DNA of 64,000 bases from assembly GCA_963920765.1 (NCBI GenBank), contig OY987249.1, positions 3,195,230 through 3,259,229 on the forward strand. Direction: 5' to 3'. Positions within the stretch are counted from its first letter, which is position 1. Each line of letters opens with the position of its first letter. This DNA comes from Ulota crispa (taxonomy: Eukaryota; Streptophyta; Bryopsida; Orthotrichales; Orthotrichaceae). Below are positions 1 to 64,000 of the stretch, in pieces. The translations under genes and the position numbers were made by a program. The notes under the pieces are model-generated. The model was not told the DNA's origin, did no database searches, and worked only from the letters and a program-made list of their open reading frames with translations.

Positions 1-888
1 TGTAAATGTCTGGTAGTCTTGATTGTCTTGCATGTCCCACGTGATTATGCATGGGATCTAACGGCTCTAGTCAAAAGATGGATTTGTACGATGTAGTGAC
101 TTCATCTACGTTTGATGATTTCATCCGAGTCCTTTAATTTCATCTTCGTCTGCAGATTGATTTCATCTAGCTGTGAGTTTGCTTTTTTTGCTTTTTCTCA
201 TTAGTTCCATTCCATGCATGATGCAACCTACGAGCAGGTAAACACCTGGTAAGGGCTGGCTGATACATCGGGTCACTCTTCTATGACTGCACGGTCGTCG
301 TTTGCAATAGATGGTCAGCTAATATGAGCGACTTTCATCCACTTGTTGGCAATTACTTCTATGAGTTCTATCCAACTAATATGAGCGGTTTCCATCCATT
401 TGTTGGCAATTTCACCTATCCAACTAGTACGAGCGACTTTCATCCAATTGTTGGCAATTACAACTATCCAAGATGACTTCTTCTATGGATTGCTGGTTTT
501 TGGTCCGGATCCTCACCTCGTCATGGATAGTTCTCTGCTATTTTTGTTCAATTTTAATGCGACGCAGATCCTTGAATGCATGTAGACAAGGAAAAAGTGG
601 ACGTCCTCATCCACGCAAGTACGTTCATCCACAAAATTGGCTAGCAACTTCATCCAAATTTTGGCACGTCTGGTGTTGGTATGAGAGCAATTTTAGTAAC
701 TTCAACCACGCAAAGGATGGCGATGTGGCGTGGCTACACTGAATATTGCGTTTAGGTTGTCCCACACTAATTCTTTGACATGTTATGCTATATAAATATT
801 TATTGTAGATATAGTACTTTTCATCAGTAATTTTTGCAATAAACTTTTTTTTAAAGGCCTTGTTAAAAAAAAAAAGCTAGGAACAAAA
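1..888. other. Gene-free AT-rich stretch
   Basis: No convincing coding region. Short open frames at 400-742 show no recognisable domain and overlap each other. The only structure seen is the short tandem repeat at 319-471. Confidence 0.5.
319..471 (+). repeat. Three-copy short tandem repeat
   Basis: Three consecutive copies of a unit beginning CTAATATGAGCG and containing TTTGTTGGCAATT or close variants start near 319, 376 and 424. The spacing is 57 then 48 bp because the first copy has a 9-bp insertion. The copies are diverged, so this is an old minisatellite. Confidence 0.7.
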
Positions 889-914
889 TTATATATATAT
901 ATATATATATATAT
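889..914. repeat. AT dinucleotide microsatellite
   Basis: A simple (AT)n run directly to the left of the first inverted-repeat element. Confidence 0.9.
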
Positions 915-916
915 GC

Positions 917-1678
<762 letters not shown>

Positions 1679-1694
1679 ATATATATACATATGT

Positions 1695-1763
<69 letters not shown>

Positions 1764-1906
1764 CATATATACATATATATACATATATATACATGTATAT
1801 ACATATATATACATGTATATACATATATATACATGTATATACATATATATACATGTATATACATGTATATACATATATATACATATATATACATATAAAT
1901 GTTTAT
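1679..1906. repeat. TA / ACATATAT microsatellite between two TIR elements
   Basis: A TA dinucleotide tract followed by a higher-order repeat built from TATACATG and TATACATATA blocks. It fills the gap between the two copies of the TIR element. Confidence 0.9.
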
Positions 1907-1916
1907 GGATATGTAT

Positions 1917-2312
1917 AGGGAATTACTACAACGCATCCTAAATTGCTAATGAGACACCCCTTTTTAGCATGAAAATCTGATTTTTAAAATTGATTTTGTT
2001 TATTTTTTAATTTGGATCAAAAGATTTGTTTCACCTTTATCATTCCTAGGCTATACTAAATTAAAATTAAGTGTGCTTAAATTTCAAACTAAAAATATTG
2101 GGCTTTTAAGCAAAAATATATCAGTAAATAGTATTGGTGCAATAATATTTCAGTTTTTTTTTGTATTTGTCATGTTTTCTTTTAAGGAGGTGATAACGTT
2201 GTGATTGAATGGATGATGAACCACTTAATAAATCAAAAATAGCACTCAATTATCAAATTATTTGCTTAGAGGGGGTGTCCCATTAGTAATTTAGGGTGTC
2301 TTTTTAGTAATT

Positions 2313-2316
<4 letters not shown>
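1917..2316. mobile_element. Non-autonomous TIR element, copy 2
   Basis: Starts AGGGAATTACTACAACGCAT and ends TTTTTAGTAATTCCCT, a diverged version of the inverted repeats of copy 1. The internal sequence aligns with the sub-terminal regions of copy 1 but lacks the microsatellite expansion. No coding capacity. Flanked by TA-rich repeats on both sides. Confidence 0.7.
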
Positions 2317-2356
<40 letters not shown>

Positions 2357-2383
2357 TTATCTATATGTATATATATATACACA
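2317..2383. repeat. TA-rich microsatellite
   Basis: A TA dinucleotide run with a degenerate end (ATGTATTTATCTATATG), adjoining the right end of TIR copy 2. Confidence 0.85.
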
Positions 2384-4402
2384 TTGGCATTCACGTTGAA
2401 AATCATGTGAAATTCTAGAATCTAGAAAGTTGCATTTTCTCCAAGTAGTGAAATGATGAGGCATGAAATAACATTCCAAGGTAAGAATGCCATTAATTTG
2501 GGAAGAAATGCCCATTTTGTTAATAAACTAGGTTTAAGGTGATTACCTTAAATGGAAGTAGGTTTGAACTTTCAACAACATTTTTTTGGTACATGTGCTC
2601 TCACTTGAGAGGATGATTTTGCAAGGGACAAAATGTAAGTGGCTCAAGCCAAATCTGATACCTTTGACTCTGGCTTTTAATTGGTTTAAACTTTATAGAG
2701 AAACATTGGGTTTAAGGTGAAGTACAAATTGGGAATTTGGTTTTCCCAATTTAATAACTATGGTGTTTAAGGCAATTTAATTGTCGAAAATCCTAAATGC
2801 AAGATTTAGTATAATTTTCTCTTCTTGCCTTCTCTGTGTGGTAAGGTGGATTGTGGTTAGTGTTTTTTCTATTTTATGATAGAAATTCAAAACACAAATT
2901 AAATTTCCAAGAAAACTCGTAAGTCGTAATAGAAGAAATTTAAATTTATCGCATTTGTGTTTTGCAGTTTGATAAATGCATTGTGAGTGATTTTTTATAG
3001 TGTTTTATATATTTGAAAATGAAATGAAATCAATTAAGTCAAGTTTGTTACATGTATTTCTGCTTTTAAAAACTCACGATTGTGTTTTTCATTTGTTGTA
3101 CTTTTTGAAAGGATTATTTTATGTTATAATTTTGGCGCCTTTTAGTATAAAGTTCATTACTAGGCTTTGTAACTTTTCATAAAATTCACCTTTTTCTTTT
3201 CTTTTCTTTGTTTTAGTCTAGAGCTTCTACTTCTTTTCATTTTTTCTTTGGTGTATAAAAAAGCAACGTGTTGAAATTGCGATGCCATGAATAATTCTAA
3301 ATAAAACTCAGCAACAACCATACCCAGAAGGATCGCGCATCTAGTTTTTTTTCTAAGTACAAGCGTTAATTTCTCTTTAACACGATATTCATTAGATTGG
3401 GAAAAAAGGTAAATTTTGGGACTTCTAAAGGTTTAAGGTGATCACCTTAAACTAAGCTTTAACATTTTTTTGGTACATGTGCACTCACCTGAGTGGAGGA
3501 ATTTGTAAGGAAAAAATTCTTAGTGGCTCAAACTAAATCTGATACCTTCAAATCTAGTTTAAGGTGAGTTTTTTGGTTTCAAGTGAAATACAACTTGGGA
3601 ATTGCATTTTCCCAAACTAATGAATATCTTGTTCTTTGCACTAAATATGCTTTCCACTTTTTGTACTATGAACTTTTGGTTGTAACTTGTACGGCATGAC
3701 ACCAAAAACACATGGCCAATGGTAAATCAAAATTAGGAGATTTTGGTAAATGACATACACATAAAAAAAAATTTGGATTATAAAAGTTTTCATGAGAAAG
3801 ATGTATTATTGTGCATCAACGGACTCAATGTGTGAACAAGTGTTGCAACGAATAGTATCAAAGCCAATATTTAACTCAATTCTGGGCTTTTAATGTTTTT
3901 ATATCCTCAAAAGAGTATTTACAAAATCCTCTTCAAGTACATAGAATCCAGAAGTCTCAAATTTGATTTTTTTTCCAAATTAATGAATGCTGTATTAGAG
4001 GCATGGAGACGAGCATCTCCACTTGAAAACATTTGACTGGTGGGAAAGTGTAATACACATCAACAAGTGCTTCCGAGTTCCCAACCATGTTTTTGGTATA
4101 TTAACCAAACATCTTTTAAATTGATGAGTCAAAATGGGCATTGATGAAAAGAAAACATTGACTACCGGTATATGCAAGCACTTGAATTAACCAAGCACAT
4201 AATACATATTTTGGATAAAAGGAGAGTGGGAGTGTGATCTTATCTAATTGTTGCTTTTACAAAAGTTAACGCTTACCAAGTACAATGTATTACAGTAAAA
4301 GAGCAATTTTGTATTTGAACAAATGTTTTAGAGGTAAATGCAAATTGACAATGGGTGGATGTTTTGAGTATTTTATATAATAATACTTTTGGTTGAGCCA
4401 CA
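2384..4402. other. AT-rich gene-free stretch with a direct repeat pair
   Basis: No gene recognised. It contains two diverged direct copies of a roughly 210-240 bp sequence, near 2524-2760 and 3418-3625. Both include TTTAAGGTGAT, TTTTTTTGGTACATGTGC and a terminal TTTTCCCAA motif, so they look like members of a short dispersed repeat family. Confidence 0.5.
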
Positions 4403-5827
4403 TTAATTCCTGAGCGCCCTAGCGCCCCAAATCTGGCCTCTTTGATTTTTATTTGGGGTGCTGGAGGCGCAGATGGGCCTGTCTTGGCTGGGCAAGGGTA
4501 TCATTAGTACAAGCCGTGCTTCCTTTATGTCATGTTATGGAATCATTGCTTTTCTTGGTTGTATGCTCTGTCAAGTAGGGATTGATGGTTTGTAAAAGTG
4601 GCTTTCTAGGTGGCTTCATGGAAAGCATGAACCTAGCGCAACCGTCTGCAGCTGGTGCAAGACCATTGGTGACTGTCTAGTTGGAGCGGATGTAGAAGGG
4701 GTCTTGCGCTTTGATTGAACTCTTGCGTAATTTGTTTCTAGTTCAAGGAATTGTTGTTGAAGGATCTAAGGCAGGTCATTACGAGTCTCCTTCCATGTTG
4801 CTAGAGTTCCTTGGAGGGCACATTTTGCATTGGCTTTGTGGTGGCGCTTGCTATTCAGAAAATTTGTTGAACGCCTGTAGTGCATTAAGTTTTTGCAAGA
4901 GCCATCATCGTTTGGAGTGGCAATTGCGCATTTACTTTCTGCAAATGGATTTGGGGGACTTTGGAGGCGCCTCTAAGATAGCAAGTTTGTATTGTAGAGG
5001 GTGGGGTGCCATAACTGGCAATTCAGGCAATGAACCGCACAGCAGGCCGCAAAAGTCATGAGCGGCAATTCCTGAGCTTTATCAGCGGAGCTTCTCAAAA
5101 TTGAGGCGCTGCTGGAGGTGTGGGCTGTTTCCAAGCACCATATTGCACCAAACCACGTACAACAGCTGAAGCTTTGTTTGCAAGAGGGTTTTTTACTATC
5201 ATTGGTGGAACCAAAGAAAAATCACTATTGGCTTGCTGTGCCAAACAAAAATTCCTAGAGATATTTGTTTCAATGTCAGTGTTTTAGGATTTTGAGCATG
5301 ACAGAACAGATCTTTGAGAGGCACTCGGATGAGCTCTCGAATCAAGTGAACTACTTTTTGCATTTGAAGTGGTGGCCGACATTGAATTCCGCTATTTCAA
5401 GCAACAACAATGCAATGCCAAGATTTTAAAGGAGAAGACAAGGGTTCCTCTCCTGGAGGCAATTCACACTCCTCATTTGCAAGAATGGATAGAATCTACA
5501 TTGAGTTTCAACGCTCATTCTACATTCCGGTCTTCTTGACTCCGAGAATTCAGATGCGGAGGGATAAGAATTTGGGAGGTAGTTAAATTCTCCTCAACTG
5601 TAGGAATGACTAGGTTCCGGTTATAGAGATTCAGACTATGGAAGGAGGGATGTCTATGCTTGGGTTGGCGGGCAGAGATGTTGTTCGATGTAGAGGCATC
5701 TCGCTAGATGTGAACTTAAATGCAAATGTTCATTGTTTTGATTTGAATAAGATTTTACATGTGCATAGTGAGCACATTGAAGTGGCCAACGTTGTAGTTG
5801 TAAAAAAAGCAAGCACCTTTTTGCCGT
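4403..5827. other. Degenerate piggyBac-like end and gene-free stretch
   Basis: At 4403-4406 a TTAA is followed by TTCCTGAGCGCCC, close to the TTAA-CCCCTAAGCGCCC end of the complete element at 27.4 kb. This suggests an eroded left end of the same family; no matching right end was found. The rest is moderately GC-richer than its surroundings. A 116-codon open frame at 4711-5061 shows no family I recognise and is not called as a gene. Confidence 0.35.
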
Positions 5828-7962
5828 TGTCTTGATGGAAATTTCTCCATCATGTAGATACTTGTTATTTATTTAAATTTGTGTTGATTTCAATAAATCA
5901 ACAGTTGAGGCAATAAGGGTGGTCGAAATAAGGACCACAATTTGGTGACAACGCAATGGCCATAGATTCTAGTGCGTTGCGTTATTTTGTCACATGCACA
6001 GCTCAAAGAGGTAGGTAGCGGATTGGCTGGACCAATTTCCTCCCTCACTACCTGCCAAGCTATGGGCCGCCATCACCGCTCAATAAGTCTGATGGCATTC
6101 GAATCCGAACCGACGGGCGGCCAGAGACGACTACTTCTCCAGCCAACCGAATCCACGACTTGGCAATTGAAAACAAGCATTTGATGCTATTATATGCCCA
6201 TAAGGGCACGTGACCACTTTTCGGTGGTGTTTATTTTGTAATTTAATCATTTTTATATGTTTATCTAGATGTTTTAGAAAACTCATATATTTTGTCTTTG
6301 TTTGAATAAAAAATACTAAGGCTTTAGAAGTGAATGAAAAAAGTGTGAAAGAAAAAGAGGTTTGGCATCTATGGTGAGGTTAGGATAGAGAGAGACATGG
6401 GCTGATTTGCTCCACCTCCTTATCTTAAATAGGGTTGAAATTAAAGAAGAGAGATTATTTAGTCGTTGGAAGTTAGTGTATGAATATTGGCGGGAAAAAA
6501 GTAAAAATTCCGAAATTTTGATATAAGAGAATTTTTTGTACATACATGATTTTAAATTAAAATTTAGAAAAATTATTCTTTATGTGAATACCTTTTTGAA
6601 ATAAGTTTAAAAATTTGATTTGAAGTTGTGATGCAAAAGTTATGAATGTTTGAATTTTGAAGTCAAAAAACCAAACTATGAAGAAAGGCTGTGACTTCGA
6701 CAAGCTATAGCTTATAATTTGTATATTATTTTGCAATAAGATTTAGAGGAAGTGTTTATCTTAGTCTTAGCTTTCTAAAAAGATTTTAAACTTGAGATTT
6801 AAATTTTGGAGGAGAAAGTTATAGAGGTATGAAGAATTGGAAGTAGTTGCTTTTTAGTTATGAGAATGCCAAAACTTTGAAGAGCTACAATTTTTGGATA
6901 GTATAAAATTTTCTTTAAAAAATTTAATAGTAATATTTTATTGTTATAGTTTTCCAAATTGTTTTCAATCATTTCATTTGGAGTCTTATTAAAGAAGTTA
7001 TAGTATGTAGACATTGGGAATTTGAATGCTCTCTAAAAAATTGAGACCCACACTTTGATTGACTAGATACTTGAACAAAATTTTATTATAAAGTGAAAAT
7101 TTTAGGAATTGTAGCCAGTAGTATTGTCTTTTCAAATTGATATTATATTTTTATGGGTGATGTGTTGAACAAAAATTACAAAGGTTTATAGAGGCAATGT
7201 TTAGTTTGCAAGGAGGTAGAAGATCTTTTACTTTAAACCCGCATAACTTTTGAACAATAGCTTAGATTGAGTTGAAATTTAAAAGAATGTTAAAAGGTTA
7301 GAAGAGTTTTTTAAATTGCTATTATATTTAGCATTTGGATTTTTGAAGCATTTATGGCACTAGATAGAAAGTCGCATTCTTTCTATGACTTGTTATTTGT
7401 GATTTTTTCCTATTATTTATATTAAAATACGAAGACTTGAAAATTTGAAGATATGAAGACTTCAAGAGGAATATTTTGGATTTATTATTTATGTATATGT
7501 GAAATGTAATTCTATTATTCTTAGTCGGTTTAAAGACTTGTTTGTCAATTTATTTCCATTTTGTTTTGTAAACCTTGTTGCGGATACTTTAGATTAAATC
7601 AAATTTAACCCCATTTATTGTCGTGGTGACAAAGTGGGATTGATCATCCACATGGTCGAAACTTGGTCTGTTCTCACGATTTGGAGTTTTGGCCAGTAGA
7701 TTGTGAATTTGATTTTAGGATTCTGTCATACGGATGGTAATTTCTGTCTGTTGTCCCAATCTACCCGTCCCGTATCCAGTGGGCTCTTATTCCTAATTTA
7801 GCATTTATACCCCTAGAGCTAGCTACAAAATAGACCAACAGAAGACTGAAGACTGAAGATTTGAAAAGTAAAAATTAAGAGCAGAGACGATTTTAGTTAA
7901 CAACGCACAATCGCAGCAAAACATCATGCGTGTTTCCAAGGCGCGCTCCTCTCAATCCGACA
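5828..7962 (-). repeat. LTR-like unit, left arm of a 4.3-kb palindrome
   Basis: About 2.13 kb, the reverse complement of the unit at 7983-10132 along its full length, with scattered substitutions and small indels. On the minus strand it starts TGTCGGATTGAGAGG and ends TTGATGG...GACA type sequence, giving the TG...CA ends of a long terminal repeat. No PBS, polypurine tract or gag/pol is attached, so identity as a solo LTR is inferred from ends and size. Arm divergence shows that it is not a recent duplication or assembly echo. Confidence 0.65.
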
Positions 7963-7982
7963 CCGTCGGATTTAGGTAACGA

Positions 7983-10132
7983 TGTCGAGTTGAGAGGAGC
8001 GCGCCTTGGAAACACGCAGGATGTCTCGCTGCGATTCGTGCGCTATTGACTAAAATTTTCTTCGGTTTTGATTTTCACTCTTCAAATCTTCAGTCTTCAG
8101 TCTTCCGTTGACCTATCTTGTGGCTAGTTCTAAGGGTATAAAAGACAATGTAGGGATAAAAACCCACTAGATACGAGACGGGTAGATCAGAACAGCAGAC
8201 ACGAGCCGCCGTCCGTATGACGGGATCCTAAATTCAAATTCACGATCTGCTGGCCAAAACTTCAGATCGTGAGAACAGAGCAAGTCTCGACCATGTGGGT
8301 GATCAATCCTACTTTGACACTACGACAATAAATGGGGTTAAATTTGAATTAATCCAAACTACCCGCAACAAAGTTTACAAAACAAAATGGAAATGAATTG
8401 ATAAACAAACCTCCAAAACTGGCTAGGAATAACAAAGCCACATCCCACATACATAAATAATAAATCCAAAATATTCTTCTTGAAATCTTCATATCTTTAG
8501 ATATTCAAGTCTTCATGTCTTCAGGTCTTCATGTTTTAATAAAAACAATGGGAAAAATCACAAATAATAAATCCTAGAAAAGCTGCAACCTTCTATCTAG
8601 TGCTACAAATGGCTTAACAATCCAAATGCTAAGTATAATAACAATTTGAAAAGCTCTTCTAGCCTTCTAATATTCTTCTATATTTCAAGTCAATCTAAGC
8701 TGCTGTCCAAAAATTATGCGGGTTCAAAGTAGAGATTTTTTTCCTCCTTGCAAACTAACACTGCCTCTACAAACCTCTATAACTTTTATTCTACACATCA
8801 CCTATAGAAACGTGATATTAATTTGAAAAAATGATATCACTGGTTACAATTCATAAAATTTTCAATTCAAAATAAAACTCTGCTCGTAAGTTCTAGTCAA
8901 TTAAAGTGTGGGTCTCAATTTTTTAAAAAGCACCCAAAATCCCAACTTCTACACATTATAACTTCTTCAATAAGACTCCAAATGGAATGATTGAAAACAA
9001 TTTGAAAATTTATGATAACAAGCTATTATTCCTAAAATTTTGAGAAAAAAATTTCATACTGTCCAAAAGTTGTAGCTCTTCAAAGTTTTAGCCTTCTCAT
9101 TATAAAAGAGCAGCCACCTCCATCCTTCACACCTTCATAACTTTCTCCTCCAAGCTTCAAATTTCAAGTTTAAAGACTTTCTAAAAAGCCAAGACTGAGG
9201 TTAATACTTTTTTAAAATCTTATTGCAAAATGATATACAAATCATAAGTTATGGCTTGTCAAAGTCTCAGCCTTTCTTCATAGTTTGACTTTTTGCCTCC
9301 AAAATTCAAACACTCATTACTTTTGTATCACAACTCCAAATCAAATTTGCAAACTCATTTTTGGAAAGGTAATCATACAAGAAACAACTTTTTCAAATTT
9401 CAATTCAAAATTATGTATACACAAAAAATTCTCTCCCATCAAAATTTTCGGGATTTTTCCTTTCTTCCCACCAACATTCATATACTAACTTCCAACTACT
9501 AAGAAATCTCCCCTCCTTAATTTCGACTCTATCTAAGGTAGGAAGGTGGATACATTAGCCCATGCCCCTCTCTATTCTAACCCTACCATAGATGCCAAAT
9601 CCCTTTCCCTTTCACACCTTTCCCATTAACTTCTAAACCCTTAGTATTTTTATTCAAATAAAGGCAAAATATATGAGCCTTCCAAAACATCTAGATAAAC
9701 ATATAAAAATGATTAAATTACAAAATAAATACCATTGTAAAGTGGCCACGTGCCCTTGCGAGCATATAATAGCGTCAAACGCTTGTCTTCAGTCGCCAAA
9801 TTGTGGACTTGGTTGGCTGGAGAAGCGGTTGTCTTTGGCCGCCCGCCGATCCAGGTTTAAATTCCATTGGACTCGTCGAGCAATGATGGCGGCTCACGGC
9901 TTGGCAACTACTAAAGCAGGAAATTGGCTCAATCAATCTGCTACCTATTCCCCTTGAGCTGTGCATGTGACACGACGGCGCAGCGCATTGGAATCTATGG
10001 CCGCTGCACTATCACCAAATTGTGGTCCTTACCACAACCACCCTTTTTGCCACAATTGTTGATTTATTGAAATCAACACAAACATAAATAAATAACGAGT
10101 ATTTACATGATAGAGATATCTCCATCAAGCCA
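7983..10132 (+). repeat. LTR-like unit, right arm of a 4.3-kb palindrome
   Basis: About 2.15 kb. It starts TGTCGAGTTGAGAGG and ends CTCCATCAAGCCA. It pairs with 5828-7962 across a 20-bp spacer (7963-7982) and also aligns end to end with the single unit at 51536-53688. A GTATAAAAG sequence near 8135 could be a TATA box if this is an LTR. Near the 3' end is a short segment (about 9790-9960) with tRNA-like A- and B-box resemblance on the minus strand. Short open frames inside are not conserved between copies and are not genes. Confidence 0.65.
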
Positions 10133-12569
10133 ACGGAACCAGCTGTTTGCATGGATGTGGAGGACAGAATTTGCAAAGGTATGGGCCAAGTCGTAGTCGC
10201 CTTCAATTAGAAGCTTCCTTTGACCTCAACGCTTTTGTACCTGCTAACAATGACGCAAAGCATGTTGAGGATTCTAGCGATTGTGCTAGGCACTGGAGAG
10301 AGGTGGGCCACGGCAGAAGACACACTCAATTACTATTGCCACTATCAGATATAACGGAAGGGTAACTTTGAGGACCGGTGCAATGGCAAGGAAGGCCTCT
10401 AGGAACTGGCCAAAGACACAGACGCACTCAACTACAATTGCTACAATCAGATGTAATGGGAGGGCTAGTTTGAGAATCGGCGCAATTGCAAAGAAGGTCT
10501 CTAAGAATTGGCCGTGGACGCGAACGCACTTAGCTGTAATTACCACAATCAGATGTAACGGGAGGGCCAGCTCAAGGATTGACGCGACTGCAGAGAAAGT
10601 CTTGAGGAATTGGCTGTGGACAAGGACTGTTACAAGGTCGAGGTCAGATAACAAGTAAGACCGCATGGTTGCGGCTGAGTCCAATAGTAACCAAACCAGA
10701 CATGGAAATTCTTCCCGGATGGACTACGCCTGCCACTGAACTACTCCCAAGGTCTCCACATAATTTGAGAAGTTTGCCCAAGCGTCGAAAACATATTGCA
10801 ATAACCGCTGCCCCAATTGTTGAAGCTCTTGCAAATTGTACGCATCAAACCATGAGCTTCACATCAAATACTTTACCAATCTCAGCAGCCAGCCAATAAC
10901 GTCAACGCATGCGCCTTAGTGAGGAGAGATTAGCTTCCAAATATAGCTGTGATTGGAACTTCTTAGTTTTAGTTTTTGTATCACTCCATGTTTACATAAT
11001 TTCAAAATCAATATATCCCTCTGCATTCCACAATTTCTCATTTGCAATTGAATGGACAAGCATATGTGTATTTGTTGGATGTGCAATATCTCTTCTTGTA
11101 TAGATTTTTTTTTGGAAACTGTTGCATATGAGTGTCTTCCGCTGGTGAGTGTTTTCATGTCACGTTTGAGTCTATATGGGTGGACTGAGGTTGTCCAGAA
11201 TGAGGAGGTCCGATTTTTCAAGCTCATTGTACCATCTATATCTGATCATAGAGTGACCAAATACAATAAGAAACTGTGGATGCTACTATTTACTCGTTGC
11301 ATTCATGTTTGTTTACTTGCTGTCTTACTTGGTGCTACGCATGAAAGTAATCGGATTCATTTCTTCCAAATCCTTTATGCGGTCTCAAGTATTTTGCATT
11401 TCTTCTCAGAAACAAGTATGGGTCAGTGTCATGTCAGGATGGATGCAAAGAATAAATAAAGAGGTAGTATACTGCTTATTGAGTACAGTTTGGTATGGGA
11501 TATCCCAATACTCACTTTGTTTGGACTTCACCAAATTCTCTTTATATGTCGATGCCACAATGGGCGGGGTGAAGCCACGGTCCAATGTACTCGTATAAGG
11601 GTGACATGGCCATTTAGTTCAAAGCCAATTCCTCTTTGTGCCTACGCTATGGTTTACCGGTGCAGCATGTACGTCTATTCACCTTTGATTTAGCAATCCG
11701 TGAATGTCTAATTCAAGGTTACACAAAATTCTTAAGCCCAAGTTCTCATGTTACGTGATCTAGCTTGTATGTGCCCCTACGTGGCCATGTATGAGTTGTG
11801 CATGAAAGGGGATTGGTTCAATGCTAGAGTGAGAGGGCGGTAGTTATTGGTCAAAATTAGCGGGTTGTAATAGTAGAAATCGGCTCGCACATTCCACATT
11901 CTTTCCTTCCTTGAAAAAGTGCATGAATGCATGCTGGGACACATGGTCTTGTACTAGGTTTTCAGAGTCCTCTTACCATGTTGGGTCTCTGTCAAAATTA
12001 TGAACTATGCAACATCAATAAAATGTGCTGCAGCAACAGTCCTGCGGAACCTGCTGAAATTTGATCAACAATCGTGGCATGACTGGGTCTGTCACTATGC
12101 ACTGGGCCTAATTTTTATTGGTTCATCCATCCAGTGAATGTTGTCAGAATTGTAAACTAGGCAGCATCAGCAGGGAGCTCATAGCAACAATGTACTGTAA
12201 CAGCCGTCCCCCAGTACTTGCTGAAGTCTAATTGACGGTCTTGGCATGCTTGGTTCCGTGACTGTGCATTGGGTCTAATTTTAGCTGGTTCAGCCATTCA
12301 CTTTTGATTGCAGGGAACGCGTCAGGTAGATCCAATCAAGTCCTCCCCTTCCTTGTTTTGCTTGCTTTGTTGCTTGCAATCCGCATATGTATCACAAGAG
12401 TGGAAGAGTTTGATTTATGTACAAAGGCGTCTAGATTGTATGGGCACTGTTAGTGTGCGCTTCATCTAAGTTCCCAATGACTGAAGTGAATACAGACTTG
12501 GGGGCTTTCTTCAGCCGTAAAGTGGTGTACAAACAATTCTAGGTCTTTCTCTCGGTTAAACAAGTTGTA
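10133..12569. other. Gene-free stretch with two local tandem repeats
   Basis: No recognised gene. Besides the 102-bp repeats at 10323-10628 there is a diverged tandem duplication of about 155 bp at 11990-12310. Both of its halves contain a GTCA(A/G)AATT(A/G)T start, a TGGCATG(A/C) segment and a GGGYCTAATTTT segment. Open frames at 10909-11693 overlap one another and show no domain. Confidence 0.45.
10323..10628. repeat. 102-bp tandem repeat, three units
   Basis: Units begin at 10323, 10425 and 10527 with CACTCA or CACTTA, an exact 102-bp period. Because 102 is divisible by three, the repeats stay open on both strands: a basic 34-residue repeat on the plus strand (10368-10658) and a hydrophobic one on the minus strand (10286-10684). 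The copies differ by many substitutions but no length changes. Confidence 0.85.
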
Positions 12570-15101
12570 GTGAAGAGAGCTACCGTGATTGTCTACAAGG
12601 TAGGTATTTGTATCCTTCACCATGTAACACACCCTGAGTGTACTCTAGTACTTAGCAGTGCTTTTGTTGGACCGTTTGCAGGACCAAGTATAATTGTCCA
12701 GGGGGGCACACCACCGGCAAGGACGGTGCAGGAGGCGTTTGCTAAAACGGAACAAGTGAATTGTTGGCTCCATGACCAAAACAATTAGACCAACGACAAG
12801 CACTACCCTCCTGTTGATGGTCCCTTTGGCGCTATGTCCCGTCAAGCACTGCCAAGTCTTGTGTGGATACCATTGCCGATGCTTGGATACAATCCAAGAG
12901 ATTGGGGCGGTTTGCTTGACTTTGTTGGCAAACCACAACAACGCTGGCAAAAACATGGCGTTCAATTTTTTTTCATTCAATTCAAAGGAAGCATTAGTGG
13001 GAGGAAGGTGCGCACCTCTGACTGTCGCTTTGTTAAGGCAGGAACAAATATAGGAATGCATCGCTGTCTTCCAAATCCCTCTTCTCTATGTGTGCCTAAT
13101 TTGAAGGAAGGTGAAGTTCTAGTGTCCTCCATACAAGGACTCGACAACAATTTTGTTTCTCCACTGTACCGGGACATCCAAGCGACCATTGCTCCCTCGC
13201 TGCATTGGCGTGAAGAAGTCCAAAGCACACCTGGTGAGATAACATCACCGACAGGGCTGATGTCCACTGATCCAACAGATCCATCACCAAACGCCAAATC
13301 ACTCCAGCTGGTCCTAGTTCAAACTCCTCATTCATTGAATGGACACTCTCCTTTTTGGTTGCTTATCGAGGCACCTTTTGGCCCTGCCAGTCCCGGCGCA
13401 CATGTGAGTTTGGACTCGGAATGGGAGGCCAATTGGCGCGACCATGCGAGAAATGCTTCTTCGGTCAACTATAGCTGCAACTTCGGCTCGGAGGATTGCA
13501 AGGACCCTACTTACCTCTGTCACGAGGTAGGAGTATATAAAGACATTGATCAGCTATAGGACATGGATTTCTGGGCTCAATATAGCGATCATTTCTGGCA
13601 CAACACGGAATCAACACTGCTTGGAGATTGGGATCTGTTTCTGGGTGTAATTGCTAGACCAAAGGACAAGGTGTCCTATACCAAGCAACCGTCGGCTGTG
13701 GAGTTCTTTGATTTATTTTTTGATGATGCCGTACTCATGAAGATCATGGAGTAGACAAATCTTTATACGTTGCAGTAGGGGACCGGTTGATTGCAGGCAA
13801 CAAATGGAGGACCACATTGGGTACGTACTCATTTTTTAGAGATCTGTGCTTTTTTGGGTGTCTATATTTTGAAGGGCATCAAGTTGTTGCCCACCATCAC
13901 AGATTACTAGAAAAGTGAAGGCTTTCTTTAGTGCTCCTTCATTCCATGTGTCTTCACACGCAATTGTTTTGAGTCACTACTTAGATGTATTCATCTAGTA
14001 GATAATCACAGCATAGGTAGTGACAAGGAATCCCTTGAGTTTGATAAATTGGCTAAGGTGAGGTGGTAGATTGTGGATTTTGTGTCTAAGAGTCAGACTT
14101 TCTATAATCCAGAGAAATTCATCACTGTTGATGAAATTATGGTAGCATACAGGGGGCATTACTCTAGCTTTAGGCAATACATGCCAGCAAAACCCACTAA
14201 GTATGGGTTTGAGTTTTTTACTAGTGTGTGTAACCCATCTCGCTACATATATAACCTTCAGCCTTATGTAGAGGCATCTGGTGTCCCGGATGTGGGGCAA
14301 GGGGAGAGAGTTGTCCGTGACTTGACAGTGGGACTGGATGATGTTGGCCACACCGTAGTGTGTGACAACTTCTTCTCCTCCCCGAAGCTCTTTGAGGAGT
14401 TGCTGCGACAAGGCATATGGGCCATTGGCATAGTGAGGGAGAACTAAATTGGTTTGCCAGCATCTATCCTTGGCATGAGGAAGGGCCAATATCCACGAAG
14501 GAAATTGTTGTAGCGGATGCATGCTCAGCGTCGGATGGCCTTTACATGCTGGTATGATTCCAAACCCATGTACATTTTGTCTACATCCATAAATCCAGTA
14601 TCCATCTCTGCACGGTCTCTTTGTTGGATTGGAGGGGTGCGGGAGTCCATTCCATCTACTCCACAACAAGTGGAGTACTAGTTGAACATGCGCGACATGA
14701 ATGTCGTCGACCAGATGCGCACAGATTATACCGTTCAATTCCATTTGCATAAATGGTGGCACAAACACCTTTTTTTTGTAATGGACTACTGGTTGAACAA
14801 CGCATGGGTAATACTAAAGCATGATTGGGTAACTCGTGGAGAGGTGGATTTTCGAAAGAGGTTGCGGTTCCACATGGAAGTTGCCGAGGCTTTGATTGCA
14901 CTGTGGTTAGATTTGCCATCAACGTGTAAGGTCAATTGCCTTTGTCACTTGGGCGCTATCCACTACAATTGCCAGAGACCAAGTCTTTGGATGCGATGCA
15001 TAGTTTGCAAGAGCAAGACTAGGTTCTGTTGCAAGACATGTGAAGGGGCTCATATGTGTGTTGATAGATGTTTTGTGAAGGTTCATACACAACAAAAGTA
15101 G
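12570..15101 (+). pseudogene. piggyBac-family transposase relic (DDE_Tnp_1_7 type)
   Basis: One plus-strand frame reads through from about 12570 to 15101 with no frameshift but eleven in-frame stops (at 12786, 13557, 13752, 13776, 13788, 13908, 13929, 14067, 14445, 14511 and 14679; nine are TAG). In order it shows an N-terminal part without recognised motifs, a piggyBac-type FFDLFFDD...TNLY segment (about 13710-13765), CFESLLRCIHLVDN (about 13960-14003), ITVDEIMVAYRG with a catalytic-type Asp at 14130, VVCDNFFSS with Asp at 14364, and NVVDQMR with Asp at 14709. A cysteine-rich C-terminal domain (CIVC...CCKTC...CVDRCF, about 14995-15090) follows. In the piggyBac family the enzyme cuts and pastes at TTAA sites using these three Asp residues. 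All three remain but the gene cannot be translated whole. I found no TTAA-flanked TIRs around it. Confidence 0.85.
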
Positions 15102-17956
15102 GCAATGCGGGTAATCAGCCCTGCACAAACTTGACGTTTGGGAGGTATGTTCAGTAAGTGGTAGTAGTCAGATCTATGAGAGGAATTGTAGCATACCATG
15201 AGAAAGCCCTATGAAATTCTAATCTTTGTCTAGAAGTGCTGCTTTCCTAGCGGTTGTATTTTCTTGAGTTATAGATTAGTGGATTAAACCTATAATTCTA
15301 GCACTTCAGATGTTGTGAGGTAGTACTAAACGAATGACAACTTTCCATGAGGTTAGAATTTTCAATTGATGGTGACCATGTTTACTATGCGACCCTTACC
15401 TAATCCTAAACTTCCACCTCGGATACATTAGCGTGGAAGAGCCGAAGAACCTTTCCACCCTAAATTGTAATGAAGGCAGAGGAGGGTACTGTCAGAAGAC
15501 AAGAGTGCAACAAATTCGGCCGAGAAGGATAAGGCTTATTCATTCCAATTTGAAGAAAGATTACCATTGCAACACGGCCAGCACAAGACGCCTGGAGGAG
15601 TTTCTTGTGCATTCTGCCATCGGAAGGGAGAGGTTGCAGGACAATTGTCTTGAGCGGGCGCAGCCAATGGGGTAGGCAAGTGCTCAAAATTGCGTGAGCG
15701 GGCGCAGGGCCCGTCAAAATCAATGACGCAGGAGGGAGTTCAGAGAAAAAAAGGCAGCAACAACAGATGGAGCAAAGGAGGTTTGATGGAGTACAAGAAG
15801 GTTGCACCTCTCAAATTTTCCTTTTTTTTGTGTTAGGCCCTTCAGACAGATGCTCAAGTTTATTCACTGCCTTAGGGGAGCAGATTGTATTTGGGTTGTT
15901 GCTTCTTATCTTGTAGGACTTGGTTGGTCTTTGTTAAGGAAGCACCACAAGAAATTTTACAAGGACTCATTTTTCCAAATCTACTTGTATGCAAGTGTTT
16001 TGCGTGTGAACCCTAAATCCTAATTTGTGCAGCAACTATCAAAATTTCAAACCAAAGCACAGCAATTTGTAAAGTGAAATGTGTATTTGAATAGTCATCC
16101 CATTGCAAACCAAAATCCACCTTGAAATGAACTGATCACGACTTCGGAAACCCCGATCGGAATGGACGCGTCCATGTTGTGGGTTGGAGTTTAGCTGGCT
16201 CGGCGGTTGGGCATTGGACGCGGGAGTTCTTGCATGGTGGGGCGTCCACCACCTGCCTAGAGAGGCTCTGCCCTTGTGTCAGTCTGAGCCGTATCTAGCT
16301 TGTAGTACTTGATTCTGAGCACTCACGCTTCGTGGGCATGTTTGATCCATTGAAGTTGGTCAAAAATCTCTGAAATTTGGCAGGCAAGGAATCAACCCAT
16401 TGCCAGACTGTGCCAGAAAAAATCAAATCCTATTTCTGTCAAGAACCCCCTCAAACAAAAGAAAAAAGAAACAAACACGCCCAAAACTGCATAGGAAATA
16501 AAAATTCAATGGTGCTTTGACCGCTATAAAATAGCAGATGGTACAGTCAAGCAACACAAGATTTGAGGAGGGGATCCGGAGTCAAGCTAACTTGAGATTT
16601 CAACAGTTTATTCAACCGGATTAGATTTTTGACCCTACACCATGTTTTTCAGAGCCTTGGGGTCTACCGGCCCAAACCAAGAGCAATCATGAGCTAGGCG
16701 CTCAGGGTTTAAAAGCAAGCTATCTACAATAAGAGCAAAAGAATCAATACCTTAAATCAAGCTATTTGTTTAGATGTTTGGATGTTTGTCACATTTAGAT
16801 CTTTTGAACAATGTGTCTCCCCATCACGTGCTTGGTACCGATGGAAAGCTCTCAGCAAGAAGAGGTGCAGGAGCTTGGTTCGTGGCATTTGGGCCTAGAA
16901 TGGGAAAGTTAATGATTTTCAAATTTTTTATGGATTAGAAATTTAGAAATTTATTGATTGGCCAAAGACAAGTTTTGTATAAAAATAGGGTAGAGTACAA
17001 GTTTAACTAAAGTAAAATTTGGGTGTCTACTCAAAAATAAAGTAAAGTACAAGTTTCACTGAAGGAAAGTACACTTTGACCACGGGTGGCATGAAGAGAT
17101 GGCATGGGGGGCATAAGAGGGGTCATGGGACTCTATTTTTTTCTACAATATACTAAAGTGGAAGTATTATTTAGTACCCTAATTTACATATGATGAAGCA
17201 AGAGAAATATTTTCAATGTTATGGTAGATATAACAAAAATATAAATTTATCTCCAATGAATAAAATTGACCCTATTTTTTATCTCACCTAGTTTTCTAAA
17301 ATTCAATGGTCACCCGCCAAGATTTGCACCCATATTTGTGTTTTTTGGTCCCATGATGGGTGACATGTGCTACGCATTTGAATGCCAATGGATTTGGATA
17401 TAGGTTTAATGGATGATGTTAAATAGCATATATTGCAATACCATGAGTAAATAAACAAAGTAGGTGGACACACCATTCAAGTACCCCAAACATGGTATTT
17501 TGTCATCTTTCATGACGGTTATGGGCAACATTGTTACTTTGGGCAAGTTGAGGCTGTTGGACAATACGGATGAGTAGATAAATCAGGCTAGATGGGCAGA
17601 TTAGGGTATTTTTAGGATATTTGACCTAAAAATGAAAGAATCAAATTATAAATTTTCATTTTTATTACATGATATGGCTTTGAATCCACGTTTTGACTTC
17701 ATGTTGGCAACAATGAGTGTCACTAGCATGTACAAAGTAAGTGTTTTTATCATTTTGGACCATTTTTTGAAGTCAACTATGAGTTGACTTCATCGGACGG
17801 ACCATGACCTCAATCAAACTTTTTTGGCATATAGGCAAGCATGCAGACGGATGGCCCAATGTGACAACCATGGTTATGGGTGCTTCATCTTACTATCTAA
17901 GTAACTATTCAAGCTAGTTTTTCAAGCCTATGGGCCCAACAAAGGCTTCACTAATA
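15102..17956. other. Gene-free stretch
   Basis: No recognised gene or complete element. A 15676-15715 segment repeats GAGCGGGCGCAG, which also occurs at 15653. GC content rises locally at 16130-16330, without a coding frame I can support. Confidence 0.4.
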
Positions 17957-18165
17957 GTCATTTTTAGCATCTCCTACACACAACTATATATTTTCAGTGA
18001 TTTTGGACTTTAAAAAATCTTTGTGAAAAAATGCTTACAATTGGAACTTTTAAATTGATGCCAATATTTTTGGTTTCCTCTTGTTTATTTAACAATGTTT
18101 TTTTCAAAGTTCATCACTTGATTTTCCTACTCCAAAGTCCTTAGTTTCACGCTTATGGGTGACTA
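17957..18165 (+). repeat. Dispersed repeat shared with 47.9-48.1 kb
   Basis: This segment aligns with 47885-48085: both contain GATTTTGGACTTT(A/G)AAAAAT, ATTGATGCCAATATTTTTGG, and CCTTA(G/T)TTTC(A/C)CGCTTATGGGTG-like ends. The second copy is the right part of a TA-flanked AGGTA-ended element. This one has lost a clear left TIR and reads CTACC without the final TTA, so it is probably a truncated member. Confidence 0.6.
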
Positions 18166-19644
18166 CCTCCATCCCCCCATCCATGTGCCTCCAATCCCTA
18201 TGGCCCCTCCCATTCTGTGCCCCCCATGCATGAACCTCCCCGTGACTCCTCCCATCCCCATGCCCCCCTCCCTGTGTTTGTGCCCCATCCTCATAATTTG
18301 GTTATAGAACCCCATGCCCTCCAGTCTCCCTAATTCAGTTTTAAAACCTCATGCACTCTCATCCCCATAATTTGGTTACGGAATTGTCATCCTTGGTCAC
18401 GGAATCATCATGGAAGAACTACGGCCTTGGACAAAATCTGATTGCATTTAACAATATATGCAGATGTCTTGCTAAAAACTACATCAATAATGATATTTCA
18501 TGTTTTCTTGTTTATAGAATTGTTTATCCTAATGATAAATTCACTTTAGTTTTCATTAGTTGGCAAATAGGGTCATCATCTTTTCTTCAACACTATTGTC
18601 CATGCCATATACCTTTTACTTTCTTTTTATCACACCCATTACCACAGCTTGAGGTCTCTACGTTTTAAATTCAAGTTTACTTATGTTTCCAAACAAATTT
18701 CATTGCATTTCCTGTCAATGTAGGTTTACTTTCTTTTTGGCATTAGCACCTTGTGGGTTATATTTTGATTCCGCTTTGTTTGCAAATTCATTTTTAAAAA
18801 GAGCTTACAACTTGCTAGCTCTGCATTCATTTTGCTTTGATGTACTTACCAACTTATTGTATTCACTCTTGTTTGTGTTTGTTGGTTTTCCATGTCAATT
18901 TCATTTCTTTCTTATAATAATTGGATTTGTGTTTGTTGCAAATTTACAATTTATCTTCCTTGCAATGTCTTTGATAGCAATCTTGCCTACCAACTTGCTC
19001 CTTTGACAACCTTCATTTCAATGTTGACAAGTCTCACAAGCATTACAATTCATTATTGTTTTTATAGAACGCTAATATACCATTTGCTTTAATGATACAA
19101 AAAGAGACAATTCATATACCCAAATCCTTTGCACCCATGCAAGTAAGGCTCTCTAAAAGTGTTTTTCGGAATAAAAAGGCACCAACTACACAAAAGTAAC
19201 ACAAAGGTGAAAATTGCAAAACAAAAGTTTCAATTACATTAGTGAGGATACACGCGTGGCACTTTCATTCAGTAGAAGCCCTCTTGCATTCAATTGAAGC
19301 TTTCTTGAAAGCAAAAAAAAAGTTTTACTCATGAAAGCTATGACTGGCCATAGCCACAAGCGTTTCAACATTATGTAATGGCTAAATTCTAAACTTGATG
19401 CTTTCGAACAATTCGAAAAGATAAGAGTCAAATGCTTATCAAAATTTATGTTTGAGCTGTCTTGGACTTTACTGCTGGCCCTAAACTTCATTCATGCAAT
19501 TTAATGTAAAAATCTTAAAGACAACATGCTGTTTATAAAAAGCTATATCAGAGTTCAAAGTAGTAGTTCATGGACATTTACAGTAATGATTTATTATTCT
19601 AGCCAAGTAGATTGACATTTTATCAAAATTGCATATTAGTTTAA
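18166..19644. other. C-rich then T-rich gene-free stretch
   Basis: 18166-18350 is pyrimidine-rich with repeated CCCCATCC, CCCCATGC and CCTCCC words. 18470-19090 is T-rich and opens hydrophobic frames (18351-18668, 18683-19006) that reflect composition rather than a protein family. No gene called. Confidence 0.45.
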
Positions 19645-19958
19645 AGGGAAAATTTCATGAATATTCCTGAAGTTTGCCGTATTTTCATAGATATCTTTGC
19701 TTTTTCAGAAATTTCACAAATATCCTTGGACCAAAATTTTCAAGCGTTTGTTTTGTTGTGTATGTCACTTTTTTTCTCCGTTAGTGCACACGCATAACAA
19801 GAAAGAAGTAGTGTGTGAACAAGGGGAGAAGGGAAGTGACATGCACAACAAAACAAACGCCTAAAATTTTTAATCCAAGGATATTAGTGAAATTTCTGAA
19901 AAGCAAGAATATCTATGAAAATATTGCAAACTTCAGAGGTACTCATGAAATTTATCCT
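19645..19958. mobile_element. Foldback miniature element, copy A
   Basis: The ends are long, imperfect inverted repeats: GGGAAAATTTCATGAATATTCCTGAAGTTTGC at the left is mirrored by GCAAACTTCAGAGGTACTCATGAAATTTATCC at the right, and the arms continue towards the centre. It is the same family as 34211-34527 and 46456-46889. It has no coding capacity, and the hairpin fold is typical of a MITE. Confidence 0.75.
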
Positions 19959-22370
19959 AGTTTAAAATGCATACAAAATTTAAGCATAATTGAAGAATCC
20001 TGTCAAGAAGCGAGGGTCTTTGGATTTAGAAATAAATTCGCATACAGAAATAATGGTTAGCATTACAAAGAATATCAAAATCCTTCCAAATGAATAAAAT
20101 CTACAAAATATGAAATTTATGATCTCAACAACTTACAAAATTCCACGCATTTTTATGTATTTGTACAATCTCTAGCAGTGCAGGACAAAAAAATAAAGTT
20201 TATTGAAACTACTGCTTTGCAAAAAATAGTGCTTGTAGAGATGGCTAATGATTTTGCAAACTTATCAATCAGTTGATAAGAGATTTTTACCTTAGGTAAA
20301 TATGGCATTAGATTTGATAGCACTTGGAATTTGTATCAATTACTTTTACAACTACATGAAATTGTTACAAAGTATCAACAACAATTTGATGGGCTAGATT
20401 TTTCCAATATGCTAATCCAACCTAAATATTTAACTTTTTATTTAAGCTTGGTTTATAAAAACAACTTTTAATGAATTGTTCTTTTCAATGACGCATTCTT
20501 TTTTAATACATTTGACATTACAAATTGTGTAATTTATAAAATGTATTCAATTTTATTATATTTCTTTATGAGGTGTTTTACAAACATTATGTATTTTTTT
20601 CATTGCCATGAAGTTTGAGGAGGTACTTCATTGAAAAGTAAGCCATAGAGTGATAGAGTTACAATGATAGAGTCTCTAGTAGCGTAGCTATTTGTTTATG
20701 TTTGTTGCTTTTTGCATCCCCTGGGTTCAAAGGTTTTCAACCATCACTAGTAGAATTAACTTCTTGTTACTTGCACAAAGGCAAGAGATCATTGGAGAAC
20801 TCTTAGAGGCTCTCATCTGACAACATTAGCAAAAGACTCTTTTGAACCCAAATTTGTGTCAAGTGGATTGCTTGCAAACTGGATTAGTATAACATGCGTG
20901 GTGCCCACCACGTCTTGTGGGATCCTCTAACAATCCCAAGGTGCATGAATGCGAACACAACTTTTTGGTGCTCTTAGAGCAACCTCAATGGTAAGATTGC
21001 ATACAAGAGCAATCAAGTTCAAGGGCTGGTTTAGGGGCTCTTATAGATAGGGTGTTATATTCAAAGTGGAGAGATCCAATAACTCATCTAGCTTAGGGTG
21101 ATTGCAAGAATGACATGTGCTACATTATGTCCCCCTCACCTTCTGCAGCTTGTTTTTTGCTTGTAACTTTTGCAAAAGAAGTCATATTGATTTGTCCTTT
21201 TAGAGTAATGTGAACATGCAAGTTATTGATGTTCCTTGATTTTTTTATGTTTTTTAAAATTATTTTGTTATTTTTAAGCAGCCCCCAAATAGGTGTCTAC
21301 CTTGGCCATTTTGGGGTTTTTAGTACTATTTTGGGTCCAAAAAAGCTTTTCTAGGGCTACAAATCAAGGGTGTTGTTTATGGAACATGCTTACATGCATT
21401 TGTAGAGGGGTTTTGCAAAATTCTAAATTCCATGGCATCTACATTGTCTCAAAGTGGGCATCCTATCTCCCTTCATTGACAAAATACAAAGAAATTCCTT
21501 AGCAAAGCAATTGTACCATGTGAATATGTTTAATGGGTTCTCAAATGGCCATTTTTTATTTTATTTTATTGAATTATTTTACTATTTACTAAAAAGCAAG
21601 AAAGAAATTGGCTTTTTGTTGGTGATTTTGTTTTGTGCATAACTTTTAGAATAAATTTTTTCTAGGTTTAAATTTTCACAAGTATGCTATTTTAAGGGCT
21701 TTACAAATTTTTCATATTTTATTTTATTTAAAAATATATATTTCAAAAGCTCGTAGTACTATATAGCACTACCAGTTTTAAGGGTGTTTGAGACAAAACT
21801 GGCAAGTCATTCTTGCAACTACCCCTTAGTACTTCAAAGTGGGGGCTAACATTGCTATGGAACTTAATCTTGTTGAAAGAGTGACACTAACAAGTTGATA
21901 TATTGAGCTAGCACGTGAAAGGTGACATACTCATGGTGAAATTTGACATGCTCATGTTGAACTCAATTTGAACATTGAACTTGACACACGCTAAAATCAG
22001 GTTGAACTCTAACACATGCTAAATTTGGGCTGAACTTTGACATGCTTTGGCTAATGTACCTAGTTGACATGCTCTTTGGCATGATTTTTGACATGGAATG
22101 GGGTCACTCCAAGGAGTTGCACTTCCTTTTTCTTTTTCAACTAGGCCTAATTGTCAACTTGTCATTGTGATGTTATCAATTACACTTTATTGCTTCAATT
22201 AATATGCACAAGTACCAATTGCAAAATACTACTTCAAAGCTCTCCTTTCATGCGCATTCCAATTAGATGTGTTGATTACTGGTTCCATTGGGTCCTTTCT
22301 TTTGCTTGTCGTCTCCATCTTTGTGTGTGATATAGGTCCTACATAGTGCAACCATTGGGGTTGCTCTTGG
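19959..22370. other. AT-rich gene-free stretch
   Basis: I see no gene, RNA gene or complete mobile element here. Several words around ACATGCT recur between 21890 and 22080, without a regular period. Confidence 0.4.
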
Positions 22371-22868
22371 GGCATCCTCAATCCACCCCAACATAATGGC
22401 CGCTATATCAATCTTGATCTATTAATAGAATATAGTTCATCACACAAAAATTATATGATTTGAAGAGGATGAAAATTTCCATTCTAAAAGTGCAACAACA
22501 TTTTGGTTTGGACTTTGCATGATTTAGATATATCACATCAAATGTTAGTTAACTTCCAAAAACTTAGAGGTCTCTCCAAATCAAACTTAGATAAGGAAAT
22601 TTTAATAAAGGGGTTGGTACATTTGCCATCCACTTTACTAAAATTTCCTTATTTAGGCTTGATTTGGAGAGGCCTTTAAGTTTTTTGGAAGTTAACTAAC
22701 ACTTGATGTGATATATCTAAATCATGCAATGTCCAAACCAAAATTTCATTACATTTTTAGAATGAAAATTTTCATGCCCTTCAAACTATATATTTTTAGT
22801 GTGATATTTGCTATTAATAGATCATGATTGATATAGTGGCTTTTATGCCATGGTGGACTAAGGATGCC
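22371..22868. mobile_element. Long foldback element with about 235-bp arms
   Basis: Starts GGCATCCTCAATCCACC and ends GGTGGACTAAGGATGCC. The arms (about 22371-22606 and 22640-22868) are complementary almost to the centre, leaving a loop of roughly 30-40 bp. Arm segments such as TAGTTAACTTCCAAAAA at the left and TTTTTTGGAAGTTAACTA at the right pair without gaps. It encodes no protein. A transcript across it would form a long near-perfect hairpin. Confidence 0.8.
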
Positions 22869-23210
22869 TTTACTAGTGACCAAGTTGGTGTCAAAGAAGG
22901 TTAGTTTTCTTTTGATGATAAGTGTGCATTATTTTGCATCTCCAAAAGCGAATCCAGCTTTTATTTCATTTAAACTAAGTGATTAATTTATTGTTACGGT
23001 TATGGTTGAGGCTGATGTGCCTAAGAAAATTTTAAAAAAGTAATGTAGCAACTATTTTAATGCTCCTTACATCAGTCTTCCTATTTGAAGTTTGAGCAGA
23101 GACAAGAATTGCCGCAATTAAACCGAAATTTCGAACTTTTAGTGACTACATAAAAATTGAAGAATCTTGCCATCTCCATGTACGTGATAAAAGCAGAGTT
23201 CTGAAGACAC

Positions 23211-23292
23211 GTGCTCATGCCGGAGTGGTTATCGGGCATAACTAGAAATCATGTGGGCTTTGCCCGCGCAGGTTCGAATCCTGCTGAGCACG
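23211..23292 (+). tRNA. tRNA-Ser (anticodon AGA)
   Basis: An 82-nt type-2 tRNA. The acceptor stem GTGCTCA (23211-23217) pairs with TGAGCAC (23285-23291), and the discriminator is G. The anticodon loop CTAGAAA carries AGA at 23244-23246. The long variable arm TGGGC-TTT-GCCC is present, and the T arm is GCAGG-TTCGAAT-CCTGC. TTTT at 23308-23311 would end RNA polymerase III transcription. The A box (GCCGGAGTGG) and B box (GGTTCGAATCC) are intact. One oddity is an A at 23240, which faces C at 23250 in the anticodon stem and breaks one pair; eukaryotic tRNA-Ser(AGA) usually has G there. Confidence 0.92.
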
Positions 23293-24380
23293 ATGAAGTG
23301 TAAAACCTTTTAGAAATTTGCAGATTCTTAGCAAGAATTTGACAAAAACTTGTTTTTAACAACCAGCAACACTGCTAGCAAATAGAAAACCAAAAAACAG
23401 GCTTGTAGTTCGTCTACCGACTAAAACAATGGCAACACATTTCACATACAATACTATAAACACTGCAACATACATATAATACAGATAATGCTGCATATAG
23501 AATCGACGCTTGGAGAGGAGAGTGTAGCAGAAAAAGTATGATAAGAATAAGAATCGTATTCCCAATTGCAAATTTTAAATACAAAATTCATTTCATGGTT
23601 CTGAACGAGCAATTAATTACCTCAGCAGCGACCAAGAACGTAAACACGATCTCTGAGCAATTGCAATGAAACACGGATAGCGAAATACGCTGCTGCAAGT
23701 TTCAAAATTCCAAATTGTGTCTCGTTCCATATACCACTCAAAGATTTGGACACAGGACAGAGTTTGAGAGCCAAAGCTAAACCATCACAGGAACGTGAAA
23801 GACATAGCCCAATCACAGTAAGTGATCAAACATAACAATAAAGTAGAGTGACAAAATAATACCCAATAACAGAATTCTCAGTGGTGTCCAGAATTCTACG
23901 TCTAATCTTTGATTTAAGAAACATGAACACAAAGTGCAAAATTGGTCTTCAATACACCTTCTAGGTTAGCTCATTTTCCTGTTGCACGGGCACAGTTGGT
24001 CTGTAATAAGAAAATCGGAGATCAAAATCCACGACTTTGCAGAATATATCCTACTTCGCTTACAGAATTTAAGCAACTGGAAGGAAAATAGTGCTGCTTG
24101 TCAAGCTACGTGAAAGAAGCTAGCTCATAAGTGAGGGTTAGCCTAATCTATTATCGAATAGTTCAACTTAAAGAGATGAAATTCGGTAAAGCGAGAAGGG
24201 TAAGGGTATGCTAACAAGACCTATCCATAGTTGAAGTAAATGTTGCAGTTGAATCACATTACAACTAGTAGAGGACTATACATAACTTTTTCCTTCTTAC
24301 CAAATCCGACCGAGTTTGGTCCACTTTCAAAGGCTATAAGGTATTCGAAGTACGTATTGTTGTAAACCCTAAACCTAACC
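23293..24380. other. Stretch between the tRNA and RPF1 genes
   Basis: No gene supported. The last few hundred bases are the expected 3' UTR and downstream region of the RPF1 gene on the minus strand. A short telomere-like run (AAACCCTAAACCTAACCCTAAA, about 24363-24385) lies at its stop codon and is too short to be a telomeric insertion. No snoRNA boxes were identified with confidence. Confidence 0.4.
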
Positions 24381-25436
24381 CTAAAGGAAGAATCGCCTCC
24401 TGCTGGTATCCATATCTGGTTTATGCACCCACTCATACTCACCATACTTAGAATCAAAAGTTCCCGACTGCAAACTCTGCAGTTTCAAAGTAAACCGAGG
24501 ACCGCACTCTTGAAGCCTCGCAATGACAGCATTTTTTTTCACAGTTTTCGGAAGCGCTTTCCTCGATTTCTTGTCACTGTTCACTCCAATTTCGACAGGG
24601 GCCAACTCCTTGATCTCCTTCTCCTCAAAAATGTACCTGTGATGCCGGAAGAAGATGAAGTCACGCTGGTTATGCAACGTCACTGCTCGCCTACCCCTAA
24701 ATTGAGGATCCTGAGGGAACACCGAGGCAAACAATCGGCCGATTCGATGCCCTAATCGAGTCGTGAAATTGTTCAGCAAAAGCTCGGGCATATGCGACGT
24801 CGGCTTCCCGTGTCCCTTGATCTTCTTGCTCAGCTGAATACTCGACAGCTTGAAATGCGCCGTCGGTCCCTCAGGCAAAGCCACCATGAGCAATCCATTC
24901 GGCTGTTTCCGATTCTCGTTCACAACAAACATCGACGTGAACTCCCGGTTGGATGCGTACTTCACAATCTGCTTCAAATCATACGAGCCGCGTTTATAGA
25001 AAGTTGCGTTCGGGATGACCGTGAGGAGCTCCTTAATAAAGGTACGCGTCGGAGCAGAACATTCCTGAGAAGTGGTGATTAAGAGCTTGGGAAGATGTGC
25101 ACGCGAGAAATGGTTACTGAACTCGTCCAGCCCGTCGTCGGCTTGAAGCTCCTCGTCGTCAGGAAGCGCCACCGTTTCATCGGCCTCGCGCGTATTCTCG
25201 ATCGTCCGTGGCACCTGCCGTGCTGGCGGCGCCTCCCCGAGCTCCACCGCCTGCCGTTCCGCTGTGTCGCGCACCTTTACTCTCTGCTTCTTCGCCTTGA
25301 TTTTCTCCGCTCGTACCTTTGCGTGCTCCGCCGACCGCTTGTGCTTGTTCTTGATCTGCGACGGCAGCTTCATGCCCGCCCTGCGTAGCGCCACCTCCCC
25401 CGCGTCCTCCTCATCGTCGCGCATGCGCTTCCCCAT
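24381..25436 (-). CDS. RPF1: Ribosome production factor 1 (RPF1), Brix-domain protein
   Basis: An intronless gene encoding 351 residues. RPF1 acts in the nucleolus in maturation of the large ribosomal subunit, with Brix-domain relatives such as BRX1, RPF2, IMP4 and PPAN/SSF. The N terminus (1-110) is basic, then acidic. The Brix domain runs from about 116 to 328, starting HLPKLLITTS and containing PNATFYKRG (142-150), VVNENRKQPNGL, PELLLNNFTTRLGH and TLHNQRDFIFFRHHRYIF. A lysine-rich insert of about 30 residues (277-305) precedes RLQECGPRFTLKLQSLQSG. The protein ends DTSRRRFFL, as is typical of plant and animal RPF1. The ATG at 25436 is chosen; eight codons upstream in frame there is only a GTG. 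Full length for the family and no defects seen. Confidence 0.95.
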   Translation of the reverse strand: MGKRMRDDEEDAGEVALRRAGMKLPSQIKNKHKRSAEHAKVRAEKIKAKKQRVKVRDTAERQAVELGEAPPARQVPRTIENTREADETVALPDDEELQADDGLDEFSNHFSRAHLPKLLITTSQECSAPTRTFIKELLTVIPNATFYKRGSYDLKQIVKYASNREFTSMFVVNENRKQPNGLLMVALPEGPTAHFKLSSIQLSKKIKGHGKPTSHMPELLLNNFTTRLGHRIGRLFASVFPQDPQFRGRRAVTLHNQRDFIFFRHHRYIFEEKEIKELAPVEIGVNSDKKSRKALPKTVKKNAVIARLQECGPRFTLKLQSLQSGTFDSKYGEYEWVHKPDMDTSRRRFFL

Positions 25437-25470
25437 GGCTCCCCCCTCCGTGTTTGCCACAAATTCTTCG

Positions 25471-25479
25471 AAACCCTAA
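25471..25479. promoter_or_regulatory. Telo-box (AAACCCTAA) upstream of RPF1
   Basis: AAACCCTAA lies 35 bp before the RPF1 start codon. In plants this motif is common in promoters and leaders of ribosomal and ribosome-biogenesis genes. Position and gene type fit; function here is inferred. Confidence 0.5.
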
Positions 25480-25739
25480 TCGCAAGACCTCGACGCTCCA
25501 ACAAAACCCTCGCCAAACTGACCCCCGACGAAATACTGCGCATAAGAAAACTCGGAGGAACCTCTGAACGGATGAAGAGATAGATGAATGAAAGGCGAAT
25601 GAATGGAAGACGAACGAATGAACGGAGGAGGGAGATGACCAGATGAACTCAGAATTAATGAACAGAAGATCGGGTGCTGATGGACTGAACAAATCGGCAA
25701 TGAACCAACTGAAGAAGCTCAAACAAATCACAAATACTA

Positions 25740-26193
25740 AGGTAAGGTAGAGGGCTCTAAAATGGTGCACTTCTAGGAATGGTAGATACGTTTCCCTCAA
25801 ATACCTATTATTATCATTGGTGAGTTAGGTGGGCTTAGGTATAAAGTTAAGCTCACTTGATCCATCAATGACAATAATAGATATTTGAGGGGAACATGTT
25901 TACCATTCCTAAAAGTGCATCCTTTTAGAACCAGCTCCATTTTAGAGCCCTCTACCTTGCTATGTTCTAATTTGGTGCAATGTTCTAATTTGGTGCACTT
26001 CTACGCATGGTTGACATTGTTCCTTCAAATATTTATTACTGTCATTGATGAGTTGGGTGGACTTAGCAAGTCAACCTAATTGCCACGCCCACCTAACACA
26101 TCAATAATAATAATAGATATTTGAAGGAACAATGTCAATCATTTGTAGAAGTGCACCAAATAGAACACCATATCAAATTAGAGCACATTACCT
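25740..26193. mobile_element. Two adjoining AGGTA-ended foldback elements upstream of RPF1
   Basis: The left unit starts after a TA at 25738 with AGGTAGAGGGCTCTAAAATGG and ends near 25957 with the complement (ATTTTAGAGCCCTCTACCT). A second foldback follows at once (about 25962-26193), with arms around TTCTAATTTGGTGCACTTCTAC and its complement. It ends ATTACCT followed by TA. The arms carry shared text such as CAAATA(C/T)(C/T)TATTA. No coding capacity. It sits about 300 bp upstream of the RPF1 start, within possible promoter range. Confidence 0.65.
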
Positions 26194-27356
26194 TAGGGGG
26201 TTGTTGAAAATGGACATTTAGCAAGAAATATTTGTACTATTTTGAAGTCACACATTGTGGGATTCAAAATGAGTCTCATGCAACTAAAACTAAACGTTAT
26301 GTTTCTAATTGTTACCTATATATTTGTATAATTTTTATAACAAAAAATGGAATAATTTTAAACCTTAGTTTAAATATTTGTCACTCTTGAGGTTTTCATG
26401 GTGGAAAGCATTTTTGAGTATCCAAAACTATATACTATGAGCTAAACCATTGAAAGTTTTTTTTTCTTTCTAATGAGTGTTTACGAGGAGCATCAAGAAT
26501 TGCAAATTGTATATCTATTATTTGGTTGCAAAGAGGTATTCTTGCATGGGCATGTTTGAATTAAGAATAACACTTGTGCAACAATTTGTTTAGAGAAACT
26601 CACCTTAACAAAAAAATTCAAAGTGATCAAATTTTTTTGTGAGTTTTTTTATATTTTTCTCTTTTTATTAGGTAATGATCTATACTCATTACACAAGTTG
26701 CTTGAGTTAGTACAAGAGTTTAAATAGTGCAAGATCCATGATATTACTCTTGGTGAATTTTAGATTGCGTAGGTCTAATTAGTGTGATAGTCACCCACCT
26801 TTATATTCCTAGTAGGGTTCAACCACACCCTATTGTTGTCTCTCAAGCAACAATTTGGCAACAAAACACTAGCTCTTCCTTTGTAGCGTGTCATCCTTCA
26901 TGCACTCTTTGATAAAGTGTGTGTTCACAAAGTCTCTCCAAGATTTTGGCCATCTAAATCACAATATCTGAAATACAACTCAAATAATAGGCAAGAGAGT
27001 ATTTCAATATTGTAAGTCCTACTTGGAGAACAAAGGTGGGAAGGCTTGCCACACCTTCACACCAATTTGACACAATTTGCTCACATTAGTGCAAAGGGGT
27101 TTTGCAACATTCAAAGTTTTACTCTAATTGAAACAACATGTGTACTAGAAATTTGTTTAATGTAGATAGATGACATTTTTTTGGAAAACGATCATTATTA
27201 TACCAAAACTCAAATAAAATATATGATATTATGAACAAGAGATGTTGGTGTTTGTCAACAAACAATGTCATCCTAAGGAAACAGTTAGAATTCAATGTTT
27301 GTACTACAACACTCATTGCATATTAAGATATTATTAAACAAATGAATGTTTGCATG
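26194..27356. other. AT-rich gene-free stretch
   Basis: No gene or defined element seen. The content is AT-rich, with scattered stop codons in all frames. Confidence 0.45.
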
Positions 27357-28029
27357 TTAACCCCTAAGCGCCCGGGCCATGTTCTAAGAAATACTGCCAT
27401 GGGTGACCTCCACTCAAAAACTTGTCCGTTGCTGCATGTCTACTGCAAACAAGCAAAGTTGACCATTCAAACTAGCGATTAGGTACTAGACGCGGGTATA
27501 TTGGATTTTTGGGAAAGACTTAGCGGTTTGATGTGGAGTTTATAGCAACCAAAGGAGCGTTGACATGTGCAACAAAGTCAAAAATTTGGAGGCTTTTGAA
27601 CTTTGGGGTGCTTAGGTTGGGCGAAGGAATTGCCGAATTACCCCAAAATTGACACAGCATGTAGGGAAGAGAGTGTAATCCGCGTTTGCAAAATTTGTGT
27701 AGTTTTTGACCATGGGAAGGATGTGCAATCCTGCCTCGAAGCAAGGGGTCACGCATTGGAAACTAGGCCTACTCCCAATAGTTCAAGTAACCACTTTCTA
27801 GGCCCTACAACTAGAAACGCAAAAACTGCTGGAACTCGCACATTTGCATGGCCCCCCACGCACAATCCTGTCAATGGATGCAAGGTCGTCCCACTAAGCT
27901 TCATCCCACTTGTACAACTCCAAGATAGGGTACCTTTTGCCCTAAAAAACAAGCCGGATCAAGAACAAGGGATGAGTAAATCTAATTCTGGGCGCCCCAA
28001 TTTGAGGTCTTGGGGCGCTTAGGGGTTAC
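27357..28029. mobile_element. TTAA-flanked piggyBac-like miniature element
   Basis: The left end reads TTAA then CCCCTAAGCGCCC (27357-27373). The right end reads GGGGCGCTTAGGGG then TTAC (28012-28029). The termini form a 14-bp perfect inverted repeat and the flanks are TTAA and TTAC, one change from the TTAA duplication produced by piggyBac transposases. The element body is about 665 bp and encodes no transposase; a 139-codon plus-strand frame at 27603-28022 shows no recognised domain. Related ends occur at 4403 and 43688. A link to the transposase relic at 12.6-15.1 kb is inferred from the target type, since that relic has no visible ends to compare. Confidence 0.75.
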
Positions 28030-30315
28030 AGTGCCTTGCTCTCTTCCAACTTTGTTTAATTTGTATTGATTTTAGAGTACTTCAATTCAAAAAATCCAAA
28101 GTATTAAGCAAAAAATTAAGGAGTTAAAAACATATCCTAAAAAATATTCCAAAACTATTTCATGATATTAAACCTTATGCTAATAAAATTAGTGTAGATG
28201 CTAAAAGAAAATCTACAAAGAAAACATATATATCAACTAATTGAGGAAACTCATGACATTATGTATCTACATAATTCCTCTTTGTCAACATCTTTCTTTT
28301 TTGTTTTGTTTAAACCACAAGTATATATTATCATTAAAAAAAAACTGCTTGATGTTTAAAATTTGTTTTCAAATTTCAAAATTTCCTATATACCAATGTG
28401 GATATGCAAGTACTATTAAGTTTGTTTCTAAGCTCTTGTTTTATCCCATGGGTCCCTATTTATAATTTATGCAATCATTTCAATACAAAACATCTTGAAA
28501 CGCAATAATTCATAGCCCACAACTCCAAGTTTTACATAACTAATGCTACATATTTTTCTACATCAAGAGTTTATTGTCTATAAACTCACAATTTGTGGAC
28601 CCCTAAATTTGTGAGATCTCAACATGACATATAAATTAAACAAAAAAAAGATCTTAATTAGTGGTGCAATAATAAAGGTAATAAGGTTGATGTAGAAAAA
28701 CTCAAGAGTAAAAAAATATATTCTTTTACCAAATGTGTTAGGACTGTGAAGTAGTAACAAAGACATGAATTGTGTAGGCAGAATATGAAGCATTGAATAT
28801 ACAGCACGCAACTACACCTATTTCACAAGAGTTTTTGTCCCTATAGAACTAATTTGCTTTTTGAGTACAATACTTACCCAAACTTCCTTAGGATAACTTC
28901 TCTTGATGCAAAGCCTCCTCCCCTATTGCCCAAAGTCAATGAACATAATTACAATGAACAATGAAACTATTGGGATATGCAAACATTATTTATCAAGGTT
29001 GGAGGTTTTGAAAAAAAAAAATTGAAGGCAAAATCTTTTGTAATTGTTAAGTGATGAAGAGGCATTCATAAATTAATGCACCTAAACAAAACAAAGTGAA
29101 AATTAAGAATAAGTTGGATAGACTTACTTTTATGTAATTGCACACAAAGAGGCATTAGTCTTCTTTTTGATGCTCAAGCTATCTTTTATTGCATCAACCC
29201 AAGTGACATCTAAAAGAACCATTGTTTGTTGAAGAATGTAGTGTAAATGCCAAGAAAAAAAAACATTTTTTGCAAATTCAAAACGAATTTCTCACCATTG
29301 TAAATTCTTGATTTTCTATTAGGGGGTTTCAAATATCTCAAATAAGCAATGAACAAGTGGTAGTGAATGATGGTCATTCACCAGTGAATATAAAGTCACA
29401 ACCCTCAGGAAGTTGTCAAGGCTTGGTAACAGAGTGACTTGGCCGGATTGTTTAGAAATCTAGTTCACGTGAACAAAATTGGTGTGGAAATGTCATATTT
29501 GATACCCCTATTGTATAGTAAGAGTGCCTTGTCTAAACAAGCATTTGAACATGGTTCTTATTATTGAATTATCTTTATTTTTGTGAAACCTTATTGGCAA
29601 TAGAAAGAAAACTTTCAAATTGATTTCATTGACTTAAGGTATCTCAAAAAAGTGCATACTTCATATTGCATGAGATATGAATTTAGTATGTTACAAATAA
29701 ACATGACTTTCTTATGGCATTTATAAAATCTTCCTACTAATTGAACTCCGTAAAACTTGCAACCTTAAAAAAAAATTGAAGCATTTAAATTCTCGCTTTT
29801 CGCTTCTATCAAACTACTATGAGATTCATTCAAAATTCACATCAAAGCATTCAAGATGTATCTCATTTCCCACATCTCACATGTTACAATAAGTACTACG
29901 TTATAACTGGAGTATCTTATAAACTAATAGAAACAATGCAAACAAGTTCTAATCTTTAATCTGAAATGTAGTACTGCAAGTCATGTATACCTTTCACAAA
30001 CTTGAAAGCAGGTTCGGTATTAACTCATTACTTTTAATCCAAAAGTGCCATGTAGCAGCACTTGATTGGCCAACGCTTCAAAGCCAGATTTGCATAGGAC
30101 ATGATATTATTGTTGCAAAAACAAAACAAAACAAAAGGAAAAAGAAAAACAGAAACAGCCATTTCAAGCTGAGGAGCATCATCTCCACAAAAGAAGTCCG
30201 AGAATTCAACATTTGAGAGTATGACAAAATTTCGTGCGTTTGCATTCCAAAACTTGTAAGTTGATTTTAAAGAGTAGCTACATGACCGATATGGAAATTC
30301 AATAGACCGTGCCTA
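28030..30315. other. AT-rich gene-free stretch
   Basis: No gene recognised. The right end should include the 3' UTR of the minus-strand gene that stops at 30316. Confidence 0.45.
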
Positions 30316-33300
30316 TCATGAGAAGGCCTGTTTCTGAGCTTCATCTAGAAGATTCTTACAAACAATGTCCACTTGCTGGGCTTCAAATGTTTTCAGTTTC
30401 GGATGATGCACAGCAAAGCACCACAGCCTCTCCATGAGCATATTTGAACATTGCTGGCAGGTATGGCACGTTTTGCTAGAAACGTGGCAGAGGCATTTGC
30501 AGGAACTTCCATGTACTTTTGCTACCGTGGTTAATGTCTCAAGGTAAGTTTTCAACATCGAAAACCTGCACCAAAGCAAAAAAATATAATAAAATAAACA
30601 TGGATGAAGCATTTGATAGTCTACACTGAATACCACTTAAGGTATGTACACCCATAAGCACCACTGTCCCCATAACCATCACCTCTGAAATCTTGGAAAA
30701 TCTGTGGAAGTGAATAGATGTAATGACAAGGATGTACAACATGTGAACATGAAATCTTGAAAGTGGTTATGGGTGCAATAGCAGTTTGCTCTTTAAATAT
30801 TCACAACTTACTCTCACAATATCCAAATAATACATTCAAAAGTGCAAACTCATTATTTTTCTGTTCCTAATAGGATCCTATAATTTGCTAGTTGTTTATT
30901 GATACTCATCATGTTCAAAACCCTTAGTTTGACGCTTATGGGTGTACATACCTTATACGGAAATAAATATTGGTTTCCCTAGACTGGTATTTCTAACAAA
31001 TACTGTGAAGGAATTTATACTAACTTAGCCTAAATTATGAAAATTACGTGAAATTACATTGACTTAAAAAATTCACTCCCTCTGTCCCTCTAAAACATCC
31101 AAATCATACACATTTCTTGTACCACTAAAAAGCTCCCTTTTGCTGATTTTAAACGCTGAGAAAACTTTTGTCATGTTCAATGATCTCATGGGGACAAGTT
31201 AAGAGATTAGGGAGCATTCCTCTCCTAGCCTTGCCCATATGAGGTACCATTGTTGCTACTAATCTTTAAATCATCAATAATGGGGAGCTAGCAGCATGCA
31301 CAAATATGGTACTTTTTGCATGGAATTCGGGTGCCTAAACAGCGACATAAAAATTGGAGATTTTGCATACATTTTGATAGATGATATATTGATTCTAGAA
31401 TGCATGTGTCACTAGCACAAAGACTAAAAAACACAGTTAATCCTTTGCAAGGAAGCTTTTCAGACGTTTTTAGAGGGACAGAGGGAGTAGCAGTTTCTGA
31501 AAATTTCAGTACCTGGATCCACATACTCCAGCTAAAAGCACCGGGGGCAGCTTCCACCATAAATCCACCCGATTTTTGAGGATTTCGGATAAGAAAGTTT
31601 CAATGCTAACTGCCTCTTCTGCAATGGGACGCCCTCCAAGTCTGTTGCCAGTGTGACAGAGGTCTGTTGTGGAGTTTAGTGGGGAGGTTGTCATCCTGAA
31701 AGCAAGATCTCTGCAATCGGAGTATGCCAACTGCAGACAACATAGTTCCTGAACGCACACTACTCCAAGTCAAACTCTGGACAGTGTCACAGGTTTAGGG
31801 TTTCACAAAGAAACCTGGTCAATTTTTTGAAAATTAAAACAGTACATCTACAAATGTTATCCTTTAGGATCCTGATCCCGTCTCCTGTAATGACACGTGT
31901 TACTAACAGCAACTCACCTATTCGTAGACTAGATTGAACTTATTAGTAAGTGGTGCAAGCATGACTTGGCTGACTGTCTATGGTCACTGACCTGAGGAAA
32001 TGGAGCTGTTTACCTGCCACTTGTAAACCTCCAGCATTGAATTTCCGTAAGATATTCATACATGATGATATAAAATTTTGTTTGGCTTTTGTACCAAATA
32101 TTTCAACTCTATATGTCACCCACAAATTACACATTTCCGTACGTTAAAATGCTAAAAGTGACGCAAGTAGTATAGTGACTATACTCCACCTTACCGACAA
32201 GCAAACATAAATATAGGGAAAATAGAGGAACTCACTGCGATTTCAATTTCATTGTCACCAGCCACGGTACTTGATATATAAGCTTGGGATGTATCTAGCA
32301 CTCTTTTCCAATCATCTTCACTTGATTGGAAGATAAGGTTGGCCGCTGATGTCTTGTACACTGTAGTAAAAGATGTCACGTACTCCATTGCATTTTTTGC
32401 CCAAGCTTCAAAAAGATTTTCATTCGCCATTTCAGCGGCTGAGTTACTACAATCCCTAATTTAAAGAATACTTGTGTAATCAGTGCAAGTGTAAAGAAAC
32501 CTTGATACCAAGAAATTTATCAGGAAGTAAAGCAAAATAGAATCAATGTTGCTTTCTAGCTGCTCAGCTAACCTGTCCAATCATTATGATGACAGGTTTA
32601 ACAATGAAGTAACTTAAAAAGAATAGAAAAAGGTGACAGAGTCCTGAACTCACCAAAGGGTCGTGATCTGCTTTTTCTCAGAAACAAGACAACCCACTGT
32701 AGATTCAACAAATTGTTGAAGAGACTCGACACATCTAAGAGCATTGTTTCTCGCAGATATTTCATCCTTTACTAAAATCCCTGATTCCTCTGGAACACAA
32801 ACCACGCACAAAGCAATAATATTCCATATTAGGTTAATTGAGAAAAATAGTACAGTCTGGGAATTTCAATATTTCTGTCATTATGTACAATTTAGCATAT
32901 TACATAAAAATAAATGTGCACTTTCTTATACAATAGTGAAGTCTCAGTGTTTGCCTTCGAGAATTTCAAATAATTACAAATTTGAGCTATAGCTATGCCT
33001 ACATTTATTGTATGTAAGATTAAGGTGGAGTACAAAATAATCCCTCTATTTTTCCCAATTTACCTATGGTGTTATATATGAAACGCAACCTCAACATCTC
33101 ATATCACACGAAAGCAGCAGTGACATGTTCTACGAACTTCGGGAAGGTCTAAAACTCAAAAACTGAATGAGACGGTGCACGGGAACAAATACCATCCAGG
33201 CGAATCAAGCAGTCAGTAATTGATTTAAAATACTCAGAATCTGGCGCTATTGCTTGCAGAAGAGTATGCAAGAAAATCCTTCGAGAACTGGTTAAATTCG

Positions 33301-35129
33301 AGGAAGTCAGACGTGGCAAGCCCTGTAAGCAAACATCACAATCCCAGGTCAAAATACAACACAGTATCAACAGCACAATATTTCCAGGCTGTAGTCATAA
33401 AACACTCAAGTCCATTAATGCAAAGAATGGCATGCATAAACCATAAGTAATGCTACATGGCTTACCGCAGGATAATTGGGTGTGGAGGTAATGAGATTGG
33501 CAAGCGCAGCGTCCAATGCTCTTCTTGATTCCAATCCTGCAGCTGATGCAGGGAAATCGGCCATGACCTAACACAAGACGAAGTATTTCACAAAGACATC
33601 AATAACACCATAGCAACACAGTAGCAAAGAAGTGGATTCGCAAACTGCATTGAAAAATTTTACAAGCACAAGGCACAGAAATCCACCTGCTGCCTGCAAT
33701 ACCAAAGCCATGGTTGCTTAAAACCCTAAACCCTGAGAAGGATACCAAAGCACGTGAAATTTCACACGGTTGGTCTTTGAACCCTAACTGGATGCAAAAC
33801 ATATAAAACTCCGGTTTGATAGTTCCTAATCAAATGCTTTCGCTGGGTACCCAGCTGGGTCACACGATCCGATTCGCTAAAACCCAAAACCCTAAAAAGA
33901 AGAGCACTTGAATGTGGATATTCTCAGTATCATGTGGTCCGAGACTGAACCTCTGCAGGACTCGAATGCTGTGACAATGCGAACGAAAACTCCACTAATT
34001 CAATAAAAAATCAGTCACGCCATACGCAGATTGATGAAAGCGAAACGTGCATAACAACAACAAAGCAAATGTAAATGAACCGGAAGAAAGGGATAATTCC
34101 GATCTCGAATGACTTTATAAAGCTGTAAGGCGATTCCCTGGAATCATGAACGATAAGAATGCAAATGCAAGCCTGCTTCCCAAGGCTAATACCGGAAGTT
34201 TATAAACTAAAGGGAAAACTTCATGGCTACCCCTGAAGGTTGCAATATTTTCATAGATACCCCTGCTTTTTCAGAAATTTCACAAATATCCTTAGACCAA
34301 AACTTTCAGGTGTTTGCTTTGTTGTGCATTCCACTTCCCTTCTTCCTTTGTGCACACATATAACAAGAAAGTAGTATGCACACAAAGGGAGAAGGAAGTG
34401 ACATGCATAACAACAAACAAATACTTGAAGTGTTTTTGGTCCCAAGGGTATTTGTGATATTTTTGAAAAAGCAGGGGTATCTATGAAAATATTGCAAACT
34501 TCAGGGGTATCCATGAAAATTTTCCCTAAACTAAATTAGAATACACGTGCATTCTCATTCCCTGGTCAAATACAAGTTAATCACCATGGTGCAAGAGAAC
34601 TATGTCCAAATTGACATGTCTGAACCGACTAAAATGTCTAAATTGACAAAAATTTGACAAAATCATGTCCAAATTGACAGAAAAGTGTCCAAAAAATCAA
34701 AGTGCCCTAATTGACAAAAAATGTCCAAATTGACATTGCTCCTTGTAGTGCCATGAAGCTAAGTCCAATCACTACAAAGAAACAGTTGACATGTCCAAAT
34801 TCACTAAAATGTCAAAATTAACAAAACTTTGACAAAAAATATGTCCAAATTGACATAAAAGTGTCTGAATCAGGGTGCCCTAATTGACCCAAAAAAAAAA
34901 AAAAAGTTTGAATTGAAACAGCTCCCTTGTCATTAATGATTACCTGCTCGAGGTGTTGGGCCCACGCGATGGCCTTCTGGAGGGAGAGAGGCGGCCAAGC
35001 GAAGGGGATGCCAGTGCTCTGCAAGCCTGATGCGAGCCGCAGCAGGTCCAGAAACGCCGCCGCGAACTGTGTGACTTCGCCCAGCGTTGCGTAAGGATGC
35101 ACCCATGAGCTCGAAGTACTGCGCTCCAT
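30316..35129 (-). CDS. Unrecognised eight-exon plant gene, about 418 residues
   Basis: I do not recognise the family. Exons (minus strand, high to low): 35129-34944, 33567-33466, 33322-33193, 32789-32654, 32455-32236, 32028-32014, 31730-31513, 30565-30316. All junctions follow GT-AG and the phases join into one frame. The 15-nt exon (VYKWQ) is optional for the frame and the least certain. The ATG at 35129 is the first after an in-frame TAA. The protein is mostly helical in appearance, with no signal peptide or membrane segment. Near the C terminus is a Cys/His cluster (residues about 358-375: CKCLCH...CHTCQQC), which could bind a metal. A GC-rich 5' region (35140-35330) holds another open frame and may be leader. 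Introns carry several miniature elements: three at 34211-34931 and two at 30640-31487. Confidence 0.7.
30640..30953. mobile_element. TA-flanked AGGTA-ended miniature element in the last intron
   Basis: The left end AGGTATGTACACCCATAAGC and the right end, its exact complement over 20 bp, are bordered by TA on both sides (30638-30639 and 30954-30955). The right sub-terminal text (CAAAACCCTTAGTTTGACGC) matches the elements near 18.1 and 48.0 kb. The TA target and size suit a Tc1/mariner-mobilised MITE. It lies between exons 7 and 8 of the minus-strand gene. Confidence 0.85.
31076..31487. mobile_element. Stowaway-like MITE, copy 1, in the same intron
   Basis: Starts CTCCCTCTGTCCCTCTAAAA and ends with its complement TTTTAGAGGGACAGAGGGAG, followed by TA. 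CTCCCTC(C/T)GT ends and TA targets define Stowaway MITEs of the Tc1/mariner superfamily. The left flank reads CA instead of TA. It is 412 bp and closely related internally to the copy at 40418-40744. No coding capacity. Confidence 0.9.
34211..34527. mobile_element. Foldback miniature element, copy B, in intron 1
   Basis: GGGAAAACTTCATGGCTACCCCTGAA at the left pairs with TTCAGGGGTATCCATGAAAATTTTCCC at the right, with further pairing inward (for example TTTGTGCACACAT against GTATGCACACAAA). It is the same family as 19645-19958 and 46456-46889 and the best preserved of the three. Confidence 0.85.
34585..34931. mobile_element. Pair of CACTA-like miniature elements in intron 1
   Basis: One element ends CCTTGTAGTG at 34750. 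Another starts CACTACAAAG at 34770 and fades near 34931 in a degenerate CCTTGTCATTA. Both are filled with diverged repeats of TGTCCAAATTGACA. CACTACAAG termini are typical of CACTA (EnSpm) non-autonomous elements. A related end, CCTTGTAGTG preceded by the same TGTCAATT words, lies at 47100-47109. The left end of the first element is uncertain. The second ends about 12 bp from the exon 1 splice donor. Confidence 0.5.
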
Positions 35130-35971
35130 CGTTGATGAACTCGTGTATCCAATTGCAAGAAATACTGAGTCACAAATTTACTGGCAAGAAGAGGATCATC
35201 GTAGGCAGCACGGACATATCGGCGGATGCTGAATTCATCCCGGCACGAACAGGTCCGGAAAGGCGTGATCGTCAGCCTCACGGTCGCCAATGCCGGCGTA
35301 ATAAAGGTGACAGTGAGTTGAAGCAAGTCTGAATCAAATCATGAAGTGAGAAATGCACTGCTCGACCACAATGCCGAAGAGAAACGAGCTCACAGTCAGT
35401 ACGGTAAGGTAGAAATACCATAAACGGTTAAAATAAGCCACTTAGCCTCATAAGATATGGGGATTTGTGCAAAAATAAGGATAAGGAAGAATGAAAAAAA
35501 TAAAAATAAAAATAAATAAATAAATTTTTTATGCAATATGAATGTGGATTTTTCATTGGGATCCATTCTCGTTTCAAAGGTGTATCTTAAACAGTTACCT
35601 CTAGAACTTTGTTCCAAAATAAGTGTGAACCAATCAAATGCCAGAAAATAGCATCTTTTAGAATCTTTCAGAATCCTTTTTAGAGCAAGCTATTGTTGTT
35701 TTTGGAATAGTCTACTTCTCTTTGTAGAGGGTGGGTATAGTTTATGGTATTCCTACCTCAACTGCACCTAAAGTAACACTAGCCATTTAGTGACATCTAA
35801 AAATAAACCTAAACCTGCGGGCTCTTGCACCCAAACAAGATACACAAGCACCCATACCAAACATGCAAACAGAAATTGTGTATGTGGTAGTTTAGGATTA
35901 AATGTGACATGGTCTTTTTGTTGTTGTGACATGGTCTTTTGTTGTCGCTTTTTTGGGGTCTTGTGTCCACA

Positions 35972-36130
35972 ATAGGTCAATCTAGGAAGTTACCTTCAAC
36001 AATTTGTAATTTATTCATACAATCTCAAAAAATTCCAAAAACAACTTTTGTTGCATCTGTGACCATTTCCTAACAAGCGCATGCCATTAGATTCTCAAAA
36101 GACCCTCAAAATCACCACATCTGAAGTAAG
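35972..36130 (+). repeat. Dispersed repeat shared with 50.5-50.7 kb
   Basis: Aligns with 50519-50690. Both contain AGGTCAATCTAGG, ACTTATTCATACAATCTCA or a close variant, CCTAACAAGC(A/G)CATGCCATTA and ATTCTCAAAAGACCCTCA. Ends and type are unknown. Confidence 0.7.
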
Positions 36131-36194
36131 TGTAGTTCTTCTACCTTATCCCCTTATCCCCTTCCCTACTTTTAAGCTGAGAGAGCAACGGTTA

Positions 36195-36346
36195 AGGTAG
36201 GAGGCTCTAAATCAGAGCAGGCTCTCAAATGGAGCACCTCCTCAAATATACTCTATTTGTACATGATTTTTTTTCATAGCCCTTCAACAACGTACATGCA
36301 ATATACATTTGAGGAGGTGCTTCATTTTAGAGCCCTATGGCCTTTC
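36195..36346. mobile_element. AGGTA-ended foldback fragment
   Basis: Preceded by TA at 36193-36194. The left text AGGTAGGAGGCTCTAAAT and an inner GGAGCACCTCCTCAAATATA are mirrored by TATACATTTGAGGAGGTGCTTC and TTTAGAGCCCTA. The right terminus is eroded (CCCTATGGCC). Related to the element upstream of RPF1 at 25740. Confidence 0.55.
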
Positions 36347-37016
36347 CACTTCAAAATTTCATAACTAATTCCACAAACTTCCAAAAAATACAAAACAACT
36401 TGGGTAAGATGCCAATTCTCCTTGTCTTTCAGAGAAAATTTACTGAAAATTATTTCAAGAAGTTTCACCTACCCAAAATTCAGTTTCAGCCCCATACGAA
36501 GAGAGTGCTTGAGAGCCGTTGTCGAAGCAGGCAATGCGTCTGGGTTCTGGGGTGGTGGCGCAGTCTCCTCTGCCTCCTCTTGGCCGTGGTGGGGCCCTTT
36601 AATTCGCCCCTCCCTTTCTGGTGTTTCTCGACTCTGCTACCTTCCCTGGATTTTTTTTTCTTGAATCTCAAGCGTACTCAAAGCATGCTCTAAATTCAGA
36701 CTTTTTGCGAAAGGGCAGAATGTACTACCGCGGTGATTAATTCTGGAGTCGAAGATTTTGCACGAACTGGTGACTACTCCCTCTCGATGAGTTCCTCCGG
36801 CTGATCGAACATCCTGCAATGCATTTGCTCGCGTTGCTCTGCAGAGCATGTGCACTTGCGAGAATTTGTGCATGTTAGTACTTCTACAATAGCTGGATTG
36901 ATAACCAAAGAGGCCTCTTCTTTGAATGAAGTGTTGTTTCACAGATGCCGATCTTCCTTTTTAATCAACAACCCTGGCATGATACTGTTGAATGTGATTT
37001 CAAAACTGGCCTGTTA

Positions 37017-37488
37017 AGGTAGAAGCATCTTATATGGACACTTTTGTGAAATCAATCTAGGAGGAAGGTGCAGTGAGATTTTGAAATCTAGGAGGAAGGT
37101 GCAGTGAGATTTTGAAATCAAATTTCTGTTAGCAAATGGGCACAAATGGGCAAAAAATTGCCCTCATATTATTTTGCAATTTTATGAATAAAATATGAGT
37201 TTTTGAAAACGAGGCTATAGATTCACCTGTTGTGGTCCCTAGATCAATTATAAACCGATCATGAACTTTGGGAAAACAAACAAGAAGAAGACCAAATGAG
37301 CAAACATGAGAGTCCTGCTTAAAATGGTCATCGCAACTTGAATATGAAACAACACTTGCCACATTTGTATGCAACAAGGGTCTAATTTGAGTGCAGTGTG
37401 GGTCTGATTTGGGTGCAGCAAGGGTTTGCTTTTGAGGAAATTCTAGGAGTCTGAAAACGGCTGGTGTCCATCTAAGGTGCTTCTACCT
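37017..37488. mobile_element. TA-flanked AGGTA-ended miniature element
   Basis: The left end AGGTAGAAGCATCTTATATGGACAC matches the complement of the right end at 23 of 25 positions. TA borders both sides (37015-37016 and 37489-37490). Inside is a perfect 31-bp tandem duplication at 37057-37118. No coding capacity. It is part of the same TA-target family as 30640 and 47702 but has a different interior. Confidence 0.85.
37057..37118 (+). repeat. 31-bp perfect tandem duplication
   Basis: Two identical units beginning CTAGGAGGAAGGTGCAGTG, at 37057-37087 and 37088-37118, inside the AGGTA-ended element. Perfect identity suggests a recent duplication. Confidence 0.9.
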
Positions 37489-37520
37489 TAGTACTCGGAG
37501 CTGTGGTTACTAGTTTCAAC

Positions 37521-37600
37521 TCTCCTCGTTTCTTATCTGTTTCACCCAGAACTTCCTGACTCTCCTCGTTTCTTATCTGTTTCACCCAGAACTTCCTGAC
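37521..37600 (+). repeat. 40-bp perfect tandem duplication
   Basis: Two identical 40-bp units beginning TCTCCTCGTTTCTTATCTGT, at 37521-37560 and 37561-37600, just outside the AGGTA-ended element. Not coding in any frame I can support. Confidence 0.95.
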
Positions 37601-38354
37601 TGCTGGTTCCGTCTTGTTTTGCGCCTTATCTCCAGGGATTGTACTGAGTGCTGCAGGTGGCTACATCTGGTTTTCCGTCCTAGTGTTTCGCTCCTGTCTT
37701 TGAACTTTTTCCACCTCCTTGTTTTCAACTCACTTGAAGTTATCAATGTCCACGGAATTGTAGGGGGAATAAGTGTAAGTGGAAATAGCAAAAATCGTGG
37801 CGGTATTGGATTGTTTGTTGTCAGAGATGGCTATCTCTATATGCTTGTGTGAAAAACAGCGTTTGGATGAGTCAATGGTGAAGTGCAGTGGTTTGGAGGA
37901 GAGGAAGCATGCCTCATCTACGTGCCACCACTTGTATGTTGTCGTCTTCTATTATGTCAGTCCTTAATCGCTGCAAGCCTCCAAAGCAATATATCGTTCG
38001 AGATCGTATCTATACAATTTCCAGGTCGAGATACCTGCATACGAGGCAACCAGTCGTGACAATCCTAATGATTCAGGAAAGTTCATTAGTCTTGTTCCAT
38101 CGAAAATCTCCTGGAATCAGAGCGCAGTATTGCAATTCGGTTTAAGTTCACCCATATAATTTGCTCCATCATTAACATTGGACAGTGAGACCAAGAGCTT
38201 GTACAATACTAGCACGACAGTCCTTGTGTGCCCTACATATATACATAACACGTTCTAGTGCGAACAAGACAAAATACTGGAAATTTATCATACGCTGAGA
38301 AACAATAGTTGATCATATGAATATGCGAGTGACAGATCTAACTCCCACCTTGAT

Positions 38355-40995
38355 CTATATATACATAAATTCACCACCTCGCAATGCATTCTCAGATCCC
38401 TTCCTCTCCTCTTCAGCTTCCCGGTCTCGTTCTTTCTGTCGCTCGTACTCATGGTCGTCGGTGGGCATTTCATGCCTACATATGGGGCAAGAGTTGTGTT
38501 CGTCCTGGAAATACCAAACCAGCGCGTTCATTACAAGGATACAGAATGTCCCACAATTTCCTGTCAATGACTCTTCCGTACCTTTCCACTCCAGCTAACT
38601 GTCTACAGCAGGAATCACAGCATGATACAAAAAAAGAATGCAAGAACGAGAGGATCGATGGTCCCACCAGCCAAGGCTTCAGACAAGGAGGGTGGAAAAT
38701 GTGTTTGCAGGGCATCTCCTGTAATTTATCTCCCAATACCAAGTCTTCTCGGCACACAGCACATTCAGTATCGTCTCCCACCCTTTCAAGAAATTCCTTG
38801 GTAACTTCAAGTATTGGAAGTTTTGCAACTTCCTCTTTGGATGCTGGGGGTGGACCTCGAGGAACGCTCCCAATTTCCTGTGCGTAAGAGAGAACGATCA
38901 CAAATAGCAAGTTTGAATGTCATAACAAAGTCAACAAGCCGGTGAAAGATCCATCAATCAGCATACGATGGTCAGGGTTTTTGGAAAGAAGAATACCTGA
39001 AGAGTTGCTTGAATGGCCTCCTCAAGACCAACAAATTCATCATTTAGAACCATATTCTCTCCTGCAAGTCTGGAATTGACCGTCTCCATTATGTTTTGAA
39101 GCTCCTCGGTCAGTTGTTGTACTGTACGTTCCTGCCCATCCCCTGGTTCTCCTTCGCTCCGATCTTCGACAGAGACAGCCTCCTCCCTTGCTGCCATCTG
39201 TTGAGCCTGCTCTCGTATAAGGGACGTCAGCATATTCTGGGACTGCAACCACTGCGGAGGTGGTGGTTCCGCGCCACCTCCAACAGGAAACTGACCTTCG
39301 AAAAGATAACCTGGGGCACCTGGCCCACAAAAATTACAAACAAAGTAAGTACACATAATATCGACCCAAACGTACTATCGGCCTACTTTTGGATGAAAAC
39401 CGAACCATCAGATTATCAATGTGAACTGCAATAAAAATGTGTAGTTTGTAGCTATTCAGGTAATAAACAGGTTCATTTCTGGTATCACGGTAGCACGGAA
39501 GCAGTTTTATAGAAGCGGTGGCGAAGTTTCTTTCATTTTAAACTCATCATTGGGCAATGCTAAGAATATCTTCCTAAGAATGCATCAGATGGATTTTGGA
39601 TTCACCAAGGGCACACTCATAATCTCTTACAACCTTTAGCTCAGAAAACTTTACGACTTATTCATCGTGCCTTCAAGATTTAAACAACCACTTGCATTTT
39701 GCTTCAAAGGCATTTTGCCAATGTGCAACAAATCTTCGTCATTGTCTTTTGCATCCCATGGTGCCACAGAGCTAATTCTGGCAGTTTTAAGTATAGTCAC
39801 GTTAATGATTGCATATATAATAGCAAGTTGTTAAAAATGCCTCAACCAAACAAAGTCGCGTCAAAAATTCAAATAACATAAGGTAGTTTCTATATAAAGA
39901 AGCAGAAGGCTTACTAGAGCCTGCCCGCATCGAAGGAGGCACATCCCTCTCGCTCTGCTCCCCAAGAAACTCGTTGGCTTGCTTAATGTAGCCATTAATT
40001 TTTCTCTTCTCTTCAGGACGGCTTACAACAGCCGCAGCAGATTCGAAAAGTAGAAGACCGGCCATCCAAAAAGCCGTTCCAGTAAATCTTGTCGACAGAA
40101 GTGTGGCTGCCCTGCAAACGGCCCCGTAGATCTGCGTACACATTGAGAAACCCTTGAATACTTATGATACACAGAACTTGTTAGTGTCCTCAAACAATCC
40201 TATAAGAGCAACGAGGAATAATACTGAGAATGAGACCTTCAATACAATCTATAAATATGCACCATTTATTCAGACTAAAGATCCATGTTAATCAAACAGA
40301 TGACAGGTTCTATTTCAAACTTGTACTAACGAAGTACTGTGCTTGTTAACTCATTCGAACCATCCACCTCTGAATTCAATAAGATATCTCCTAGAATCAG
40401 CTTCATTTCTCTTAATAATCCCTCTGTCCCTCTAAAAAAAGTCCAAATCAGACACATTTCTTGTACCACTAAAAAGCTCCCTTTTGTTGATTTCAACGCT
40501 GAGAACCATTGTTGCTACTAATCTTTAAATCATCAATAATAAGGAGTTGGCAACATGCACAAATATGGTACTTTTTGCATGGAATTTGGATGCCCAAATA
40601 GCGACATCAAAGCTGGAGATTTTGCATACATTTAGTAGATGGTATATTGATTCTAGAATGCATATGTCGCTAGCACAGAGACCAAAAACACAGTTAATCC
40701 TTTGCAAAGAAGCTTTTTGGAGGCTTTTAGAGGGACAGAGGGAGTATTCGTTACGATAAACACCCAATCTTGAGCATGGTCCTAGCGATTATAGTAGCCA
40801 GAGTGCCGTGACAAGAAAATCACAAAGAACATGGCAACATACCGCATTTTGATCAGCTGGAGTTGCACCTGCATATCGCTCTTGAATAAGACCAGTCAAA
40901 GCTTTCGCAGCAGCCTCGAAGGTTTGCTTCTTCTGCAGCTGCTTCAAATGCTCTGCCACTACTACCTGCAGCGACTCTGTATCTTCGTTCTTCAT
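38355..40995 (-). CDS. AIP2: AIP2-type RING-H2 E3 ubiquitin ligase
   Basis: Five exons (high to low): 40995-40843, 40131-39915, 39319-38997, 38877-38668, 38504-38355; all introns are GT-AG and the phases join to give 350 residues. The N-terminal half carries the conserved AIP2 region (LQKKQTFEAAAKAL, LLSTRFTGTAFWMAGLLLFE). The middle is glutamate-rich. A RING-H2 domain at about 270-310 reads CAVC...CKHIFHPPC...CPIC, with all eight zinc ligands; exon 5 starts inside it. The charged tail (DDHEYERQKERDREAEEE) is typical of the family. Arabidopsis AIP2 ubiquitinates the transcription factor ABI3 and so limits abscisic acid signalling; the substrate here is not shown by sequence. The start ATG at 40995 has only a GTG further upstream in frame. 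A Stowaway-like MITE lies in intron 1. Confidence 0.93.
40418..40744. mobile_element. Stowaway-like MITE, copy 2, in AIP2 intron 1
   Basis: Starts ATCCCTCTGTCCCTCTAAAA after TA (40416-40417) and ends TTTTAGAGGGACAGAGGGAG before TA (40745-40746). The first base differs from the usual C. The interior matches copy 1 closely (shared ATGCACAAATATGGTACTTT and CACAGTTAATCCTTTGCAA) but is about 85 bp shorter. Confidence 0.9.
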
Positions 40996-43687
40996 ATTTC
41001 CACAATCCCGCTTTATTATTCCTCCAAGCACCTACTCCTTCGTGAAAATCGCACTTTTCCGCTTCAGTTCTGATCGAGAGTACTACAAAGTCAGACCTCA
41101 AACAGGAACATCACATCTGAAAATCGCACTACCTTCTCCACCATCTCCATCCCTCGTCAAGACACAATCTCACGTTTACACCACACAACAGAGACTCAGG
41201 AAAAGCAACAGCAATCCAATTGCAAGCCACAAGATGCCCTACCACAATCCTCCATAAACTCAGATTCCAATCACACATGCGAAAACGTGTAAAATTCTCT
41301 CCGCTAAACGAACTCCGAAACTGATCATGTTCTCTTCGCAAACAGAAACCGGAACTTCAATGCACGCAAATCGAATTGCTAGTACCCCTGCGTTATAGAA
41401 TAATTGCAAAAAGCAGAGTCGTTACCAGGTTGAATTTGCTCGAAACGGGCTTGAAATTTGCGGCGAAGTGTGTCGGTGCAGGATCGTGGTCGGAGAGGTG
41501 GATTGAAGCTCTGACACGCATGAATTGGAGTGTGAAGAAGGATGGATTGGAGAGCGAGGGAGAGTGTCCCTAGGGTTAGGGCTTGAGAAAATGCTTGATC
41601 GCCACGGAGACTCGGCTTCGTTTGTACCTTCCAGGACGATTTCATGTCTAGAATGTTCCTAAAACCGACCTCGGTAAACTCCGGCGAGCACCCTTCTACC
41701 GGGAGTCTTCCCCGATTCTGCGCTATTTTGCCGGGCCTATACCGGGAACGGCGGGAAGCACACAGCTTTAGGGCATCCGCAATGGGTACACGCACATGTG
41801 GGCAAAAACCCAGCTTTTGGTGCTTAATGCGATTTATTTGGGTCACTTTCTGGGAGCTAGGGCCAGTATGTGAGAGAGCTGAGACTCACGTATGGGTTTC
41901 TGCCAAAATTCGGTTGCAAAGGCAGTGGGGGCAGGAAAAATGTGGCTTCGGGTGTCAAAAAGGGCCCAGTCCTAAATTAGTTTATGTTCCCATGTGCGTG
42001 GGCCAATTGCCAACCCTAGGAACAACCCTCTATTGGGAAACAACATGGTTGTTTCAAGAGAGCTTTGTAGTTTTCATTTTATTTCCATGTAAGCTTAACC
42101 CACAAGCACCCATAGTGGAATTGAGAAATGAGGCCAGGGGACCATGCTCAAAAACATTGTGGGCCTCAAGCTGTGAACTTAGATCAAGGAGGATCACAAT
42201 TAAAATAGCAAAAAAAGTGCTTGACGCATTGGATCAAAAATTTGCAAAACTTTTGACAGCACCATTTTGGAGATTATAATAGTCAAACTACAATTGACTA
42301 TGTGCAAATCGGCCAATTTAGGGGGGTGGCTGTAGATGCATAAATTCATGCCTTAGAGGAGGCTCTTTTTGATGAAATTTAGGTTGGGGGTGCGATTACA
42401 AGTATCTCACATTAGAGAAATTTTGAGCCCTCTAGAAGGCCCCTCTCATTACACGAGAGATGTGCATTTAGAGAAAAAAGCTGCCATTTCTGACACAAAT
42501 TCTAAAATCTGCGAGTTGTCAAATCATGTGCCACGGCAATTTTAGTTTTTTAGTTTTTTAACTCCGTAATGTATTCCCTAGGGGCCTTTTGGAGGGCTCG
42601 GAATTTCTATAATGCTTGCTACCAACTTTGGTGATGTTTGGACATTCACAAGGTGCTTTTTTAGAGGCCCAAAATTTCAAGGCTCACATGGCATGGAGGA
42701 CAATAGATGGGGGATGGGCACACTTTTGACCTCCACAAGGGCACGGCTCTTGGTGGTACAGCTACAAAACCCTTCTCTAATGTGAGGCATGCGTTCCAAA
42801 ACACCCCTGATGATAATAAAAGTTTAAATGATTTGAATATTTTAGTATAAAACAATAAACTTAAATTGCTTAATAAGTCAGTGGACATTCCTAGTCCCTT
42901 AATAACAAAGATATTTGTCTATTATATTTATTTTTCTCTAAAACTCAAAGATATCACCCATCAAAAGTGATGTTCATATGATAGATAATATAACAGATAA
43001 GCAATAAGTCTCGTGAAATCAAGTTTGCAAATAAGTAATTTACTAAAATGAGTATGATAGAACTAAGGTTGTAGTATATCAACATTACGATATATTGTTG
43101 CAAACCAGAAATGGCCATGCAAGATTTGACTTCTACAGAGAAATTGCTTTATTCAAGAAATTATGAGCATATAGCTTGTCATGGATGCTAAAATGTATCA
43201 AAAAAAATACATATCAAAAAGTGAATACAATGAAGAATATACCCTTCAATATATTTGTTTATTGTTTAATAAGGAATAAATGATTGGTAAATACAAAGAA
43301 ATATTGCATGAATTGCACAAAAGTGCATACTTCAAAACCTTTTAATTTTATATAAATCAAGACAAGGAGTAAAATTGATGGATATAATGAAAAACAAGTA
43401 TTACAATTTTCTTTGCAAGTCTTCTGATTTTTTTTTAATCTTGAACTCATATATGATATGACTTGCTCTAACATTTCTCATCTTTCATACCCCAATCTTC
43501 TCATTTTCATCTTTCTATAGTCTACCCCCACAATCAACCCTTTGGTTACCTTGAGGTTTTTTGACTTGAGAGACTGGTCCAATAATATTGTTATTAAAAT
43601 GAGTTTTGCGGTTGTATTTGAGGCTTTATGGGCTAAAATTGAGGTTGAATATTTAATGGCAACTTCTATCGTAAGGCCACCTTCATT
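40996..43687. other. AIP2 upstream region and gene-free stretch
   Basis: The first 600 bases are the probable promoter and leader of the AIP2-type gene, with a CCCTAGGGTTAGGG telomere-like word at 41570-41583. A 211-codon plus-strand frame (41644-42279) has no recognised domain. 42290-43687 is AT-rich with no gene seen. Confidence 0.45.
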
Positions 43688-43705
43688 ACTTAACCCCTAA
43701 GCTCC
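43688..43705 (+). mobile_element. piggyBac-like left terminus beside the plastid fragment
   Basis: TTAA followed by CCCCTAAGCTCCCC, nearly identical to the left end of the complete element at 27357. A possible right end, GGGCACTCATAGG followed by TTAA (44853-44870), is weak. If both are real, a 1.18-kb element encloses the psaA fragment. Confidence 0.5.
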
Positions 43706-43800
43706 CCACAGCTTGGAATATGGTGCTTGAAATTTAGTTTGGATTGTTGTGCATGTAGATGGGGTGCTATTGGGGCATGGTATAAGGAGTGTGGTTTTTA

Positions 43801-46455
<2,655 letters not shown>

Positions 46456-46889
46456 AAGGAAAAATTTCATGGATACCCATGAAATTTGCAATATTTACAT
46501 GGATATGCGCGTTTGTTTTGTTATGCATGTCACTTCCCTTCTTCCTTTGTGCACACATTGTTTTATTATATTCCCTTTTTCATTGACATTGATCTTGCAT
46601 GAAGTACAAGCACAACAATTAAATGCCTAAAATTCATGGTTCAAGGATATTTGTATAATTTCTGAAAAAGCAGGGTATTTATGTAAATCATTAGAAGAAA
46701 AACAGTAATAAACAACTAAGTAATTTAGTTGTTGTGTACTTATTGTGACCATATGTGACCATAAAACAACTATGAAACAACGACGTATGGTCACAATATC
46801 TGCACAACAACTCAATTACTTAGTTGTTTATTACCGTTTTTCTTCTAGTGAATATTTCAAACTTCGGGGGTATCCATGAAATCTTCCCA
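46456..46889. mobile_element. Foldback miniature element, copy C, interrupted
   Basis: AAGGAAAAATTTCATGGATACC at the left pairs with GGTATCCATGAAATCTTCCC at the right, as in the copies at 19645 and 34211. It also shares the internal CACTTCCCTTCTTCCTTTGTGCAC. It is split by a 162-bp element at 46689-46850. Part of the usual left arm is missing, near 46500. Confidence 0.75.
46689..46850. mobile_element. 162-bp CACTA-type miniature element nested in copy C
   Basis: Starts CATTAGAAGAAAAACAGTAA and ends TTACCGTTTTTCTTCTAGTG, so the right terminus is CACTAGAAG in reverse and the left has one change. It is flanked by the 3-bp direct repeat AAT (46686-46688 and 46851-46853), the duplication length made by CACTA transposases. 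The arms pair for most of their length (AACAACTAAGTAATT...). Its position dates it after the surrounding foldback element. Confidence 0.85.
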
Positions 46890-47701
46890 GAAATCGACCC
46901 CAAATTGTTGTGATTATGTAGTGTGAAATGACATTCTTTGTGGCAAGGGATGTGGCCTTACGAAGGTTACTGCTCGTATGAGCTACAAAGTTTTAAGACT
47001 TGGGAACACTGTCAATTTGATCATTTTTTGTCAATTAGGACTTTTTTGTCAATTTAGACACATTTAATCAATTAGGACATGTCAATGAGGACACCATTTC
47101 CTTGTAGTGTATAGCTTGGATCGTCATGCTGAAGCTGTGTATGAAAACACCGTTTGCCTGCGTCATTATGAGTACCTTTTCTTGGTCATCAGTATTTGGA
47201 AACCCTAACCCTAAACAACTGAGGTAGCAAGAACAATGCCGGTGTGACAAGCACGTCTGTCATTCTGTTGTTCTTCCAGGAGGTACACGAGGGTGCAATC
47301 TATCACTCCAGTTAAGCTTACCTCAAGGCGGGAAAGCTCAAGTCAACCGATGTGCTCAAGAGTGTGGAGGCAGACGGTTATAATGAGGAAAACGCGCTGG
47401 TGTCGGTTACTGAATGGATTTCCAGACATCCGCACTTAAGTCTCAGGAGTGTCCCAATCCTCAGCATTAATGAGGCGCGCTTTGAAATTTTTTCTCCTCA
47501 CAGCTCACTAGCTCAGTGACAGTGAAATTTTCAGTCAGAAAACTCAGAAGAGGCAAACTATGAGCGAGTTCAGTGAGCTTTCAGTACGTCACCGTCCACG
47601 ATTTGATCTCGAGCTGAAGTTGAGAGGCCATTTCAAAAAAGTTAGGGATGCAGAAAAAAACATTGCTTGCCAAAAACTCCTTGCCTAGTTTGGTAGGGTT
47701 A
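46890..47701. other. Gene-free stretch with a CACTA-like end
   Basis: 46990-47109 holds TGTCAATTAGGAC-type repeats ending CCTTGTAGTG at 47109, the same family as the intron elements at 34585-34931. No gene is supported; the rest is unremarkable. Confidence 0.45.
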
Positions 47702-48085
47702 AGGTAGCAGCATCCATAAGCGTTGCCTCCTCATACCCATTGGTAAGGTTAATCAATAAAAAAACAAATGGTTGTAGGTGATTAAGTGATGATTATGTAT
47801 GATGAAATGATGATTGTGGATGATTAGCATAAAGTTTTGAGTACCCATCTCACTATTTAAAAACCAACAAGCCTTGTGATTAGCATCTCTTACACATGGT
47901 TCTTACAATTTCAATGATTTTGGACTTTGAAAAATCTTTGTGAACAAATACTTGCAATTGGAACCTTGAAATTGATGCCAATATTTTTGGTTTCCATTTC
48001 CTAACGTACAGTAATTTTTCAAAGTTAGGCAATTGTTTTACCTACTCCAAAACCCTTATTTCCACTCTTATGGGTGCACCTACCT
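47702..48085. mobile_element. TA-flanked AGGTA-ended miniature element
   Basis: TA at 47700-47701, then AGGTAGCAGCATCCATAAGCG. The right end CTTATGGGTGCACCTACCT is followed by TA (48086-48087). The right half repeats the sequence at 17957-18165. No coding capacity. Confidence 0.8.
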
Positions 48086-48087
48086 TA

Positions 48088-51000
48088 CTTACGGAACACA
48101 TTACAAGAACAAAACTAAACCCTAATTTCAGAGAAGATGCAAAGCAAAGATTGTCCAGAATCCAAAAGCAATCAGATAATCGATATATAACCAGAAGTAG
48201 AATCATTCTACAAAACAAGATATACAAAATGCTTGATAAAAGTTAACACTAAAAAAAGAGGTCCAATTTGCAGACCTCTCAATCTTAACAAAATTCATCG
48301 CCATAAGTTAGTGCTGTTCAAGAAACAGACACAGGATACTTGCCACCACAGGCTGCTACCATAGCGCCCAAATTTGAGCAACCAACGCGAACCCTAATTG
48401 ACATCTCAGCTTTTCAAGCATATACATGCACTCAGAAAGCTGTAAAGTTCAAAGTCAAGGCACCATTTCAACACGATTCTTGATCAGAGGAGGACTGCTG
48501 CACACAATCAGACGCTTCACTTCGGCATCAGTGTTCACAGATTTCACAGTGGTAAATTTGAAGGTTTGGCAGGTTTAGAAGTTTTTTTAGAGCTATTTAT
48601 GAAAGGCAAAATTAACCCCATATTCGGTCAATATGGAGTTGCATGTTATATATATAGTGGATTTGGACAAACGTAATGTTGAGATACACTCCATATATAA
48701 TATCTAAAGGATCATTGTTCTTTTAGGGGACAAATGGGATTTTGGGTATGTACCTATGGCTAAACTACTTTGTATGATTTTCTAAAACTTTTATTGAAAG
48801 TGAGGAATTCAAAGATTTACTTGGGAATGTAATTTTTCTTCATTCCAACATTTATTAAAGAAGTTATGCATGAAAATCTGGAAAATGTTGCTTCCCGAGC
48901 AGCCAAAAACTTCTTTAAAATTTTCATTTTTTCAAATAAAAATCTGAAATAGGTTCTTTAGACTTATATAGACATGGAGAGCTTGGAATCATTCAATTTT
49001 GATAGATGAGATGAAAGTTATGAGGGGTTTTTAATTGCGGGCAGTTTTAGATTCTCTACTCTAAAATAAACTTTGAAGTCCTTTATTTTACTCAATTTTT
49101 ATTGTTTTGGAATAAAATCAAAACCAAAGGATGTAAATTGTTTAACACAACATTATTACATTTGCAATTTGTAATTTTCATTTTAATAATAAAATTCTTA
49201 ACAATTTAGTGTTTTGACTCATTCTCTAGTTCTTTTTACTTATTATTTTTTTCCGTGTGTTGTATAATTCCAATTGATTTAAAAATTCTCCCACACATAC
49301 CTAACTTGGTCTCTTACAAGGGAAAAATAAGTCTCAACTTTGTGTAGAGTGATTTTTTTGCATTAAGAGTGGTCAAAGGCTTCTAAAACTTCTGGGCAGC
49401 ACCAAAAAAAACTTTTTCCGCAATTCAGATGTAAATATCTCACTCATTTTTGTGTAGATTGAGCTGATTGTTTTACCAAGAGTACCTCTTGTAGTCTACT
49501 ATAAGATCTTACGATTAGATTCTCATAAACAAAAAATTGAAACAATTGTACTTGCTACCCCAAAAGTGGGAGTTTTTTGGAGTTTTCATAGAAAAAATGC
49601 CTTGGTCCTTTAGGGGTTATGCATCTCCATGTTGACCAAATACAAACCAAATTTTGGCTTGGCACTATTAAAGGTAGAACCTTATATTTGATCAATATGG
49701 AGTTGCATGTTACATATGAAGTGTATGTAGACATGTCATTGGTTGGGATACACCACATGTAAGGTAAGCATACCCAAATTCCACCCACCTAGAGAGGATA
49801 AGGAATCTATGACGTGCCTAGATTTTAGGATGAAAATCACCATGAGGGGACATTGGAACGGCATTTGGTAGGTGGGCATAATTGAGTCAACCTACCTTAT
49901 AATAACATACAATTCCATATTGATCAAATATGAAGCCACTGACTTTTCACTAGGAGTCAAGGATGGTTTACAATGTGCGCCATTCCAATGCTAACCTCTC
50001 ATTGATTGATTCTTTGAAAAAAATCTCAAGGTCTTTACACCAAGAAGCAAGTTCAAATTTTCACAACATATTTTAGTATTTAACTAGTGATTGGCGCTTG
50101 CTACGCGGGAGGCGCTATTTCGTGAGCGTAACTTTGTGAGCCGTGAGCGGTGAGAAAAGTTTTCATGAAAATCATTGATTTTTTTTTTTTGAAATCATCA
50201 AAAACTTTAAGGAAGGGGGTCACAAAAATTCTAGAATTTGGTTTCGGAAATCTAAGTTCCTAAGACCGTATAAGTACAGGGCTTGTAACCATAGGAGGAA
50301 AGTAGGATATTCTTCAAAGTGGAAGAAGTTTGATAAATTGTACTTACCTACAATTGATAATAAGAGTAATGATTAGGGTGACTAAAGAATCCATTATATG
50401 CAAAGAAGAAGGTAATTCTAATTGCAAAACTGTAAGTCTTATTAGGACTAATGGAATGCCAGCCACACAACTATACATGAACTTCAACATGTAGAACTAG
50501 TTATAGCAAGTGACCTTAGGTCAATCTAGGGAGTTACCTTCAATAATTCATAACTTATTCATACAATCTCAGAAAATTTGAAAACAATTTTGCTTGAATT
50601 TGTATCCATATCCTAACAAGCACATGCCATTATATTCTCAAAAGACCCTCAGCCTCCAAATTACCACATCAAAGGTAAGTGTCACTTTTGGATGTACATA
50701 TTTTAGCAAACAGTAGGAATGGGGGAACTGAAATGAGATGAGTTTTAAGGCTTTGGTGCAGAAAGTCCACTCAATAGTAGCAGAACATAGAATAAATCCA
50801 TTTTTACATCTTTGCATTAAAAATGTAAGAGCACAACAAAATTAAGGAGGAATTGATTCATCCTTTTGATGTGGTTGGATGAGTCTTTAGTAGTGGAATT
50901 TTGTAGTCAGGTGGTTAATTATGGACTGATACTTGTTGCTTTCGGCGCCGAAAATTGGGTGATTAATGTTTCAAATTGTGGCTCTTGACTAGACTCGTAG

Positions 51001-51535
51001 GGCTGCCGGTAGCATGGAGACGGATCTACGGTACTTGTGCAATATCGGACTGGTTGCGAATAGATATAGTGCTATTTTTGCTTGTGTTAGTTGCCATGGA
51101 CCTGATTTTTTTGAGCTTTGGTGCCGAAGGCCAAAAATTTTTAGTCATAGCTTGCAATGCACTGCCAGATCCAGACATGGCTTCTTTGGGCGCTCTCCAA
51201 AATCTACGGTAGTCAGCAGGGTCTGTAGCTGCTTGGTCTGATTTTGAGATGAATTTTTGAACTCCTGTTTGTTAATTTCTAGCGAGGTTTAGTAGTTTTC
51301 AGTGTCAAATGTCAACCAAAAGCTGCTTCACTTTGCTACAGATGTTGGTACCCAAAGCAACTGCCGTACTTATACCCAATGATCATCCTTTCTCATCTTT
51401 GTTGATGCGGTTACGGGTACATTAAAACATCAAACTTTGTTTCAGAAGTTGTCATATTCTCAAAAGATTTTCTTCCATTTGGTGCCAAAGTTGCGCAATA
51501 ATTGTCGCAACCTTAACCACTTGGCTGGTTGGCAG
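48088..51535. other. Gene-free stretch with dispersed repeats
   Basis: It contains the second copy of the 36.0-kb repeat (50519-50690). A shared motif GTCAATATGGAGTTGCATGTTA-like occurs at about 48628 and 49692, marking another diverged repeat pair. Open frames at 50976-51241 have no recognised domain. Confidence 0.45.
50519..50690 (+). repeat. Dispersed repeat shared with 36.0 kb
   Basis: Direct-orientation counterpart of 35972-36130, with the same AGGTCAATCTAGG start and a TAAGTG-type end. Confidence 0.7.
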
Positions 51536-53688
51536 TGTCGGATTGAAAAGAACGCGCCTTAGAAATACGCAAGATGTTTTGTTGCAATCGTGCATTGCAG
51601 ACAAAAATCGTTTTCGGTTTTGATTTCCACTCTTCAGATCTTCAGTCTTCAGTCTTCTGTTGGCCTATTCTGTGGCTGGCTTTAAGAATATAATGGTCAA
51701 GGTAGAGATAAAAGCCCACTAGATACGGGACGGGTAAATTGGGACAGCAGACACGAACTGCCATTTGTATGACGAGATCCTAAATCCAAATTCACAATCT
51801 GCTGCCCAAAACTTCAAGTCGTGAGAACAAAACAAGTCTCGACCATGTGAGTGATCAATCTCACTTTGTCACCACAATAATAAATGAGGTTAAATTTGAT
51901 TTAACCCAAACTATCCGCAATAAGGTTTACAAAATAGAATGGAAATGAATTGACAAACGAGCCTCTAAAATCGGTTAAAAATAACAAAACCACATCTCAC
52001 ACATACATAAAAAATAAGCTCAAAATATTTCTCTTGAAGTCTTCATATCTTCAGATCTTCAAGTTTTCATGTCTTCAAGTCTTCATGTTTTAATAAAACA
52101 ATAGAGAAAATCACAAATAATAAGTCATAAAATGGTTGCAATCTTCTATCTAGTGCCACAGATGGCTCAAAAATCCAAATGCTAAGTATAATAGCAATTT
52201 GAAAAGTTCTTCTAGCCTTCTAACATCTCTCTATATTTCAAGTCAATCTAAACTACTATCCAAAAGTTATGCGAGTTTAAAGTAGAGGTTTTTTTTCCTC
52301 CTTGCAAACTAAACATTGCCTCTATAAATCTCTATAACTTTTGTTCTACACATCATCCATATAAACGTGATATCAATTTGAAAAAATGATACCATTGGCT
52401 ACAACTTGTAAAATTTTCACTTCAAAATAAAACTCTGTTCAAAAGTTCTAGTCAATCAAAGGGTGGGTCTCAATTTTTTAGAAAGCACCCAAATCCCCAA
52501 CTTCTATATACTATAATTTCTTCAGTAAGACTCCAAATGAAATGAATTAGATGATTCAAAAAGCTATGACAACAAAATATTATTCTTAAAAATTTGAAAA
52601 AAAAATTTCATACTGTTCAAAAATTGTAGCTCTTCAAAATTTTGACCTTCTCATAATAAAAAGGCAGCCACTTCTAATCCTTCACACCTCTATAACTTGT
52701 TCTTTCAAGCTTCAAATCTCAAGTTTAAGAACATTTTAAAAAGTTAATACTAAGATGAACAATCTCTCTAAATCTTGTTGCAAAATAATATACAGATCAT
52801 AAGCTATGGCTTGTCAAAGTCTCGGCCTTTCTTCATAGTTTGGTTTTTTTACTCTAAAATTCAAATACTCATAATTTTTGCATCACAGCTCCAAATTAAA
52901 CTTGTAAATTCATTTTGGAAAGGTAATCATATAAAAAACAATTTCTTTAAATTTCAATTCAAAATCATGTATGTACAAAAAGTTCTCTCACATCAAAATT
53001 TTAGGATTTCTTCCCTCTTTTCACCAACACTCATATACTAACTTCTAACTACTAAAGAATCTTCTCCCCTTAATTTCGACCCTATCTAAAGTAAAAAAAA
53101 TGGAGGACATCAGCCTATGCCCCTTTCTATTCTAACCCCACCATAGATACCAAACTTTATTTTTTTTTTACATTTTTCTCATTCACTTCTAAATCCTTGA
53201 TATTTTTTATTCAAACAAAGGCAAAATATATGAGCCTTCTAAAATATCTAGGTAAACATATAAAAATGATTAAATTACAAAATAAACACCACTGTATAAT
53301 GGCCACGTGCCCTTATGGACATATAATAACATCAAACGCTTGTCTTTAGTCGCCAAGTTGTGGACTTGATTGGTTGGAGAAGCAATCGTCTCTGACCGCT
53401 CGCTGGTTTGGGTTCAAACCTCATTAGACTTGTTAAGCGGTAAAAGCGGCCCACGGCTTGGCAGTTAGTGAGGTAGGAAATTGGCCCAGCCAACCCGCTA
53501 CTTACCCATCTGAGCTGTACATATAACAAGACGGAGCAGCGCACTGGAATCTATAGCCGCTGCATTGTCACTAAACCGTGGTCCTCACAACGACTACCCT
53601 TTTTGCCACAATTATTGATTTATTGAAATCAATACAAACATAAATAGATAACGAGTATTTACATGATGGAGAGATCTCCATCAAGACA
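51536..53688 (+). repeat. Single LTR-like unit, third copy
   Basis: About 2.15 kb, beginning TGTCGGATTGAAAAG and ending CTCCATCAAGACA, so it has TGTC...GACA ends. It aligns over its whole length with both arms of the palindrome at 5.8-10.1 kb, which shows that the 2.1-kb unit is a stand-alone element. No clear target-site duplication is visible (GGCAG at the left, GCGGT at the right), nor any adjacent PBS or polypurine tract. No protein is encoded. Confidence 0.7.
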
Positions 53689-56600
53689 GCGGTTACAAAG
53701 AAAGCTGCCAATACCAGGTGCAGCTGCTTCTCTATTATATTATTATGTTTTTTGAGAATTGATTGCATTAGTATTTGTTTATGATTTCTAGATTATTCTG
53801 CTCGTTCAACTCATCTTTTTCTTTTAATTTTGTTTGAAATTTTGACCCTCAGTGTTAATATGAGGCTTCCAGTTCCATTGACCATTGCTACATTGACATG
53901 TTTTAAACAATCATTTTTAGTGAGTTTGGATTTTATTTCTTTTATAATTTCTTTCTGTGTGTTAGATGTACGTATTGACACTCTGACTACTATGTTATTA
54001 CTTACTTTTGATGGTCTTTGTTTATGCTTGCAACTGCAGGATGCTGCAACGGAGCTGCTTACAACATTGATTTTGGAAGACAATCTCGATATTGAATTTA
54101 ATGTTTTAGAAAAGCTTTTGACAGTGCTTGAATACATCAAAACTTGGCAAATTAAGATATGGGAGAATGGTTTCCTTTCTCATTTCACAAGGATTACAAC
54201 TTATGTGAAGTCTTCTCCTTTTTAGAAGCTTGATGAATACTAACATCTCAGTCAAGCAAGCTATGTTTAGGTATTCTTCTTCACCTTGTCAAATTTCTTA
54301 AGCCTGATTCATTGGACTTTTGTTTGATGACAAATTTAACTAATTCTGTTGTCCTGTTATTCTTCTATGTAGAAATTTCAAGTATAAGCTACTCTCAAAT
54401 AATGCAAATAAGGAGAATAACTTGCCATTCTTTTTTATTGCTTGGGTGGACCCTCAATTTGATAATTGCATGTATACCAAAACCCAAATTTGTACTTGGT
54501 TTACTTCCCATCTAAATGCTGGTGCCTAGTGGGTGGTATCTAGATTGTCCAATGAATAATGTAACAAAGAAGGAGAAGAAGAAGATGACATCAATTGAAG
54601 AAGTTGACTGATGTGGTGGAATTGTTTCAATGATCAATGGTTTTAAAGGGACTGGTATTTTGGATCAAAACTTGTCTAATCTTGGCCCAAAAGCTACTAA
54701 GAAGGTTTTGGCTGAAAGGGCAAAGATTATGAAGAAGGCATTGACGTGGTAGAAGAAAGAAGCATTTGATATTGCCAAGCATGAGACGGCAGCTGCAGCT
54801 AAGGCCTTCAAAGCACAGTAGAAGGTCTTGAGTCCTTCAAGCCAACCATCTCGTTGGAGTGCGCATGTGTCGGCGGCAGCTCAGAATTCTCCAACCCTCC
54901 ACTTGCATCTCCTTCAAATTTTGTTCCCTCTACATCACAGTCTTGGCGTCCTTCTGTTTTTGATGCATCATATTTGACGTTGGAGTTGCATTTTTGACCC
55001 TCTTTTCTGGCTAGTAGAATTGCGCCTACCTACTCTCATGAGTTCTTCTATCAGGGTATTTTTGTCTTCATGAATGAGTATTTCAATAGATTCTCCAAGA
55101 GTACTTAGATTTATATGCAAATAGCTCGGTGACAGCTGAGTCATTGCCATTTATGAATTTTACTAATAGAATTTCAACAACTCCTCTTTCTATTGTAGTT
55201 TATTCAGGAGAGTCTATTATGAATTTGAAGAGTACCGCAAACACTCCAAGTGTGGCTCTTAGATTTCCATAATTATAGGCAGTTTTTCCTTATTTTTTTG
55301 ATTGCCTACTTATTGTGCTAAGTTTTATCCTCTTTGTTCTTTACTACAATTCCTACCAAGGATTTCATTATTTATAGCGCATTTTCATATTATCACCCTA
55401 TCACTCTGTTTTGCCTTGTCAATTTCACAGATTTCAATATTCAAGTATATGACTTCATTGTTTTCCTAATCCATATTGTAAGTTTAGTTATTTTATATTT
55501 TTCCAGTTCATTTCTAAATTCCGGATATCTATATACCAATATTTGATATGATCTTTTTGTACTTCAAGTAATTTTATTTCCTTCATTTTAGTAAGCCACG
55601 TTAAATTTTGCTCTTGATTTTTTACTTGGAAATGGAAATTCAACCAAACTAACGCAAGAAAATATGCGCGCGGTCTTAGGGTAGTTTTCCACGGTTATAG
55701 ATTTTTTGAAATTTCTGCCAAAATTTTTTGCTGACAGCTGACGGCTCATGAAATTATGCTCACGAAATAGCATTCCCCCTTGCTACGCTACACATTCACC
55801 ATTAGAGTTTTATTAGGATTTTCATATGTTAGATAGAATGCAAAGTAAAAATGTTTAATCAATTTTCAAATTGTATCTATGTGATAATGTCACAAAGATA
55901 GAATATGTGATATTACAAAAGTGATTGATTTTAGTAGAATGATATCATGATATCATAAAGATTGGATGTGTTCTATCATAGAGGAAAAAATGTGATATTA
56001 TAGAGGTTGATATGATTTTAGTAGTATGATAAATACAATGTGATACGACTTTACTTTCAAAATTGAAGTCCTCCATTTTGAAGTCCTCCAAAATGTGAAG
56101 TCCTCCAAAATGTGAAGTCAATTCCTAGTTGCATTATTGTTATGAGATTTTTTTTTAAATTTGATTATTTGAATTAGAAAATTCTTTTTTGAGATAATTA
56201 AAACCATAGGATGGAATACAAATACTAACAAATCTACTTGGTCTCTTTTCTTTTTGTTCCTTTTCTTTTAAAATTTCCAAAAGTTGCACTAATGCAGTGT
56301 CTTTAATTTTTGGCCCTGAAGGCCATTACACACACGCAAATTGGAATTTGTAATACTCTTGTAACAATGGGTGCTTAGGGCTATTCTTGTGGCCATCTAA
56401 AGTAAAATGATTCCAAGTTTTCATGACCTGGATTCTTGATGTAAAGTATAGTAGAACTCCTCTAAACTAATATGTATGGGACTGGGTGGGTACACTGATT
56501 TGTGGAGGTTGTGGTGGGGTGGATAGTGTTTAAACATGTGAGATATTAGTTTAGAGATATTTGTGTAAAGGAATTCTACTCTAGCCCTAAGAAGATGACA

Positions 56601-57889
56601 CCAAGTAGAATAACAGCAAGTTTTAACTCTAGGGATAGTCACAACTTCTCCAAGATTGAACTTCTATGAAGAATAAGAATTTGTGCAATGGAAATAAGAG
56701 CTAGTGGAAGCACTTCTCTATGAAGAAGGTGTACCTCCCCTTTTGTAGGTAGCAGAGAATGGAGTATGAGTTTTCCTAGAAAACAATGACGTAGTAAGAA
56801 AGCAAGTTGCATTCATGCACTCACTTGAGGTCTCCAACTACAAGGAGGATGAAAGCAAGAAGAGCAAGATGAAAAAGAGACACGCATTGGTAAAAACCTC
56901 ACATGCAAAAACTTTGTTATGCTCAAGTTTCTCAAGAAAATTGTTAATTTTAGAGAATGAAAACCTTGAAAATCAAGGAGAGAGTAGTGGTAGTCACGGT
57001 TGGTGTAAGATTGAGATTTCAGTGAAGATTGAGAAATGGCTGAGTTATTGTAGGAGCCAATGAAAGCACTTCTTCATGGAAGGAGGCGTGACACCCCTTT
57101 TGTGGGTGACGGAAGATGAAGAATGAAAGAATAGAGAATGTTTTACTTTGAGGAAGGCAACACGGCCACCGATTAGAGGAGCAGAAAAAGCAAGGGTCAA
57201 AAGTAGCTCACGAGCAAGAAAATGGTAAGACTTCTCACACAAAAAAAAATTCTCATGCCATTTCTCCACGCTTGGGAGATGAGAATTTTTTTTTCTCAAT
57301 CTTCACGGAATTGGCCTTGCGCCAGTTGCAGGCAGCTCGGCACGTAGGTTTTCTGTGAAGATTGAGAAAACAGAAACTCAATTGAACACCAAATTCATAA
57401 TTTTTGCACTTGGCCAAGTGCATTAAATGTACGGGAAAATTATTGCATTTTTCAAGTTTTGTAAATATGGTATACCAATTCTAGAAGAGGTTTCAAATTT
57501 TTTTGTTTGTAAATTGTGTAATGCAAACCTTCTACCTTCATCACCAATAAGGGAAGAATATGCATGATATGATAAAAACTACTTTTTGAATTTGAAAGAA
57601 TTATTATTCTATCAATATAAAATCAACCAAAATCTCAACTATTTAAACATACAATACACATATAACATATTGTTCTTTGCTTATCAAATTTTATTCCATT
57701 CATTTCAATAATTTTATCAGAACTCTCTACTTTATTTAAAAAACAAAACACTATCAATTTATTATCATTCAACCACAAACTTTGAACAAAAAAATACAAA
57801 GTCATCAAAGAAAAAATAGTACTTTGAATCTACTAAACTAAAAAAGCACACATTAGCTACCACAACTTTTTTTAATGTAGCCTATCACT
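53689..57889. other. AT-rich stretch with possible gene debris
   Basis: Holds two coding-like fragments (see 54043-54830) and a diverged direct duplication (about 56705-56790 against 57063-57130, both AAGCACTTCT...CCCCTTTTGT(A/G)GGT). The rest shows nothing I can name. Confidence 0.4.
54043..54830 (+). pseudogene. Possible decayed gene fragments of unknown identity
   Basis: A pyrimidine tract and CTGCAG acceptor-like site precede an open segment (54043-54225) reading DAATELLTTLILEDNLDIEF. Further on (about 54640-54830) a lysine/alanine-rich frame (VLAERAKIMKKALTW, KKEAFDIAKHETAAAAKAF) contains two in-frame TAG stops. Both have protein-like composition but match no family I know, and I cannot join them. 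They might be parts of a former gene or of a transposon. Confidence 0.25.
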
Positions 57890-60800
57890 TCAGTAATCCA
57901 CTATCTTTGGCGTCTCCGCAATAACCCTTGAAGATTGAGTTCCTATCTCTTCCCCTTCTTCAATATCCACTGATTGTGCAACAAGTACTGCGCAAACTTC
58001 AAGTGGAACTTCTAATTCAACTAAATCTAAAACCTCGTCAACCATAGCTTCCGCTTCTAAAGAAGGTGATTGATCCATGTGTGATGTCTCTTGCAAGACT
58101 GATGTGACTTGCTCAAAATTATACTGCCCTTCAATTCCAGTACGACAATATCTAATTCCCTCTTGATCGTAAAATAGTCCATCAACTCCTTCTGTCATTG
58201 CTTGATCTGCAGAAGCCCATCCAAAATCCATCCCAGAGAGCTGCGTATCTGTCGCCAACGTTACTGGTGTTGCACCTTGTGAGGTTGTTAATGTTGGAGG
58301 CAATATCACTTTTTCATATCCATCCACCTTATCTCTCATCTCTATATCCACCTCTGTAATAGGCTGAGGTTGAGCTAACTCCTCTAAATCCATGCCTTCT
58401 ATATTACGCCCTTGTGGATTTGCTTCTTCCTTGGCTATAACATGTTATGCAGGATGATCTTCCGTCTGAACTCAAACCATATGAGATAAAACGCCATGTA
58501 CACCGCTAATCGGCACTGTACCTATAATTTGTACTTCTCTTGATGGCATGCAAACCAACAATGTCTTCTTCATTTTCTTGGGTCTTTCTTCTTGAGGGAC
58601 AATTCTTTCTAATGAATCACTGTCTTGTTGAGATGAATTGTCATCTTCCTTTGATGAACTAGAAGAAGAATTTGAAGAATTGTCCTCCAAATTTGACGAA
58701 TCTTCTTTCGATGCTGATGAACTGTTCTCTACCTCATCTTCCTTCTCTTCATCATGTTGGCCTTCCACATAAGTTGGATCATTATCAATATCATCAGTCG
58801 CACCCATTTCTCCAATGTCATGGCCTTCTCTGACTGGTGTATCCTCTTAATGTAAATCTTCACCATCTTCTTCTTCATCATCATCTTCAACTTCTTCTTC
58901 ATCTTCATTTTCTTCTGTCCTTAGATATACCACACGAGATGATGAGGGTTCTGTATGAGATACAATGGTTGGTTGAGTCTCTTTTGCCCTTGGATTCTCA
59001 GTCACTTCTATCAAAGTGGTTGCTACTTGGATTCTTGTAGGATACACCTCTTGTAATGTATTGTACAAAAATTGAGTCCAATCTATGGAACCATCCAAGA
59101 CAATCACTTGACTACCAACATAGGAAGTTTGCACTATGTTTAATACTGCAGTTGTAATGCCCATTGCTACTAACCCCCAATTCTCCGGTAGGTATGTAGC
59201 AACCAACCTTTACAACTCCATAGGAGTTCTCTCTATTGGATCCACAATAGCAAGCATCATCCCTTCATTCTAAGAATCTGCGAACATTGCAGGTACTTGC
59301 TCACGACCTCCTTGCAGATTTTGTACCACTCTTGATGCACTAAGGTGCACCATCAAAATTGCAACATCTCCTACTGCTAGTACAGCACGCTCCGTTTGCC
59401 TATTATATCGCAAGTCATGAATGTACGTCGATGTTGTTTGCAATTTGAACACCCACATGCCTCTTTGCCAAGTACACTTTGTTGGCAAAACCATCTTCTT
59501 TCTTAGTTGTTCTTCAAAATATATTCCCGGTGGAAATAAAAACACAGCTGTCCATCTATGTACACCCACCATCTACTGTTGTAACTTTTCTAGCGCTGTA
59601 CCATACTCAACGTCAGTCCATACTTCATCTTCTTCTCTTGTCATGCATCGCCTGCAATCTAAAATCCACAAGCAAGGGCTTCCCAATGCTACTGCCCCAT
59701 CTGCAAAAAAGTCTCTTCTGCATCGAATAGGGATATTTCCAGTGTTGTTTTCTAGCGCGCTGCTTGGAATAGTTAGCTCCCAATCCCATCTCGCCTCATT
59801 AATATTTGTCACTTCTCTGCCATATCCATGATATCTAGATTCCCCATGCTGAATACTTGCATAATGATCTTTGAGCATTGGAGGTATAAGAAGATCAAAC
59901 CTCCTCAAAGCTTCAACTGTCCTCACTGTAGGAGATGACTAAACTTTCTTCATTTTATTGTCAACTGTTTTTGCAAGCACTTTCAGCTGTCCTTGATTTT
60001 GCCCTTCAAATCTGCGCACATTTATGAGGATAATATTATCCATAGTCCTCAGATGTGCATCTCCTGCCTTGACCATTAACCACCGTATGGCATTTCGTAC
60101 TGTTTCTCTCTGTTGAATCCGGTCTGTTATCCAAGCTAAGGTATCTTTCATTGGTACATTACTATTTGCATCGTTGAAAAAATATCTCTGTTGAGGGTGT
60201 TTGCCATCAATAATAGATTTAGCAGCCAATTTCTTTGCCAACCGCAGGTACTGTGCCTTGGGAACCCTTACAAGTGGTCTTAGCCAAATCCTTTCCATCT
60301 TCTTCGTGCCTTCTCTTACATCAATTCTTGGATCTAATGATTTCTGACTTGCTTACCTTTTCCATTTTTGAAAATCCTCTTTGCTGTACCAAAGATGACC
60401 TTCTTCATAGTCACGACAAACTTGTAAAACAGTTTTGTAAGCGGCTTCATCTTCTTGCCATGCATGACACGTCACCTCTGCCATCTTCTTGTAAACAACG
60501 TCCAAGGAAATATTGTTAGCAAAAGACCTTGTCCAATGCAAAGCACTGGCAGACATTGTTACAGCTCTTGCTCGTTGTGCATCATGAGCCTGTACTTCTG
60601 GATTAGGTCTACCACATGCTTTTCAAATGGCCCGCAACTTCACCAAATCCTCATTTAGTGTAGTATAAAAATCCCTTTCAAACTCCCTTGCATTTATTTG
60701 CACAGAAGCTTCAATGTATACTTTTGAATCATTGTATACAACAAATCGAGCCTTCCTCTGTGCAAATATCTTTTCATACTCCTCCTCAATCAATCCCACT

Positions 60801-62332
60801 TGGTTCTCCCTTTCCGCTTGCTTGCATGCTTCTACCACATGTTGACCATCAACAGGCTCCCAGATTATGTGGTCTTCTAACCAATTGATCCTTGATTTAG
60901 TGGGATTATTAGGAATTGCAATACCATGATGTAAGTATGCACCTTCAAATTCATTTGCGGCACCAACTTGTGAAAATGGAATCTCTCTTTGTGTTGGACC
61001 ACCATTTTCATCTACACCTTCCACAATGTAGGCAATCGGTCGTAACGTAAGTGGTGACATGTTGGACTCTTCTCTTCCACTAAGTCGTTTGTACATGGAT
61101 GTAACACGCTTATCTGTCAATGCTTGATGATTTGTCTCCACATTCTCCACTGTCCTAATGTTTGTAATTTTGGCATTGAAAACAAAATCCATTCCTCAAA
61201 TGTACCCTGCCAAATAATCATCGTTTGTTGGAAACCTTACAAGTGGACCAACAGCTGCCAAACCGTGAGCAACGCGGGTCTCTTCTTCTTCACTAGAGGC
61301 TGCATTGTTACTCTCAAATTCTTCATCATGTTGAACATCATTTCGTGCGGCGCTTACATCTCTACGTCTGGTACTTCTTCTCTTGACTAGAGTTACTCGT
61401 GGATGTACTTGGCGTTTGCTTTCCCTTGCTCCTCCAACTTCTGATGGAATTCTTGCTCCTCTTGAAGACCGTGGTCTTGCTAGCTGTTCTGCTGCCGCCC
61501 TTAATGATTCTGCTTGCATAGGTGGTGGCCGAGATAAGATGCTCACACCAGCACCTATAGACAACATTATACTAGTACCGCCACAGGGTGATGTCAAACC
61601 GCTATGTGGAACAACTCCTCCCAATATACCTTCTCTAGATGATGAAGCATCCACCAATCCCCCACGCGGCCTCTTTCCGCAATTGCTTCTTATTGTTTGG
61701 TGTCCCACAATTGTTGCAGAGAGTTCATTGTTTGCAGCATCTCTTATTGGAGAAGGTTGTCTACCACAATCTTCAATGGGCACAATAGGCACATTTACTG
61801 GAGCTGCAAGTATCCTATATATAGTATCAATCTCTTCAGGTTCGCGCGGTGGTGTTTTATCTCAAACACTAGAAGCATCCGTTCTCTGCATCTCTTCATA
61901 TGCTAAAGTTTCATGAACATATCGCTTAGCTTTCAAAACATCTTCTGGGCTCAATCTTAAGAACCTTTGTACTACTTCATTACGTGCATTTTGAAGTGAG
62001 TCTGGCATGGATGTCCAATGATCATGAAGTTTTTGTATAACCCTCATGGGATGGTCAACAGTCAAACAAATAGATGGAATTGGTGCCATCATCAAATTCC
62101 TCTGCAACTTAAATTGCATTGTACTTCCTCCTTCCATAACCACATTCATGAAAATCTGACCCTCCACACTAGTAGTAATGGATTGCAATTTTCCTTGCTC
62201 ATTGCCCAATGCGGACCAACGCCGCTCCTTCTGCATTGCATGCTCTGTAATCCACAATACTAGCGCATGTGCGTTTGTTGTCTGAAGCCACCATCCATAT
62301 TCAAGCCATTGGTTGTGTGTTTTGCGTGCCAT
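57890..62332 (-). pseudogene. 1,480-codon frame with eleven internal stops; ParB/Srx-like motif, unknown family
   Basis: Starts at an ATG in strong context (ACCATGG, 62332) and keeps one frame to a TGA at 57890. The eleven internal stops are TGA at 61862, 61196, 60623 and 58472; TAA at 60353, 59210, 58847 and 58445; TAG at 59939, 59573 and 59270. There is no frameshift. In order: a helical N-terminal region; a Ser/Arg-rich linker (about 61790-61390); a region with EPVDGQHVVEACK (about 60840), resembling the DGQH signature of ParB/sulfiredoxin-type domains; a long mixed region; then highly acidic Ser/Glu/Asp tracts (58900-58600) before a basic patch. Protein-like sequence continues immediately on both sides of each stop, so they are not intron borders. 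No terminal repeats were found. It could be a decayed element gene or a host gene relic. Confidence 0.6.
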
Positions 62333-64000
62333 GGTAAATTGATAATCCTATCAAAACAATGATCTTTAACACAAAATCATTAGTATTAGAACTTCACAAA
62401 AAAGGCCCATAACATTCTCAAATTGATTCATGGTAGCCACTTCTTTAGAATTTTGAAGTTCTCTTACTATTTTAAAGAAAAATATAAATTAAAAATATTA
62501 TTTATCATATGTAATTGTATAAGCATCTATTGTGTTGATAGATGAATATCTAGAAAGAATTTTGTGACAATGGACCACTTACATTATACAAAGTTTATTT
62601 ATTTTTTAAATAGAAAGCATTTTATTGCAATTTTGGCAACTAGATTATAACATAGTATTTAAAATCCTTTTGATGTTAAATTTTTGCTAATCAATATCCT
62701 AAACATTTAACATAATTATATTGAATCATTGAGTATCAAACTAAAACTTAAGAAGTACAATAAACAACATTACTTCTATACTTGTCAAAGAAAAACTTAA
62801 ACAATTTTGTTTAGCATATTTTGTGTTAGGCATGTATACAATTACCTTATTCATACACCTTGTATGAAATACAATATAACTAAGTCCTATTTGAATATTA
62901 CTTTGAAAAGCATAATGAACTGTATATAAAAATTGTCATTTCTATTTTCCATCCTAGAATTTATTAAGAAGGGTTATTTACTACATTATTTTTAACAACA
63001 ATGCTATAATTGTCTAAAAAAAATTGTTGAACTTTTACATTCATATTGGTAGTGCTAATTAAAATATTAAACAAAAAAAACCTTCCAATGTATTAATAAA
63101 TAGTGTTTCTAATCATAAATTTTTGATTTTAAAAAAAAGTAAAAACTCTTTCATTTCTTCTATCTTCAAAGATACCTTTAATTTTGATTGTAAATATTGT
63201 TAGTTCTGGTCAACAACACGTACCTCAAAGAACAAAACTAGAATATATAAGTAGGTTACAACTGCTGATGAGAATAAGGATCTATTTTCCTTATACCTTT
63301 ATTTATACTAGGTCTAGATTACTTTACTTTGCTTTTACTTTACTTTTACTTTACTCAGATTCATATCCGCTTTGTTAGTACATATTAGGGCATGTACGTG
63401 TCTTTTCCATGACAATTATGGTCAACAACATAAAATCAAATAAAAATGTCATAAACATGATTTTACATCTATTGTATACACATCATTATTATTTAGGCCT
63501 ACAAATTAACATGGACTCAAGTAATTGATCATGACAAGGAATTCTAGATGCCTTATAAGCCTTGTTGTATGTTTGGATTTTGTATTATTCACGTGATTAT
63601 TCACTAAAATCAAGGAAGATGTACTTTGTATTCATGTCTTGGTTTTTCTTGAAAACTATTATATTGTATATAAATGTTTACAAAATTGACACGTAGCATC
63701 TTCAAATCATATCTATACAATTATACTTTCAACCAAAACATATTACATTTCAAAAATATAACACTTTTGCAATTACAATATTAAGATGATTGATATGGAA
63801 AGTTCCTCATTAATCCATACTCTTAGAAAGCAGTCAACAACTTTTGCTTGTAGTCAACACATCAACATATACTGAGATTTTTCACATTCAACCCAATACA
63901 TTCTTTACACTAATGCATTTCATTAACAATAAAGAAAACACAATTAAAGAAACCGTAGGCTTTCAAGTTCAATTTATATTTACATTCAAATATGCAAATC
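62333..64000. other. AT-rich gene-free stretch upstream of the long frame
   Basis: Very AT-rich with no open frame of substance. It would hold the promoter of the minus-strand frame if that was ever a gene. No LTR or inverted-repeat end was recognised. Confidence 0.45.

What the first reader, a model, noticed from the sequence alone, without database searches (positions are those of the whole stretch)
57890..62332. 4.4-kb reading frame without frameshifts but with eleven stop codons
Sequence shows: all segments between stops lie in one frame over 1,480 codons, and protein-like sequence resumes at once after each stop. Random decay normally adds indels along with substitutions. Every stop can be explained by a single C-to-T change on the coding strand (from CAA, CAG or CGA) or, for TAG and TGA, G-to-A from TGG. 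Inference: deamination of methylated cytosines in a silenced element is the simplest reading. Suppression or transcript editing of the stops is possible but unlikely for a nuclear gene.
Basis: partly seen in the sequence, partly recalled or inferred. Interest (0 to 1): 0.7.

Follow-up and report, generated by a model that had tools for sequence, protein, structure and literature searches.

The report
Dead gene of a giant plant transposon
The 4.4-kb frame is a real, formerly functional gene of a large jumping-DNA family in a plant genome that is now dead and collecting mutations; the stop codons are ordinary decay, but the transposon family, with its very large protein of unknown kind, may be undescribed.

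Summary
In detail: a minus-strand frame of 1,480 codons (62332 to 57890), eleven internal stops, no frameshift. It is a repeat: four copies at 87-92% identity, three at 67-71%, 14 more distant loci. Each close copy has its own stops (11, 9, 8, 15, 22). At each of the window's 11 stop sites at least two of the four close copies have a sense codon. Seven stops fit C>T/G>A, three need transversions, one is unresolved: methyl-cytosine decay is the main source, not the only one. dN/dS is 0.46-0.85 within subfamilies, 0.26-0.35 between them: a selected protein whose copies die after insertion. The frame belongs to a 30.4-kb DNA transposon (window 57385 to beyond 64000) with inverted ends, probable 4-bp target duplications and a DUF7869 gene at the other end on the opposite strand. 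The 13 best DUF7869 domains are all paired with this frame in one layout. No library match to the 1,480-residue protein reached a cut-off; ParB-like and methyltransferase-like resemblances are weak leads. Suppression or editing of the stops is unsupported.

The parts
57890..62332 (-). Decayed 1,480-codon gene with 11 internal stops (codons 157, 379, 570, 660, 798, 920, 1021, 1041, 1162, 1287, 1296)
57385..64000 (-). The part of the 30.4-kb transposon (C8:3252614-3283034) that lies in the window; the rest lies beyond the window end
57385..57407 (.). Terminal inverted repeat at the gene's 3' side; 18 of 23 bases match the other end at C8:3283034
57405..57422 (.). 18-bp perfect palindrome TGCACTTGGCCAAGTGCA next to the terminus; a 25-base motif that contains it, with up to 3 mismatches, occurs 40 times in the genome, 0 times in the reversed control
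57380..57384 (.). Probable target-site duplication (CAATT in gene orientation), repeated at the far end
60626..61195 (-). Conserved piece (codons 380-569) with a VDGQH motif; ParB-like reading is a recalled lead only
58943..59938 (-). Codons 799-1130; faint resemblance in motif order to beta-class DNA methyltransferases, catalytic DPPY motif absent; not established
58523..58891 (-). Acidic, serine-rich low-complexity stretch (limits approximate)

Best explanation
The frame is a dead copy of a large protein-coding gene carried by a giant two-gene DNA transposon family of this plant genome. Shown: repeated copies, inverted ends, a DUF7869 gene at the other end on the opposite strand, long-term protein selection followed by nearly neutral decay of each copy. 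Inferred: the DUF7869 protein is the transposase that cuts the element at its palindrome-bearing ends; the 1,480-residue protein is a second transposition protein (end-binding partner or anti-silencing factor); after insertion the host methylates the element, and deamination of methyl-cytosine plus ordinary mutation makes the stops.
For: Copies and ends. Pairing: ranks 1-13 of the DUF7869 list all lie 12.6-46.5 kb from a match to this frame, on the opposite strand, in the same layout; of ranks 14-40, 0 of 27 lie within 80 kb; chance is about 0.8% per locus within 50 kb (which was given the first 40 rows plus 8 later rows that I picked, of about 150 listed, and 22 big-frame loci merged from the 27 rows). 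Selection then decay: dN/dS 0.26-0.35 between subfamilies A and B, 0.46-0.85 within; private substitutions of the window copy fall 27/27/32 on codon positions. Decay route. At the five TGG-derived stop sites, TGG is kept in 3 or 4 of the four distant copies looked at.
Against: Target duplications are uneven: exact 4 bp in 2 of 6 (c2, c4), 3 of 4 bases in c7, exact 5 bp in c1, 3 bp in c3, 2 bp in c6. Two of the eight copies c1-c8 (c5, c8) lack the canonical layout. Within-subfamily dN/dS is below 1, so part of the divergence predates death. No intact copy of the big gene was seen: every full-length match to codons 380-569 except the window's own has stops inside. DUF7869 is uncharacterised; its transposase role is inferred. 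Methylation was not measured. Transversion stops and the mild shortage of indels are not explained by methylation.
Confidence: 0.88

Rival explanations
1. The stops are read through (suppressor tRNA, recoding) or removed by transcript editing, so that the gene still works.
For: One unbroken frame over 1,480 codons; 10 of 50 stop sites among the five close copies are shared by two to four copies, e.g. 157, 403, 529, 570, 1021.
Against: 40 of 50 stop sites are private to one copy; 9 of the 10 shared ones sit at CGA-type or TGG codons, as repeated methyl-C decay predicts (the tenth, 1480, is TAC in relatives); private substitutions are spread 27/27/32 over codon positions, i.e. no sign of protein constraint; the stop number fits neutral expectation.
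Confidence: 0.03
2. The segments are exons and the stops lie in introns of a living gene.
For: Plant genes have introns; the DUF7869 gene of the element may have one.
Against: In the copies, similarity runs up to the codon before and resumes at the codon after most of the stop sites, with one codon between, and relatives have sense codons there.
Confidence: 0.02
3. A directed mutation process (RIP-like or cytidine-deaminase attack) made the stops in one event.
For: 65 of 86 private substitutions are C>T or G>A.
Against: In this copy rates are highest at CG, then CHG, and lowest at CHH, as for methylation; 14 reverse transitions and 7 transversions also occur; 3 of 11 stops are transversions; the other copies decay separately.
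Confidence: 0.05
4. The repeats are segmental duplications or remnants of an integrated virus, not a transposon.
For: The six elements with both ends found are very long (about 25-52 kb) and copies are few.
Against: Homology stops at inverted termini at different places in the genome; no relatives of either gene piece in IMG/VR or phage records, in searches that reach close relatives only for IMG/VR; ten further frames of 91-155 aa in the parts of c1 and c6 upstream of the big gene match no Pfam family.
Confidence: 0.06

Closest known systems
VANDAL / Mutator-like elements of Arabidopsis with VANC (PMC5735166, abstract read; PMC10398659, search listing only)
   Same: Plant DNA transposon with a second protein of its own besides the transposase; target of DNA methylation.
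   Different: No VANC or MULE family matched the pieces scanned with Pfam; the anti-silencing role here is only a guess.
KDZ transposons with a TET/JBP gene (PMC12730594: title and start of abstract in a listing, plus a term search whose only passages were in the reference list)
   Same: DNA transposons that carry a companion gene acting on DNA marks.
   Different: No TET/JBP or KDZ family matched the pieces scanned here; the term search of that paper found 'moss' 0 times and 'DUF' only in an author's name.
Fungal Starships with DUF3723 (PMC11623301, one passage)
   Same: Giant transposons with a recurring extra protein; one distant copy gives a sub-threshold DUF3723 match (E 0.082, 12.0 bits against a cut-off of 22).
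   Different: Starships use a tyrosine recombinase (listing and recall); here there are inverted ends and DUF7869. The direct DUF3723 search of this genome did not complete.
Pfam PF25273 (DUF7869)
   Same: Gene near the far end of the element, E 2.1e-46 in copy c6; 157 matches in the genome, a lower bound.
   Different: Among ranks 1-40 only the 13 top-scoring ones lie near the big companion gene; no paper in the held library mentions DUF7869.

Membership tests
DNA transposon with terminal inverted repeats | Matching inverted ends in the same element | tested here: met
   15-22 of 23 bases match between the two ends in 6 of 6 elements with both ends found
DNA transposon with terminal inverted repeats | Target-site duplication of fixed length | tested here: inconclusive
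   Exact 4 bp in 2 of 6, 3 of 4 bases in 1, exact 5 bp in 1, 3 bp in 1, 2 bp in 1; of 30 cross-pair controls 0 reach 4 of 4 and 5 reach 3 of 4
DNA transposon with terminal inverted repeats | Copies at unrelated places with sharp ends | tested here: met
DNA transposon with terminal inverted repeats | Encodes an active transposase | not testable with these tools
   DUF7869 domain present; activity needs an assay; the window copy's own DUF7869 is broken by a frame change and stops
Beta-class N6/N4 DNA methyltransferase (for codons 799-1130) | Profile or fold match | tested here: inconclusive
   Model of mean pLDDT 39. Foldseek: no row at E 0.001 or better; 25 of 50 rows shown are beta-class or METTL3 methyltransferases (best E 0.056), 11 are LINE-1 endonucleases. 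VIA-align: none of the 50 rows shown is a methyltransferase of this class. hhalign probability under 1%, no better than an unrelated piece used as control
Beta-class N6/N4 DNA methyltransferase (for codons 799-1130) | Catalytic (D/N/S)PP(Y/F/W) motif | tested here: not met
   Absent at the place where YhdJ and most of six phage enzymes have it or a close variant; the family reads LWxFDCR there (placement is my judgement)
ParB/DGQHR-like domain (for codons 380-569) | Profile or fold match | tested here: inconclusive
   VDGQH seen in the alignment (that it is a family motif is recalled); no Pfam, NCBIfam or PDB match of use, PHROG best E 0.013 in one member; model mean pLDDT 56, no fold match at E 0.001
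Methyl-cytosine decay of a silenced repeat | Excess C>T/G>A, strongest at CG and CHG | tested here: met
Methyl-cytosine decay of a silenced repeat | The element is methylated | not testable with these tools
   needs bisulfite or nanopore data

The most novel reading that the evidence does not exclude
A previously undescribed superfamily of giant (about 25-50 kb) plant DNA transposons whose obligate two-gene core is a DUF7869 transposase and a 1,480-residue companion that fuses a ParB-like domain to a catalytically dead DNA-methyltransferase-like domain, serving to find and mark the element's palindromic ends or to keep host methylation off the element.
Probability: 0.25. Interest if true: 0.75.

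Novelty: new variant of a known kind. Interest (0 to 1): 0.42.

Why it matters
The stop codons are ordinary. What they led to is a family of giant plant DNA transposons with a consistent two-gene layout and a huge companion protein that the curated libraries tried do not recognise. If the companion protein acts on DNA methylation or end recognition, the family is a new place to study how plant transposons escape silencing. The many aligned dead copies also give a clear record of how such genes decay (CGA to TGA in one copy, to CAA in another).

Tried and rejected
Pfam and NCBIfam scans of the big protein's pieces: nothing at or above a curated cut-off; PHROGs (which have none): best E 0.013 in one member. 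The strongest sub-threshold Pfam match, SR-25 (E 0.00015), covers the low-complexity stretch. PDB by sequence: nothing of use. Ten further frames of 91-155 aa in the parts of c1 and c6 upstream of the big gene: no Pfam match at 0.01; not every frame was scanned, and the leftmost 6.5 kb of c1, with its DUF7869 gene, was never read except for its last bases. Viral and phage collections: no relatives of the DUF7869 protein or of the conserved piece. Structure models were too poor to name a fold. Methyltransferase reading: motif order and half of the Foldseek rows suggest it; LINE-1 endonucleases also rank high, and VIA-align and profile comparison do not support it. DUF3723 search of the genome: not completed. 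Papers: 0 with DUF7869; searches listed no paper whose title or shown abstract describes such an element; those papers were not read, apart from the term search of PMC12730594.

I considered whether the palindrome motif marks one transposon: many hits among L034-L056 belong to other end types; whether they carry the gene was judged only by their distance from the big-frame loci and not followed further.
Full report
What is there. The reading frame is real. On the minus strand an ATG at 62332 opens a frame that ends at a TGA at 57890-57892, with eleven internal stops; the other five frames hold 53 to 113 stops. The window lies in a 275-Mb genome of 157 contigs (G000, C8:3195230-3259229). A psaA/psaB-type piece at 43801-44493 (PF00223, E 2.4e-98) suggests a plant or alga with plastid DNA in its nucleus; that it is a moss is my guess from assembly size and layout and was not tested.

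Copies. A DNA search finds four close copies (c2 on C6 92%, c3 on C4 88%, c4 on C3 87%, c5 on C11 87%) and three distant ones (c6 on C1, c7 on C2, c8 on C8; 67-71%) plus fragments. A protein search with codons 380-569 adds 14 more loci at 28-61% identity; a search with codons 661-797 finds some of them again. The close set (subfamily A, c1 to c5, c1 being the window) and the distant set (B, c6 to c8) each share long flanks on the gene's 5' side, and homology ends about 500 bases after the gene (in c4 the last 500 bases are displaced by about 2 kb and in c5 the last 300 are inverted).

Stops. Aligned codons in c2-c5 at the eleven stop sites: TGG at 379, 798 and 920 in four of four; at 570 TGG in three and TGA in c5; at 1021 TGG in c3 and c4, TAG in c2, TGA in c5; CAA at 1041 in four of four; at 157 CAA in c2 and c4, TGA in c3 and c5; TAT at 660 in four of four; TCA or TTA at 1162; GAA, GAA, GAT, AAA at 1296; CAG, GGG, GGG, AGG at 1287. 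So 7 of 11 fit C>T or G>A (157 by inferring CGA), 3 of 11 need a transversion, and 1 of 11 is unresolved. That any stop can be written as one C>T or G>A from CAA, CAG, CGA or TGG is true of all three stop codons and proves nothing by itself. Each close copy has its own set of in-frame stops: 11, 9, 8, 15 and 22, 65 in all at 50 sites; 40 sites are private to one copy and 10 are shared by two to four. At several sites the copies show CGA, TGA and CAA side by side (403: CAA in c1, TGA in c2-c5 and c7, CGA in c6 and c8; also 312, 529, 746, 870 and 1087). That is what a methylated CpG does when it decays on one strand or the other. Of the 10 shared sites, 9 are of this kind or TGG; the tenth (1480) is TAC in relatives.

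Mutation spectrum. At 3,387 sites of the frame where all four other copies agree, c1 has 86 private substitutions: 65 C>T or G>A, 14 T>C or A>G, 7 transversions, spread 27/27/32 over codon positions. Per site the C>T rate is 12/59 at CG, 10/117 at CHG and 43/1044 at CHH in c1; in c2 it is 5/57, 12/119 and 23/1027, so there CHG is as high as CG. Drawing random substitutions from c1's own rates over 697 codons where the four others agree gives 3.6 stops (95% range 0 to 8); 5 are seen there. For c2 to c5 seen and expected were 0 and 2.9, 2 and 4.9, 4 and 7.7, 5 and 8.9, all below the mean and within the ranges. There is no excess of stops.

Indels. In c1 one private indel (3 bp, in frame) lies in the 4.4-kb frame, against 8 private single-base indels, and 4 that could not be assigned, in 7,546 aligned bases upstream; about 4.7 would be expected by simple scaling. 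The upstream DNA is richer in A and T, which may raise its single-base indel rate. The shortage is mild. Copy c2 has 3 private indels in the frame, and c2 and c4 change frame.

Selection. Nei-Gojobori dN/dS is 0.46-0.68 among c1-c5, 0.62-0.85 among c6-c8, but 0.26-0.35 between the two sets, and 0.11-0.19 in codons 380-660 between them (synonymous distances between sets exceed 1, so these ratios are rough). The protein was under selection while elements moved; copies then evolve with little constraint. Values under 1 within sets mean that part of that divergence predates the loss.

The element. The right end of c1 is at window 57385; the other end was located by a coordinate search with c6's left end and read from small fetches: C8:3283034. 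The element is thus 30.4 kb, most of it beyond the window; its leftmost 6.5 kb was not read apart from about 100 bases. Both ends were found for 6 elements (c1, c2, c3, c4, c6, c7); their 23-base ends match at 15 to 22 positions. Flanking duplications: exact 4 bp in c2 (ATAC) and c4 (GCAC), 3 of 4 in c7, exact 5 bp in c1 (CAATT), 3 bp in c3, 2 bp in c6; of 30 cross-pair controls 0 reach 4 of 4 and 5 reach 3 of 4. Next to the right end lies the palindrome TGCACTTGGCCAAGTGCA; a 25-base motif that contains it, with up to 3 mismatches, occurs 40 times in the genome and 0 times in the reversed control. Many of those hits are other end types.

The second gene. Near its left end c6 has a 490-aa open frame with Pfam DUF7869 (PF25273, E 2.1e-46). 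The genome has 157 DUF7869 matches, a lower bound. The 13 best-scoring ones all lie 12.6 to 46.5 kb from a match to the big frame, on the opposite strand and with the same layout; of ranks 14 to 40, 0 of 27 lie within 80 kb (which was given the first 40 rows and 8 later rows that I picked because they lie near copies, of about 150 listed). The partners of c1 and c4 are among those later rows and have the same layout. The DUF7869 gene of c1 (C8:3281025-3281598) is broken by a frame change and stops. In c5 and c8 the canonical partner is missing.

What the big protein may be. No library match reached a curated cut-off and PDB sequences gave nothing of use. Reading the alignments I saw two possible resemblances, both from memory: VDGQH followed by a predicted helix at about codon 495, as in ParB/DGQHR proteins; and, at 800-1130, the order of motifs of beta-class DNA methyltransferases without their DPPY. 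AlphaFold models were poor (mean pLDDT 56 and 39). For the second, Foldseek put beta-class methyltransferases at the top (best E 0.056, not significant; 25 of the 50 rows shown, beside 11 LINE-1 endonucleases), but VIA-align did not, and hhalign with an alignment of YhdJ and six phage enzymes gave under 1%, no better than an unrelated piece, although its only aligned stretch was the one I had expected. The ParB-like piece had no fold match. I treat both as leads.

How it most likely worked. The DUF7869 protein probably cut and joined the ends; the companion, found near all 13 top-scoring DUF7869 genes and under long selection, probably helped, by binding the ends or by countering silencing as VANC does for VANDAL elements (PMC5735166, abstract). 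After insertion, host methylation and neutral mutation destroyed each copy. Copying, ends, pairing, past selection and present decay are shown; methylation and the roles of the two proteins are inferred.

Verdict. Observation confirmed; the deamination reading is partly right; the frame is a fossil gene. The family it belongs to was not found described in the searches made, which cover only an open-licence library and were read as listings.

Noticed in passing
L026:340-3547 (C1:1202623-1205830) against the A copies on C8, C6, C4, C3: The left end and the DUF7869 exon are 85-89% identical between subfamilies A and B, while the next stretch is 70-77% and the big gene about 68%. This looks like a swap of the left module between subfamilies.
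   Followed up: partly
L026:2526 (C1:1204809): Copy c6 is continuous where 15 other copies show a gap of about 190-220 bp (c1: 2.4 kb) at one and the same point of the DUF7869 gene: possible precise loss of an intron in c6.
   Followed up: no
L034-L056, e.g. C1:4098206, C3:9022118, C6:6988020: A different family of ends (about CTATTTTTGCACTTGRCCAAGTGCA) shares the palindrome with this element; no big-frame locus lies close to them.
   Followed up: partly
C11:6184727 (copy c5): The last 300 bases of c5 are inverted relative to the other copies.
   Followed up: no
C1 copy c6, about 11.4 kb apart (c6 extended 7852-8454 and 19291-19891): A 600-base direct repeat at 85% identity, one copy just upstream of the big gene.
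   Followed up: no
window 43801-44493: psaA/psaB-type (plastid) fragment in nuclear DNA (PF00223).
   Followed up: no
window 24384-25475: Open 364-aa frame with a full Brix domain (PF04427), probably a ribosome-assembly factor gene without introns.
   Followed up: no
window 996-1652: Long simple repeat of TA/TACA type, open in all six frames.
   Followed up: no
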